Source of the DNA: an uncultured Pelagibacteraceae bacterium
GTDB lineage: Bacteria; Pseudomonadota; Alphaproteobacteria; Pelagibacterales; AG-422-B15
DNA length: 64,000 nt
Assembly: GCA_902521655.1 (NCBI GenBank)
Contig: CABYSM010000002.1
Span: forward strand, 1 to 64,000
Direction: 5' to 3'
Shown one piece after another: positions 1-64,000 of this stretch. The position numbers were made by a program, and so were the translations under genes. The stretch's first letter is position 1. Each line of letters begins with the position of its first letter. The notes below the pieces were generated by a model. That model worked only from the letters and a program-made list of their open reading frames with translations, was not told the DNA's origin and ran no database searches.

Positions 1-2
1 TA

Positions 3-536
3 TGTAAGCTGAGATTAAAGGAATGTAAAGAAAATGAGATCGATAGACACAATATAACTCTATTTTTCTCACCTATAAAGAGATCTCCTATGGAGTTTAT
101 GGTGCAAAAATGCACAGAGATTGGAATAACTTCTTTCCAGCCAGTATTAATGGAGAGAACAAATAATAAAAAAATTAATCTTGAGAGATTAAGACTAATC
201 TCTATTGAGGCATGCGAGCAGTCTAGTAGAGTAAATTTGCCTTCATTTAATAATTTAATCTCTTTTAGCGAAATGATTAAAACAATGAATTATGATAAAC
301 TTATTTTCTGCTCACTTGAAAAAAATACTAGCGCAATTGATAAAATAAATTTATCACTTAATGAAAGTATAGGAATTGTAATCGGTCCAGAAGGTGATTT
401 TTCTCCAAACGAAATGACAGATTTAGGGAGTATAAAGAATTCTGTACCAGTAACCCTGGGTAGTAATATTCTTAAATCTGAAACAGCTGGGGTTGTTGCT
501 ACCTCGCTAGTTATGAACAGCATATATAATGATTAA
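3..536 (+). CDS. rsmE: 16S rRNA (uracil1498-N3)-methyltransferase RsmE, 5'-truncated by window edge
   Basis: The reading frame is open from base 3 upstream of the ORF-track start (..LFFSPIKRSPMEFMVQKCTEIG..). RsmE-like motifs include GIVIGPEGDFSPNE and LGSNILKSETA. Confidence 0.9.
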   Translation, partial: CKLRLKECKENEIDRHNITLFFSPIKRSPMEFMVQKCTEIGITSFQPVLMERTNNKKINLERLRLISIEACEQSSRVNLPSFNNLISFSEMIKTMNYDKLIFCSLEKNTSAIDKINLSLNESIGIVIGPEGDFSPNEMTDLGSIKNSVPVTLGSNILKSETAGVVATSLVMNSIYND

Positions 537-1863
537 TAAACAAGATTTAATAAATTACTTCAGTGAAGGAATAAAGAAAGATAACACTCTCAGGATAGGT
601 ACTGAGCATGAGAAATTTATTTTTAAGCAAAATGATTTATCTTTGATCCCCTATGATGGCGATGTGAGCATACAAGCTATCTTTCAAGATTTTGTGAAAG
701 AAGGCTGGAAAGAAGTTAAAGAAGGTAACAATACAATTGCTCTCACAAAGAATAATGCAAGTATAACTCTTGAACCTGGAGGTCAATTTGAGTTGTCCGG
801 CGCTCCACTTAAATCAGTTCATGAAACATGTAGTGAAATCAACAGTCATCTGGATTTAACTAAAAAATTAGAAAAAAAATATAATATTGGATTTTTAGGA
901 ATTGGCTTCTTACCCATAGGTACTCTTGAAGAAATACCAATGGTTCCCAAAAAAAGATATGCAGAAATTATGACTCCCTATATGAGGTCGCTCGGTGGAT
1001 TGGGTTTAGAGATGATGTATCAATCTGCAACAGTGCAAGCTAATTTTGATTTTACTTCAGAAGAAGATATGGGAAAAAAAATCAATGTTTCATCTGTCCT
1101 TCAACCATTAGTGACAGGCTTATTTGCTAACTCACCATTTAAAAATAATCAACCATCTGGATTTGAAAGTTATAGAGGACATGTGTGGACAAGAACAGAT
1201 GCGGATCGGACGGGCATACCTAAATTTCTTACTGAGCCAAACATGAGTTTTGAAAAGTATGTAGACTTTGCTTTAGATATTCCTGTTTATGCCCTGATAA
1301 GAGATGGTAATTATATAAGATGCACAGATTATTCATTCGCAGACTTAATTGAGGGTAAGCATAACGAATTTTCTAAAGATCAAATTACAATTAAGGATTG
1401 GGCTGATCATATTTCTACCATATTCACTGAAGTAAGATTAAAAACATTTATTGAAATGAGAGGAGCTGACGCAGGTGGGTACAACACACTATGTGCATTA
1501 CCAGCTTTTTGGACAGGCATACTTTACGATGAGACTGCTCTTGAGGAAGCTTTGAGCATTACCAGTCAGCTCGATTACGCCGATTTAATGAATTTCAGAG
1601 AGAATGTTTTAGAGCATGGACTTAACTCAACTATTAATAATATAGAAGGATGGGATTTAGCAGAACAAATAGTAAAAATTTCCTCAGAGGGCTTAAACAG
1701 ACGTGCAAAATTAAATTTATATGGTGATAGTGAAGCAGTTCATTTAGATTTTCTAAAAGATATTATTAAGAACAAAGAATCTAATTCAATGCGAATGATT
1801 AAAAACTATTATGCACAAGATACACTTAATCAAAAAGAGCTTTTTCAAAAGGAGTCTTTTTAG
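529..1863 (+). CDS. gshA: glutamate--cysteine ligase (GCS2/plant-alphaproteobacterial type)
   Basis: RIGTEHEKFIF, EPGGQFELSGAP and full-length similarity to the family; overlaps the rsmE end. Confidence 0.9.
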   Translation: MINKQDLINYFSEGIKKDNTLRIGTEHEKFIFKQNDLSLIPYDGDVSIQAIFQDFVKEGWKEVKEGNNTIALTKNNASITLEPGGQFELSGAPLKSVHETCSEINSHLDLTKKLEKKYNIGFLGIGFLPIGTLEEIPMVPKKRYAEIMTPYMRSLGGLGLEMMYQSATVQANFDFTSEEDMGKKINVSSVLQPLVTGLFANSPFKNNQPSGFESYRGHVWTRTDADRTGIPKFLTEPNMSFEKYVDFALDIPVYALIRDGNYIRCTDYSFADLIEGKHNEFSKDQITIKDWADHISTIFTEVRLKTFIEMRGADAGGYNTLCALPAFWTGILYDETALEEALSITSQLDYADLMNFRENVLEHGLNSTINNIEGWDLAEQIVKISSEGLNRRAKLNLYGDSEAVHLDFLKDIIKNKESNSMRMIKNYYAQDTLNQKELFQKESF

Positions 1864-2948
1864 GTTGATCCTTTTTCTATATATATAGATTGAGAAGGGA
1901 AAGCAAAGCCAGCATCATTCTTCTCAACAATACCTTTAATCTCGAAAGCTAAGTTTTCTTTTATCTCTAACCATTCTCCCCAATTTGTAGTGGTAGCAAA
2001 ACAATAAACCAACAAATCAATAGAGCTGTCAGAGAATTTTTCTATTCTAACAAACAATGGTTGTTCCGTAGATTTAACAAAATTTCCATTATCCGTTAAA
2101 TATTTTTCAATCTCGTCTCTTATTTTTCTTAACTGATCATGTGTTGTTCGATATTCTAAACCAATGGTCCAATAAATTCGGCGACTTTTCATATTACTAA
2201 AGTTTGTTACGGCATTTTCGGCAAAATTAAAGTTTGGGACCATTACTGGCGAGGAGTCAAATCTTCTTACTAGCGTTGAGCGAAATCCAATTTTTTCTAC
2301 AGTGCCTTCAACTATATTTTCAACTTTTATCCAATCACCGTTTTGAAATCTTTTTTCAAGAAGTATCAGTATACCTGAAATTAAGTTTTTAAATAAATCT
2401 TGAGCACCTAAAGCAACAGCAACACTTAATAATCCAAGACCAGCCAATATGGGTCCAACCTTAATACCCCATATTTCAAGTACTGCCGCACCTCCAATAA
2501 TAAAGATAAAGAATTTAAGTATCCTTACACCCCAATCAATTAAATCATACGTTAACAGTTCACCAAATTTATGAATAAAAAAAGAAAAAGGATCAATTAC
2601 TTTATAAAGGAACCAGAATATTTGAATTGTTATGAGTGATGTATTTAGATTTGCAGCAATTATTTCAAGCGTACTGTTTAAATTTAAATATTGAGTGCTG
2701 ATGTACACCCCGATTACGATTGGGAAAAATCTCAGTGGACCATCAAAGGCCTCTAAAACTTCATCATCAATTTGAGTTGAAGATTTTTTTACAATAGCTT
2801 TCAATCTACCAACAACAATCTTTGAAAATAAAGATCTGAATAAGACAAAAAGTATAAGAATTAGAATACCGATTAGTACATTATTGAAATCTATTCCAAA
2901 CACTCCTTGTGACCAAACTGATGAAACTAAGTCTAAAAAATTATCCAT
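1860..2948 (-). CDS. MscS-family mechanosensitive ion channel
   Basis: Multiple TM segments followed by GLGLLSVAVALGAQDLFKNLISGILILLEKRFQNGDWIKV, the MscS pore/beta-domain signature. Confidence 0.88.
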   Translation of the reverse strand: MDNFLDLVSSVWSQGVFGIDFNNVLIGILILILFVLFRSLFSKIVVGRLKAIVKKSSTQIDDEVLEAFDGPLRFFPIVIGVYISTQYLNLNSTLEIIAANLNTSLITIQIFWFLYKVIDPFSFFIHKFGELLTYDLIDWGVRILKFFIFIIGGAAVLEIWGIKVGPILAGLGLLSVAVALGAQDLFKNLISGILILLEKRFQNGDWIKVENIVEGTVEKIGFRSTLVRRFDSSPVMVPNFNFAENAVTNFSNMKSRRIYWTIGLEYRTTHDQLRKIRDEIEKYLTDNGNFVKSTEQPLFVRIEKFSDSSIDLLVYCFATTTNWGEWLEIKENLAFEIKGIVEKNDAGFAFPSQSIYIEKGST

Positions 2949-2995
2949 TCTATTATTTTAACTGATTTGGCATTCAGATAATAGATATAGTTAAT

Positions 2996-3856
2996 TTACA
3001 GAAAATTATTGATTTCTCTTGATACTTCAGATGTTTTCTCCAAAGGAAGCATATGACTTGTGTTTTTAATAAAGCATATTTCCGTTTGAGGGTTATATTT
3101 CTTAATTCTCTTCTGACTCAGCTTATTGCAGACCACGCTATTAGGAGTGAGAATTATTTTTAAAGGTATGTTTATTCTTTTTAGATCAAACCAAACTTCA
3201 TGTGATGTCAACTTGAAGCAAGCTGACTCCCAGCTCGGTTCGCATTTAAGTTTGAGCTCATTGTTTTGGTCAATATAGGTACAATATTCAACATAATCTC
3301 TGATAATTTGTTCATCAATATGTTTAAATAAATTTTTTTTTGAGAAATATTGAAAAGCATCATCTTTACTTGACCATCCATTTCTTCTTATAGATGCATT
3401 TTTTGCTAGTGGATTTACTAAATGAGAAAGCCCAGTAAATTGTAAAAACTTATAAGTTAAAATGTATCTCAAAGGCAACATTACTGGATCAATAAGTATT
3501 AACTTACTAACAAGATCAGGATTAGATAAAGCCACAAGCAAACTTGCTGTTCCACCCATTGAATGACCTGAAAGCACAACAGGTTTATTTTCCATTTTGA
3601 TAAGTTCTATTAGGTCATTTTTAAAAGTGTACCAAGATTTTAATTTGCTTGGATCAGCTTTTAGAGTTGTATTTCCATGACCCCGCATATCATAAGTTAT
3701 TACTTCGTAACTATCACTAATGTTTGATAATAGTTTATTGTAGACTTTGCCACTAAATCCATTTGCATGAGAAAAGTAAAATTTATCTGCACCAGGATTT
3801 TCTTTCCTATATGTAACTATCTTTTTTGATTCTACTTCAAATTCTTTTTCTAACAT
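2996..3856 (-). CDS. alpha/beta hydrolase
   Basis: GHSMGG nucleophile elbow, YDMRGHG, C-terminal NTSHMLPLE. Confidence 0.85.
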   Translation of the reverse strand: MLEKEFEVESKKIVTYRKENPGADKFYFSHANGFSGKVYNKLLSNISDSYEVITYDMRGHGNTTLKADPSKLKSWYTFKNDLIELIKMENKPVVLSGHSMGGTASLLVALSNPDLVSKLILIDPVMLPLRYILTYKFLQFTGLSHLVNPLAKNASIRRNGWSSKDDAFQYFSKKNLFKHIDEQIIRDYVEYCTYIDQNNELKLKCEPSWESACFKLTSHEVWFDLKRINIPLKIILTPNSVVCNKLSQKRIKKYNPQTEICFIKNTSHMLPLEKTSEVSREINNFL

Positions 3857-3860
3857 TTAC

Positions 3861-4286
3861 TCAGTGACATGATTCATTGTATTTTTTTAGCCTATAGTAA
3901 TTATAGGGCAGCGGGGTTACAAACCCTGCTAAGAGCATGAAAGGTATAATAGTAATGGTTAATACACCTCCTGCAAAAATAAGATCTGTTAAATTCATTG
4001 AAATCTCCATTGCTACCATGCTAATGAAGCTCATTTTGAAAGCGATATTCAAAGCTTCTGAAAAAGGAAAACTTTTCATTAAAATAAAAGTTTCTAACAA
4101 AATACTTGTTACAAGTCCGTTGAATATGGCAATTAGCATCACAAGATAAATTGACAAGGAATGATCTATCATTTGAAAGTAAAATATTGTACCAAAGTCT
4201 CCAATACTGCATCCAAGAAGACACCACAAAGTATTGTAGCTTGAAGTCTTCCATGTTGCTTTACAAGTCCAACTAATACTAAGCAT
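3861..4286 (-). CDS. DUF4396-like membrane protein
   Basis: Conserved GCSIGD and a PLPYNYYRLKKY C-terminus. The internal Met (MLSISW) is preferred over the ORF-track start (4322), which would overlap the DUF1289 gene by 44 nt. Confidence 0.65.
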   Translation of the reverse strand: MLSISWTCKATWKTSSYNTLWCLLGCSIGDFGTIFYFQMIDHSLSIYLVMLIAIFNGLVTSILLETFILMKSFPFSEALNIAFKMSFISMVAMEISMNLTDLIFAGGVLTITIIPFMLLAGFVTPLPYNYYRLKKYNESCH

Positions 4287-4485
4287 CAATTTTTTTAAAT
4301 TCCTCTCGTCTTTCATCAGCATCTTTTAGTGCTAAGGCTTTTTCTTCATCGGACATTCTTAGCCAATTAGTGATTTCAAACTGCTCTCTAAAGCACCCAA
4401 TACAGACCTTGCCGTCCATAAAAGCCTCATTATACTTACATATTTTGACGCATGGACTATCTACACGTGTTTCTTTTTTAATCAT
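4279..4485 (-). CDS. DUF1289 Cys-rich small protein
   Basis: SPCVKICKYNE..VCIGCFR Cys pattern. Confidence 0.8.
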   Translation of the reverse strand: MIKKETRVDSPCVKICKYNEAFMDGKVCIGCFREQFEITNWLRMSDEEKALALKDADERREEFKKIDA

Positions 4486-4544
4486 ATAAAGCTTGATTTA
4501 TTTATATATTACAATAAAAAGCAACTTCAATTTCAAATAATTAT

Positions 4545-5258
4545 ATGGCTCGTATTACCGTTGAGGATTGCATAAAACTTATTAATAATCAGTATGATTT
4601 GGTTATTCTTGCTAAAGAAAGAGCAGTTCAATTGGGTAGAGGAGCTACTCCAGCTGTTGACCCTGAAAACGACAAGAAGCCTGTAATAGCGCTCAGAGAA
4701 ATCAGTGAATCTAAGATTACAGCCGAAGAGCTAAAAGAAAGTATTGTTTCTAAACTAAGACAGATTCCAGATTATGAAGAAGAAGAGGAATTAGAGGAAG
4801 TGGATAATGATACGTTTAGACAGATGTATCAAGGCGGATTGTCCAAATCAGAAATGGAAAAATCTGCAACACGTAAATTTACTGCAAGATCCCCTAGAGT
4901 TGAAACGAGAGCTAAGCCAATTGAAGATATGGTAAGTGATGATGAGGCCTCACCTTTGAGTTCAGCGGGTATAAATGAAACCCCAGATCTTAATGAAACC
5001 CCAGATCTTAATGAGACTCAGGATGTATTAGATACATCAGAAGTTGAATCTCCAATTATGGAAGGTATTGAAACAGCTCACGAGGAAACAACTGATCAAA
5101 CTACAGTTGATCCAATTGAGGAAAACCAACCTTCTGAAGAAGAAAGTTTTGCTGCAAGTGATCAGCTAGAAGATAACAATGAAAATGAAGTTATTAATGT
5201 TGAAGAGTTGCCTGAAGTTACATCTGACATTGAAGAAGACAATCCTCCTAAAGAATAA
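4545..5258 (+). CDS. rpoZ: DNA-directed RNA polymerase omega subunit with long acidic C-terminal extension
   Basis: N-terminus MARITVEDCIKLINNQYDLVILAKERAVQL..VIALREI is canonical omega; it is followed by about 150 residues rich in D/E. Confidence 0.9.
   Translation: MARITVEDCIKLINNQYDLVILAKERAVQLGRGATPAVDPENDKKPVIALREISESKITAEELKESIVSKLRQIPDYEEEEELEEVDNDTFRQMYQGGLSKSEMEKSATRKFTARSPRVETRAKPIEDMVSDDEASPLSSAGINETPDLNETPDLNETQDVLDTSEVESPIMEGIETAHEETTDQTTVDPIEENQPSEEESFAASDQLEDNNENEVINVEELPEVTSDIEEDNPPKE
4974..5027 (+). repeat. in-frame 18-bp tandem repeat inside rpoZ (NETPDL/NETPDL/NETQDV)
   Basis: aatgaaaccccagatctt occurs twice, identically, followed by a diverged third unit aatgagactcaggatgta. 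Confidence 0.9.
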
Positions 5259-5263
5259 TTACC

Positions 5264-6394
5264 ATGAACTTTGACTTTTCAGATGATCAAAAGCTTTTGC
5301 GCGATCAAGCTAGAAAGTTTTTACAAGATAAATGCGACCGTAAGTCTGTAAGAAGTATTCTAGAAGATAATCAGAAAAACTATGATGCTGATCTTTGGTC
5401 TCAAATTTCTGAATTAGGTTGGACTGGTACTGCAATACCTGAAGAATATGGAGGACTTGGTCTAGGTATGTTGGAATTGTGTGTAATAGCTGAAGAGCTA
5501 GGCAGAGCTCTTGCGCCTACACCATTTTCTTCTTCGATATATATCTTTGCTGAATTTTTAAAATCGTATGGTACGGATGAACAAAAGAAAAAATATTTAC
5601 CACACATTGCATCTGGTGAAAAAATTGGGACATTTGCTTTATCAGAAACTAATGGGAAACCAAAACCCAACAATATCAGGACACAGCATGCTTCAGGTAA
5701 ATTAAATGGATCTAAAAATCCCGTTTCTGATGGAGAGTCAGCAGACTATATCATTGTTGCAGCAAATTCTGACAGTAACTCAAATTATAATTCTCTCTCA
5801 CTTTTTATTATTGATAGAAATGATCCAGGCTTAAATATTTCAAACTTAGACACCATCGATCCCACGAGACCAGCTTGCACATTAGATTTGAAAAATGTTG
5901 CATGTGAAAGACTCGGAGACGAAGGAAGTGGCTGGGAGATGATTGATAATATTTTTAATAGAGCAGCTGTTTTATTCTCTTTCGAGCAAGTGGGTGGGGC
6001 ACAAGTCTCACTTGATGAAGCAAAAAAATATTCACTTGAGCGATTCGCTTTTGGAAAGCAGATAGGTGCTTTTCAAGCTTTAAAGCATAAGATGGCGGAC
6101 ATGTACGTCAAAATTGAATTAGCAAGATCTAATGCCTACTATGGTGCCTGGGCACTAAGCACAGATTCAAATGAATTGCCAATTGCCGCTGCTGGTGCAA
6201 GAGTGAGTGCCTCGGAAGCTTACAATTACGCGTCTCAGGAAAATATTCAAATACATGGAGGTGTTGGTTTTACTTGGGAATATGATTGCCACTTGTTTTA
6301 TCGTAGATCCAAACTACTTTCTTTAAATATTGGTAGTATTCGTCAGTGGAAAGAAAATTTAATTTCAAATCTTGAAAAAAGGAATATAGTTTAA
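5264..6394 (+). CDS. acyl-CoA dehydrogenase (small-subunit-like)
   Basis: FDFSDDQKLLRDQARKFL, ELGWTGTAIPEEYGGLGLG, KHKMADMYVKIELA, QIHGGVGFTWEYDCHLFYRR. Confidence 0.9.
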   Translation: MNFDFSDDQKLLRDQARKFLQDKCDRKSVRSILEDNQKNYDADLWSQISELGWTGTAIPEEYGGLGLGMLELCVIAEELGRALAPTPFSSSIYIFAEFLKSYGTDEQKKKYLPHIASGEKIGTFALSETNGKPKPNNIRTQHASGKLNGSKNPVSDGESADYIIVAANSDSNSNYNSLSLFIIDRNDPGLNISNLDTIDPTRPACTLDLKNVACERLGDEGSGWEMIDNIFNRAAVLFSFEQVGGAQVSLDEAKKYSLERFAFGKQIGAFQALKHKMADMYVKIELARSNAYYGAWALSTDSNELPIAAAGARVSASEAYNYASQENIQIHGGVGFTWEYDCHLFYRRSKLLSLNIGSIRQWKENLISNLEKRNIV

Positions 6395-6396
6395 TA

Positions 6397-7680
6397 ATGG
6401 ATTTTAACGACACACCTCAAGAAGCTGAATTTAGAAAAAAGGTAAGATCTTTTCTAGAAGCAAATGCAGAAAAAAGATCTAGTTTAGCTGCAAAGCCAAA
6501 GGGCGACTCAGGATCTTCTATTTCAAGTGCTGGAGCACCAGAAACTGTAAAAGGTGAAGATGCTGCAAAGGTAGCGTTAGACAATGCTAAAGAATGGCAA
6601 AGAAAAAAAGCTGATGCTGGATTTGCTGCTATTCTATGGCCAAAGGAATTCGGAGGTTACGGAGGAACACCTATAGAGCAAGTTATATATGCTCAAGAAG
6701 AACACGACTATTTTGTTCACTCAGGATATTTTGAAATTGGAATAGGCATGCTCGGACCAACGATGATGGCCTGGGGAAAGGATGAGGACAAAAAAAGATT
6801 CCTTCCTAAAATGATTACAGGTGAAGAAATTTGGTGCCAATTATTTTCTGAACCCTCAGCAGGATCAGATTTAGCTGGTATAAGAATGAAGGCAGAAAAA
6901 GATGGTGATGAATGGGTATTAAATGGTCAAAAGGTTTGGACTTCAGGAGCTCATTTTGCCGATTACGGAATGATTGTAGCACGATCTGACCCTACTGCCT
7001 TAAAACATAAGGGACTTACTTATTTTTATGTTGATATGAAAACATCAGGAATTGAAGCTAAGCCTATTAAACAAATTTCTGGTTCAGCTAATTTCAATGA
7101 AGTTTTCTTTAATGATGTTCGCATACCTGACAGCCAAAGAATTGGCGCGGAGGGTGACGGTTGGAAAGTATCACTTACTACACTAATGAATGAAAGATTA
7201 GCGGTAGGGGATCCTCCGGGCTTAGACTTTGATCAAATTTTTGAAGCCTCTAAAGAAATTGAAGTTGAGGATGGTCTTGCAGTAAAAAATAGTGAAGTAA
7301 GACAAAAAATGGCAGACTGGTATATCCAATCGCGCGGTTTGCAATATACTAAATACAGAAGTATGACTGCTTTATCAAAAGGCCAAACGCCAGGACCAGA
7401 GCTCTCAATAAGCAAATTGGTCACAGCGTCGAAAATGCAAGATGTATCATCTTATGCACTGGATTTAATGGACATGTCAGGCATGGTTCACCAAGATCAA
7501 AATCCAATTCTTAAAAACTTATTCCAAAACGGTTATTTTTTCTCTGCTGCCATGAGAATTGCTGGTGGTACTGACGAAGTTTTAAGAAATATTATTGCGG
7601 AGCGAGTTCTAGGGCTACCGCAAGATGAAAGGTCAGATAAAAAACTGCCTTTCAATGAGTTACCGTCTGGTAAAAACTAA
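6397..7680 (+). CDS. acyl-CoA dehydrogenase (large-subunit-like)
   Basis: WCQLFSEPSAGSDLAGIRMKAEKDGDEWVLNGQKVWTSGAH; C-terminal RIAGGTDEVLRNIIAERVLGLPQ. Confidence 0.9.
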   Translation: MDFNDTPQEAEFRKKVRSFLEANAEKRSSLAAKPKGDSGSSISSAGAPETVKGEDAAKVALDNAKEWQRKKADAGFAAILWPKEFGGYGGTPIEQVIYAQEEHDYFVHSGYFEIGIGMLGPTMMAWGKDEDKKRFLPKMITGEEIWCQLFSEPSAGSDLAGIRMKAEKDGDEWVLNGQKVWTSGAHFADYGMIVARSDPTALKHKGLTYFYVDMKTSGIEAKPIKQISGSANFNEVFFNDVRIPDSQRIGAEGDGWKVSLTTLMNERLAVGDPPGLDFDQIFEASKEIEVEDGLAVKNSEVRQKMADWYIQSRGLQYTKYRSMTALSKGQTPGPELSISKLVTASKMQDVSSYALDLMDMSGMVHQDQNPILKNLFQNGYFFSAAMRIAGGTDEVLRNIIAERVLGLPQDERSDKKLPFNELPSGKN

Positions 7681-7690
7681 TATTAGTTAA

Positions 7691-8542
7691 GTGTTCAGTA
7701 CAATCTTTAGCAATGTCGCATCAGGCGACTTGTTCTTTTCTATTTCCTTATTGATTAGTACAGGCATTTTTGCTGGTTTTATAGCAGGTCTTTTTGGCAT
7801 TGGTGGAGGCGTCGTTGTAGTGCCCGCTCTATATTATATTTTTACTCTGGCTGAGGTAGATGAAAGTATAAGAATGCACTTAGCAGTTGGAACATCACTT
7901 GCAAATATCGTCCCAATATCAATTATTTCTGCAGTAAGCCATGCTAGGAAGTATTCCGTAAATATAGATTTCTTAAAGTTTATATTTGTTTCAATAATTG
8001 TGGGTGTTACTTGCGGCTCTATTGCAGTATCTTATCTAGAGGGAAGCACACTAATTTTGATTTACTCAATAATATTACTGTTTGTCGCTGCGCAGTTTTT
8101 TTTCTGGCAAGATAAATGGAGATTATCGTCTTCTTTTCCTAAAAATATGACTGGTCATGGACTCGGTTCAGTTATTGGATTTCTTTCAGTGATCATTGGA
8201 GTAGGTGGCGGGTCAATAAGTATCCCTATACTTAAACTATATAATTTTGAAATTCACAAAGCGATTGGAACAGCAGCTGGAATTGGGACAATAGTTGCTG
8301 TACCTGGAACAATTGGATTTATGATTGCTGGCATACAAAACAATGTCGATTTGCCCTTATCCTTTGGTTATGTAAGTCTTGTAGGTCTTATATTAATTAC
8401 ACCTATTACGATAATTGGTGCGCCGATTGGAGTTAAGTTTGCCCATTACTTATCAAAAAGTAAGTTAAATCTTCTCTTTGGAATATTTATCTTGTTTATG
8501 TCAATTAGATTCTATTTAGAGTGGTTATCATTAACCAGTTAA
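7691..8542 (+). CDS. TauE/SafE-family sulfite exporter-like membrane protein
   Basis: GFIAGLFGIGGGVVVVPALYY and GVGGGSISIPIL glycine repeats; GTG start. Confidence 0.88.
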   Translation: MFSTIFSNVASGDLFFSISLLISTGIFAGFIAGLFGIGGGVVVVPALYYIFTLAEVDESIRMHLAVGTSLANIVPISIISAVSHARKYSVNIDFLKFIFVSIIVGVTCGSIAVSYLEGSTLILIYSIILLFVAAQFFFWQDKWRLSSSFPKNMTGHGLGSVIGFLSVIIGVGGGSISIPILKLYNFEIHKAIGTAAGIGTIVAVPGTIGFMIAGIQNNVDLPLSFGYVSLVGLILITPITIIGAPIGVKFAHYLSKSKLNLLFGIFILFMSIRFYLEWLSLTS

Positions 8543-10045
8543 TGTCTGATCATATTCGCCAACCTTACCTGTCTGGCCGAGAAGTTCATTTATATAATTA
8601 AAGATTAACTCAACTTCATTATTAGACTCATAGCTTTCAATAACAATGACTAAAGATGGTTTATTTGAAGAGGCTCTTACAAGTCCCCAGGACCCATTTG
8701 AAAGTCCAAATCGAATACCATTGATTGTCGTTATTTTCTCAATAGTTTGATTTCCAACTTTACCCCCTTTATCTTTTGTGTCTGTGATTCTTTTTATAAT
8801 TGAATCTACAACTTGATACTTTTGACTTTCTTCGCAGAAAGGGGCCATCGTTGGTGACTGAAAAGTTTTTTTAATTTCTAATTTCTTATCTGATAGTTTT
8901 TTAGTTATGTCATCAGTTAAATATTGAAGTACTAAACATGCAGATTTTAATCCATCATCAAAACCTAGTCCTAATGGCTTGTTAATAAAAAAATGACCAC
9001 TTTTTTCAAAACCACAAAGTGCGCCAATTTCTTTAACCCTTCTTTTTATATGAGAATGCCCTGTCTTCCACATATCGACTGTACAATTATTTTTCTTAAG
9101 TATTGAACTTTCAAAATAAAGTCCAGTGGACTTCACATCGATTACAAATTTTGATCCTGGATTACCATCTGACAAAAACTCAGATAACAATAAACCTATT
9201 TTATCGGAAAATATTTCTTCCCCTTTATCATCTACTACACCAAGCCGATCACCATCACCGTCAAAAGCAAAGCCTATATCAGCATTATGCTTAATGACAT
9301 TTTCTGATAAGTCCTTGAGCATTACTAAGTCTTCAGGGTTTGGATTATAGTGTGGAAATTTAAAATCTAAATCGCAGTGTAACTCAATCACTTCGCAGCC
9401 CAAATGACTTAGTATTTCCGGTGCAAACGCTCCGGCAGTTCCATTACCACATGCAACAACAACTTTGATTCCTTTTTTAATTTTTACACCTGAAGAGAGG
9501 TATTTAATGTATTCATCCTTCACTCCTCGAATAAATTGATAGATTCCATTATTTTCTATCTTTGCGTTATGATTGTTATCAACAATTTTTTTAATTGAGC
9601 TTACTTCTTCAGGCCCAAAAGTGAGTGATTTTTCTATTCCACATTTAATTCCAGTCCAGCCATTTTCATTATGACTGGCAGTTATCATGGCTAAACTATC
9701 TGTATTTAAATGATGTTGAGCAAAATAAACCATTGGTGACACTGAAAGTCCGACATCCATTACTTTTAAGCCTGAGGATAATAAACCTTTAACGACATGA
9801 TATTTTACTTCTTCGCTATACGATCTATAATCATGACCAACTACGACTGAAGATCCGCTTCCTTTTGCATCAGATATATATTGGCCTAAGCCATAACCAA
9901 AAACCTCAAGGCCTTGTTTATTTATCTGATCTGGATAGAGCCACCTGGCATCATATTCTCTAAATCCATAGGGCGAAATATTTGCAGCTTCATGTTCTTC
10001 ATCAAAGTCAAAACTGAGGCCAGATTGTGATTTAAATATTTCCAT
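8531..10045 (-). CDS. phosphomannomutase/phosphoglucomutase
   Basis: TASHNENGWTGIK active-site serine loop, AFDGDGDRLGVVD metal loop, FEKSGH. Confidence 0.9.
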   Translation of the reverse strand: MEIFKSQSGLSFDFDEEHEAANISPYGFREYDARWLYPDQINKQGLEVFGYGLGQYISDAKGSGSSVVVGHDYRSYSEEVKYHVVKGLLSSGLKVMDVGLSVSPMVYFAQHHLNTDSLAMITASHNENGWTGIKCGIEKSLTFGPEEVSSIKKIVDNNHNAKIENNGIYQFIRGVKDEYIKYLSSGVKIKKGIKVVVACGNGTAGAFAPEILSHLGCEVIELHCDLDFKFPHYNPNPEDLVMLKDLSENVIKHNADIGFAFDGDGDRLGVVDDKGEEIFSDKIGLLLSEFLSDGNPGSKFVIDVKSTGLYFESSILKKNNCTVDMWKTGHSHIKRRVKEIGALCGFEKSGHFFINKPLGLGFDDGLKSACLVLQYLTDDITKKLSDKKLEIKKTFQSPTMAPFCEESQKYQVVDSIIKRITDTKDKGGKVGNQTIEKITTINGIRFGLSNGSWGLVRASSNKPSLVIVIESYESNNEVELIFNYINELLGQTGKVGEYDQTLTG

Positions 10046-10087
10046 TTTAAGTGTTGCGTATTTTTAAAGAATATAACATATTTATAT

Positions 10088-10245
10088 CGTTGGTTCACGT
10101 AAAGTGAATAACAGGGAATAAGGTTTAAATCCTTAGCTGTACCCGCAACTGTAAATCCAGAGTTTGAATACAGATGCCACTGATTTTATTGGGAAGGCGT
10201 ATTCAAATTTTGACGGAGAAGTCAGGAGACCTACCAACAAAACAT
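10088..10245 (+). promoter_or_regulatory. cobalamin (AdoCbl/B12) riboswitch
   Basis: Ordered conserved blocks: aacagggaataagg, ctgtacccgcaactgtaa, gccactg, gggaaggc, gaagtcaggagacctacc. Located directly upstream of a TonB-dependent receptor. Ends approximate. Confidence 0.93.
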
Positions 10246-10318
10246 AGTCATCCACACGTGATCGGGATAATCATTTGGGCACAATTTGTTTGCGGTGACT
10301 TCAAACTGGAGGCAAAAT

Positions 10319-12565
10319 ATGACTAAAAAATTAGTACTATCTGTATTTATATTTATAACTTTAATTAGTAATTTAAGTGCTGAAACACCAGAGATTCTAA
10401 TAAACCCGAGCAGCGAAGAATATACTAGGTTGTCATCTGGTTTATCTGGATCAAACATAACTATTGTAAGTAAAGAAGATTTAAAGACACAGTATGGAAA
10501 AAACTTACCCCAAATATTAGAAACCTATTCAGGAATTAATGTACGCCGTCTCTATGATGGTGTTGGTGGAACAAACTCATCATTAGACATAAGAGGATTT
10601 GGTGAAGCATCTAAATCTAATTCATTAATCTTAGTTAATGGTATTCGGTTGAATGATATTGATATGTCTAATGTAAATTTATCAAACATACCCATTGATT
10701 CCATTGAAAGGATTGAAATCATTAGGGGAGGTTCGGCAGGAACATTGTATGGTTCTGGGGCGATTGGTGGAGCAGTAAATATAGTTACCACAAATGATGT
10801 TTTGCAAAATCGTGGTGAACTATCCTTTGGATCATATAACAAAATAGGCGCTGACTTTTCATTGAGTAATCAATTTGGTGAAAAAGGAGTAGTTTCTCTA
10901 TCAGGATCTGGGTTTTCAAGCGATACCTTTCGTAATGCAGCAGATTATTTAGATGAAAACTTTATTTTGAATGTTAAAAATATTTTTGATCAAACTAAAA
11001 TTAATTTAGATATTTTTTCATCTACCAGAGAACAAGATTTGCCAGGACCTCGAGTAAAAGGAGGTGCTGTTTATAATTATCATTTTTGCAATCGGTATGA
11101 AGATAGTAAGACTGCAAAACATATTGGCGGATCTTTCGCTTCAAACGGAGATACATGCAACATTAATCAAAGAGATGATTATTCAAACTTAGAAAATGAA
11201 AGAATAAATTTAGGTATTCTTCAAGAAATTGATAAAATAAACAAAATTTATCTGAATATCGGGTATAAGAAAAAAAACAATAAAGCTTTTCTTGCTGCCA
11301 ATGGCAATACGAAAGAAACTGCAAATGATGGTGATAGATATCTAAACACAACAATTGATGGAAACATTTATAATGCCAGATATGAAGCTAGAAACATTGA
11401 AGAGGCGTATACAAATATTTTAAGTATTGGTTTAGATCACGCGCACAGTTTTTACGACTCAAAACGTCATAGAAAAGAAGATGAACCAGTGGGACAAAAT
11501 TATGATGCTGATCTTAAAGTTCAGTCTCTGTACTTTCAAAATACAACATATTTAAATGAAATAGATACTTCTTTATCATTTGGATTGAGATCTGAAGAGT
11601 CTGAGTTTGGCGCAAGAGACGAGGTCAATAGGACTGTATCAGGTTTTATAGAATCCTATGAGGCAACTGACCACGATACGTTAAACAGTTCCAGTACAAA
11701 TCAAGCCTTGAATTTTGGTATAGAAAAAAAAGTAGACAAAAACTTTTCACTTTACGGTAATTATTCTGAATCCTTTAGAATACCAAATATTGATGAAAGA
11801 ATCTTAGCAACTACGAGTGGTTCGTTTGCACTTAAGGACCAGGTGTCAGATGGAATTGAGCTAGGAATTATTTACTCAAACGAATTCGTTAACTTCAATA
11901 TTAATTACTTTGAAATTGATACTTTAAATGAAATTCAATACGATCAATCTGTAAATACAAACCTCGATCCTATCAAGCGTGAGGGCATTAATTTTGATTT
12001 TGAATTACAACCAGACAATAAAAATAAATTTTTAGCATCAATTGGCTATGTAAATGCTGAGTTTACCAGTGGGACTCTATCTATGGGCACTGGTTCTTAT
12101 GAATATTTCGGAACACGTTATTACAATAATAATGAAACTTATGGTTATTTGACTAACACTGCAGTAAATTATCTAGGTTCTGATGGCACAGCAAATCAAT
12201 CAATAAGCTTAGCAGGACGAAAAGTACCATTGGTCTCTCCATTGACATACAATTTAAATTATATTCGACAGTTAGATAATAATATCGATTTAAATGTGGG
12301 CATTAATTATACAGATAAAAAATATGTTTCTAATGATCAGGAAAATATTGAACCACAAATCCCTGATTACTATATTGTCAATTCATCATTAAGTTCAATA
12401 AATGGACCATACATTTTATCGTTTGGGGTAAATAATATGTTTGATGAGCAAATCTATGATTTTGCAGTTTCAAGTACTTTTCATGATGATGCTCATTATG
12501 GATTATCCAATGTATATCCATTACCAGGTAGAAATTTGTTTTTTAATTTAGGATATACTTTTTGA
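10319..12565 (+). CDS. TonB-dependent outer-membrane receptor, probable BtuB-type cobalamin receptor
   Basis: Signal peptide MTKKLVLSVFIFITLISNLSA, plug domain (LPQILETYSGINVRR, IERIEIIRGGSAGTLYGSGAIGGAVNIVT), terminal F. Start moved to the ATG preceded by ggagg rather than the ORF-track 10286. B12 specificity inferred from the riboswitch. Confidence 0.9.
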   Translation: MTKKLVLSVFIFITLISNLSAETPEILINPSSEEYTRLSSGLSGSNITIVSKEDLKTQYGKNLPQILETYSGINVRRLYDGVGGTNSSLDIRGFGEASKSNSLILVNGIRLNDIDMSNVNLSNIPIDSIERIEIIRGGSAGTLYGSGAIGGAVNIVTTNDVLQNRGELSFGSYNKIGADFSLSNQFGEKGVVSLSGSGFSSDTFRNAADYLDENFILNVKNIFDQTKINLDIFSSTREQDLPGPRVKGGAVYNYHFCNRYEDSKTAKHIGGSFASNGDTCNINQRDDYSNLENERINLGILQEIDKINKIYLNIGYKKKNNKAFLAANGNTKETANDGDRYLNTTIDGNIYNARYEARNIEEAYTNILSIGLDHAHSFYDSKRHRKEDEPVGQNYDADLKVQSLYFQNTTYLNEIDTSLSFGLRSEESEFGARDEVNRTVSGFIESYEATDHDTLNSSSTNQALNFGIEKKVDKNFSLYGNYSESFRIPNIDERILATTSGSFALKDQVSDGIELGIIYSNEFVNFNINYFEIDTLNEIQYDQSVNTNLDPIKREGINFDFELQPDNKNKFLASIGYVNAEFTSGTLSMGTGSYEYFGTRYYNNNETYGYLTNTAVNYLGSDGTANQSISLAGRKVPLVSPLTYNLNYIRQLDNNIDLNVGINYTDKKYVSNDQENIEPQIPDYYIVNSSLSSINGPYILSFGVNNMFDEQIYDFAVSSTFHDDAHYGLSNVYPLPGRNLFFNLGYTF

Positions 12566-12589
12566 TTATTAAAAGTTATAAAATGAGAT

Positions 12590-13105
12590 ATGAAGCTTAA
12601 TAGCCATTTAATAACAGGGTTTGTTATAATATTAATGCTAGCTTTAAGCAGGCTTATACCACATCCACCCAACTTTACGCCAATACTTGGAATGGCTGTA
12701 TTTTCTGGTGCTATAATTAATCACAAATTAGTAGCTTATATAATTCCTTTAGCTGCTATGCTTCTTAGTGATTTGTACTTAGGTTTTCATGCAAGTATGC
12801 CGATAATATATTTTTCTTTAGCAGTGTGCGTTCTTATAGGAACACTAATTGAGTCAAAAGTATCAATTCTAAACTCTATTTTAAGTTTAAGTTTTGGTGT
12901 GCTTTTATTTTTTTTAATAACAAACTTTGCAGTATGGTATGGATCAGGAATGTACGAGTTTAATATTTCAGGTCTCATGACTTGCTACTTGATGGGGCTG
13001 CCTTTCGTTCAAAACACATTTATTTCAAGTATTTTGTATGGAATGGGAGCTTTCTTAATCTATGATATCATCAATAAGCAGAGGATTTTTGGCAATAATG
13101 CTTAA
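12590..13105 (+). CDS. DUF6580-like integral membrane protein, possibly a vitamin B12 transporter component
   Basis: RLIPHPPNFTPILGMAVFSGA motif, multiple hydrophobic helices; 24 nt downstream of the B12-regulated receptor. Confidence 0.7.
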   Translation: MKLNSHLITGFVIILMLALSRLIPHPPNFTPILGMAVFSGAIINHKLVAYIIPLAAMLLSDLYLGFHASMPIIYFSLAVCVLIGTLIESKVSILNSILSLSFGVLLFFLITNFAVWYGSGMYEFNISGLMTCYLMGLPFVQNTFISSILYGMGAFLIYDIINKQRIFGNNA

Positions 13106-13170
13106 AAAATAGAGTTGAAATCAGTATTTTAAGGCATTATATATTTTAAAATTAAATATTAGGTGATTCC

Positions 13171-14373
13171 ATGGATACAGCATTTTCAAGTGAAGATTTA
13201 AAATTTCAATCTGACGTAAGAGAATTTATTTCACACAACTACCCAAAAGAACTGAAAGACTCAATCGGTACAAAAAGAAAAACTGGAAAAGAGTTGTCCC
13301 GCGACGACTTAATGTCTTGGCATAAAATCTTAGGTAAACACAATGGCTGGTCAGCACCTGGATGGCCTAAACAGTATGGTGGAGCAGAATTTTCTCCAAC
13401 GCAAAAATATATATTTGAGCAAGAGTGTGCTCGAGCTGAATGTCAATACATAATGCCTTTCGGTGTTAATATGGTTGGTCCAGTTATTTATACATTTGGC
13501 AATGACGAACAAAAAGCAAAACATCTTCCAGGAATTCTAAGTGGAGATGTATTTTGGTGCCAGGGATATTCAGAGCCGGGGTCAGGTTCTGATTTAGCAT
13601 CTCTTAAAACAAGTGCAGTCAAAGAAGGTGATCATTATGTTGTTAACGGTCAAAAAACTTGGACTACTCTTGCACAGCATGCAGATTGGATTTTTTGCCT
13701 AGTAAGAACAAACCCAGATGCAGAAAAACCTCAACAGGGAATCTCATTTCTTTTGATTGATATGAAAACTCCAGGCATCACTGTTCGCCCAATCAAGCTT
13801 ATGGATGGATCTCATGAAGTTAACGAAACCTGGTTTGATAATGTAAAGGTACCAGTTGAGAATCTAATTGGACAAGAAAATATGGGCTGGACTTACGCGA
13901 AATTTTTATTAGCACATGAAAGATCAGGCATTGCGGGTGTAGCGAGGTCTAAAAAAGCTTTAGAAAGAATAAAGCAAATTGCTAGTGCCGAGATGTCTTA
14001 TGGTGAACCATTAATACAAGATCCAGCATTTAAATCCAAAATAGCAAATGCTGAACTTGAGTTAAGTTCTTTAGAATATACTGAACTCAGAACTTTAGCG
14101 AAAGACTCAGCAGGTAAAGGTCCTGGGCCAGAGTCATCACTTCTGAAAATTAAGGGAACTGATATTCAACAAATGGTTACTGAACTTGCGATGGAGGCGG
14201 TTGGGTATTACGCCAACCCTCATTTGGGCACTACATTGAGTAATGAATATGTAGGACCAGATTATGCAACCAACTTATCAGGGTCATACTTTAATTTCAG
14301 AAAAGCATCTATTTATGGTGGCTCTAATGAAATTCAGAGAAATATTATCGCTAAGATGGTACTCGGATTATAA
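13171..14373 (+). CDS. acyl-CoA dehydrogenase, pimeloyl-CoA dehydrogenase large-subunit (PimC)-like
   Basis: WCQGYSEPGSGSDLASLKTSAVKEGDHYVVNGQKTWTTLAQHADWIFCLVRT and IYGGSNEIQRNIIAKMVLGL; strong resemblance to PimC-type ACADs. Confidence 0.88.
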   Translation: MDTAFSSEDLKFQSDVREFISHNYPKELKDSIGTKRKTGKELSRDDLMSWHKILGKHNGWSAPGWPKQYGGAEFSPTQKYIFEQECARAECQYIMPFGVNMVGPVIYTFGNDEQKAKHLPGILSGDVFWCQGYSEPGSGSDLASLKTSAVKEGDHYVVNGQKTWTTLAQHADWIFCLVRTNPDAEKPQQGISFLLIDMKTPGITVRPIKLMDGSHEVNETWFDNVKVPVENLIGQENMGWTYAKFLLAHERSGIAGVARSKKALERIKQIASAEMSYGEPLIQDPAFKSKIANAELELSSLEYTELRTLAKDSAGKGPGPESSLLKIKGTDIQQMVTELAMEAVGYYANPHLGTTLSNEYVGPDYATNLSGSYFNFRKASIYGGSNEIQRNIIAKMVLGL

Positions 14374-14414
14374 AATTTTTGACATTTTAGCTGTCAATAT
14401 ATAGGACTATCTCC

Positions 14415-15593
14415 ATGAATTTTGATTATACAGAAGAACAGACTCTTCTTGAAAACATGGTCACCTCGTTTGTAAGGGATGACTATGACTGGGATACAAG
14501 ATGCTCAATTGTGAAAACTGAAGAGGGATGGAAAGAAGAGAACTGGAAGAAGTTTGCTGAACTTGGACTTTTAGGTGTTCCTTTCGATGAGGATCAAGGT
14601 GGATTAGGCGGTGAAGCCACTGATATAATGATTGTGATGGAGCAATTTGGAAAAGGCCTTGTTGTAGAGCCCTACATGCCCTCAATAATTCTAGCTGGAG
14701 GTCTCATCTCTAAACTTGGATCAGCAGATCAAAAAAATTCAATTATTCCAGAAATTATTTCAGGTGATAGACGTTATGTTTTTGCATACGCAGAGCCTCA
14801 GAGTAGGTTTGATTTATTTGATGTTAAATGCTCGGCAACACTTGACGGTGATAATTACATTATTAATGGATTTAAGTCAGTAGTCTTTGGAGCTGGAATG
14901 GCAACTCACCTAATTATTTCAGCAAGAACTGATGGAGATCAAAGGTCAAAATCAGGAATTACACTATTTTTGGTTGATATAAAATCTGATGGTATCACTT
15001 TGCAGAATTATCCAACAATAGATGAGTACAGAGCATCTGAAGTTGTTATTGAGAATTTAACTGTGTCGAAAGAAAATATTTTAGGCGAGCTGGGTAATTC
15101 TTATGAAGCAATAGAAGAACAAGTAGATTTATCTACAATTGCAATTTGCTCTGAAGCTGTCGGCATTCTACAAGTACTAAAAGACTCTACGAATGATTAT
15201 TGTAAAAATAGAAAACAATTTGGGCAATCCATCAGTGCAAATCAAGCGATACAGCACCGCCTTGTTGACATGATGATTGAATATGAGCAAGCAAAATCTA
15301 TTCTTTATATGGCTATTACAGCAGACCTTAGTAATTCAGATGAAAGAAGAAAGGCTGCATCGGCTGCGAAAGCTCGTATTGGAAAAGCTATTAAATTTGT
15401 TGGTGAAAATGCTATTCAATTACATGGTGGTATGGGTGTTGTAGACGAGTATATGATCAGTCACTTTTTTAAAAGAGCAACAATGATCGGTATTCTTTTC
15501 GGCAATGTTGATTTTCATATGAAAAGATACACTGACTTGACTCAATCTAATATTCAGTCAATAAATGAAGACGACGGAATTAATCTTTCTTAG
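14415..15593 (+). CDS. acyl-CoA dehydrogenase, pimeloyl-CoA dehydrogenase small-subunit (PimD)-like
   Basis: MNFDYTEEQTLLENMVTSFVRDDYDWDTR..ELGLLGVPFDEDQGGLGG; QLHGGMGVVDEYMISHFFKRA. Confidence 0.88.
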   Translation: MNFDYTEEQTLLENMVTSFVRDDYDWDTRCSIVKTEEGWKEENWKKFAELGLLGVPFDEDQGGLGGEATDIMIVMEQFGKGLVVEPYMPSIILAGGLISKLGSADQKNSIIPEIISGDRRYVFAYAEPQSRFDLFDVKCSATLDGDNYIINGFKSVVFGAGMATHLIISARTDGDQRSKSGITLFLVDIKSDGITLQNYPTIDEYRASEVVIENLTVSKENILGELGNSYEAIEEQVDLSTIAICSEAVGILQVLKDSTNDYCKNRKQFGQSISANQAIQHRLVDMMIEYEQAKSILYMAITADLSNSDERRKAASAAKARIGKAIKFVGENAIQLHGGMGVVDEYMISHFFKRATMIGILFGNVDFHMKRYTDLTQSNIQSINEDDGINLS

Positions 15594-15605
15594 ATAAATA
15601 ATTAC

Positions 15606-16508
15606 CTATTCTGATAGCTTTTTAAATATATGAGCAGTGTGTTCCGCTCCACTTCTAAGAGCTTTACTGTTTGTCATATTTGAAGCCTCTGACCACTTTT
15701 CAGCCAGCATATCAGCATTTAGATCATCTCCTTTAAGAGCTATTCCCTCAGAATGAACTATTTCAGCCATCGCAAAAACACCTGCTCCAGCAGAAATCAT
15801 TACACCATCAGGTGCATCTTCAGAGGCCATGAATATTACTGCAGGAGATACAGACTCAGGCTTAAGGCTATCAAATACTGCGTCAGGCATTCCAAGATTT
15901 TCTGTCATTCTTGTAGCTGCGACAGGCACGAGTGAATTTACTTTAATATTATTCTTTTGTCCTTCAATTCTAAGAGTATTCATTAATCCAACAACTCCCA
16001 TTTTAGCTGATCCGTAATTAGACTGTCCAAAATTACCAAATATTCCTGACGAAGAAGATGTCATAACTATTCGACCATATTTCTGTTCAACCATAATAGG
16101 CCATACAGCTTTAGTGCAATAGACAGACCCCATCATATGTACATCAACCACAAATTCAAAATCATCCAAGGTTACTTTAGCAAAAGATTTATCTCTCAAG
16201 ACACCAGCATTATTTACAAGGATATCAATTCTTCCATAAGCTGCCATTGCGTCATCTACCAGTTTTTTTACACCAGCTTTATCAGTTACACTTGATCCAT
16301 TTGAAATTGCATCGCCACCCATAGCTTTAATTTCTTCAACAACCTTATCAGCTGCTTCACTTGATCCACCTGATCCATCCACAGAGCCACCTAGATCATT
16401 AACAATAACTTTAGCACCTCTCTCAGCAAATTGAAGCGCATGGCATCTTCCTAATCCACCCCCAGCACCTGTTACTATTGCTACTTTATCTTTAAAACTT
16501 ATTGTCAT
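15606..16508 (-). CDS. SDR-family dehydrogenase (multifunctional 3-hydroxyacyl-CoA dehydrogenase-like)
   Basis: VTGAGGGLGRCHAL, NNAGVLRD, SSSGIFGNFGQSNYGSAKMG. Confidence 0.9.
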   Translation of the reverse strand: MTISFKDKVAIVTGAGGGLGRCHALQFAERGAKVIVNDLGGSVDGSGGSSEAADKVVEEIKAMGGDAISNGSSVTDKAGVKKLVDDAMAAYGRIDILVNNAGVLRDKSFAKVTLDDFEFVVDVHMMGSVYCTKAVWPIMVEQKYGRIVMTSSSSGIFGNFGQSNYGSAKMGVVGLMNTLRIEGQKNNIKVNSLVPVAATRMTENLGMPDAVFDSLKPESVSPAVIFMASEDAPDGVMISAGAGVFAMAEIVHSEGIALKGDDLNADMLAEKWSEASNMTNSKALRSGAEHTAHIFKKLSE

Positions 16509-16517
16509 TTTTAACTC

Positions 16518-17177
16518 CTATGTGATCAAATCTTTTAATTGAGAGAAATTATTTATCACCATATCAGCCTCTTTGTAAATATTTTTATTATCTGTATATC
16601 CATACTCAACTAAAACAACTGGCATATTTGCATTATGACCTGCATTTAAATCTGTAGCACTGTCTCCAATCATAATTGAATCAGACTGACTAATTTTGAG
16701 GTAGTTACAGATTTCAATTAAAGGGAGAGGGTCTGGTTTACTTTTAATATACGTATCTCCTCCAACAAGAAAATCAAAGTACTTTAATACATCTAACTTC
16801 TCTAAAAGCATGACACTTAATTTTTCCATTTTATTAGTGCACACTGCTAATTTAATTTCTCTAGATTTAAGAAACTCTAAAACTTCTCTTACATTGTTAA
16901 AAAGTATGCTGTCATCATCAATGTTGTGCGTATAATGTAGTAAAAATATTTTTAACATCTCATTCAATTTTGCATCATCGTGCTCAATATTTTTTGTAAC
17001 AGCAGTTCGTCGTATTAATTCGCGCGCACCATAGCCGACCAGATTTCTTATTTCCTCTAGTGAGACTAATGGATAGTCGAGTTCAGAAAGCATATAGTTC
17101 AGAGAATTTTTAAAGTCTGGAGCTGTATCTACCAGCGTGCCGTCGAGGTCAAAAATAAACAATTTTTTGTTTTTCAT
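16518..17177 (-). CDS. gph: HAD-family phosphoglycolate phosphatase-like
   Basis: FDLDGTLVDTAPD, CTNKMEKLS, KPDPLPL, MIGDSATDLNAGHNA. Confidence 0.85.
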   Translation of the reverse strand: MKNKKLFIFDLDGTLVDTAPDFKNSLNYMLSELDYPLVSLEEIRNLVGYGARELIRRTAVTKNIEHDDAKLNEMLKIFLLHYTHNIDDDSILFNNVREVLEFLKSREIKLAVCTNKMEKLSVMLLEKLDVLKYFDFLVGGDTYIKSKPDPLPLIEICNYLKISQSDSIMIGDSATDLNAGHNANMPVVLVEYGYTDNKNIYKEADMVINNFSQLKDLIT

Positions 17178-17257
17178 AGTTAAATTAAAGTAAGCCTCTG
17201 AAATAAATTTTTACGATACAATTAATAACATATTGTTTATTTTTCATTCAAAATCCA

Positions 17258-18562
17258 ATGAATAATTTAGAAATTGTAATACTTGCAGCTGGAAAGGGAA
17301 CTAGAATGAATTCTAGTTTCCCAAAAGTATTGCACCCTTTGGGAGGGAAACCCATAATTGAACATGTTTTAGATGCTGCACGATCTTTAAAGCCAGAGAA
17401 AATTCACTTAGTACTTAATAAAGAAATAAAAAATGAATTTGTTCACTTAAAAAATAAAATCAATTTAATAATACAAAAAAAACAATTGGGAACTGGTGAC
17501 GCTGTCAACGTGGCCATAAAAAGTTTTCAAAAAAATTCTAATATTCTTGTCCTTTATGGAGATGTTCCACTCACGCATTCATCCACTTTAAAGAAAATAA
17601 TTAAGTTCAAAAAAAATGAAATCAATATTCTTTGTTTTAATAAAGAAGAGCAAAATAATTATGGGAAAGTTGTATTGGGAACTAATGGTTTGGTTAATGA
17701 GATAATTGAACAAAAAGAGCTTAAAAGAAAAGAGAACTTCTACTTATGTAATTCTGGTATTTTTTCAATACACTCATCACTTCTTCAAAAATTAATGCCA
17801 AAAATAAATAATAAAAATATGAAGAAAGAATATTATTTAACAGATATCTTCAAAATGGCATCAAATAGTGATATCAAAATAAAGTCAGTAATTACATCTG
17901 AGAAAGAAGTTCAGGGTATCAATGATAATAAGGATTTAGCTATGGCAGAAAATGAATTTCAGGAAAATTTAAGAGCTAAACATCTTAAAGCCGGAGTAAC
18001 AATGCATGACCCCAGTACTGTATATTTATCAGAAGACACAAAAATAGGAAAAGATGTAACTATTCACCCTTTTGTTGTGATTGGTAAAAATGTAAAAATC
18101 TTAAATGGGGCTGAGATTTATTCTTTTTCACATTTAGAAGACTGTAAGATTGGAAAGAGGACTAGCATAGGACCTTACGCCCGTATAAGACCTGGTACAC
18201 AGATTAATGATCAGACAAAAGTTGGAAATTTCGTTGAAGTTAAGAATTCAATAATTGACACAAATTCAAAAATTAATCACCTATCTTATGTTGGAGACTC
18301 AATAATTGGAAAAAATGTTAATGTTGGAGCAGGAACAATAACATGTAATTATGATGGAAGAGCAAAATATAAAACAGTTATTAAAGACAATGCCTTTATA
18401 GGATCAAACTCTTCACTTGTTGCACCATTAGAGGTTGGCAAAAATGCATACATTGGCTCTGGCTCAACGATAACAAAGAAAGTTAAACAAGATAGTCTGG
18501 CTGTTGAAAGATCAGTTCAAATGGAAGTAAAAAATTGGGCCAAGAGAAAAAATAAAAAGTAA
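17258..18562 (+). CDS. glmU: bifunctional GlcNAc-1-P uridyltransferase/GlcN-1-P acetyltransferase
   Basis: ILAAGKGTRMNSSFPKVLHPLGGKP plus C-terminal left-handed beta-helix hexapeptides (GAGTITCNYDG). Confidence 0.95.
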   Translation: MNNLEIVILAAGKGTRMNSSFPKVLHPLGGKPIIEHVLDAARSLKPEKIHLVLNKEIKNEFVHLKNKINLIIQKKQLGTGDAVNVAIKSFQKNSNILVLYGDVPLTHSSTLKKIIKFKKNEINILCFNKEEQNNYGKVVLGTNGLVNEIIEQKELKRKENFYLCNSGIFSIHSSLLQKLMPKINNKNMKKEYYLTDIFKMASNSDIKIKSVITSEKEVQGINDNKDLAMAENEFQENLRAKHLKAGVTMHDPSTVYLSEDTKIGKDVTIHPFVVIGKNVKILNGAEIYSFSHLEDCKIGKRTSIGPYARIRPGTQINDQTKVGNFVEVKNSIIDTNSKINHLSYVGDSIIGKNVNVGAGTITCNYDGRAKYKTVIKDNAFIGSNSSLVAPLEVGKNAYIGSGSTITKKVKQDSLAVERSVQMEVKNWAKRKNKK

Positions 18563-18566
18563 TTTT

Positions 18567-20390
18567 ATGTGTGGAATAGTAGGTATCACAGCAAATGAAT
18601 CTGTTTCTTCAAATATAATTGGTGCCTTGAAGAAACTTGAGTACCGAGGGTACGATTCAGCCGGCATAGCTATTAATACTGAAAGTCAAATTCACCAAAA
18701 AAAAGCGAAAGGTAAGCTTGATAACTTAATACTATCCCTTCAAAAAGATGGTTTTGATGGAAAGGTTGGAATTGGCCACACGAGGTGGGCTACACATGGC
18801 GAGCCATCAGAAAGAAATGCCCATCCTCACTCGTCACGAAAAGTATCGCTCGTTCACAATGGAATTATTGAAAATGCATCAGAGCTTAAAAGTAGAGCAG
18901 AATTAAAAAACTATAACTTTGAGTCTGATACTGACTCTGAAGTTATAACAGCGCTGATTACTCATTATCTGAATGAAGGTCATGATCATATGGAGTCGGT
19001 TAAACAAACAATATCGCTTTTAGAGGGTTCTTATGCGCTAGCTATCATCTTTAGTGACCTTAAGGATAAAATAATAGGTGCGAGAAATGGAAGTCCTCTG
19101 GTAGCGGGAACTGACGGTAACTCCAGCTCATTAGGGTCTGATTCAATAGCATTAAGCTCAATCGCAAAAAAAGTATGTTACTTAGAAGATGGTGACATTG
19201 TTGTGCTAAGTAGAGAAAATGTTGAGATCTATAATTCATCAGGAGATAAAGCCAATAGAGAATTTGTTGATATTGGTATCATGGATACAGAAGTCAGCAA
19301 GGGATCATACAATCATTTTATGGAAAAAGAGATTCATGAGCATCCTAAGGCTGTTGGTGAAACATTTAGACAATTCATTGATCATGATCAGGGGATAATT
19401 TCAGTTGATGATATAGGACTAAACTTCAATGATATTTCAAAGGTACATTTAATTGCCTGTGGCACAGCATACTACTCTTGCTTGGTTGCAAAATATTACT
19501 TTGAACAATATGCTAGATTGCCCGTAGAGTGTGATATGGCATCTGAGTTTAGATACCGTGATCCTGTTCTTGATAATAAGGCATTATATATATTTGTTTC
19601 TCAATCAGGTGAAACAGCTGACACAAAAGCGGCATTAGATTATTGCAAAGATGCTAAGGTTAGAACTCTCAGTATTGTAAATGTTATGAACAGCTCAATT
19701 GCACGCGAAAGTGATTATTGTTTATATACTAAAGCGGGAGCAGAAATTGGCGTAGCTTCCACAAAAGCATTTACGGCACAATTATCAGTTCTGTTATCAA
19801 TGGCACTGCATTGTGGCACTAAGAATAACAATGTTACAATTGAGCAGAATAGAGAGATTTGCAAAGAAATTATGCAGGCTCCTCAAATTTTAGAGAAGGC
19901 AATAAAAAGATCGTATGAATTAAAAGAGACTGCAAAAGCTATAATAGACTCTAAAGGTGTAATGTATTTGGGAAGAGGTACTGCTTTTCCCCTAGCACTA
20001 GAAGGAGCACTCAAATTTAAAGAAATCTCCTATATACATGCGGAAGGTTATCCAGCTGGAGAGATGAAACATGGCCCACTTGCTTTAATTGAAAAAGATC
20101 TCCCTGTAGTGTGTATTGTTCCGCCAGGTCCTCTATTTCATAAAACAGTGTCAAATATTCAAGAGGTTATCGCTCGAGGTGGTAGAATATTAATGATAAC
20201 AGATGATAAAAGCCTTGAGTCCAGTTCTGAAAATATATGGAAGATTTTTAGATTGCCAAAAACACCAAAATCAATTGAAGCAATTGTATATTCTGTTCCA
20301 ATACATATGTTGGCATATTACACAGCTGTTGAACTAGGCAATGATGTAGATCAACCCCGCAATCTTGCTAAATCAGTTACAGTTGAATAG
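18567..20390 (+). CDS. glmS: glutamine--fructose-6-phosphate aminotransferase
   Basis: MCGIVGI, RGYDSAGIA, GHTRWATHGEP, SQSGETADT, LAKSVTVE C-terminus. Confidence 0.96.
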   Translation: MCGIVGITANESVSSNIIGALKKLEYRGYDSAGIAINTESQIHQKKAKGKLDNLILSLQKDGFDGKVGIGHTRWATHGEPSERNAHPHSSRKVSLVHNGIIENASELKSRAELKNYNFESDTDSEVITALITHYLNEGHDHMESVKQTISLLEGSYALAIIFSDLKDKIIGARNGSPLVAGTDGNSSSLGSDSIALSSIAKKVCYLEDGDIVVLSRENVEIYNSSGDKANREFVDIGIMDTEVSKGSYNHFMEKEIHEHPKAVGETFRQFIDHDQGIISVDDIGLNFNDISKVHLIACGTAYYSCLVAKYYFEQYARLPVECDMASEFRYRDPVLDNKALYIFVSQSGETADTKAALDYCKDAKVRTLSIVNVMNSSIARESDYCLYTKAGAEIGVASTKAFTAQLSVLLSMALHCGTKNNNVTIEQNREICKEIMQAPQILEKAIKRSYELKETAKAIIDSKGVMYLGRGTAFPLALEGALKFKEISYIHAEGYPAGEMKHGPLALIEKDLPVVCIVPPGPLFHKTVSNIQEVIARGGRILMITDDKSLESSSENIWKIFRLPKTPKSIEAIVYSVPIHMLAYYTAVELGNDVDQPRNLAKSVTVE

Positions 20391-20404
20391 ATAATTAATT
20401 ATTA

Positions 20405-20929
20405 ATGAGTGAGTTTAAAAACTTAATAGTACTTGGACCATTAATATACGCTATCCATCACTTTGAAGAACATATCATTTTCAATTTTAGGGAATGGAGA
20501 ATAAAATATTTTTCTGACAATAATGCAATCCCAACCGAAGCCATCTTAATTATATTGTCATCATTGTTGCTACTTTTTATTTTTTTTCACCTAATTAAAA
20601 AAAATCGAGCAAGTGCACATCTTGTATTATTTTTTTTAATGACTACTCAGGTTGTTAATGCTTTTTTTCACATTTTTTTTAGCTTTTATTATAGTGATTT
20701 CAGTCCAGGAACAATCACGGGCATAATTCTCTATTTGCCAATAAATATTTTAATTATTTCAGCCGCATTCAAAGAGAGTTTTCTTAAAAGTTATATTGAA
20801 TTAGCAATGATTGGACTATTCGGAATTGCAACCTTCTCTTTATTTGAATTATTTGGTCCAATTGTTATTGGCCTATCAATAATAGTCTCTTTTTTATACT
20901 ATACGTTTTTTAAAAATAAATTAGTATAG
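20405..20929 (+). CDS. HXXEE-domain membrane protein
   Basis: IHHFEEHIIFNFREW near the N-terminus and four or more hydrophobic helices. Confidence 0.6.
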   Translation: MSEFKNLIVLGPLIYAIHHFEEHIIFNFREWRIKYFSDNNAIPTEAILIILSSLLLLFIFFHLIKKNRASAHLVLFFLMTTQVVNAFFHIFFSFYYSDFSPGTITGIILYLPINILIISAAFKESFLKSYIELAMIGLFGIATFSLFELFGPIVIGLSIIVSFLYYTFFKNKLV

Positions 20930-20934
20930 GTTCA

Positions 20935-21618
20935 ATGACAGTAACTCTTAAAACAGAAGGTGATGTATCAATCATTCATATGGATGATGGTAAGGTAAAT
21001 GTTTTTTCACCAGAGATGATTCAGAATTTTGAAAAAATCATGGATCAAATTCCAACTAATAAGGGTTCAGTTTTAATTACAGGAAGACCTGGTATGTTTT
21101 CAGCCGGATTTGATTTGAAGGTTATGATGTCGAGTCCTGAAAATGCTGCAGCTATGGTTAAGTCCGGATTCTTAATGCTGAAAAGAGTTTTCTCATTTCC
21201 TCGTCCTGTAGTTGCTGCATGTAGTGGACACGCTATTGCTCTTGGAGCTTTTCTTTTATGCAGCAGTGATTACCGTGTTGGCTGTGAAGGTGACTTTAAG
21301 GTTGGGGCAAATGAATTAAGAAACAATATGATTGTACCAACACCTATTTTAGAAATTGCAAAATTTAAATTAACAAAATCACACAAGCAAAGGGCACTTC
21401 TCAACGCTGAAATGTATTCAATAAAAGATTCTATTGAACCAGGATATATTGATGAAGTTGCAAGTCCCGAGAGTTTTTATGAAGTCGCACTAACAAAAGC
21501 AAAAGATTTAGCGACTTTGGCACACCCTCAATATGATCAAACCAAGAAACTCGATCAGGAAGACGTGTTGCCTAAAATTAGCAAGGGCATAGAACAAATC
21601 ACCTCACCCGTTGGGTAA
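20935..21618 (+). CDS. enoyl-CoA hydratase/isomerase family protein
   Basis: FSAGFDLKVMM, ACSGHAIALGAFLLCSSDYRVG crotonase motifs. Confidence 0.88.
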   Translation: MTVTLKTEGDVSIIHMDDGKVNVFSPEMIQNFEKIMDQIPTNKGSVLITGRPGMFSAGFDLKVMMSSPENAAAMVKSGFLMLKRVFSFPRPVVAACSGHAIALGAFLLCSSDYRVGCEGDFKVGANELRNNMIVPTPILEIAKFKLTKSHKQRALLNAEMYSIKDSIEPGYIDEVASPESFYEVALTKAKDLATLAHPQYDQTKKLDQEDVLPKISKGIEQITSPVG

Positions 21619-21714
21619 ATCAAATTTATCTAATAAAATCAATATATTTAGCTAAGACTCTAGTAATTTAGGTTATTTGGTACTATAAGGCTGAAAAATA
21701 TAGAGTTTTTAAAA

Positions 21715-23094
21715 ATGAGTAAATGGAGCGCAAATAGTTGGAGAGGATACAAGGCAAAGCATATTCCTGAATATCCAGATAAATCAGAGTTAGAAAAAAC
21801 TGAAAGCCAACTAAAAACATATCCACCATTAGTTTTCGCAGGTGAAGCAAGAGATTTAAAAAGACATCTTGCTAAAGTCTCAGAAGGAAAAGCGTTTCTA
21901 TTGCAAGGTGGAGATTGCGCAGAAAGTTTTGACGACTTTAATGCTGATTACATAAGAGATACTTTCAAAGTTCTTTTACAAATGTCTGTAACACTTACAG
22001 CAGCAGGTAATTGCCCTGTTGTTAAAGTTGGGAGGATGGCTGGACAATTTGCTAAACCAAGAAGTTCACCTAAAGAAGAAATTGATGGAGTTGAGTTAGA
22101 TAGTTATAAAGGTGATATCATTAATGATATGGAGTTTACAGAGTCTTCTAGAATTCCTGATCCTCAAAGAATGATTAGAGCATATACTCAATCAGCTGCA
22201 ACTCTTAACTTGCTACGAGCTTTTGCAAAGGGTGGTTTTTCTGACCTTAATAAAGTTCATCAATGGAATATGGGTTTTGTTGATGAAAGTCCTCAAGGAA
22301 AAAAATTCAGAGAACTAGCTGATAAAATATCAGACACGTTATCTTTTATGGATGCCATAGGTATCTCATCTGGCAATACAAAAAGATTAAGAAATGTTGA
22401 TTTTTTTACAAGTCATGAAGCACTCCTTTTGCCATATGAGGAATGTTTAACACGTACAGATAGTACAACTGGTGAAGTGTACGATACATCTGCTCACATG
22501 GTGTGGATTGGTGATAGAACAAGACAACTTGATGGAGCTCACGTAGAATTTTGTAGAGGTATTAAAAACCCTATTGGAATTAAGTGTGGTCCAACTTTAG
22601 ATCCCGATGAATTAAAGAAATTGATCGATGTATTAAATCCCGAAAATGAAGCTGGTAAAATTACCCTCATTTGTAGATTTGGGGTTGATAATGTTGAAGA
22701 GAAGTTGCCCAAACTAATTGGACCTTTTGCCAACTCAGATTACAACCTTGTTTGGTCATGCGACCCCATGCACGGTAACACTATGAAAGCCAATTCTGGC
22801 TTTAAGACCAGACCTTTCGAGAGAGTTATTCAAGAAGTTGAGTCATTTTTTGATATTCATCACTCTTTAGGAACATATCCTGGTGGAGTGCATTTGGAGA
22901 TGACAGGGCAAAACGTGACTGAGTGCATTGGTGGTGCCCAAGCGATAAAAGATGAAGATTTATCTGCCAGATACCATACTCATTGTGACCCTAGACTTAA
23001 CGCAAACCAGGCATTAGAACTTGCCTTCTTAATATCTGACAAGCTCAGAGAATCTCAAGAACCTCAAAAGTCAAAAATTATAATTGCCAAGTAA
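21715..23094 (+). CDS. class II 3-deoxy-7-phosphoheptulonate (DAHP) synthase
   Basis: [44 protein letters not shown]. Confidence 0.95.
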
Positions 23095-23129
23095 TTGCGA
23101 CTAAATTAATTAGTTGTAATATCAGTCAA

Positions 23130-24776
23130 ATGACAGAAAAAATTTCATTATTAGTAGTTCAATCAAACCCAGTTGTTGGGAATATTGCATTCAACAAACA
23201 GATCGTTATTGACCACTTACAAAATAATAATTCTGATCTAATTTTATTTTCAGAGCTTATGTTAACTGGTTACCCGCCAGAGGATTTAATTTTGAAGCCT
23301 GCTTTTATGAAAAAAGTTCATGAAGCAGTTGATGAAATTGTAAATCTATCAAAAGGGAAGCACCCAACAGTTGTACTAGGTACACCTTGGTTAGATGAAG
23401 GTAATTTATTTAATGCTGCGGTAGTCATTCATGATGGAAAGATCTTACATAAACATTACAAGATGGCACTTCCAAACTATGGGGTATTTGATGAAAAGAG
23501 AATATTTTCTAATGGAGAAAAAGTGAGTGTTATTGATTTTAAAGGTATTAATCTGGGGATATTTATTTGTGAAGATATTTGGGTAAATCAAACCATCACT
23601 GAAATCGGTGAACAACAAATTGATCTTGCTGTTTCTCTCAATGCGTCTCCTTTTGATATTAATAAAATCAACGAAAGAGAAAAGAAAGCTATCGAATTTT
23701 CAAAATCTATTGCTGCACCTCTTATCTATGTTAATCAAGTAGGAGGTCAGGATGAAATAGTCTTTGATGGAAGCTCATTCCTGAATGATCAAGAAAAAGT
23801 TATCTACAAACTTAAGCACTGTCAGTCAGAGTCTAAGGAATTTTTATTTGATGAAGACCATAAATTTTTAATAGAAGATACGTTCTCTGATCATACAGAT
23901 ATGAATGATGTCATTTACTCCAGTTTAATCTTGGGTCTAAGAGATTATGTTGAAAAGAATAATTTTCCAGGCGTTGTGTTGGGAATATCAGGAGGTATTG
24001 ATAGTGCTTTTAGTGCAGCCGTTGCCACTGATGCACTTGGACCTTCAAGAGTAAAAGGTATCTTAATGCCCTCAAAATATACAAGCATTGAGAGCAACAA
24101 AGATGCATCAGAATTAGGTAATAATTTGGGCATTGAACTCATGAACATATCTATCAATGAAATTGTCAATTCATACGACAACACACTTAATGATCTATTT
24201 TCTGGAACAGAAAAAGACATCACTGAAGAAAATATTCAATCGCGAACAAGAGGAGCGATTTTGATGGCCTATTCAAACAAATTTGGCCACATGGTTATCA
24301 CCAATGGTAATAAATCTGAGGTATCTGTTGGCTATTCGACACTCTATGGAGATATGTGTGGAGGGTTCTCAGTCGTTAAAGATATTTATAAAACTGATTT
24401 ATTTAAATTGTCAGAATGGAGAAACAAAAATAAGCCCTCTTTATCGTTGCTCAATAAAAATGAGATTATACCAAATAATATTATAACTAAGGAACCTACC
24501 GCTGAATTAAAAGAAGATCAGAAAGACAGTGACTCACTTCCACCCTATGATGTATTGGATAAAGTATTGTACCATCTTGTGGAAAAAGAAAGTTCAGTAA
24601 AAGAGATTGTAGATCAAGGATTTGATAAAGAATTAGTTAAAAGAATTCAAAATCTACTCTACAATTCAGAATATAAAAGAAGACAAGCAGCACCAGGCGT
24701 GAAGATTTCTGAAAGAAATTTTGGCTATGACAGAAGATATCCGATCACGAACGCATTTAGAGATATGGAAAATTAA
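23130..24776 (+). CDS. nadE: glutamine-dependent NAD+ synthetase
   Basis: N-terminal nitrilase domain (FSELMLTGYPPEDL, ICEDIWV) and C-terminal synthetase P-loop (GISGGIDSA). Confidence 0.95.
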   Translation: MTEKISLLVVQSNPVVGNIAFNKQIVIDHLQNNNSDLILFSELMLTGYPPEDLILKPAFMKKVHEAVDEIVNLSKGKHPTVVLGTPWLDEGNLFNAAVVIHDGKILHKHYKMALPNYGVFDEKRIFSNGEKVSVIDFKGINLGIFICEDIWVNQTITEIGEQQIDLAVSLNASPFDINKINEREKKAIEFSKSIAAPLIYVNQVGGQDEIVFDGSSFLNDQEKVIYKLKHCQSESKEFLFDEDHKFLIEDTFSDHTDMNDVIYSSLILGLRDYVEKNNFPGVVLGISGGIDSAFSAAVATDALGPSRVKGILMPSKYTSIESNKDASELGNNLGIELMNISINEIVNSYDNTLNDLFSGTEKDITEENIQSRTRGAILMAYSNKFGHMVITNGNKSEVSVGYSTLYGDMCGGFSVVKDIYKTDLFKLSEWRNKNKPSLSLLNKNEIIPNNIITKEPTAELKEDQKDSDSLPPYDVLDKVLYHLVEKESSVKEIVDQGFDKELVKRIQNLLYNSEYKRRQAAPGVKISERNFGYDRRYPITNAFRDMEN

Positions 24777-26105
24777 ATGACAACAGTAACAAGATTTGCA
24801 CCAAGTCCAACAGGTTTATTACATCTTGGAAACATCAGAACGGCATTAATTAATTGGCTATATGCACGAACCAACAATGGGAAATTCATTTTAAGAATTG
24901 ACGATACTGATTTAGAAAGATCGAAAGATGAATATATTTCACAGATAAAATATGATCTTGATTGGCTAGGGATTGATTATGATGAAACGTTCAATCAATC
25001 GTCTCGTTTCGACAGATACAGGGAGCAATTCGAGAAATTAAAAGCTGATGGCAGAATTTACCCTTGCTATGAAACACCCGAAGAACTTGAAAGAAAAAGA
25101 AAATTGCTCATCGCAGCTGGCGGCAAGCAAGTGTATGACCGGTCAGCAATGGAATTAACAGACCAACAAAAGAAAGACTACGAAGCAGAAGGAAGAAAAC
25201 CTCACTGGAGATTCTTATTAAAAACTGAACGTATGAAATGGGATGATTTACTTAAAGGTGAAATAGATATAGACCTCACCAGTTTGTCTGATCCTGTTTT
25301 GTTCAGAGAGGACGGCGTTCCTTTATATACTTTTAGTTCAGCTGTAGATGATATTGACTACGATATAACCAACGTAATTAGAGGAGATGATCATACGAGC
25401 AATACGGCTGTTCAAGTAGAAATTATTAATGCGTTGGATCAAAATAAAATAACTTTTGCCCATCACGCCTTACTAAAAGCATCAAGTGGAGATAAATTAT
25501 CAAAACGAGACAATGTCATATCCATTAGCAGTTTCAGGGAGGAGAATATGGAGCCTATATCAATACTAAGTTTATTGGCGACCATCGGCACGTCTAATTC
25601 TATCGAATTAAAAGACAATATAGATCAAATAAAAAGTGAATTTAAACTGAGTACAATTTCAACGTCACCTGGTCGAATTGAAATTGATGTATTGAATGCT
25701 CTCAATAAAAAACAGGTTCAAAAATACAATTTTAGCGAGATCGAAGAGAGATTAAAAAAGATTGATGAAAAAATTGATCAAAAGTTTTGGGAAACAATCA
25801 GAGGCAATCTGAATGTTGTTGAAGATATAAAACAATGGACGGACATTGTATTTAATAGTGAGACCATTAAGCCTTCTGATAAAGATTATATTAAGATTGC
25901 AATGGAATTGATCCCTGATGATCCATGGAATGATGAAACATGGGGACTATGGACTTCGGCCATAAAAGAGAAAACTGGCAGAAAAGGAAAAGAGTTATTC
26001 TTGCCTCTTAGAGAAGCCTTTACAGGACTTAATCATGGTCCTGAAATGAAACTACTAATTCAATTACTGGGTAGAGATAAGATCATAGAAAGAGTTGAGT
26101 TGTAA
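24777..26105 (+). CDS. gltX: glutamate--tRNA ligase
   Basis: RFAPSPTGLLHLGNIRTAL (HIGH) and DKLSKRD (KMSKS). Confidence 0.95.
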   Translation: MTTVTRFAPSPTGLLHLGNIRTALINWLYARTNNGKFILRIDDTDLERSKDEYISQIKYDLDWLGIDYDETFNQSSRFDRYREQFEKLKADGRIYPCYETPEELERKRKLLIAAGGKQVYDRSAMELTDQQKKDYEAEGRKPHWRFLLKTERMKWDDLLKGEIDIDLTSLSDPVLFREDGVPLYTFSSAVDDIDYDITNVIRGDDHTSNTAVQVEIINALDQNKITFAHHALLKASSGDKLSKRDNVISISSFREENMEPISILSLLATIGTSNSIELKDNIDQIKSEFKLSTISTSPGRIEIDVLNALNKKQVQKYNFSEIEERLKKIDEKIDQKFWETIRGNLNVVEDIKQWTDIVFNSETIKPSDKDYIKIAMELIPDDPWNDETWGLWTSAIKEKTGRKGKELFLPLREAFTGLNHGPEMKLLIQLLGRDKIIERVEL

Positions 26106-27470
26106 ATGTCACTGAATTTATACGACACATTCTCAAACTCAAAAAAAAAGTTTGAACCAATTGATCCAAAAAATATCAGAATGTATGTTTGTGGTCCCAC
26201 AGTATACGACTATCCACACGTAGGAAATGCAAGACCTGTCATTGTTTTTGATATTTTATTTCGAATTCTTCAAAACTTATACGGTACAGAACGTGTAACA
26301 TATGTGAGAAATATAACAGATGTTGATGATAAGATTATAAATGCTTCCCAAGAAAATAATGAAGACATCAACGAATTAACTTCAAGAACCATTAATTATT
26401 TTCGCGCTGATGCGAAATATATAGGAGCAATGGAGCCCTCTTTTGAGCCCAGAGCAACAGATCACATAGATGAAATGATCAATATTATTGAGACTTTAAT
26501 TGAAAAAAATTATGCCTATGTTGCTGAGAATAACGTTCTTTTCTCATCTACTAAATTTTCTAAATACGGATCATTATCAGGTAAAAACCTTGAAGAAATG
26601 ATTGCTGGATCAAGAGTCGATGTTGAAAGTTATAAGCAAGAAGCCTCAGATTTTATACTATGGAAGCCTTCTAAAGATAACGAGCCTGGATGGGACAGTC
26701 CGTGGGGCAAGGGAAGACCTGGATGGCATATAGAGTGTTCAGCAATGAGTGAAAAATTATTAGGTAAAACATTTGATATTCATGGTGGTGGGCAAGATTT
26801 AATTTTCCCTCATCACGAAAATGAAATCGCTCAGAGTGAGTGTGCAAACGGGGAAAAATTTGCAAATTACTGGGTTCATAATGGCTTTGTTACTGTTGAA
26901 GGAAGTAAAATGGCAAAATCTGATGGAAATTTTGTAACAGTGAATGAGCTTAAAGAGAAATACCAAGGAGAGGTTATTAGATTAACCATGATACTGACTC
27001 ATTATCGTCAGCCATTGAATTGGACTAATGATAATCTACAAGAAAGCAAAAAAACACTGGATAAGTGGTACCAATATTTTTCTGAAGTGGATTTTAAGCC
27101 TGACTTAAATGTGAAGATTGATGAAAATGTAATGAACGCTCTAAATGATGACATGAATACGCCTCAGGCAATAGCTGAATTGCATAAATTATTCAAAAAT
27201 TGTAAAAGTAATGATCACAATTCATTAAATCAATTTTTAATTTCGGCTCAATTTCTTGGATTGATGAATGATGAACCTTCTCAATGGATATCATGGGGTA
27301 AAGAAAATATAAGCGTAGATCAAAATAAGATTGAGTCATTGATTGCTCAAAGAAATACCGCAAGAGCAAATAAAGATTTTGCTGAAGCTGATAGAATTAG
27401 AGATGAGTTGGAAAATTTAGGAATAGTACTAGAAGATAAAGGTACAGAAACCACATGGAAAACTAAGTAA
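26106..27470 (+). CDS. cysS: cysteine--tRNA ligase
   Basis: MYVCGPTVYDYPHVGNARP, GWHIECSAMS, SKMAKSDGN. Confidence 0.96.
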   Translation: MSLNLYDTFSNSKKKFEPIDPKNIRMYVCGPTVYDYPHVGNARPVIVFDILFRILQNLYGTERVTYVRNITDVDDKIINASQENNEDINELTSRTINYFRADAKYIGAMEPSFEPRATDHIDEMINIIETLIEKNYAYVAENNVLFSSTKFSKYGSLSGKNLEEMIAGSRVDVESYKQEASDFILWKPSKDNEPGWDSPWGKGRPGWHIECSAMSEKLLGKTFDIHGGGQDLIFPHHENEIAQSECANGEKFANYWVHNGFVTVEGSKMAKSDGNFVTVNELKEKYQGEVIRLTMILTHYRQPLNWTNDNLQESKKTLDKWYQYFSEVDFKPDLNVKIDENVMNALNDDMNTPQAIAELHKLFKNCKSNDHNSLNQFLISAQFLGLMNDEPSQWISWGKENISVDQNKIESLIAQRNTARANKDFAEADRIRDELENLGIVLEDKGTETTWKTK

Positions 27471-29069
27471 ATGAAAGAAAAGTTATTTATATTTGATACG
27501 ACATTGAGAGACGGAGCACAAACTTATGGCGTTGATTTTAACGTAGATGAGAAAAAAATTCTCGCATCAAAGCTTGATGCCTTAGGCGTTGATTATATTG
27601 AGGGTGGATGGCCTGGTGCAAATGAAACTGATACACAATTTTTCGCTGAAAAAATGGAATTTAAAAATTCTACGTTTACGGCTTTCGGCATGACCAAAAA
27701 GACAGGAAGGAGTGCTGAAAATGATCCTGGTTTAGCTGCCATGATTAACGTAAGTGCCCCATCAGCCTGCGTAGTGGGTAAGTCTTGGGATTTCCATGTA
27801 GATTTAGCGTTAGGAATTTCCAATGATGAAAACTTAGTAAATATTGCTGAGTCTGTTAACTTTTTATCAAGCAGCAAGAAGGAAGTTCATTTTGATGCTG
27901 AACATTTCTTTGATGGCTACAAAGCTAATCCTCAATATGCGATAAAGTGTTTAAAAGCAGCACAGGACAATGGAGCAAGGTGGATGGTTCTTTGTGATAC
28001 CAACGGAGGCACATTACCCCATGAAGTAGAACAGATTGTCTCAGAAGTTGTAAAGGATATTCCAGGCGACCAACTTGGTATTCACGCACATAATGATACT
28101 GGAAATGCTGTAGCAAATTCATTAGCTGCAGTTCATGCTGGGGTCAGACAAGTGCAAGGCACTATTAACGGACTTGGTGAACGATGCGGAAATGCTAATT
28201 TAATTACTCTTCTTCCTACCTTTGCTTTAAAGGATGAATATATCGATAAATTTGATTTATCTATCGATACTAAAAATCTTGGTCAGTTAACAGAACTTTC
28301 AAGACTGTTAGATGAAATATTAAATCGTGTACCCAATAGAACAGCACCTTATGTAGGCTCAGCAGCATTTGCGCATAAAGGAGGATTGCACGTTTCAGCA
28401 GTAAACAAAGATCCTAAAACTTATGAACATATCGATCCTGAGTTGGTGGGCAATCATCGTCAAATAATCATTTCAGAACAATCAGGAAAATCAAATATTC
28501 TTGCGCGATTAAAGTCTACAGGAATTCAGATCAATGAGGATGATGAAACTATACAAAAAATTCTTGATCGAGTGAAAGAACGTGAATTTATTGGATATTC
28601 ATACGATGGTGCAGATGCTTCATTTGAAATATTGGTGAAAAAGGTCATTGCTGAAATGCCCACTTATTTTGAAGTAGTTAATTTTAATGTGAACGTAAAA
28701 AATTCAGGTGGTGAAGGTAAAACAATATCAGATGCCGAAGTTAAATTAAAATTTGGTAAAGAAGAACTTATAGGTACGGGACAAGGTGTAGGACCAGTTA
28801 ATGCATTGGACAATGCTTTGAGGAATAATTTTCAATCAAGTGGTTATGCTGAATTGATCAAGGATTTATCTCTTATCGACTATAAAGTGAGAATTTTAAA
28901 CACAGGAACCGATGCGATCACCAGAGTATCAATTGAGAGTTCTGATAAAGATAAAAAGAGTTGGTACACAATTGGTGTTTCAGAAAATATTATAGAAGCC
29001 TCCTTTAGGGCACTGATTGACAGTGTTGAGTACAAATTGATGAAAGAAAAGGCTACGGTTCTTAGTTAG
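27471..29069 (+). CDS. cimA: (R)-citramalate synthase
   Basis: FDTTLRDGAQTYGVDFNVDEK, GIHAHNDTGNAVANSLAAVHAG, AFAHKGGLHVSAV; CimA-type C-terminal regulatory domain. Confidence 0.9.
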   Translation: MKEKLFIFDTTLRDGAQTYGVDFNVDEKKILASKLDALGVDYIEGGWPGANETDTQFFAEKMEFKNSTFTAFGMTKKTGRSAENDPGLAAMINVSAPSACVVGKSWDFHVDLALGISNDENLVNIAESVNFLSSSKKEVHFDAEHFFDGYKANPQYAIKCLKAAQDNGARWMVLCDTNGGTLPHEVEQIVSEVVKDIPGDQLGIHAHNDTGNAVANSLAAVHAGVRQVQGTINGLGERCGNANLITLLPTFALKDEYIDKFDLSIDTKNLGQLTELSRLLDEILNRVPNRTAPYVGSAAFAHKGGLHVSAVNKDPKTYEHIDPELVGNHRQIIISEQSGKSNILARLKSTGIQINEDDETIQKILDRVKEREFIGYSYDGADASFEILVKKVIAEMPTYFEVVNFNVNVKNSGGEGKTISDAEVKLKFGKEELIGTGQGVGPVNALDNALRNNFQSSGYAELIKDLSLIDYKVRILNTGTDAITRVSIESSDKDKKSWYTIGVSENIIEASFRALIDSVEYKLMKEKATVLS

Positions 29070-29072
29070 TAC

Positions 29073-29810
29073 ATGTCTTCAAATAATATTTCAATTATCT
29101 TGGTTGATACTCAACTTCCTGAAAATATAGGTCTGGTTGCACGTTCCATGTATAATTTTGGTTTTTCTGACCTGAGGTTAGTCAACCCTAAATTAGATTG
29201 GCCATCAGAGAAGGCACATGCGGTATCAGTCGATGCCAAATCTATTATAGAGAGTGCAAAAGTTTACACTACCCTGAGAGAGGCACTCAGTGATTCTACA
29301 CTCTCCATTGCTTATACAGCTCGAAAACGCGATATGAGCAAACAGTTTACTGACAATAAATCTATTATTAAGGAAATACATGATGAATACAGTAATGATA
29401 AGTTAGCTGTTGTTTTTGGCGGTGAAGCTTCAGGCTTGACCAATGACCATCTTTCTTTAGTGACAAGGTGTGTGACGATTGATACGCATGAGAACTTTTC
29501 ATCTTTGAATCTTTCACATGCCGTCAATGTATTTTGTTATTCTATATTTTCATTAATGTATAATGATGAAAAATTAGTTGATGAGAATTCACTGACGCGC
29601 GGCAATCAAAATGAACTGATGCATTTTTTTGATCATATTGAAGAAGAGTTGGAAAACAGAGGTTTCTTTCAACCCGAGGAAAAAATGCCAAAAATGAAGC
29701 AAAATCTTAGGAATATCTTTCACCGGGCTGATCTCAGCGATAGGGAAATTGCAACACTGAGAGGAGTAGTCACGGTTCTATCAGATTATAGGAAAACTGA
29801 GGAAATTTAG
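29073..29810 (+). CDS. trmJ: tRNA/rRNA methyltransferase, TrmJ-like SPOUT
   Basis: [53 protein letters not shown]. Confidence 0.85.
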
Positions 29811-29819
29811 TATTCTGGT

Positions 29820-29847
29820 TTGACAATATTCAGGAAAACAGTATAAA
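29820..29847 (+). promoter_or_regulatory. sigma70-like promoter for rpsD
   Basis: TTGACA (29820-29825), 16-nt spacer, TATAAA (29842-29847). Confidence 0.65.
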
Positions 29848-29863
29848 CCACGGATCACAATAT

Positions 29864-30481
29864 ATGACAAAACGAATAGCACAAAAACACAAAATCGATA
29901 GACGTCTAAGTGTTAACCTATGGGGAAGACCCAAAAGCCCTTTTAATTTAAGAAAATACAGACCTGGCCAACATGGACAGAAGCATACTGGAAAACTATC
30001 TGACTATGGTGTTCAGTTACATGCTAAGCAAAAATTAAAAGGCTATTATGGCAACCTAAATGAAAGACAATTCCGCAATTGTTATAAAGAGGCCATCAGA
30101 CAAAAGGGTGACTCAGGAGAAAATTTAATTGCGCTTCTAGAAAGAAGATTAGATACGATTGTTTATCGTTCAAAGTTTGTCCCAACTGTTTTTGCAGCAC
30201 GACAATTCATCAATCATGGTCATGTCAAAGTAAATGGCAAAAGAGTAAATATTTCAAGCTATCGTGTTACTGAAGGCGATGTCATTGAAGTTAAAGATAA
30301 GTCTAAAGAAATGGCGATTGTTGTTGAAGCAATGAAAAGTCAGGAGCGTGATATCCCAGGTTATATTACCGTTGATGAAAAGAAATGTTCTTCAACATTT
30401 ATTCGAACACCTCAGTTTGCCGAAGTTCCATATGCAACGCAGATGGATCCAAAACTAGTTATCGAGTATTATTCTCGATAA
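29864..30481 (+). CDS. rpsD: 30S ribosomal protein S4
   Basis: [50 protein letters not shown]. Confidence 0.97.
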
Positions 30482-30488
30482 ATCCCAA

Positions 30489-31595
30489 ATGAGTGCATCG
30501 CACTTTTTTTCAAAAGATTACTTTCAAGCGCGAGATAGATTCATTAAATCTATTAATGAACTGAAGGGTCAAGGCCATCAAGTTAGTCATGATACACTTA
30601 CTTTAGATTGCAAAGGACCTAATCAAGAAAATCTTTGCATCGATATTGCAACTATTGGTTCAATCGATAGCGATAATCTATTACTATATAGTTCAGGCAT
30701 TCATGGCGTTGAAGGATTTGCAGGTTCAGCTATTCAATTATCAGTTTTAGAGCAAATCAAAAATGCCAATCCAATTACTGATTATTGCATAGTTTTTATT
30801 CATATCATTAATCCATACGGTATGGCATGGCACAGAAGGGTGAATGAAAATAATGTTGATATGAACAGAAACTTTATAAAGGATCATCAAGGCGAACCTG
30901 AAGGATATCAGAAAATAGATACTTTCTTAAACCCCAAGAGTATTCCAACAAAATTAGATATTATGTTTTTGCCTCGGGGTATTAGTTTATTGTTAAAGTA
31001 CGGTTTCACCAATGTGAAGCAATGGTTTGCACAGGGGCAATATACGAGACCAAAGAGTTTACAATATGGCGGCGATGCACTTCAACAGGGACCTAAGATG
31101 ATTTTAGATTGGCTGAAAAAAAATCTTAATAATACAAAAAAGGTTTTTGGTATAGATTTACATACTGGATTAGGCAAATCAGGATATGACACTATACTTG
31201 TGCCTGATGATATCAAAGAAGATAAATATAATATACTAGTCTCACTTTTTGGTGACCATGTATCTCCACTTGATCCAACACAAGGCGTGGGTTACCGAAT
31301 AACAGGAGATATTCACTCAGGTATAGTAAAAGAGTTTTCATCAATTGAATGGTTAACAATCACCCAAGAGTTTGGAACATTTGGTCCCACAACTGTTTTC
31401 AAAAATTTAAGGGCTGAAAATAGATGGACACAAAACAATCAATTAAATGATGAAAAAGATATAATGAATCATTGGAGTAGAAAAAATCTATTAAACACAT
31501 TCAATCCAAACAACAAGCGTTGGCAGCAAGATCTAATCAGTAGGGGCAATACTGTTTTTAAGTCTATTCAGGAATATTTATCAAAGCTCGATTAA
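30489..31595 (+). CDS. DUF2817/M14-like metallopeptidase
   Basis: SGIHGVEGFAGSAIQ, NPYGMAWHRRVNENNVDMNRNF, DLHTGLGKSG. Confidence 0.85.
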   Translation: MSASHFFSKDYFQARDRFIKSINELKGQGHQVSHDTLTLDCKGPNQENLCIDIATIGSIDSDNLLLYSSGIHGVEGFAGSAIQLSVLEQIKNANPITDYCIVFIHIINPYGMAWHRRVNENNVDMNRNFIKDHQGEPEGYQKIDTFLNPKSIPTKLDIMFLPRGISLLLKYGFTNVKQWFAQGQYTRPKSLQYGGDALQQGPKMILDWLKKNLNNTKKVFGIDLHTGLGKSGYDTILVPDDIKEDKYNILVSLFGDHVSPLDPTQGVGYRITGDIHSGIVKEFSSIEWLTITQEFGTFGPTTVFKNLRAENRWTQNNQLNDEKDIMNHWSRKNLLNTFNPNNKRWQQDLISRGNTVFKSIQEYLSKLD

Positions 31596-31921
31596 TCGTG
31601 GGCGATATTTTTTTCTTTTAATACCTCTGATAATTCACCAGTTTTATGCATATCTAATATAATGTCACAGCCGCCAATAAATTCTCCCTTTACATAAAGC
31701 TGAGGAATTGTTGGCCAATTTGTAAAATCTTTTATTCCTTGTCTTAATTCGTCACTTTCTAGAACATTAACATCTTTATATTCGATATTCATAAATGATA
31801 GGGCATTTACAACAGCATTAGAAAATCCACATTCAGGTTGAACTTTGGTGCCTTTCATAAAAAGGACCACATCATTTTGATCAACTATGTCTTTGATATT
31901 ATTTTGTACTGTTTCGTTCAT
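31592..31921 (-). CDS. grxD: monothiol glutaredoxin (Grx4/GrxD type)
   Basis: VVLFMKGTKVQPECGFSNAVV, NWPTIPQLYVKGEFIGGCDI. Confidence 0.95.
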   Translation of the reverse strand: MNETVQNNIKDIVDQNDVVLFMKGTKVQPECGFSNAVVNALSFMNIEYKDVNVLESDELRQGIKDFTNWPTIPQLYVKGEFIGGCDIILDMHKTGELSEVLKEKNIAHD

Positions 31922-31999
31922 AACACTACAATTAACTGCTTTTAATATTTATTCAATAATAAATATTCTACAAAAAATTCCTTTAGTTCTGATTATTTA

Positions 32000-34204
32000 T
32001 TAATGAGATATTTGTTCAATGCTTGTTTCAAAACTGCGTTTCAATACAGAAACTTGTTGATCGCCTATATTTTTAATACTGATTTTGTCTCCACCAACTA
32101 TGCCTATTTTTTCAAAATAAACATCATTATTATTAGCTAATTTTTGGCATTCATCATAATTATTGGGACTTACTTCTAATAAATAGCGAGACTGATCTTC
32201 TGCAAAGAAATAGCCATGAGGAAAATCTGTTTCAATTTCTATTGTTATTCCAAGATTTCCTGACATACACATCTCCGATATAGCTACTAAAATACCTCCT
32301 TCTCCAACATCATGTGCTGATGTAATTAATTTTTGTTTTATTGCATCCATTACAAAATTTCCATTTCTTAATTCAGTATCTAAGTTAATTTCAGGTGTTC
32401 CGCCTTCTTCTTTAGATTGGATAATAGATATATACTTTGAAGTGCCTAAGTGATTAGCTGTTTTACCTACCACGCATAGAAAATTACCATCTTCTTTTAA
32501 TGAAAGAGTTTTTACATTTGATAAATCTTTGATTAACCCAACACCTCCAATAGCTGGTGTTGGATATATGCCTTCACCATTAGTTTCGTTATAGAGTGAG
32601 ACGTTTCCTGAAACGACAGGATAGTTTAATTTTGAGCAAGCATCGCCCATGCCTCGAATACATTCTACAAATTGTCCCATGATTTCTGGTTTCTCGGGAT
32701 TACCAAAGTTCATACAATCTGTAATTGCAATTGGAAGGGCGCCAGAAGCTATTATATTTCTCCATGTTTCAACAACTGCATGCTTTCCACCTTCATAAGG
32801 GTTGTGTTTGCAATATACTGGAGAACAGTCTGTGCTCATGGCTAGTCCTTTATTTGTTCCGTGAACACGTACAACTGCCGCATCGGACCCTGGTCTTACC
32901 ACAGTATCTGCCATGACCATATGATCATATTGTTCCCAGATCCATTTTCGGCTACTAAGATCTGGATGCATAATCATGGTATTTAAGTCGTTTAAAATAC
33001 TATTCTGATCGAAGTCTTCTGGTTTGTATTCCTTAATTGGAGATGGTTCTTCAACAATGTAATCTCTTTGATATTCAGGAGCATCTTCAACTAATATATT
33101 AATAGGTATGCTGGCTACTTCTTTGCCGCTCTTCATGAGAATAAGTCTTTTTGTATCAGTTACTTTGCCAATCACCTCAAATTCGAGATCCCATTTCTTA
33201 AAAATATCTCTAGCCATTTCTTCTTTCGATGGATCGAGGACCATAAGCATCCGTTCTTGGCTTTCTGACAACATTAATTCATATGCTGACATGTTTTTCG
33301 CACGCATTGGCACTTTTGAAAGATCAATTTCTAAACCCACATCACCTTTGGACGCCATTTCAATTGAGGAAGATGTTAATCCAGCTGCCCCCATATCTTG
33401 AATTGCAATAATTGCTTCTTCTTTCATCAATTCAAGACAAGCTTCCAATAGCAACTTCTCAGTGAATGGATCTCCAACCTGTACAGTTGGTTTTTTGTCT
33501 TCTGAATCTTCATCGAATTCAGCGGATGCCATAGTTGCACCGTGAATACCATCACGTCCAGTCTTTGATCCTACATACACAACGGGGTTTCCAACTCCTG
33601 CTGCTGCGGAGTAAAAGATTTTGTCTTTCTTTGCGATCCCAACTGTCATGGCATTTACTAAAATATTACCGTTATATGAAGGATGAAAATTGACTTCACC
33701 ACCAACGGTTGGCACGCCAATACAATTGCCATATCCACCTATACCGCTGACAACGCCTGATAATAAATGTTTTGTTTTAGGATGGTTGGGCTCTCCAAAT
33801 CTCAAGGCATTTAAATTAGCTACAGGGCGAGCACCCATTGTGAAGACATCTCGAAGTATGCCACCAACTCCAGTGGCCGCACCTTGATATGGCTCAAGGA
33901 AAGAAGGATGATTATGGCTTTCCATCTTGAAGACGGCGACATCTCCGTCATCGATATCAATGACTCCAGCATTTTCTCCTGGCCCTTGCACAACGCGTTC
34001 ACCCGATGTTGGAAGTTTTTTGAGCCAAAATTTTGATGATTTATAAGAACAATGTTCATTCCACATAGCACTAAAGATACCCAGTTCAGTAAGATTAGGT
34101 TCTCTGCCTAAGCCTTCTACTATTTTCTCAAACTCATCAAGTTTGAGACCATGATTTTCAACAAGAGACTGCTCTGTTTGAAATTGCCAATTGTGGTTTG
34201 TCAT
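32000..34204 (-). CDS. purL: phosphoribosylformylglycinamidine synthase subunit PurL
   Basis: [48 protein letters not shown]. Confidence 0.96.
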
Positions 34205-34875
34205 TAATTTAAGATACTTTCAAAAATAGTCTTACCGTCTTCACATCCGTGTGCCAATTCAGCGGCTCTTTCTGGGTGAGGCATCATGCCTAATACATTT
34301 TTATTTTCATTAAGAATGCCAGCAATATTCTCAAGTGAACCATTAGGATTTGAATGTTCACTTACATTTCCATTTTCATCACAATACTGGAAGGCTATTT
34401 GGTCGTTGTCTTGAATTTTTTTTAATTGTTCAGAGGTTACAAAAAAATTACCTTCATTATGTGCTATTGGCATTTTTGCCACTTGAGCATTTTTTGTGAA
34501 TACTGAACTTTGATTTTTGGGCTTAATTAATATGTCTCTGCATATAAAGCTCAGACTACTATTTCTCATCAACGCACCATCTAATAATCCACTTTCGATC
34601 AGAATTTGGAACCCGTTACAAATTCCCAATACAGGAACACCTTCTTTTGCCTTTTTTACAATATCTTGCATGATAGGGGATGTTGATGCCATGGCGCCGC
34701 ATCTTAAATAATCGCCGTAAGAGAACCCTCCTGGTACAACGATCAGATCAGATTGATTAATTGACGTTTCTTTGTGCCAAACCATTTGCGGTTGATGACT
34801 AGAAATATTTTTAATTGCTACCGCTACATCACGATCACAATTTGATCCTGGAAAAACGATAACATGTGACTTCAT
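34204..34875 (-). CDS. purQ: phosphoribosylformylglycinamidine synthase subunit PurQ
   Basis: [42 protein letters not shown]. Confidence 0.96.
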
Positions 34876-34879
34876 TAAT

Positions 34880-35119
34880 TTAATCTATCTCTACTTTATA
34901 ATCTTCAATAACCAAGTTTGCCAAAAGCTTCTCGCACATTTCATTAATTTGTTTATTGGCTGTCTCTTTATTTTCGCTATCTAGTTTAATCTCAATAAAT
35001 TTACCCTGCCTGACATCCGCTATGTTATTGAAACCTAATGACTTGAGGGAATTGGCAATAACTGAGCCTTGGGGGTCGAGAACGTCTTTTTTAAGTGTGA
35101 TATAGATTTTGGCTAGCAT
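34880..35119 (-). CDS. purS: phosphoribosylformylglycinamidine synthase subunit PurS
   Basis: ITLKKDVLDPQGSVIANSLKSLGFNNIADVRQGKFIEI; between purQ and purC. Confidence 0.93.
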   Translation of the reverse strand: MLAKIYITLKKDVLDPQGSVIANSLKSLGFNNIADVRQGKFIEIKLDSENKETANKQINEMCEKLLANLVIEDYKVEID

Positions 35120-35126
35120 TTAACCT

Positions 35127-35846
35127 TTAATGCACGATTCCTAATCGTGAGGCAACCTCTTCATAGGCACCCATGAGGCTACCCAGGTTTCTTCTGAAAA
35201 CGTCTTTATCTAGTTTCTGTTTTGATTTTATATCCCATAATCTGCATGAGTCAGGACTAATCTCATCTGCGAGTACAATTTTTTTTGGATTTGAGGCTAG
35301 CCTCCCAAATTCAATTTTAAAATCTACCAGAATGATATTTTTCTTTTTAAATAAATTAGTGAGTAAAGAATTAATTTTAAGAGACATGGCATCTATTTTT
35401 TTTAACTCTGATCTATTAGCCCAGCCAAATGTTTCTACATGATCTCTAGAAATCATTGGATCATCTAAACTGTCTTCTTTGTAATAATACTCTAATAATG
35501 GTTTTTTTAACCTGGTTCCTTCTTTTAGTCCTAATTTTTTAGCAATAGAACCAGCAACAATATTTCGAACAACAAATTCTATAGGAATGATCTGACATTT
35601 TTTTATCAATTGTTCTCGATCATTTAATCTTTTTTCAAAATGAGTTGGAATCTTTTTACTTTTAAGGAATTCCATAATGTGCTCAGAAATTTTATTATTG
35701 ATGACTCCTTTGCCTTTAAATATCTTATGCTTTTTTTTATTATAGGCAGTTGCATCGTCTTTAAAAATCTGAATAAGTGTGTTTTTTTTTGGGCCTTTAA
35801 TTAATTTTTTGGCCTTACCTTCATATAAAGTCTTCGATGATGTCAT
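35127..35846 (-). CDS. purC: SAICAR synthase
   Basis: LYEGKAKKLI, FKDDATAYNKKK, PIEFVVRNIVAGS, DEISPDSCRLWD. Confidence 0.95.
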   Translation of the reverse strand: MTSSKTLYEGKAKKLIKGPKKNTLIQIFKDDATAYNKKKHKIFKGKGVINNKISEHIMEFLKSKKIPTHFEKRLNDREQLIKKCQIIPIEFVVRNIVAGSIAKKLGLKEGTRLKKPLLEYYYKEDSLDDPMISRDHVETFGWANRSELKKIDAMSLKINSLLTNLFKKKNIILVDFKIEFGRLASNPKKIVLADEISPDSCRLWDIKSKQKLDKDVFRRNLGSLMGAYEEVASRLGIVH

Positions 35847-35874
35847 TGCAGGTAGTGTAAAAATTTGTTATGAT
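35846..35874 (+). promoter_or_regulatory. sigma70-like promoter for the DUF1476 gene
   Basis: TTGCAG (35846-35851), 17-nt spacer, TATGAT (35869-35874). Confidence 0.5.
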
Positions 35875-35919
35875 AGAAATGTAATTCAAATTAATTCTAA
35901 TTAAAAGTATAAAGAAACA

Positions 35920-36249
35920 ATGAAAAAACTAGATGAACGAAAAAAAGGTTTTGAGGGTAAATTTGCTCGAGATCAAGAGTTAGAATTTAAGATTTTGGCT
36001 CGGCGAAATAAGTATCTTGGTGTCTGGGCTGCAGAAAAACTTCGTTTATCGGGACCAGCAGTTGAAGAATATTTTGCAGAAGTAATCAAATCTGATCTTG
36101 AAGAGGATGGAGATATGGATGTTTTCAGAAAAGTTAGAAAAGATTTTGATGAAAAAGGAATATCCATAACTGATGATGAACTTAGACAGAGTATGGACCA
36201 ATTTTTACTTCAGGCAAAAGAAGAGATTATTGGTAAAGATAATATCTAA
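35920..36249 (+). CDS. DUF1476 protein, F1F0-ATPase zeta-inhibitor family
   Basis: ERKKGFEGKFARDQELEFKILARRNKYLGVWAAEKL, typical of the alphaproteobacterial zeta subunit. Confidence 0.88.
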   Translation: MKKLDERKKGFEGKFARDQELEFKILARRNKYLGVWAAEKLRLSGPAVEEYFAEVIKSDLEEDGDMDVFRKVRKDFDEKGISITDDELRQSMDQFLLQAKEEIIGKDNI

Positions 36250-36263
36250 TTATTACACTCCAC

Positions 36264-36509
36264 ATGTACATTAAATATGCAACCACAAAAAAGTCTTCAA
36301 AAAAGAAAGTGGTAAAAAAGAGAACAGCCTCAAAAATTACAAAGAAAAAAAAACCTGTAACGAAAAAAAAGAAGCGTACCTCTAAACCCAAGCCTAAAAA
36401 GAATAATAGTAATGTAATTCGGGATGCTAGTTTAAATCAGCATTATTATGTAGGCGGTTATATTCTTATATTTGGAGTGTTTGCACTAGCTATTTATTAT
36501 TCGCAATAA
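36264..36509 (+). CDS. small Lys-rich protein with a single C-terminal transmembrane helix
   Basis: KKSSKKKVVKKRTASKITKKKKPVTKKKKRTSKPKPKK followed by HYYVGGYILIFGVFALAIYYSQ; 14 nt after the DUF1476 gene. Start codon uncertain. Confidence 0.6.
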   Translation: MYIKYATTKKSSKKKVVKKRTASKITKKKKPVTKKKKRTSKPKPKKNNSNVIRDASLNQHYYVGGYILIFGVFALAIYYSQ

Positions 36510-36510
36510 A

Positions 36511-37803
36511 TTATTTAAATACTTTTTTAAAAATATAATCTGTTCTTCTTGTTGCGTGTTTAAGGTCTAATATTTTAGATATTTCTTTTTTATTTAAATA
36601 TTTTTTTAATTCATTATCTGTATCCAGTACGGTTTCAAAATCTAGATCAGATTTCCATACTTTCATGGCGTTACGCTGTACAATTTTATAGGCTTTCTCT
36701 CGAGATAATCCTTTTTGAGTCATCGCGAGCATAAGCCCCTCTGACATGGGTAGTTTTCTAAGTTTATCTAAATTATTTTTCATATTTTTAGGATAAACAA
36801 TAAGGTTTGCGATTACATTATTCAAACGTGCTAGTGCAAAATCAATGATGATGTTGGCATCAGGAGCCATTATTCTTTCTACACTTGAGTGCGAGATATC
36901 TCTTTCATGCCATAAAGAAACATTTTCTAAAGCGGGTATTGTGTAGCCACGAATTAACCTTGAAAGGCCAGTTAAGTTTTCAGTTAGTACAGGATTTCTT
37001 TTATGTGGCATGGCCGAAGAACCTTTTTGTCCTTTTGAAAAAAATTCTTCAACTTCAAGAACTTCTGTTCTTTGTAAATGTCTTATTTCTGTAGCAAGGC
37101 GCTCAATTGAGCTGGCAATAATTCCAAGAGTACTAAAATAAACAGCATGTCTGTCACGTGGGATAACTTGAGTAGATATAGTTTCAGCTTTCATACCTAA
37201 TTTTTTTGCAACAAACTGTTCAACGCGAGGATCTATGTTGGCATAATTGCCTACAGCACCTGAAATTGCACACACCGATATTTCTTCTGTTGCCTTTTTA
37301 AAACGCGCGTGATTTCGCTCAAATTCTGCATAGAAGTTTGCCATTTTTACACCAAAGGTTGTTGGTTCTGCATGAATACCATGGCTTCTTCCGATACAAG
37401 GCGTATTTTTATATTTAAGAGCTATTTTTTTGAGTGATTTAAGAAGCTGAGCCATTTCTTTTTCAATAATTTTAGATGACTGCATGAGTTGTATATTGAA
37501 TGCTGTATCTAAAATATCTGATGAGGTTAAGCCTTGATGAAGAAAACGCGCAGGTGGTCCAGCGTATTCTGATATAGATGTAAGAAATGCTATCACATCA
37601 TGTTTGACTTTCTTTTCAATAATATCAATTCTCTTCTCATTTATTTTAGCTTTTGACTTAACTTTTTTACTTGTACCCTTTGGAACAGTTCCCAATTTTT
37701 CCATAGCTTCGCAAGCATACAGTTCAATATCGAGCCAAATTTTAAATCTTGATTTAGAACTCCAGATATCAGTCATGGGAGCTCTTGAATATCGAGGGAT
37801 CAT
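36511..37803 (-). CDS. purB: adenylosuccinate lyase
   Basis: MIPRYSRAPMTDIWS, GRSHGIHAEPTTFG, GSSAMPHKRNP. Confidence 0.96.
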   Translation of the reverse strand: MIPRYSRAPMTDIWSSKSRFKIWLDIELYACEAMEKLGTVPKGTSKKVKSKAKINEKRIDIIEKKVKHDVIAFLTSISEYAGPPARFLHQGLTSSDILDTAFNIQLMQSSKIIEKEMAQLLKSLKKIALKYKNTPCIGRSHGIHAEPTTFGVKMANFYAEFERNHARFKKATEEISVCAISGAVGNYANIDPRVEQFVAKKLGMKAETISTQVIPRDRHAVYFSTLGIIASSIERLATEIRHLQRTEVLEVEEFFSKGQKGSSAMPHKRNPVLTENLTGLSRLIRGYTIPALENVSLWHERDISHSSVERIMAPDANIIIDFALARLNNVIANLIVYPKNMKNNLDKLRKLPMSEGLMLAMTQKGLSREKAYKIVQRNAMKVWKSDLDFETVLDTDNELKKYLNKKEISKILDLKHATRRTDYIFKKVFK

Positions 37804-37827
37804 ATAAATACTTTTTTAATCTTTAAT

Positions 37828-38598
37828 TTATGGTTTATCAAGCCCTGCGGGAGATTTAGTAAAAATTTCAAATCCCTCTTTGGTTATGCCAATACTATGC
37901 TCAAATTGAGCAGATAAACTCTTATCTTTAGTTACAGCTGTCCATCCATCCTTCAGCATTCTTACATCATAATTGCCAACATTAATCATGGGTTCCACAG
38001 TAAAGAACATGCCTTCTTCAATTTGATCGCCAGTATTTTCTTTGCCGTAGTGCAATATATTTGGAAATTCATGAAAGACTTTACCGAGTCCATGCCCACA
38101 AAAATCTCTCACGACACTATAATTCTGTTTTTCAGCATAACTCTGTATTGCATAACCAATATCACCAAGACGGGATTTTGGGCTTGCTGCTTTAATCCCT
38201 TCATGCATTGACTCAAAAGTGCAATCAATTAATTTCTGTGCTTTCGCATTTATTTTACCTACCGGAAACATCCGACTGGTATCTCCATGCCAGCCATCAA
38301 CGATAACAGTTACATCTATGTTAACGATATCTCCTTCTTCTAATATTCTAGAAGATGGAATTCCATGACAAATGACATGGTTAATTGATGTACAAATAGA
38401 CTTTGGAAAGCCCTTATAAAATAAGGGAGCAATCAAGCCACCATTTTTTGTAATGAACTCGAAAGCGAAGTAATCAAGTTCGTCTGTCGACACTCCAGGC
38501 TTTACATGATCGACTAAAAGATCAAGAGTGGATGCGGCTAAATTGCCAGCTTTTCGCATGCCTTCAAAATCTTTATTATTATGCAATGTATTATTCAT
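37828..38598 (-). CDS. map: type I methionine aminopeptidase
   Basis: MRKAGNLAASTLDLL, NHVICHGIPSSRILEEGDIVNIDVT, CGHGLGKVFHEFPNILHYG. Confidence 0.95.
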   Translation of the reverse strand: MNNTLHNNKDFEGMRKAGNLAASTLDLLVDHVKPGVSTDELDYFAFEFITKNGGLIAPLFYKGFPKSICTSINHVICHGIPSSRILEEGDIVNIDVTVIVDGWHGDTSRMFPVGKINAKAQKLIDCTFESMHEGIKAASPKSRLGDIGYAIQSYAEKQNYSVVRDFCGHGLGKVFHEFPNILHYGKENTGDQIEEGMFFTVEPMINVGNYDVRMLKDGWTAVTKDKSLSAQFEHSIGITKEGFEIFTKSPAGLDKP

Positions 38599-39298
38599 TA
38601 ATGAGTTTTATTTTTTTATTTACACGAATTTTGTCACTTTCAAAAGAACAGTTATAACATATTATTTCTACTCCTTTTTCTATGACTTTTTTAAAGTTGT
38701 CATAGTATGCCTGATCAATATCACGCGCGATTTGAAATTTTTTGCAATCATCCCTTTGAATGAGAAATAACATTACAGCTCTTGTATTGTTATTGGGTAG
38801 TTTTGAAAGTTCGATCAAATGCTTTGAACCTCTTTCTGTAACCGCATCTGGAAATTCAGCAGTTTCTTTTTTTCTTGATAAAGTTACATTTTTTACCTCT
38901 ACATAAGTTTGTTTTTTGTCATCACTTAATAGAAAATCAATGCGAGAATTAGTTCCGTATTTAACTTCTCTTTTATATGAATCGTATTTACCTAATTCAG
39001 GAATGAGATGCATTTCGATTGCATCTTCCACAATTCTGTTGGCTTTGTGCGTATTGACACCAACGTTTGCATTGCCAGATTTTATAATTTCAAGAGTATA
39101 TTTTAACTTACGTTTTGGATCATCTGCTTTTGTAACAAAAACAGGATTGCCTTCTTCTAGGAGACCTTGCATGGAACCTGTGTTGGGACAATGTGCAGTT
39201 ATGGTCTCTTTGTTATTATCAAGTTGAATATCTGCAAAAAATCTCTTATACCTTTTAATCAATCTCCCTGAGATATATTGATTAGCAATTTTTGACAT
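38591..39298 (-). CDS. sfsA: SfsA family protein
   Basis: LIKRYKRFFADIQL, HCPNTGSMQGLLEEGNPVF, YVEVKNVTL, FPDAVTERGSKHL. Confidence 0.92.
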   Translation of the reverse strand: MSKIANQYISGRLIKRYKRFFADIQLDNNKETITAHCPNTGSMQGLLEEGNPVFVTKADDPKRKLKYTLEIIKSGNANVGVNTHKANRIVEDAIEMHLIPELGKYDSYKREVKYGTNSRIDFLLSDDKKQTYVEVKNVTLSRKKETAEFPDAVTERGSKHLIELSKLPNNNTRAVMLFLIQRDDCKKFQIARDIDQAYYDNFKKVIEKGVEIICYNCSFESDKIRVNKKIKLINE

Positions 39299-39304
39299 GG
39301 TTTT

Positions 39305-40027
39305 ATGAAAGCATCACTTATAATTATTGGTAACGAAATTTTATCCGGTCGTACGCAAGATAAGAATCTATCATATCTCGCAAATTGGCTGAATGAAATA
39401 GGAATTCAACTAGCAGAAGTTAGGGTAATTAGAGATGAGGAAGAAATAGTTGTAGAGACGGTTAACTACCTTAGATCAACTTATGATTATGTTTTTACGA
39501 CAGGTGGCATTGGGCCTACGCACGACGATATTACTTCTTTGTGCATCGCCAAAGCTTTCGGAGTTGAACTAGAGATCAATTCAGGAGCATTAGGTATTTT
39601 AAAGGAGTACTATAAAGATGGCGAATTGACTGATGCAAGAATGAAAATGACTAAAATGCCAGTAGGCTCTGAACTTATTGAGAATCCAGTGAGTAGAGCG
39701 CCTGGTTTTAAAATGGACAATGTATTTGTATTAGCTGGGATCCCTAGCATCATGCAAGGCATGTTAGAAGGGGCGAGAAAACACCTAACTGTTGGTGAAG
39801 TGGTTAAGTCTAAATCAATTGATGTTTTTACACCTGAAAGCAACGTTGCTGACGCCTTAACTGATCTGCAAGAAAAATATTTTGAAGTTGAAATAGGAAG
39901 CTACCCTTTTAATAAGGACAATCGCTTTGGAACTTCTGTAGTTATGCGTTCTTCCGATGAGGAAAAACTTAAAAATTGTGAGTCAGATTTAAAGGAATTA
40001 ATGAAAAATTATGATACAAAGTATTAA
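39305..40027 (+). CDS. CinA-like molybdopterin-binding domain protein
   Basis: IIIGNEILSGRTQDKN, FTTGGIGPTHDDIT, APGFKMDNVFVLAGIPSIMQGML. Confidence 0.87.
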   Translation: MKASLIIIGNEILSGRTQDKNLSYLANWLNEIGIQLAEVRVIRDEEEIVVETVNYLRSTYDYVFTTGGIGPTHDDITSLCIAKAFGVELEINSGALGILKEYYKDGELTDARMKMTKMPVGSELIENPVSRAPGFKMDNVFVLAGIPSIMQGMLEGARKHLTVGEVVKSKSIDVFTPESNVADALTDLQEKYFEVEIGSYPFNKDNRFGTSVVMRSSDEEKLKNCESDLKELMKNYDTKY

Positions 40028-40151
40028 TAATTTTTATCCACAATCAACTAAAATACTGATTTAATTATATATTATTAGTTTTTTCTACTTTACTTAACCC
40101 GGTTTCTCAATAATAATTGCCTAATTTTATAAAATTAAGGGGAATATAATA

Positions 40152-40844
40152 ATGAAAGTATTAATGCTAAATCCCGGAGATCACGTAGCCATATCATTTT
40201 GGTTAATCTCTATGGCCATGGTTGCAGCTACAGCTTTCTTCTTTCTTGAAAGAGACAGAGTAGCAGCTAGATGGAAGACGTCCCTCACAGTAGCTGGTTT
40301 GGTTACTGGTGTTGCGGCGTGGCACTATTTCTACATGAGAGGCGTATGGGTCGCTACTGGTGACTCTCCAACAGTCCTTCGATACATTGACTGGTTGATC
40401 ACTGTGCCTCTACAAATTGTAGAGTTCTATGTAATTCTTGCGGCAATGACTGCTGTTGCTTCAGGCTTATTCTGGAGACTGTTAATCGCATCTATCGTGA
40501 TGTTGGTTGGTGGTTATCTAGGTGAAGTTGGAGCGATGAATGTAACACTAGCCTTCGTTATAGGAATGGCTGGATGGTTATACATCATCTATGAGATTTT
40601 TGCAGGAGAAGCAAGCAAGGCAAGTGCTGGTAGTGGAAACGCTGCTGGTCAAGCTGCGTTTAACGCGTTGAGATTGATCGTTACAGTAGGATGGGCGATT
40701 TATCCAATAGGTTATGCAGTAGGTTACTTTGGTGGCGGCGTAGATGCTGGTTCACTGAACTTAATCTATAACCTTGCTGACTTTGTTAACAAAATTGCAT
40801 TTGGTATGGCTATTTATGTAGCTGCAGTATCAGACAGCAATTAA
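40152..40844 (+). CDS. proteorhodopsin, light-driven proton pump type, predicted blue-absorbing
   Basis: AAWHYFYMRGVW, RYIDWLITVPLQIVEFYVILAA and FVNKIAFGMAIYV contain the His, acceptor Asp, donor Glu and retinal Lys. Gln88 aligns with tuning position 105. Preceded by aagggga RBS. Confidence 0.96.
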   Translation: MKVLMLNPGDHVAISFWLISMAMVAATAFFFLERDRVAARWKTSLTVAGLVTGVAAWHYFYMRGVWVATGDSPTVLRYIDWLITVPLQIVEFYVILAAMTAVASGLFWRLLIASIVMLVGGYLGEVGAMNVTLAFVIGMAGWLYIIYEIFAGEASKASAGSGNAAGQAAFNALRLIVTVGWAIYPIGYAVGYFGGGVDAGSLNLIYNLADFVNKIAFGMAIYVAAVSDSN

Positions 40845-40864
40845 GTTTCTGCAAAGCAGATAAT

Positions 40865-40893
40865 AAAAGGGGCCTTCGGGCCCCTTTTTTTTT
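40865..40893 (+). terminator. Rho-independent terminator after proteorhodopsin
   Basis: aaaaGGGGCC-TTCG-GGCCCCtttttttt, UUCG tetraloop plus T tract. Confidence 0.93.
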
Positions 40894-40952
40894 ATACAAA
40901 ATATTAAAGAACTAGTAGTTCATTAAATAAATAGTTATAAAATAAAAGAATT

Positions 40953-41040
40953 GGCCTCATGGCGGAATTGGTAGACGCAAAGGACTTAAAATCCTTTGGG
41001 ATTTATTCCCGTCCCGGTTCGAGTCCGGGTGAGGCCACCA
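40953..41040 (+). tRNA. tRNA-Leu (anticodon TAA)
   Basis: Acceptor GGCCTCA/TGAGGCC, anticodon loop CTTAAAA, long variable arm, GGTTCGAGTCC T arm, encoded CCA. Confidence 0.95.
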
Positions 41041-41096
41041 AATAATCAAATAATATTTATAAGTGAAATTTTTGCATAATTTGATATACATAAGCC

Positions 41097-41984
41097 ATGA
41101 GAAATTTTAAGGCTTATATTTACTCAATCTTTGCTATTTTTTTGTTAATTGGGATTTCAAATGCCTCTAATTTGGAAAATAGAGTTACTTCATATTTTAA
41201 TGGCTTAGCTAATAGTTTAGGCACAAGTGTTTCATCATTATTGAGTGAAAATAGTAGGGTGAAGTACCTCGATTTAAACGTAGGTGTGCAAGAGCATTTA
41301 AAGCCAACTATATCTCTTACGAATGTAAATATGATATCAGAGTACGGCAATAGCGCTATTTTTAATCAAAACTCTCTTAATCTACATAATAATGATCAAA
41401 CAATTAATCTAGGCATAGGACACAGAACTCTTCTAAACGACGATAAAGTTATATTTGGATTAAATATATTTTTTGATTATGCATTTGATGACTCACATCA
41501 GAGAAATGGAGCGGGCCTTGAGGTTATAAGTAGTGTTTTTGATTTGAGATCTAATATTTATGACGCCACATCTGGCATCGAAACAGTTTCGACAGGTAAA
41601 GATGAAGAGGCGATGGACGGATGGGACGCACGTCTTGATTATCATTTGCCAATTAAAGCAAATGCAAGACTATTTGTAGGATTATTTGAATTTGAAAATG
41701 CCGCAGGTTCATTTGAAGTTGAAGGTGAAAAATATGGTCTAAATCTAATTAGTAATAATCTTGATTTAGAAGTTGGATATATCGATGACAACAAAACAGG
41801 TGATGGTTCATTTGCAAATCTAAGTTATGTGATACCTCTTGGTAGTAATGGTTCTTTTTCCAATAACTCTTCTAATTATTTTGAGTACGTATCTGTCGCT
41901 GATAGGATGTATGAACCTGTTAAAAGAGAAAATAAGATAAAAGTTGTAACAACAACATTAAATGTTAAGGCAAGTGGATTCTAG
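41097..41984 (+). CDS. inverse autotransporter (intimin/invasin-type) beta-barrel protein without passenger
   Basis: Signal peptide; INLGIGHRTLLNDDKVIFGLNIFFDYAFDDSHQRNGAGLEV matches the inverse-autotransporter barrel; the ORF ends shortly after DRMYEPVKRENKI. Confidence 0.8.
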   Translation: MRNFKAYIYSIFAIFLLIGISNASNLENRVTSYFNGLANSLGTSVSSLLSENSRVKYLDLNVGVQEHLKPTISLTNVNMISEYGNSAIFNQNSLNLHNNDQTINLGIGHRTLLNDDKVIFGLNIFFDYAFDDSHQRNGAGLEVISSVFDLRSNIYDATSGIETVSTGKDEEAMDGWDARLDYHLPIKANARLFVGLFEFENAAGSFEVEGEKYGLNLISNNLDLEVGYIDDNKTGDGSFANLSYVIPLGSNGSFSNNSSNYFEYVSVADRMYEPVKRENKIKVVTTTLNVKASGF

Positions 41985-41987
41985 ATT

Positions 41988-42848
41988 ATGAATTATCATT
42001 TTAAAAAAATCTTTTTATTATCAATTCTATCTTTTTTTGCATCTATTACACTTTCAGCTGCAGATAGTCATGTTACAGAATGCACTATAACTGGTGGTAT
42101 TTTTGATAAAACGCAACCAATTGATAATGGCTATTGTGCGAGTGCGCCAAATACTTATGAAGTTATTGCTTATGAGATGTATCTTTGTACGGCAGAGCCT
42201 TCAGCCCCTACAACTTCATCTGTAATGGGACTAGGCAATTGCTTCAAAAATTGGGAGTCCCCATCAGGTGCTAGATTATCTGTTGAACAAAATAAGACAA
42301 TAGATGTTCCAGGTATCATGTCGAGACCTCCAAATGGAACATATACTCATGGTGTAATGACTATTGATAATACTTTCGGTATTACAATGGCAATGCAGTT
42401 TGATGAGGCTGTAACTGGACAAGATGGTACATCAGGTATTTATTGTGCCTCTGTTGCCGGTAGTGGAAATTATGGTTCATCAAATACTAGACCTTCTGCC
42501 AGCTCTACATGTGGATCATCAGCAATAACTCCAGGAAAATTTGTAGAAACTCTGACAAGTTTCGATGATACCTTCAATCCAAATGTAACTGCTACTAATT
42601 TAAACGGAACCTCTGCTTCAATAACCGGTTTCTTAATTGATACAAATGGTTACTTAGCTGAAAATGACGCTGATGTTGATAAGCTAACGGGTTCCTTATC
42701 TTTCTCAACTCCTGTTAATTTTACAGACTCTACAACTACTCTAATGATGTCGTTTAATGTCGGTGAAGGCATGTCTTTATATAATGATGGATCAAACCAA
42801 TTAACTTTTGGAAGCGGGCCGTTTCAGGCAATAATTTCTACTGATTAG
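41988..42848 (+). CDS. secreted Cys-containing hypothetical protein
   Basis: Signal peptide MNYHFKKIFLLSILSFFASITLSAADS, six Cys in the predicted mature chain; starts 3 nt after the barrel gene. Confidence 0.7.
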   Translation: MNYHFKKIFLLSILSFFASITLSAADSHVTECTITGGIFDKTQPIDNGYCASAPNTYEVIAYEMYLCTAEPSAPTTSSVMGLGNCFKNWESPSGARLSVEQNKTIDVPGIMSRPPNGTYTHGVMTIDNTFGITMAMQFDEAVTGQDGTSGIYCASVAGSGNYGSSNTRPSASSTCGSSAITPGKFVETLTSFDDTFNPNVTATNLNGTSASITGFLIDTNGYLAENDADVDKLTGSLSFSTPVNFTDSTTTLMMSFNVGEGMSLYNDGSNQLTFGSGPFQAIISTD

Positions 42849-42850
42849 TT

Positions 42851-43618
42851 TTAAAACTTAAATTGTTCATTTAGAATTCTTTCATCAAATGAATGATCTT
42901 GATCAAAAAGTAACTCGACCACTTTATCTATACTTTGATGAACATCGACAGATTTGATATCTCGAAATTCAGTACTATCTGCAACAGCACTAACTGGTCT
43001 TTTTTTACTTTCAATAATTTCAAATTTTACATTTGATTCATTGTTTAATATTGCACCTTTCCATCTTCTAGGGCGAAAAGCGCTGATAGGGGTTAATGCG
43101 AGAACATCTGCATTAATTGGAAGTATAGGCCCATGCGCAGATAAATTGTAAGCTGTGCTTCCAGATGGAGTAGAAATTAACACACCGTCACAAATTAGTT
43201 CATCTAACCTTACTTTACCATCAACTGAAATTTTTATTTTGGATGCTTGGTGTGTTTCTCTAAGTAATGAAACTTCATTAATAGCGATTGCTTCATGAAT
43301 TGAGTCATCAACACCAATAGCTTTCATTATCAAGGGAGATATTTTAATTGATTGAGATTGATTAATTCTATTTAACAAATCGTTTTGATTTGAGGAGTTC
43401 ATCAAAAATCCAATACTTCCGTAATTTAAACCAAAGAGAGGAAGGTCTTGAGACATGTGACTTTTTATGGCTTCAAGCATAAATCCATCACCGCCTAATA
43501 CAACGATAACATCTGCATTATCTAATGAGTTTGTACCGTACTGTGCTTCTAAAACCTTTTTTTGTTCAATAGCTTCATTATTACTCGACGCCAAAAAAAC
43601 TGGTTTATTCAAATTCAT
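42851..43618 (-). CDS. nadK: NAD kinase
   Basis: VVLGGDGFMLEA, GLNYGSIGFLMN, ISTPSGSTAYNLSAHGPI. Confidence 0.93.
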   Translation of the reverse strand: MNLNKPVFLASSNNEAIEQKKVLEAQYGTNSLDNADVIVVLGGDGFMLEAIKSHMSQDLPLFGLNYGSIGFLMNSSNQNDLLNRINQSQSIKISPLIMKAIGVDDSIHEAIAINEVSLLRETHQASKIKISVDGKVRLDELICDGVLISTPSGSTAYNLSAHGPILPINADVLALTPISAFRPRRWKGAILNNESNVKFEIIESKKRPVSAVADSTEFRDIKSVDVHQSIDKVVELLFDQDHSFDERILNEQFKF

Positions 43619-43697
43619 ATTAATTTGCCTACTAAAAAGTAATTCTTTATCTTAAAATACCTATTAATTGAACATCAAAATTAATTAATAAATACAT

Positions 43698-45191
43698 ATG
43701 TCATTAAGTGGTTATATTCTCTCAATAGATCAAGGGACAACTAGTTCAAGAGCCTTAATTTTGAATGAATTAGGCCAAATACTTGCTCAAAAAAATATTG
43801 AGTTTAAGCAATATTATCCTGAAAACGGATGGGTTGAGCATGATCCAGTTGAAATATTAAAAACAACAACAGACGCAATTAAGCAAGTTTTAGCAGAGCT
43901 TAAAATAAATGCACAAGATGTTGTCGTAGCAGGCATAACCAACCAAAGGGAAACAATTGTCGCTTGGGATAAATTGACTGGCAAACCAATTTACAATGCC
44001 ATTGTTTGGCAGGATAGACGGACAGAAAATTATTGTAATGAACTAAAAGAAAAAAATTACATAGACACCATAAAATCAAAAACGGGATTAGTCATTGATC
44101 CATATTTTTCTGCTACAAAAATTAAGTGGATTATAGAAAATATTGAGGAAGCAAAAGAATGTCTCAACAAAGGGGACTTATTAGTTGGAACAATCGATAC
44201 ATGGTTGATATGGAATTTTACAAAAGGATCAGAACATTCTACCGATGTAACAAATGCATCCAGAACAATGCTTTACAATATTGCTGATGATCAATGGGAT
44301 GAAGAGTTATTGGATATATTTGTATTGCCAAAGAGCATGCTTCCTAATGTTAAAAACTCAGTTGATGATTTTGGTAAAATTGCACCTGACTTTTTTGGAA
44401 ATGAAATTCAAATTGGTGGAGTTGCTGGAGATCAGCAGGCAGCTTCTGTTGGTCAATCTTGCTTTAAAGAAGGTATGGTAAAATCAACTTACGGCACAGG
44501 CTGTTTTTTACTTATGAATACAGGGGATAATATTTTAAATTCTAAGTCAAACCTTCTTTCTACAGTAGCATATAATATTAAGGGAAAAAAAAGTTACGCA
44601 ATTGAAGGCAGTATATTTAATGCTGGAACAGTTGTGCAATGGATGCGTGATGAATTAGAATTTTTTAATAACGTTTCAGAGGTTGAGAGCTTAGCCAGTA
44701 AAAGCTCTAATGAGATACATTTTGTACCAGCATTTACTGGACTAGGAGCTCCTTATTGGAGATCAGATATCCGAGGTCAAATTTCTGGTATTACGAGGAA
44801 TACCTCAAAAGCTGATATTGCTATGGCGGCTCTTAAATCTGTTTGTTTTCAAACTAGAGATTTATTTGAGTGTCTTTTAAATGACTCAAATCTTACAAGA
44901 GAGAAGTTTATAATTCGTGTTGATGGTGGAATGACAAGCAATAATATGATGATGCAATTTTTGTCTGATATTCTGCAGGTAAAAATAGAAAGACCGGTGA
45001 ACCAAGAATCTACAGCAATTGGAGTGGCGTACTTAGCAGGCATTTATGCTGGCATATACAAAGATGTTGCAGACGTAGAAAAATTGTGGAAAACTGATCA
45101 GATATTTGAGCCGAAAATTTCAATTGATCAAGCTGAACAATTCTATGACGGCTGGAAGAAAACAATAGAAAGATTAATAAGCGATGGTTGA
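43698..45191 (+). CDS. glpK: glycerol kinase
   Basis: SIDQGTTSSRALI, GITNQRETIVAWDKLTGKPIYNAIVWQDRRT, GGVAGDQQAA. Confidence 0.96.
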   Translation: MSLSGYILSIDQGTTSSRALILNELGQILAQKNIEFKQYYPENGWVEHDPVEILKTTTDAIKQVLAELKINAQDVVVAGITNQRETIVAWDKLTGKPIYNAIVWQDRRTENYCNELKEKNYIDTIKSKTGLVIDPYFSATKIKWIIENIEEAKECLNKGDLLVGTIDTWLIWNFTKGSEHSTDVTNASRTMLYNIADDQWDEELLDIFVLPKSMLPNVKNSVDDFGKIAPDFFGNEIQIGGVAGDQQAASVGQSCFKEGMVKSTYGTGCFLLMNTGDNILNSKSNLLSTVAYNIKGKKSYAIEGSIFNAGTVVQWMRDELEFFNNVSEVESLASKSSNEIHFVPAFTGLGAPYWRSDIRGQISGITRNTSKADIAMAALKSVCFQTRDLFECLLNDSNLTREKFIIRVDGGMTSNNMMMQFLSDILQVKIERPVNQESTAIGVAYLAGIYAGIYKDVADVEKLWKTDQIFEPKISIDQAEQFYDGWKKTIERLISDG

Positions 45192-45933
45192 TGTAAAAAA
45201 TTCAGTTTCAAAGGAAGAATGGGATGTAAGAGTAGATCTAGCAGCCTTTTATAGAACAATACCTTACTTTGGTTGGGATGATTTAATTTTTACTCATATA
45301 TCTGCAAGAGTACCTGGTACTGAAGATCATTTTTTAATAAACCCATATGGGTTTTTGTTTGACGAAATAACAGCTTCAAATCTAGTAAAAGTTGATATTA
45401 ATGGCAAAATTATCAGTGAGACTAACAATCCCATTAATCCCGCTGGATTTATTATTCATAGTGCAATTCACGAAGCAAGAAGCGATGCCCATTGTATTGT
45501 TCATTTACATTCAGATGATGGTGTTGCGGTTGCTTCATTAAAAGATGGTCTATTACCCTTGGCGCAAACTGGAATGCTTGTTCGCAATCAAATCGCTTAT
45601 CATGATTATGAAGGTGTCGCTCTCCTTGAAGATGAAAAAAAACGACTTGTTGCTGATTTAGGCGACAAAAATTTAATGATTTTACGTAACCACGGTACTT
45701 TAGCTGCAGGTAAAAATGTTGCCGATGCATTTACTTATATCTACTTTTTAGAAAGAGCGTGTACTTACCAAGTTCGTGCAATGGCTGGTAAATTAGAATT
45801 AAATAACCCATCACCAGAGGCAATCGAAACTACCAGACAGCAAGGCGAAGCTACTCAGGGCATGGCCGGAGCACTTTTATGGCCTGCAGTCAGAAGAAAG
45901 ATGGAAAAATTAGATCCATCGTTTATGAATTAA
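45184..45933 (+). CDS. class II aldolase/adducin family protein
   Basis: TIPYFGWDDLIFTHISARVPG, INPYGFLFDEITASNLVKVD, CIVHLHSDDGVAVA, LRNHGTLAAG. Confidence 0.9.
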   Translation: MVDVKNSVSKEEWDVRVDLAAFYRTIPYFGWDDLIFTHISARVPGTEDHFLINPYGFLFDEITASNLVKVDINGKIISETNNPINPAGFIIHSAIHEARSDAHCIVHLHSDDGVAVASLKDGLLPLAQTGMLVRNQIAYHDYEGVALLEDEKKRLVADLGDKNLMILRNHGTLAAGKNVADAFTYIYFLERACTYQVRAMAGKLELNNPSPEAIETTRQQGEATQGMAGALLWPAVRRKMEKLDPSFMN

Positions 45934-46024
45934 AAATCGATAATAATTGACGTCCTATCCATTTACAGACATAGTCTCATTCGGAAAAATCGAATATTTA
46001 ATACAAGTACAATAGGAGTAATTA

Positions 46025-47224
46025 ATGAAAATATTATGCATTTTATATGACGACCCAAAAGGTGGAATGCCATCAAAGTATGCTTTGGATGATCTTCCTA
46101 AATTAGATAAATATCCTGATGGCATGACTCTTCCATCACCTAAAGCAATCGATTTCACACCTGGTGAATTATTAGGATGCGTTTCAGGTGAACTTGGTCT
46201 AAGAAAGTTTTTAGAGGATGCTGGTCACACACTTGTTGTAACATCTGATAAAGATGGAGACGGTTGTAAAGCTGATAAGGAATTAGTTGATGCAGATGTG
46301 GTGATATCTCAACCGTTTTTTCCATACTATCTAACAAGGGAAAAGATGGAAACAGCTCCAAATCTTAAAATGGCGATAACCGCAGGAATTGGATCAGATC
46401 ATGTTGATTTACAAGCAGCGATGGATCGTAAGGTAGATGTTGTAGAGGTGACTTTTTGTAACTCTAGATCTGTAGCTGAGCATATTGTTATGATGGTTTT
46501 ATCTTTAGTCAGAGATTATCATAATCAACATAGAATTATTAATGAAGGTGGATGGAACATTGCTGATGCTGTTCAGCGCTCTTATGACCTTGAGGGTATG
46601 CACGTTGGAACTGTGGCAGCTGGCCGTATCGGTTTAGATGCTCTGAGAAAATTAAAACATTTTGATGTTCATATGCATTACTTTGATAGACATAAACTTC
46701 CTGATGAGGTTGAGAAAGAATTAAATCTTACTTTTCACGAGTCAGTCGAGTCTATGGTTAAGGTTTGTGATGTAGTTACAATCAATTGTCCATTACATCC
46801 AGAAACCGAGCATATGTTTAACGATGAATTAATAGGCAAGATGAAAAGAGGAGCATACATTGTAAATACAGCTAGAGGTAAAATTTGTGATAAAGATGCA
46901 ATTGCTCGTGCACTTGAATCTGGTCAGCTCAGTGGTTATGCAGGAGATGTATGGTTTCCTCAACCAGCACCAAATGATCATGTATGGAGAACAATGCCTC
47001 ATCATGGGATGACTCCACATACCTCAGGAACGTCATTATCTGCACAAGCAAGATATGCTGCAGGTGTAAGAGAAATCCTTGAGTGTTTCTTTGACGGATC
47101 ACCGATAAGAGATCCATATCTTATTGTTCAAAATGGCGAACTAGCTGGTATGGGGGCTCACTCCTACAGTAAAGGCACTGCAACAGGTGGCTCTGAAGAA
47201 GCGGCTAAGTACCAAAAAAAATAA
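46025..47224 (+). CDS. fdh: NAD-dependent formate dehydrogenase
   Basis: Closely resembles the Pseudomonas-type NAD-FDH: TAGIGSDHVDLQAAMDR, GTVAAGRIG, YAGDVWFPQPAPNDHVWRTMP, HTSGTSLSAQARYAAGVREILECF, GAHSYSKGTATGGSEEAAKYQKK. Confidence 0.95.
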   Translation: MKILCILYDDPKGGMPSKYALDDLPKLDKYPDGMTLPSPKAIDFTPGELLGCVSGELGLRKFLEDAGHTLVVTSDKDGDGCKADKELVDADVVISQPFFPYYLTREKMETAPNLKMAITAGIGSDHVDLQAAMDRKVDVVEVTFCNSRSVAEHIVMMVLSLVRDYHNQHRIINEGGWNIADAVQRSYDLEGMHVGTVAAGRIGLDALRKLKHFDVHMHYFDRHKLPDEVEKELNLTFHESVESMVKVCDVVTINCPLHPETEHMFNDELIGKMKRGAYIVNTARGKICDKDAIARALESGQLSGYAGDVWFPQPAPNDHVWRTMPHHGMTPHTSGTSLSAQARYAAGVREILECFFDGSPIRDPYLIVQNGELAGMGAHSYSKGTATGGSEEAAKYQKK

Positions 47225-47234
47225 TTATTTTTTC

Positions 47235-47262
47235 TATAGGACGGAAGAAATTCCGTCCTATA
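47235..47262 (+). promoter_or_regulatory. 12-bp perfect hairpin with GAAA tetraloop, 4 nt upstream of the next ORF
   Basis: TATAGGACGGAA-GAAA-TTCCGTCCTATA; no T tract on either strand. Confidence 0.7.
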
Positions 47263-47266
47263 TAAT

Positions 47267-47893
47267 ATGAATATGAGTACTGTATTCAAAAATTATTTTT
47301 CTCATTCAACCGTTGTAGGCTTTATTCTGATGGCTGTATTAGGAGTATTTTATATATTTAATACAGGTCTTATAAATGACTATCTAATCTGGATATTTAT
47401 TCCAATCCTTCTTGCTCCATTTTATGAATGGTATGTTCACAAATATCAGTTACACGTTGAACTTACAAAGAAAGATGGTTGGTATAGAAGATACCAAATA
47501 GTTCTTCATCATGGACATCATCGCGATCCTGATAATATAAAACTCCAGTTCGCACCTTGGAGATATTTAATCTATACATATGGTCAGGTTTATTTTTTTT
47601 ATTCATTAATTTTTTGGAGTTTTGGTGCTGCTATTGTCCCATTTACCGGACATCTGATTTACCATCTTTGGTACGAATGGATTCACTTAGCACACCATTC
47701 AAAAAACTATAAACCTCTAACTAAAGTCGGTAAAAGTCTTCGTGACGCGCATATGAGCCACCACTTTCATAATGAAAATTATAATTGGGGCATTACTAAC
47801 ATGATTGGTGATTATTTTTTTAAAACCCTGAAAGATAACAAATCTATTACTAAAAGTCCTACGACTAAGTCAATTAACGGTTATACAGACTAA
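47267..47893 (+). CDS. fatty acid hydroxylase/sterol desaturase superfamily membrane protein
   Basis: Histidine boxes HKYQLH, HHGHHRD, HLAHH, HMSHHFHNENYNWG. Confidence 0.85.
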   Translation: MNMSTVFKNYFSHSTVVGFILMAVLGVFYIFNTGLINDYLIWIFIPILLAPFYEWYVHKYQLHVELTKKDGWYRRYQIVLHHGHHRDPDNIKLQFAPWRYLIYTYGQVYFFYSLIFWSFGAAIVPFTGHLIYHLWYEWIHLAHHSKNYKPLTKVGKSLRDAHMSHHFHNENYNWGITNMIGDYFFKTLKDNKSITKSPTTKSINGYTD

Positions 47894-47905
47894 ATAAATT
47901 TTAAA

Positions 47906-47981
47906 TGGTGCCCCCACACGGACTTGAACCGCGAACCTATTGATTACAAATCAATTGCTCTACCAATTGAGCTATAGGGGC
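47906..47981 (-). tRNA. tRNA-Thr (anticodon TGT)
   Basis: On the minus strand: GCCCCTA TAGCTCAATTGGTAGAGC, anticodon loop TTTGTAA, GGTTCAAGTCC, encoded CCA. Confidence 0.95.
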
Positions 47982-48052
47982 GCATTAATGTATGAATCTT
48001 TTTAAAATTATAAGCTTTATTTGTCTATATTTATTTATATTATGAAGGTTAC

Positions 48053-48151
48053 ATGAAAAAATTTTTAGAGTTTATTGGTGGCCAGATAGCCCTTGCTTAT
48101 CTAGTGGTATTTTTCATTCTTGTGTTAGCGATGATTTCACTAGCACTTTAG
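48053..48151 (+). CDS. possible 32-aa single-TM small protein
   Basis: ATG..TAG encoding MKKFLEFIGGQIALAYLVVFFILVLAMISLAL; absent from the ORF track; 3' end overlaps the rlmB 3' end. Confidence 0.35.
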   Translation: MKKFLEFIGGQIALAYLVVFFILVLAMISLAL

Positions 48152-48913
48152 GATTGAGTTAGAAATATCGTGAAATGCGATTGCCGCAGTATTGGATACA
48201 TTTAAACTTTCTAATTCATCATTTATGCCAATTTTGATTATTTCATCGCATAGAGAATTTGTTATCCTTCTTAGACCTTTATTTTCTGAACCTAAAATAA
48301 TGACTACTTTTTTTGGAAAATTTATTTCTTTAAGAGATTTTTCAGCATCCATTTCTAAGCCATAAATCCAATAACCAGTTTCTTTTAATTTTTTTATACA
48401 AGAACTTATATTTTTAATTTTTGTAAAAGGAACTTTATCAACTCCACTAGATGCAGCTTTCGTGAGAAATGAATTCTCATTTACAGAATTATCTTGAGTG
48501 AGTATTATGCCGTCAAGTTTAAATGCTAAGGCAGAGCGAAAAATTGCTCCAACATTTTGCGAATCTTCTAATTGATCAAGTAAGGCGATGATTGAATATT
48601 CCTTATGACAGTAGTTTAGAAATTCCTTAAGCTCAGGCATCTTAAGCTTTTCTACTTTAAGGCAAATTCCTTGATGGTTTGAAACGCCTCCCAATAGACT
48701 TTCAATCTCTACTCTAGTTTTCTTCCTTTTTGCAAATTTGAGTTTTTTTATGTCTACTTCTTGAATGAGCTTTTTTTCAGCTTCAATTGTAAAGTTTATC
48801 TCATATTTTACTCTATTATTATTGTTTAGAGCCCCAACAACTGCATGATGTCCATAAATCCAGTAGTCTGAATTTTGCCTTTTTTTAGGGAATTTTTTAA
48901 ATCTATTCTTCAT
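48140..48913 (-). CDS. rlmB: 23S rRNA (guanosine-2'-O)-methyltransferase RlmB/TrmH family
   Basis: WIYGHHAVVGAL, LLDQLEDSQNVGAIFRSALAF, ILGSENKGLRR, LNVSNTAAIAFHD. Confidence 0.9.
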   Translation of the reverse strand: MKNRFKKFPKKRQNSDYWIYGHHAVVGALNNNNRVKYEINFTIEAEKKLIQEVDIKKLKFAKRKKTRVEIESLLGGVSNHQGICLKVEKLKMPELKEFLNYCHKEYSIIALLDQLEDSQNVGAIFRSALAFKLDGIILTQDNSVNENSFLTKAASSGVDKVPFTKIKNISSCIKKLKETGYWIYGLEMDAEKSLKEINFPKKVVIILGSENKGLRRITNSLCDEIIKIGINDELESLNVSNTAAIAFHDISNSILKC

Positions 48914-48968
48914 GTATTTAAGAATTTAGCATTTTTAATTTATTTAGGTTCAAAAATATTAATATTTA

Positions 48969-48997
48969 TTGATTTAGGGTCTTTTTTTACATATAAG
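48969..48997 (+). promoter_or_regulatory. sigma70-like promoter upstream of the tRNA-Tyr/tRNA-Gly/tuf block
   Basis: TTGATT, 17-nt spacer, TATAAG. Confidence 0.5.
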
Positions 48998-49065
48998 TCA
49001 CCCCTTAAGGTTCAATAGACTATGTCTAGGGAAACTTATCTTGAGATGTTGATAAAACTTTCTCG

Positions 49066-49150
49066 GGAGGGGTGCCCGAGTGGTTAAAGGGGACGGGCTG
49101 TAAACCCGTTAGCTATGCTTACGTTGGTTCGAATCCAACCCCCTCCACCA
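49066..49150 (+). tRNA. tRNA-Tyr (anticodon GTA)
   Basis: GGAGGGG acceptor paired with CCCCTCC, CTGTAAA anticodon loop, long variable arm, encoded CCA. Confidence 0.95.
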
Positions 49151-49184
49151 CGAAAAGGTACCTTATGGTAGCTTGAAGGAACAA

Positions 49185-49258
49185 GCGGGTGTAGCTTAGT
49201 GGTAAAGCTCCAGCCTTCCAAGCTGATTACGAGGGTTCGATTCCCTTCACCCGCTCCA
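49185..49258 (+). tRNA. tRNA-Gly (anticodon TCC)
   Basis: GCGGGTG/CACCCGC acceptor, CTTCCAA anticodon loop, GGTTCGATTCC, encoded CCA. Confidence 0.95.
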
Positions 49259-49294
49259 AAATTAAAGTTGTTTAAAAACTGAGAGGACAAAAAA

Positions 49295-50485
49295 ATGGCT
49301 AAAGAAAAATTCGATCGTAGTAAACCGCATTGTAATGTTGGAACTATTGGTCACGTGGATCATGGTAAAACTACTTTGACCGCAGCAATTACAAAAGTAT
49401 TATCTGAATCTGGTGGCGCAGAATTCACTGCATACGATGCAATAGATAAAGCACCAGAAGAAAAAGAGCGTGGGATTACAATTTCTACAGCACACGTTGA
49501 ATATACAACTGATGCAAGACACTATGCTCACGTAGATTGTCCAGGTCACGCTGACTACGTTAAGAACATGATAACAGGAGCGGCTCAAATGGATGGAGCT
49601 ATCTTAGTTGTTAATGCAGCTGACGGTCCTATGCCACAAACACGTGAACACATTTTATTAGCACGTCAAGTTGGTGTTCCAGCAATTGTTGTTTACCTAA
49701 ACAAAGTTGATCAGGTTGATGATGCTGAATTGCTTGAACTTGTTGAAGTTGAAATAAGAGATATTCTTAATGAATATGATTTTCCTGGTGATGCAACTCC
49801 CATTGTTAAAGGATCTGCATTAGCGGCAGTTGAGAGCAGAGATGATGAGATTGGTAAGAATTCTATTGCAGAATTAATGAAAGCTGTTGATGAATTTATC
49901 CCACAACCAGAAAGAGATAAGGATAAGCCATTCCTTATGCCAATTGAGGACGTATTTTCAATTTCTGGAAGAGGAACAGTTTGTACCGGTAGAGTAGAAA
50001 GTGGAATTGTTAAAGTTGGAGAAGAACTTGAGATCGTTGGTATTAAAGATACTCAAAAAACCACTTGTACTGGAGTAGAGATGTTCAGAAAGCTTCTAGA
50101 TACTGGAGAGGCTGGAGATAATATCGGTGCTCTTTTAAGAGGCGTTGAGAGAGACCAAGTTGAGAGAGGCCAAGTGCTTGCTCATCCTGGAACTATCACT
50201 CCTCATACAAAGTTTAAATGTGAAGCTTATGTTCTTAAAAAAGAAGAGGGTGGACGACATACACCTTTCTTTACAAACTACAGACCTCAGTTCTATTTCA
50301 GAACAACAGATGTAACTGGTGTTTGTCAGCTTCCTGAAGGTACTGAGATGGTTATGCCGGGAGATAATATTTCAATGGAAGTTGAAATGATTGCTCCAAT
50401 AGCAATGGATAAAGGGGTGCGCTTTGCGATAAGAGAAGGTGGTCGTACGGTTGGCTCTGGCGTTGTAACGGAAATTATTTCATAA
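49295..50485 (+). CDS. tuf: elongation factor Tu
   Basis: [59 protein letters not shown]. Confidence 0.98.
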
Positions 50486-50489
50486 CTGG

Positions 50490-50565
50490 AGGAGTGTAGC
50501 TCAACTGGTAGAGCACCGGTCTCCAAAACCGGGGGTTGGGGGTTCGAGTCCCTTCGCTCCTGCCA
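50490..50565 (+). tRNA. tRNA-Trp (anticodon CCA)
   Basis: AGGAGTG/CGCTCCT acceptor, CTCCAAA anticodon loop, GGTTCGAGTCC, encoded CCA. Confidence 0.94.
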
Positions 50566-50580
50566 TTTAAGAAAAGAATT

Positions 50581-50769
50581 ATGAAACCTTTGAAGTTTAT
50601 ACAGGAAGTGAGAAGAGAAGGAGGTAAAGTAACATGGCCTTCTTCAAGGGAAACTCTTACGGGATCAGTGATGGTCGTCATTATTACTGCTTTTGCTGCA
50701 GTATTTTTCTTGATAATAGACCAAATTTTTAGCTTCGGACTCGATAGACTGATAGGACTGGCTGTTTAA
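50581..50769 (+). CDS. secE: preprotein translocase subunit SecE
   Basis: MKPLKFIQEVRREGGKVTWPSSRETLTGSVMVVI; the ORF-track start at 50536 lies inside tRNA-Trp, so the start was moved to 50581. Confidence 0.93.
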   Translation: MKPLKFIQEVRREGGKVTWPSSRETLTGSVMVVIITAFAAVFFLIIDQIFSFGLDRLIGLAV

Positions 50770-51303
50770 ATGACTCACAGATGGTATATTGTGCACGCTT
50801 ATTCTGGTTTTGAAAAAAAAGTCGCAGCAGCTATTTTAGATAAAGCTAAAACTAAAAATATAGAAGCAGCATTTAGTGAGATCATTGTTCCCACTGAAGA
50901 GGTTGTAGAAGTCAAAAAAGGCAAGAAGAGAAATGCTGAAAGAAAGTTTTTCCCTGGTTATGTATTAACCAAGATGGAAATGACTGATGAAACATACCAT
51001 ATGGTCAAGGAACTACCAAAGGTCAGTGGTTTTTTAGGCCATACACAAGGTAAGCCCTCGGCGGTGCCTGAAAGTGAGATAAATAAGATTTTACAAGACA
51101 TAGAAGAAGGTGTAACTAGTCCAAAACCTTCTATTACATTTGAAGTGGGCGAGCAAGTCAGAGTAAGCGATGGACCTTTTGCCTCATTTAATGGATTAAT
51201 AGAGGAAATTGATGAAGAAAGATCTAGGGTTAAAGTTTCTGTTTCAATATTTGGACGATCTACACCAGTAGAGCTTGAATACACACAGGTAGAAAAGGCA
51301 TAA
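50770..51303 (+). CDS. nusG: transcription termination/antitermination protein NusG
   Basis: [42 protein letters not shown]. Confidence 0.96.
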
Positions 51304-51304
51304 A

Positions 51305-51733
51305 ATGGCAAAAGAAATTGAAGGAAAGTTAAAGTTACAAGTGCCAGCTGGACAAGCAAATCCGTCTCCACCAGTTGGACCAGCCCTCGGACAAAGAGGT
51401 ATTAACATTATGGACTTCTGCAAGGTATTTAATGAGAAAAGTAAAGGGGAGCAGCCTGGAGTTATGTTGCCTGTTGTGGTTACATATAACACTGACAAAA
51501 GTTTTAGCATTGAAATTAAGCTACCACCGGCATCATTTTTTATTAAAGAAGCATTAAAAATAAAAAAAGGATCTAAAGAGCCTGGTAGAGATATGATTTC
51601 AACTATTTCTACATCACAATGTAGGGATATTGCAGAAAAGAAATTAAAAGATCTAAACGCAAATACTATTGAGCAAGGTACTAAAATCATTATTGGTTCT
51701 GCAAAATCAATGGGTATTGAGGTAACAAGCTAA
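51305..51733 (+). CDS. rplK: 50S ribosomal protein L11
   Basis: [31 protein letters not shown]. Confidence 0.97.
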
Positions 51734-52416
51734 TGAACAAAAGAATGAAAGATATTTTGAGTCAAAATGATTTTTCGAAATCATACAATTTAGTTGATGC
51801 TATTGAGCTAGCAATAAAGTCTTCAACCACTAAATTTGATGAAACAATTGATATATGCATGAATTTAAATATTGATCCTAAAAATGGAGAGCAAAATGTG
51901 CGGGGTAAATTAAAATTACCAAAGAGTTTAGGCAAACAAGTCAAAGTGTGCGTTATTGTTCCTGAAGATAAGCAGCAAGAAGCAAAGGATGCTGGAGCTG
52001 ACATAGTAGGATCTGACGAACTTGTCCAAAAGGTTGAAGGAGGCTTCACAGACTTTGACAGGTGTATAGCTTCACCAGATATGATGTCAAAAGTTGGTAA
52101 ATTAGGAAAGGTTCTGGGCCCAAGAAATTTAATGCCGAATCCTAAACTGGGCACTGTTACGAATGATATAAAACAAGCAATTGCTGATGCGAAAGCAGGA
52201 GAGATCGAATATAAAAGCAATGAAACTCTAATACAGGCGGGCATAGCAAAATCAAGTTTTGCAAAGGAAGATATTCAAAAGAATATACAATTTTTTGTTG
52301 AGAAAATTTCAAAAGATCGACCTTCTGGTGTAAAAGGTGATTTTTTAAAAAAAATATATATAAGTCCAACAATGGGACCAGGTGTTAGTGTTGATATAAA
52401 TACTATAGACGGATAA
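51733..52416 (+). CDS. rplA: 50S ribosomal protein L1
   Basis: GKLGKVLGPRNLMPNPKLGTVT. Confidence 0.96.
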   Translation: MNKRMKDILSQNDFSKSYNLVDAIELAIKSSTTKFDETIDICMNLNIDPKNGEQNVRGKLKLPKSLGKQVKVCVIVPEDKQQEAKDAGADIVGSDELVQKVEGGFTDFDRCIASPDMMSKVGKLGKVLGPRNLMPNPKLGTVTNDIKQAIADAKAGEIEYKSNETLIQAGIAKSSFAKEDIQKNIQFFVEKISKDRPSGVKGDFLKKIYISPTMGPGVSVDINTIDG

Positions 52417-52419
52417 ATT

Positions 52420-52926
52420 ATGAAGAGAGAGCAAAAAGAAATTTTTATTAAGAATTTAAAAACTATTATAGGAGAGAATAGTTTAATTCTTGTTTTTCAT
52501 TACAGAGGTATGTCTATGAGTGAAATGACAGATTTGAGAGTTCAGTCATTCAATACTGGCTGCAATATAAAAGTTACAAACAATAGACTTGCTAAATTAG
52601 CGCTACAGGAAACTGATAAAGTTGAATTATCTGACTTATTTGATGGACCAACAGCCATAGCGTATGCTAATGATCCAGCTTCATTAACAAAGCTTGTTGT
52701 CGAATTTGCAAAGAATAACAATAACTTAGTTATCCAGGGTGGAATAATGGATAATGAAATTTTAAGTGTTGAAAAAATTGAAATTTTATCTAAATTGCCA
52801 TCTCTCGAGGAAATAAGGGCACAATTAATAGGTTTAATAAACTCACCTGCGCAGAAAATAGCATCAGTATTGACTGCACCATCAGGTGATTTAGCAAGAG
52901 TATTTAACGCGTACAGTTCGAAGTAA
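52420..52926 (+). CDS. rplJ: 50S ribosomal protein L10
   Basis: LILVFHYRGMSMSEMTDLR, VTNNRLAKLAL; position between rplA and rplL. Confidence 0.95.
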   Translation: MKREQKEIFIKNLKTIIGENSLILVFHYRGMSMSEMTDLRVQSFNTGCNIKVTNNRLAKLALQETDKVELSDLFDGPTAIAYANDPASLTKLVVEFAKNNNNLVIQGGIMDNEILSVEKIEILSKLPSLEEIRAQLIGLINSPAQKIASVLTAPSGDLARVFNAYSSK

Positions 52927-52956
52927 TATTTTAATTAAGTAAGAAAGGGAATAAAA

Positions 52957-53334
52957 ATGGCTGACCTCCAACAAATAGTTGATCAACTATCAGATCTAAC
53001 AGTTATAGAAGCTGCAGAGCTTTCAAAGTTATTAGAAGAAAAGTGGGGGGTATCTGCCGCTGCACCTGTAGCGGTAGCCGCTGCTGGAGCTGCACCTGCA
53101 GGAGATGCTGCAGAAGAAGAAAAAGATGAATTCACAATCGTCTTAGCAGCCGCTGGTGATAAGAAGATAAATGTAATTAAAGAAGTTAGAACAATTACAG
53201 GCTTAGGATTAAAGGAAGCAAAAGATCTAGTAGAGGGTGCTCCAAAAGAATTGAAGACAGGAGTATCAAAAGATGAAGCAAATGGTTTCAAGGAGAAACT
53301 TGAAGCAGCCGGCGCGACTGTAGAACTTAAATAA
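52957..53334 (+). CDS. rplL: 50S ribosomal protein L7/L12
   Basis: [43 protein letters not shown]. Confidence 0.97.
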
Positions 53335-53353
53335 ATTAAATAAATATTTTACT

Positions 53354-53378
53354 TAATAGTTTGTTACGCAAACTATTA
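53354..53378 (+). promoter_or_regulatory. perfect 10-bp hairpin between rplL and rpoB
   Basis: TAATAGTTTG-TTACG-CAAACTATTA; no T tract. Confidence 0.6.
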
Positions 53379-53381
53379 TGA

Positions 53382-56300
53382 ATGGGTGAATATACATTAG
53401 TGGTTAATACATTATCATTTACTGAGAGAAAAAGAGTTCGTAAAAACTTTGGAAAACTCAAAGAAGTTTCGAAATTTCCTAACCTTATTGAAATACAAAA
53501 AAAATCTTATGAAGAGTTTCTTTTGGAGGAAGTTCATCCATCAAAAAGACCAGATCGTGGACTCCAAAAAGTGTTCAAAAGTGTTTTTCCCTTAGAAGAC
53601 TTTTCTGGTTCTGCTAGAATAGAATATATTGAATATTGCCTTCAAGAGCCAAAGTTCGATGTTGATGAATGTCGTCAAAGAGATAAGTCTTACGCTGCTC
53701 CATTGAATGTGAAGTTACGACTTATTGTTTTTGATATTGATGAAGAAACTGAGTCTAGGACAGTAAAGGATATAAAAGAACAAGAAATATACCTTTGTGA
53801 TCTACCGCTAATGACTCAAAAAGGAACATTTATTACTAATGGTACTGAGAGAGTCGTTGTAAGCCAAATGCATCGTAGTCCAGGTGTATTTTTTGATCAT
53901 GATAATGGCAAAACACACTCAAGTGGAAAGCTCCTTTTTGGAGCAAGAGTAATACCTTATAGGGGTTCATGGTTAGATATTGAATTTGATCACAAAGACA
54001 TTTTGCATTGTAGGATTGATAGAAAGAAAAAAATACCAATTACGACTTTCTTAATGTCAATGGGAGTAAAAAGAGATGAGATACTAAATTTATTCTACAG
54101 CACTGAAATTTATAATTTCAATGTTAAAGACGGTAAATGGAAGTTTAATTTTAACCCAAAAAATATTAAAACCGGTAAACTGCAAAAGAGTCTAATTAAT
54201 GCAGCTGATGGAAAAGTTGCTGTTAAACAAGGAACAAAAATAAATCCAGCTATAGCAAAAAAATTATACAATGATGGACTTAAGAATTTACTTATAGATG
54301 ATGACGAACTAATTGGAAAGTTTGTCGCAGATGATATAATTAATGAGAAAACTGGTGAAATTTACTTAGAAGCCTCAGATGAAATTACACAAGAGTCTTT
54401 AGAAAAAATTAAAGAGCTAAAGATTAATAAACTACCAATACTTGAAATTGACGGGATAAACGTTGGCTCATTCATAAGGGATACGTTAAGAATCGATAAG
54501 AACTTAAGTCCAGAAGAAGCAGTTGTTGAAATATATAAAGTACTTAGGCCAGGTGAACCACCCAATTTGGAAACAGCGTTTGAAGTATTTAATTCATTGT
54601 TTTTTAAATCAGAAAAGTACGATCTTTCTGATGTTGGTCGTGTCAAAATTAACTATAGGTTAAACCTTGACTGTCCAGACTCAATCACAGTTTTAAGAAC
54701 TGATGACATTATTGAAGTAGTAAAGACTGTTATGGATTTAAGAACTGGTAAAGGTGAGGTTGATGATATCGATCATCTTGGAAACAGAAGAGTAAGATCT
54801 GTGGGTGAGCTTGTTGAAAATCAGTTTAGAATGGGTCTTATAAGAATGGAAAGATCAATTAAAGAAAGAATGAATTCACTTGAAGTTGATGCTGTCACAC
54901 CGCAAGATATAATAAATGCCAAGCCATTAGTTGCTTCTTTAAAAGAATTTTTTGGAACATCACAACTTTCTCAGTTTATGGACCAGACAAATCCACTTGC
55001 AGAGATAACTCATAAAAGAAGGCTTTCGGCCCTTGGACCAGGCGGCTTAAGTAGAGAAAGAGCGGGTTTTGAGGTAAGAGATGTTCATCCTACTCACTAT
55101 GGAAGAATTTGCCCAATCGAAACACCAGAAGGGCCAAATATAGGATTAATAAACAGCTTGGCATCTCATGCAAGAGTGAATCAGTACGGGTTTATTGAAA
55201 GTCCTTATAGAAAAGTTGTAAACGGTAAAGTTACAAACGATGTTGAATACTTGCCTGCAATGGAAGAGGCCGACTATACGATTGCTCAGGCAAATAGTGA
55301 GATTGATGAAAAAGGCAATTTTGCAACAAAACTAGTTTCGTGTAGGCGTGATGGAGATTTTGTAATGACTATTCCTCAAGAAATTAACTACATGGATGTA
55401 TCACCAAAACAAGTTGTCTCTTGTGCAGCTTCATTAATACCATTTCTTGAGAATGACGATGCGAACAGAGCTTTAATGGGTTCTAATATGATGAGGCAAG
55501 CTGTTCCTCTTATTCAAGCAGAGTCCCCTCTTGTTGGAACAGGAGTAGAGAAAGTAGTCGCAATAGACTCAGGTGTAACTATTATTGCAAACAGAGATGG
55601 TATTGTAGATAAAATAGACGGCAAGAGAATTGTTGTTAGAGTTACAGAAAAAATACAAACAAATGAATCTGGGGTTGACATTTATACGTTATTAAAGTTC
55701 CAAAGATCAAACCAAAGTACCTGCATTAATCAAAGGCCATTAGTTAAAGTTGGTGATAAAGTTTCCAAAGGGGATATTATTGCTGATGGTCCGTCAACAC
55801 ACTTAGGGGAATTAGGTTTAGGTAGAAATGTGGTAGTCGCTTTTATGCCATGGAGAGGATATAACTTTGAGGATTCTATACTGATATCAGAAAAGATTGT
55901 TCAAGAAGATAAATTTACCTCAATTCACATTGAAGAATTTGAGGTAATGTCCAGAGATACAAAATTAGGCTCAGAAGAGATTACGAGAGATATACCAAAT
56001 GCTGGTGATGAATTATTACGTAATCTTGATGAAGCGGGTATTGTTTATGTTGGCGCGGATGTAAATCCTGGTGATATTCTTGTAGGCAAAGTAACTCCTA
56101 AAGGTGAAAGTCCAGTAACACCTGAGGAAAAGCTTCTAAGAGCAATATTTGGTGAAAAGGCTACAGATGTAAAGGATACATCACTTAAACTACCACCAGG
56201 GTCAAGTGGCATTGTTGTTGATGTAAAGGTTTTTAACAGATATGGAATAGAAAAAGATGATAGAGCTCTTTCAATTGAGAGAGATGAGATAGAAAAGCTT

Positions 56301-57503
56301 GCGAATGACCGCGAGGCAGAATTAGGAATTCTAAATAGAAATATAAAAGAAAGATTAAGAAACATAATTAAAGGCAAAAATATATCAGAGTTTCCTCAGG
56401 ATATAAGTGATCAGAAATTGCTTGATGAAAGTGAAATTAGCACTGTAAAGCTTGACTCACTGTGGAAAGTGAAGCTTCAGAATGATAAAGATCAAGAGGA
56501 TATAAATAATTTAAAAAAACAGTATGATGTAGCAAGATTTGCAATTCAATCACGTTTTGATAACAAGGTTGATAAGGTTCAAAGAGGAGACGAATTGTTA
56601 CCTGGCGTGATGAAAATGGTTAAGGTTTTTGTTGCCGTTAAAAGAAAATTACAACCTGGTGATAAAATGGCTGGTCGACACGGAAATAAAGGTGTCATAA
56701 GTAAAATCGCTCCTGTAGAAGATATGCCCTATCTGGAGGACGGAAGGACTGTTGACATTGTTTTAAATCCTCTAGGTGTGCCTAGTAGAATGAATGTCGG
56801 ACAAATATTAGAAACACATTTGGGATGGGCATGTGCTGGTATTGGAGAGATCATCAATAAATCAATTGCTCAGTACAATGCAACAAATGACCATTCACAT
56901 ATCGGCAAATCCTTGGAAAAAGTTTATGGATCTGAACAGTATAAAAATGAAATAGCACCTTTGACTAAGTTGGAGCAAAAAGAACTTGCGATGAATATTT
57001 CTTCAGGAGTTCCAATTAAAACTCCTGTTTTTGATGGAGCATCCGAGAACGAAATATCTGAGATGTTAGAAGTTGCAGGTTTTGATAAAAGTGGACAAAC
57101 TCATTTATGGGATGGCTTAACTGGAGAGCAGTTTGAGAGAAAAGTAACAGTAGGCTATATCTATATGTTGAAACTTCATCATTTAGTAGACGATAAAATA
57201 CATGCAAGGTCAATTGGCCCTTACAGCCTTGTAACTCAGCAACCATTGGGTGGTAAAGCACAATTTGGTGGTCAGAGATTTGGGGAGATGGAAGTTTGGG
57301 CGCTTGAGGCCTATGGTGCCGCATATACTTTACAAGAAATTTTGACCGTAAAGTCAGATGATGTTGCTGGAAGAACTAAAGTATATGAAACCATAATACG
57401 AGGTGAGGATGTATTCCAATCTGGAACACCTGAATCATTTAACGTTTTGATTAAAGAGATACGATCTCTTGGACTTAACATAGAATTATCGAACTTAAAC
57501 TAG
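53382..57503 (+). CDS. rpoB: DNA-directed RNA polymerase subunit beta
   Basis: [68 protein letters not shown]. Confidence 0.98.
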
Positions 57504-57513
57504 GAAATTATAT

Positions 57514-60500
57514 ATGAGCCAGTCTTTAATGAATATTTTCAATCCTGCCGCGTCTAGGGATGATTTTAACCAAGTTAAAATCTCTATTGCAAGTCCTGAG
57601 AGAATTTTATCCTGGTCATATGGTGAAATAAAAAAACCTGAAACAATTAATTATAGAACATTTAAGCCAGAAAGAGACGGTCTATTCTGTGCAAGAATAT
57701 TTGGTCCAATAAAAGATTATGAGTGCTTATGTGGGAAATATAAGAGAATGAAATTTAAAGGCATAATCTGCGAAAAGTGTGGTGTTGAAGTAACAAAAAA
57801 AGACGTAAGAAGAGAACGCATGGGTCACATTCAACTTGCCGCTCCAGTTGCCCATATTTGGTTTTTAAAATCTTTACCAAGTCGTATTGCACTAATGATG
57901 GATATGAAATTAAAAGATTTGGAAAAAGTTCTTTATTTCGAAAAATTTATGGTAACTGAACCTGGGTTAACACCATTGATTCAAAATCAGCTCTTGGACG
58001 AAGAGGAATTAGAAAATGCAAAAGAAGAATATGGCGTAGACTCTTTTTCTGCAGGAATCGGAGCAGAAGCCGTAAGAAAAGTTTTAGAAAGAGTTGAACT
58101 CGAGGCTGAACTTGAATTATTGAAGTCAAAACTTGCTGAAACCAAAGCAGTCGCACTCTCTGAAAAGCTAGTTAAACGAATTAAAATATTTGAAGCCTTT
58201 ATATCCTCAGGAAATAGACCTGAATGGATGATTTTAACATCCGTACCAGTAATCCCACCAGAACTTAGACCACTTGTTCCTTTGGATGGAGGAAGGTTTG
58301 CTTCGTCTGATTTAAACGACTTGTATAGAAGAGTTATAAATAGAAATAATAGATTATCGAGACTTATAGAATTAAGAGCCCCAGATATTATTATTAGAAA
58401 TGAAAAGAGAATGCTGCAAGAGTCAGTAGATGCATTATTTGATAATGGACGCAGGGGCCGTGTAATTACAGGAACAAATAAACGACCTCTCAAATCACTT
58501 GCAGAAATGCTTAAGGGTAAGCAAGGCCGATTCAGGCAAAATCTTCTAGGAAAAAGAGTTGATTACTCTGGTAGATCAGTAATAGTTGTTGGGCCAGAGC
58601 TAAAATTACACCAGTGTGGCCTGCCTAAAAAAATGGCAATAGAATTATTTAAACCATTTATATACGCACGTTTGGAATCATTGGGTCTCGCAACTACATT
58701 AAAACAAGCCAAGAAAATGGTTGAAAAAGAAAGACCAGAGGTCTGGGATGTACTTGACAGAGTCATAAGAGAGCACCCAATTATTTTAAATAGAGCACCA
58801 ACACTTCACAGGTTGGGTGTTCAAGCTTTTGAACCAACTTTAATTGAAGGAAAAGCAATTCAACTGCACCCTCTAGTTTGTACAGCATTTAATGCAGATT
58901 TTGATGGTGATCAAATGGCAGTGCATGTGCCCCTTAGCTTAGAAGCACAGTTAGAGGCAAGGGTTTTAATGATGTCTACAAATAATATATTAAACCCAGC
59001 TAATGGTAAGCCTGTAATTGTTCCAAGTCAGGATATTGTCCTAGGTATTTATTTTCTATCTCAGGAAAAAGATAATGAACCTGGTCAGGGAGCTGTATAC
59101 AAAGATATTTTTGAAGTTCAACAAGCTATTGAAAATGGTGTAACAACGGTACATGCAAAAGTTGAAGCAAGAATTAATTACATTAATTCTGACGGGAATG
59201 TTGATACAAAAAGAATTAGTACAACACCTGGTAGAATGCTTTTATGGAACTTAATACCCCAACATAAAGATCTTGATCCAAAGCTTGTCAATCGTCTTCT
59301 TGGTAAGAAAGAAGTTTCGAGCTTAATTGATACCGTCTACAGATACTGCGGACAAAAAGATACAGTCATATTTGCTGATCGAATAATGGCACTTGGTTTT
59401 CATTACGCATATAAAGCTGGTATCTCTTTCGGCAAGGATGACATGATAATACCTGAGACAAAAGAAAAAATGGTTACAGAAACATCAGTACAAATTGAAA
59501 AATATGAAAAGCAATATAATGATGGTTTAATTACTAATAGAGAAAAATATAATAAAGTAATTGATGCCTGGGCAAAATGTACCGATAGAGTTGCACAAGA
59601 AATGATGAATGAAATTTCTTCTGTCAAAATCGATGAAACAACTAAAAGAGAACTTCCTATTAACTCTATATATATGATGGCAAATTCAGGAGCCAGGGGT
59701 TCAGCGGCTCAAATGAAGCAGCTGTCAGGAATGCGTGGCCTTATGGCCAAACCATCCGGAGATATAATTGAGACTCCTATCATATCAAATTTTAAAGAGG
59801 GTTTAAATGTACTCGAATATTTTAATTCTACACATGGAGCAAGAAAAGGGCTAGCTGATACCGCATTAAAGACAGCTAATTCTGGCTACTTGACTAGAAG
59901 ACTATGTGATGTTGCGCAAGATTGTACTATTTCAGATCACGACTGCGGTACTGATAATGGTGTGTGGATATCCGACGTAGTCGAAGGTGGAGAGGTAATA
60001 ATATCAATAGCAGACAGATTACTTGGTAGATTTTTGCAAAAAGATATTGTTCATCCAGTTACTAATGAAATTGTAGCAAAAAAAGATGATTATATGGACG
60101 AGGTACTTGCTGAGAAGGTTGAAACAGCTGGTATTCAGAATGCTTATATTCGATCTCCATTAACTTGTGATAGTAAAAAAGGAATCTGTGTGAAGTGCTA
60201 TGGACGAGATCTTGCTAGAGGGTTCATGGTTAATGAGGGTGAAGCTGTAGGGATGATTGCAGCTCAATCTATTGGTGAGCCTGGAACACAGTTAACTATG
60301 AGAACATTTCATATTGGAGGAGCTGCACAAATTAATGATCAATCTTTTATTGAAATTAATACTGATGGAATTTTCAAAATCCTAAATAAGAACACAGTTG
60401 AAGATAGTAATCAGAACTTAATTGTTATGGGAAGAAACTGTCAATTAGCGATTCATGATGAAAATAATAGAGAGCTTGCTAACTATAAAGTTCCTTATGG

Positions 60501-61704
60501 AACAAAAATTCTTGTTGAAGAAGACTCAAAAGTGTCTTCCGGAACTAAAATTTGTGAATGGGATCCATTTACAAACCCAGTTATTTCTGAAAAATCGGGA
60601 ACAGCTAATTATGTGGATATGGAAGAAGGTATTTCTTTAATAGAAGAAACTGAGGAAAAAACAGGATTAACATACACTAAAGTTAAGGATTGGAAGCTTG
60701 ACTCCAAAGGAGTTGATCTTAAACCAAGAATTACTCTAAGAGATAAAAAAGGTGAAGTCATACTCCTAGCAAATGGCAATGAAGCTAGATATTTCTTACC
60801 ACCTGATTCTATTTTATCGGTCGCTGATGGCTCAGAAGTGCATGCAGGTGATGTTTTAGCTAGAACGCCTAAGGCAGCATCTAAAACTAAAGATATTACT
60901 GGTGGATTGCCTAGGGTTGCTGAATTGTTTGAAGCAAGAAAACCTAAAGATCATGCAATCATATCTGAAATATCAGGTATTATTTCTTTTGGAAAAGACA
61001 TAAGAGGCAAGCAAAAAGTAATCATTACCCCTGAGGAAAGTGAAAATGATCCTGTAGAAGTTTTAATTCCAAAAGGCAAACATATAGCTTACCAAGAAGG
61101 TGAAAGTATTGAAAAAGGAGATTACTTACTTGATGGAAATCCTGATCCACATGATATCTTGGAAATCTTAGGTATTGAAGCTTTAGCAGATTATCTAATT
61201 AATGAAGTTCAAGAAGTTTACAGGCTTCAAGGTGTTTTAATTAATGATAAGCATATTGAGGTTTTATGTAGGCAGATGCTTCAAAAAGTAAGCATTACTG
61301 ATGTTGGTGACAGTTCTTTCATTAAAGGTGAAGAAATTGACAGATACGAATTCTTAATTACAAATGAACAGCTTACTGCTGAAGGCAAAAAACCAGCCGT
61401 AGGTAAACCGGTTCTTTTAGGTATAACAAAAGCTTCTCTTCAAACTAGGTCATTTATTTCTGCTGCCTCATTCCAGGAAACGACGAGAATACTTACGGAT
61501 GCATCGATTAAAGGAAAAGTAGACAGACTAGAGGGCCTTAAAGAGAATGTTATTGTAGGAAGATTAATACCTGCAGGAACAGGAAGAATCTTTAACCAGA
61601 TTGAAAATCAAGCAAAAAATCTTGATAAAGAGGCTAAAATTGAAATTGAAGCAATGCAAGCCGCTAAAGAGCAGGAAACAGCAGAAATTCAGGAAAATTC
61701 TTAA
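57514..61704 (+). CDS. rpoC: DNA-directed RNA polymerase subunit beta'
   Basis: Zinc-finger [23 protein letters not shown]; catalytic [12 protein letters not shown]. Confidence 0.98.
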
Positions 61705-61844
61705 TAATATATGTTGACCAAAGCAGACTATTAAGTATTATTCGGCATTCTTAAATAGTAGGCGGTAGAGAAATCTAAACGCTACTTTTTTTAGACTTTT
61801 TTTTAATAGTTAACTTTTTATTAGTTTCTAACTGGAGATACTGT

Positions 61845-62689
<845 letters not shown>

Positions 62690-62691
62690 CA

Positions 62692-64000
62692 ATGACAAGA
62701 GAGTATTCATTAAATAATTATAGAAATATTGGCATCATGGCGCACATAGATGCTGGAAAGACAACTACTACTGAGCGAATACTTTATTATACAGGAAAAA
62801 GCCATAAGATCGGTGAAGTGCATGATGGCGCGGCCACAATGGATTGGATGGAGCAAGAACAAGAACGTGGAATAACTATTACATCTGCGGCAACTACTTG
62901 TTTCTGGAATGATCATAGGATTAATATTATTGATACTCCTGGACACGTTGATTTCACCATTGAAGTTGAGCGTTCTTTAAGAGTGCTCGATGGGGCAGTT
63001 GCAGTATTTGACGGAGTAGCTGGTGTGGAGCCACAAACCGAAACTGTTTGGAGACAAGCAAATAGATATAATGTACCGAGGATGTGTTTCGTTAACAAAA
63101 TGGACCGTACAGGTGCAGACTTTTATAAATGCTTAGACATGATCAAAGATCGACTTCAGGCAAATGCATTAGTTTTACAGATACCTTACGGAAGTGAATC
63201 AAATTTAAAAGGTGTGATTGATTTAGTTAAGAATAAAGCAATCGTTTGGGCAAATGAGGATCTTGGAGCTAAGTATGAATACACAGATATTCCTGAAGAA
63301 TTAAAAGATACAGCTGAAAAATATAGATCTGAAATGGTAGAAATGGCTGTAGAACAAGATGAAGAAGTTCTTGAAAAGTATTTAGATGGCGATGAACCAG
63401 ATGAAGAAACTCTAATCAAGTGTATTAGAAAAGGAACAATTAATTTTGAGTTTGTTCCAATTTTAACTGGAAGTGCTTTCAAAAATAAAGGTGTTCAACC
63501 TTTGTTAGATGCAATTGTGAATTTTATGCCTGACCCTAGCGAGGTTCAGCAGGCAACTGGTAATATTCCAGGAAAAGAAGAAGAGGAAGTAAGAAAAGCA
63601 TCTGACGATGAACCTTTCTCTGCATTGGCATTCAAAGTAGCCAACGACCCTTTCGTAGGTTCTCTTACGTTCACTCGAATATATTCTGGTAAATTAGAGG
63701 CTGGTTCGACAATTTTAAATTCTGTTAAAGGTGATAAAGAAAGAATTGGCCGTATGCTTTTAATGCACGCTAACAATAGAGAAGATATAAAAATTGCTTA
63801 TGCTGGCGATATAGTCGCTATTGCTGGCTTAAAAGACACAATAACTGGTGAGACTTTATCAGATGCCCAAAAACCAATTATTCTAGAGTCAATGGATTTT
63901 CCGGATCCAGTTATTGAAATTGCTGTTGAGCCAAAGACAAAAGCTGATCAGGAAAAAATGGGAGAAGCATTGGCAAGATTAGCAAAAGAAGATCCATCAT
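62692..64000 (+). CDS. fusA: elongation factor G, 3'-truncated by window edge
   Basis: ATG at 62692: [92 protein letters not shown]. Missing from the ORF track because it is open at the window end. Confidence 0.97.

Follow-up and report, generated by a model that had tools for sequence, protein, structure and literature searches.

A riboswitch-controlled BtuB-like receptor and a DUF6580 membrane protein as a probable minimal vitamin B12 uptake operon in a SAR11-order lineage, with related modules in marine viruses

In Escherichia coli, cobalamin uptake relies on the outer-membrane receptor BtuB and on BtuCDF at the inner membrane, and a cobalamin riboswitch controls the receptor gene. Smaller solutions to the inner-membrane step have also been described. 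CbrT (6FNP) is the cobalamin S-component of ECF-CbrT (PMC5997447) and requires an ECF module. BtuM of Thiobacillus denitrificans (8ovv) is a solitary B12 transporter: a small single protein with the S-component fold, which is linked to BtuB and has no ECF module. Its site includes H28, D67, C80, Y85 and R153, and Cys80 is both invariant and essential (PMC6072759). Cobalamin riboswitches of the class AdoCbl-II (AdoCbl-variant, RF01689) were listed just as 'Marine' when they were described (PMC2864571). Whether B12 regulates btuB in SAR11 has been stated to be unknown (PMC9296465).

How does the locus described here compare with these systems? It lies in a 64,000-nucleotide stretch (hereafter the window) of a contig from an uncultured Pelagibacteraceae bacterium. 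The genus is a SAR11-order lineage (Alphaproteobacteria, Candidatus Pelagibacterales), which the genome collection assigns to a family different from that of many near-complete genomes of 1.2-1.5 Mb of the same order. The locus consists of the following features:

10074-10252, forward strand: cobalamin riboswitch aptamer (RF00174; cmscan, 112.4 bits, model positions 1-189)
10253-10318, forward strand: leader from the aptamer to the start codon, with GGAGG at 10308-10312; putative expression platform (from the sequence)
10319-12565, forward strand: BtuB-like TonB-dependent outer-membrane receptor, 748 aa, with signal peptide (Pfam, NCBIfam, PDB)
12590-13105, forward strand: DUF6580 (PF20221) membrane protein, 171 aa, S-component-like, proposed inner-membrane cobamide carrier (Pfam, AlphaFold2, Foldseek)

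The riboswitch matches the full Rfam model with E 2.4e-27; its 112.4 bits compare with a gathering score of 31.5. The original prediction had recognised a full cobalamin riboswitch here, but placed its start at 10088, which is 14 nt late. Since the gene on its 5' side runs in the opposite orientation, the riboswitch heads its own transcript. It is presumably of the repressing kind, so that B12 would lower expression; folding of 10074-10336 gave z = -1.6, and a clear terminator was not seen in that segment. The receptor gene begins 66 nt past the 3' end of the riboswitch. A mechanical start at TTG 10286 was dropped in favour of ATG 10319, which is preceded by the GGAGG and opens a signal peptide, MTKKLVLSVFIFITLISNLSAE. 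Exactly 24 nt separate the receptor from DUF6580, as had been noted before, and an acyl-CoA dehydrogenase-like frame follows at 13171, 65 nt further on. The cobalamin riboswitch and DUF6580 were each found once in the window's own genome, which is 75.8% complete.

The receptor has both a Plug domain (PF07715, 84 bits) and a barrel domain (PF00593, 85 bits), which bears out its earlier description as a TonB-dependent receptor. Its top NCBIfam model is TIGR01779 (TonB-B12), at 89.8 bits and thus far under the cut-off of 599.7, and its top PDB match is BtuB (E 7e-16), over the plug region only. Because the cut-off is missed and the PDB match covers the plug alone, the protein is called BtuB-like and not BtuB. 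TIGR01779 is also the top model for linked receptors elsewhere, which score 163-269 bits.

The arrangement is a constant feature of the genus. A single DUF6580 is present in 32 of its 36 genomes and a single cobalamin riboswitch in 29; each of these riboswitches is on the same contig and strand as DUF6580, about 2-2.6 kb upstream of it. In the three DUF6580-positive genomes without a riboswitch, the contigs end before the riboswitch would begin, and the four genomes with neither element are incomplete. In all loci of the genus that were read, the receptor frame lies immediately next to DUF6580. The recurrence of riboswitch, receptor and DUF6580 in 29 of 29 riboswitch-bearing genomes excludes a chance association.

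Is the association confined to this genus? DUF6580 is rare, being found above the cut-off in 9 of 385 genomes of a class sample and 4 of 399 of a phylum sample, with weak matches of 20-23 bits (G106, G544 and G687) left out. Receptor and DUF6580 are nonetheless adjacent in four bacterial families besides the window's own, so that five of the seven families in which DUF6580 was seen show a link to a BtuB-like receptor. The order of elements varies. In G624, from another class, and in G734, an RF00174 riboswitch (117.5 and 98.3 bits) precedes the receptor and then DUF6580. In G081 and G387, RF00174 precedes the receptor and DUF6580 is convergent, with the gene ends abutting or overlapping; a third member of that family, G212, has a partial receptor at the equivalent place. 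In G049, the receptor end abuts DUF6580 at the start of a contig. Two genomes of a sister lineage within the order, G036 and G039, carry an AdoCbl-II riboswitch (72-76 bits) ahead of receptor and DUF6580; their weak RF00174 matches were rejected as really being these strong AdoCbl-II elements. The presence of two riboswitch classes ahead of one gene pair speaks for selection acting on B12 control and against common descent of a single operon. No description of RF01689 controlling a receptor-DUF6580 pair, or of its carriage by phages, was found in the open-access literature.

In families f51 and f56, DUF6580 has no linkage to genes for B12, and part of the protein family may therefore do something else. 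The DUF6580 gene of G112 has a purN-like gene and tRNA genes in its neighbourhood. The two f51 proteins (L055 and L056, from G326 and G231) are divergent, are encoded beside an M3 peptidase gene with no receptor or riboswitch next to them, and lack H25, Y122 and C132 of the window's protein; a different function is possible.

The window's protein matches PF20221 at 151.2 bits (cut-off 27) over model positions 3-157 of 162, so that its earlier designation as a DUF6580-like membrane protein stands. An AlphaFold2 model built with 34 homologues has a pLDDT of 91.6 and a pTM of 0.85, and its helices fit an S-component. The high-probability PDB matches found by Foldseek are S-components, and the highest TM-score belongs to BtuM with hydroxocobalamin (8ovv; TM 0.73/0.71, rmsd 3.6, probability 1.00, E 0.33). 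FolT, ThiT and RibU are well below it, at TM about 0.55-0.63. As the E-values are all weak (0.1-0.4, every one above 0.1), the argument rests on the TM-score and on how coherent the match list is. At the level of sequence, an hmmsearch of the PDB with the broader profile, A2, found no match to BtuM at E <= 10. The sole PDB chain matched by a DUF6580 profile is CbrT (6fnp), with E 1.2 for the first profile and a borderline 0.039 for A2 among 177,635 sequences; hhalign gives the pair a probability of 65%, and the motifs PN..P and S[DN]..LGF are common to both. The most likely role of DUF6580 is that of a solitary inner-membrane carrier of cobamides; the protein is S-component-like, related to BtuM in fold, and belongs to a separate family.

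Could the protein carry something other than a corrinoid? Cobalamin riboswitches can also govern cobalt transporters, and CbiM of a cobalt ECF system (5x3x) is among the weaker Foldseek matches (TM 0.56/0.49). DUF6580 might thus bring in cobalt, a lower-ligand base or a precursor under B12 control, leaving the receptor as the sole corrinoid importer. We consider this distinctly improbable: in five bacterial families and several virus loci the partner of DUF6580 is a corrinoid-type receptor and not a set of biosynthesis genes, BtuM has the highest TM-score and CbrT is the only sequence match. Moreover, B12 brought in by the receptor would be trapped in the periplasm unless another inner-membrane route existed.

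In 60 homologues, R21, N28, D61, G65, N112, V115, P138 and F139 are invariant. P24, H25, F107, Y122 and G128 occur in 58 of them, the exceptions being the two f51 proteins. Because the loss of H25 is confined to these two proteins without B12 linkage, H25 may serve as cobalt ligand or otherwise belong to the site. No cysteine is invariant among the 60, unlike Cys80 in BtuM: C132 is present in 56 (absent from the two f51 proteins and two others), and C80 of the window's protein in 17. The window's DUF6580 also differs from BtuM in having no btuR beside it. The operon is most likely BtuM-like in the way it works; membership of DUF6580 in the BtuM family is not claimed.

Taken together, the operon probably forms a minimal two-membrane uptake system for cobamides (vitamin B12) that is subject to feedback by B12. 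The riboswitch would allow expression of the operon when the cell is short of cobalamin. The BtuB-like receptor, driven by TonB, would bring the cobamide across the outer membrane, and DUF6580, a protein of six to seven helices, would bind it at the periplasmic face and move it across the inner membrane. It would do so without BtuCDF or an ECF module, as has been proposed for BtuM, and the inward pull would probably come from intracellular binding or adenosylation of the cobamide. Transport by DUF6580, its substrate, its direction and its energy source are what we infer from these data. The original prediction of a compact B12 import module, with DUF6580 as permease or S-component-like binder, is supported by evidence that is genomic and structural in kind, and the fold is closest to that of BtuM. 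Compared with the E. coli system, which has a similar receptor under similar control, a single 171-aa protein appears to perform the inner-membrane step.

Do the carriers have another inner-membrane route? BtuC was not found in 59 members of the order, where FecCD matches are short (about 267 aa) and weak; one that was inspected proved to be a 265-aa ABC-3/ZnuB permease (228 bits, against 31 for FecCD) and was rejected as BtuC. Among carriers outside the order, a true FecCD occurs only in G624, in an apparent hmuTUV operon. The S-component fold, and the weak match to a protein that depends on an ECF module, would suit a DUF6580 that relies on a shared module encoded elsewhere. The ECF module was rejected as a partner: EcfT (PF02361) was found in none of 22 DUF6580 carriers, of which 16 have a completeness of 90% or more, and the same search was positive in 10 of 14 control genomes. 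Dependence on a shared module is thereby largely refuted and is extremely improbable, and it is here that DUF6580 departs from CbrT. The original prediction would have been refuted by a complete BtuCDF system elsewhere together with DUF6580 homologues mostly unlinked to B12 genes, and neither was found in the genomes searched.

A second alternative is that DUF6580 is an accessory that binds, decyanates or hands on periplasmic cobamide, the transporter being another protein such as the SbmA/BacA-like ABC_membrane_2 protein (330 aa). BtuM itself decyanates cobalamin (PMC6072759), mycobacterial BacA is reported to move cobalamin (PMC10960864), and ABC_membrane_2 was found in 13 of 22 carriers examined; among those from Pelagibacterales, it is missing only in the incomplete G000. 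This protein, however, is no less frequent where DUF6580 is missing, all 20 such Pelagibacterales genomes tested encoding it, and was not found in the tested carriers of families f25, f182 and f226. It does not follow the operon and was rejected as the B12-specific step. The S-component fold is, moreover, a carrier fold, and an accessory role is unlikely. Representative ABC_membrane_2 proteins (L076:1275-2270 and L077:1110-2084) have 324-331 aa and no ATPase domain, and occur in nearly all Pelagibacterales genomes searched.

What would the vitamin be used for? The genus encodes a methylmalonyl-CoA mutase, which scores 1191 bits with NCBIfam against a cut-off of 876, together with another B12-binding protein that is mutase-like. 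Comparable mutase matches are absent from genus g3, which belongs to another family and almost entirely lacks DUF6580. G036 and G039 have the operon, yet a PF02310 mutase or MetH match was not found in them.

DUF6580 is also encoded by viruses, which the original prediction did not foresee. A pattern search of IMG/VR returned 69 contigs, 68 of which contain a DUF6580 frame. Of these, 32 have a receptor frame directly next to DUF6580 or overlapping with it, and at least three arrangements occur. The neighbours include genes for terminase, SSB, UvsX, tail sheath, major head protein, DnaB-like helicase, primase and DNA polymerase. In the DUF6580 tree the virus rows are not united (at least two label changes are forced), and the window's genus forms a clean clade outside them. 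DUF6580 was not found in the named phages and plasmids of the collections, nor was a convincing match to its fold among the BFVD viral structures; an AlphaFold model of a phage DUF6580 from one sequence reached a pLDDT of 54 and was discarded.

An AdoCbl-II riboswitch (72-93 bits) is present at the DUF6580 locus in 14 of 30 scanned virus contigs, a figure that does not count independent events, several of the contigs being near-copies. They are L079, L081, L083, L084, L086, L092, L094, L096, L101, L103, L107, L120, L137 and L142. In 13 the riboswitch is ahead of DUF6580, and in L142 it lies between DUF6580 and the receptor. A BtuB-like receptor is usually next, with none nearby in L120. The receptor of L079 matches BtuB with E 1e-29 over residues 72-616, nearly its full length. 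PHROG 5687, a group of unassigned function matched by L079:4523-6385 and L084:5447-7360, resembles BtuB-type TonB-dependent receptors.

Riboswitches have been called rare in phages, where the known marine examples are glutamine riboswitches (PMC9004378). A second phage lineage has glutamine (glnA) riboswitches of 44-51 bits about 500 nt upstream of receptor and DUF6580 (L085:2701-2748, L091:2706-2752 and L095:2699-2746). A freshwater-2 RNA motif (L095:5503-5577, 53 bits) stands directly 3' of a phage DUF6580.

Why would a phage import B12? Ribonucleotide reductase was rejected as a general reason. Its large subunit is present in 9 of 33 virus records, six of class Ia and two of the NrdE-prime type, and the B12-dependent NrdJ occurs only in the 479-kb L144. 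As phage reductases are mostly of class Ia, the vitamin is presumably destined for host enzymes. L144, the record with NrdJ, also has a 426-aa frame (5001-6281) that fuses DUF6580 to an N_methyl (prepilin-type) motif.

The phage copies might instead serve superinfection exclusion or receptor replacement and have nothing to do with B12 nutrition. TonB-dependent receptors, BtuB included, are phage receptors. A TonB-receptor protein of pelagiphage Skadi has been read as adsorption-related (PMC10504331). Against such a role are the AdoCbl-II riboswitches ahead of the phage genes, the presence of an inner-membrane partner among them and the nearly full-length match of the L079 receptor to BtuB, and we give it a low probability. 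It is fairly likely, rather, that marine T4-like phages carry their own AdoCbl-II/DUF6580/BtuB-like import operon, gained at several genome positions, and that it raises or guards the B12 supply of B12-scavenging hosts during infection. DUF6580 would thereby be a third small-carrier solution for the passage of B12 across the inner membrane, beside BtuM and ECF-CbrT.

Neither DUF6580 nor its carriage by viruses is mentioned in the open-access literature, subscription papers and preprints being outside the scope of that search. B12 is limiting for much of the ocean's microbial life, and SAR11 bacteria have been called B12-auxotrophic. The locus makes B12 regulation of btuB directly testable for one genus of the SAR11 order, and it gives the uncharacterised DUF6580 family a likely function. 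If the proposed role in phages is true, the marine viral module with its cobalamin riboswitches would add B12 import as a new class to the metabolic genes of viruses.
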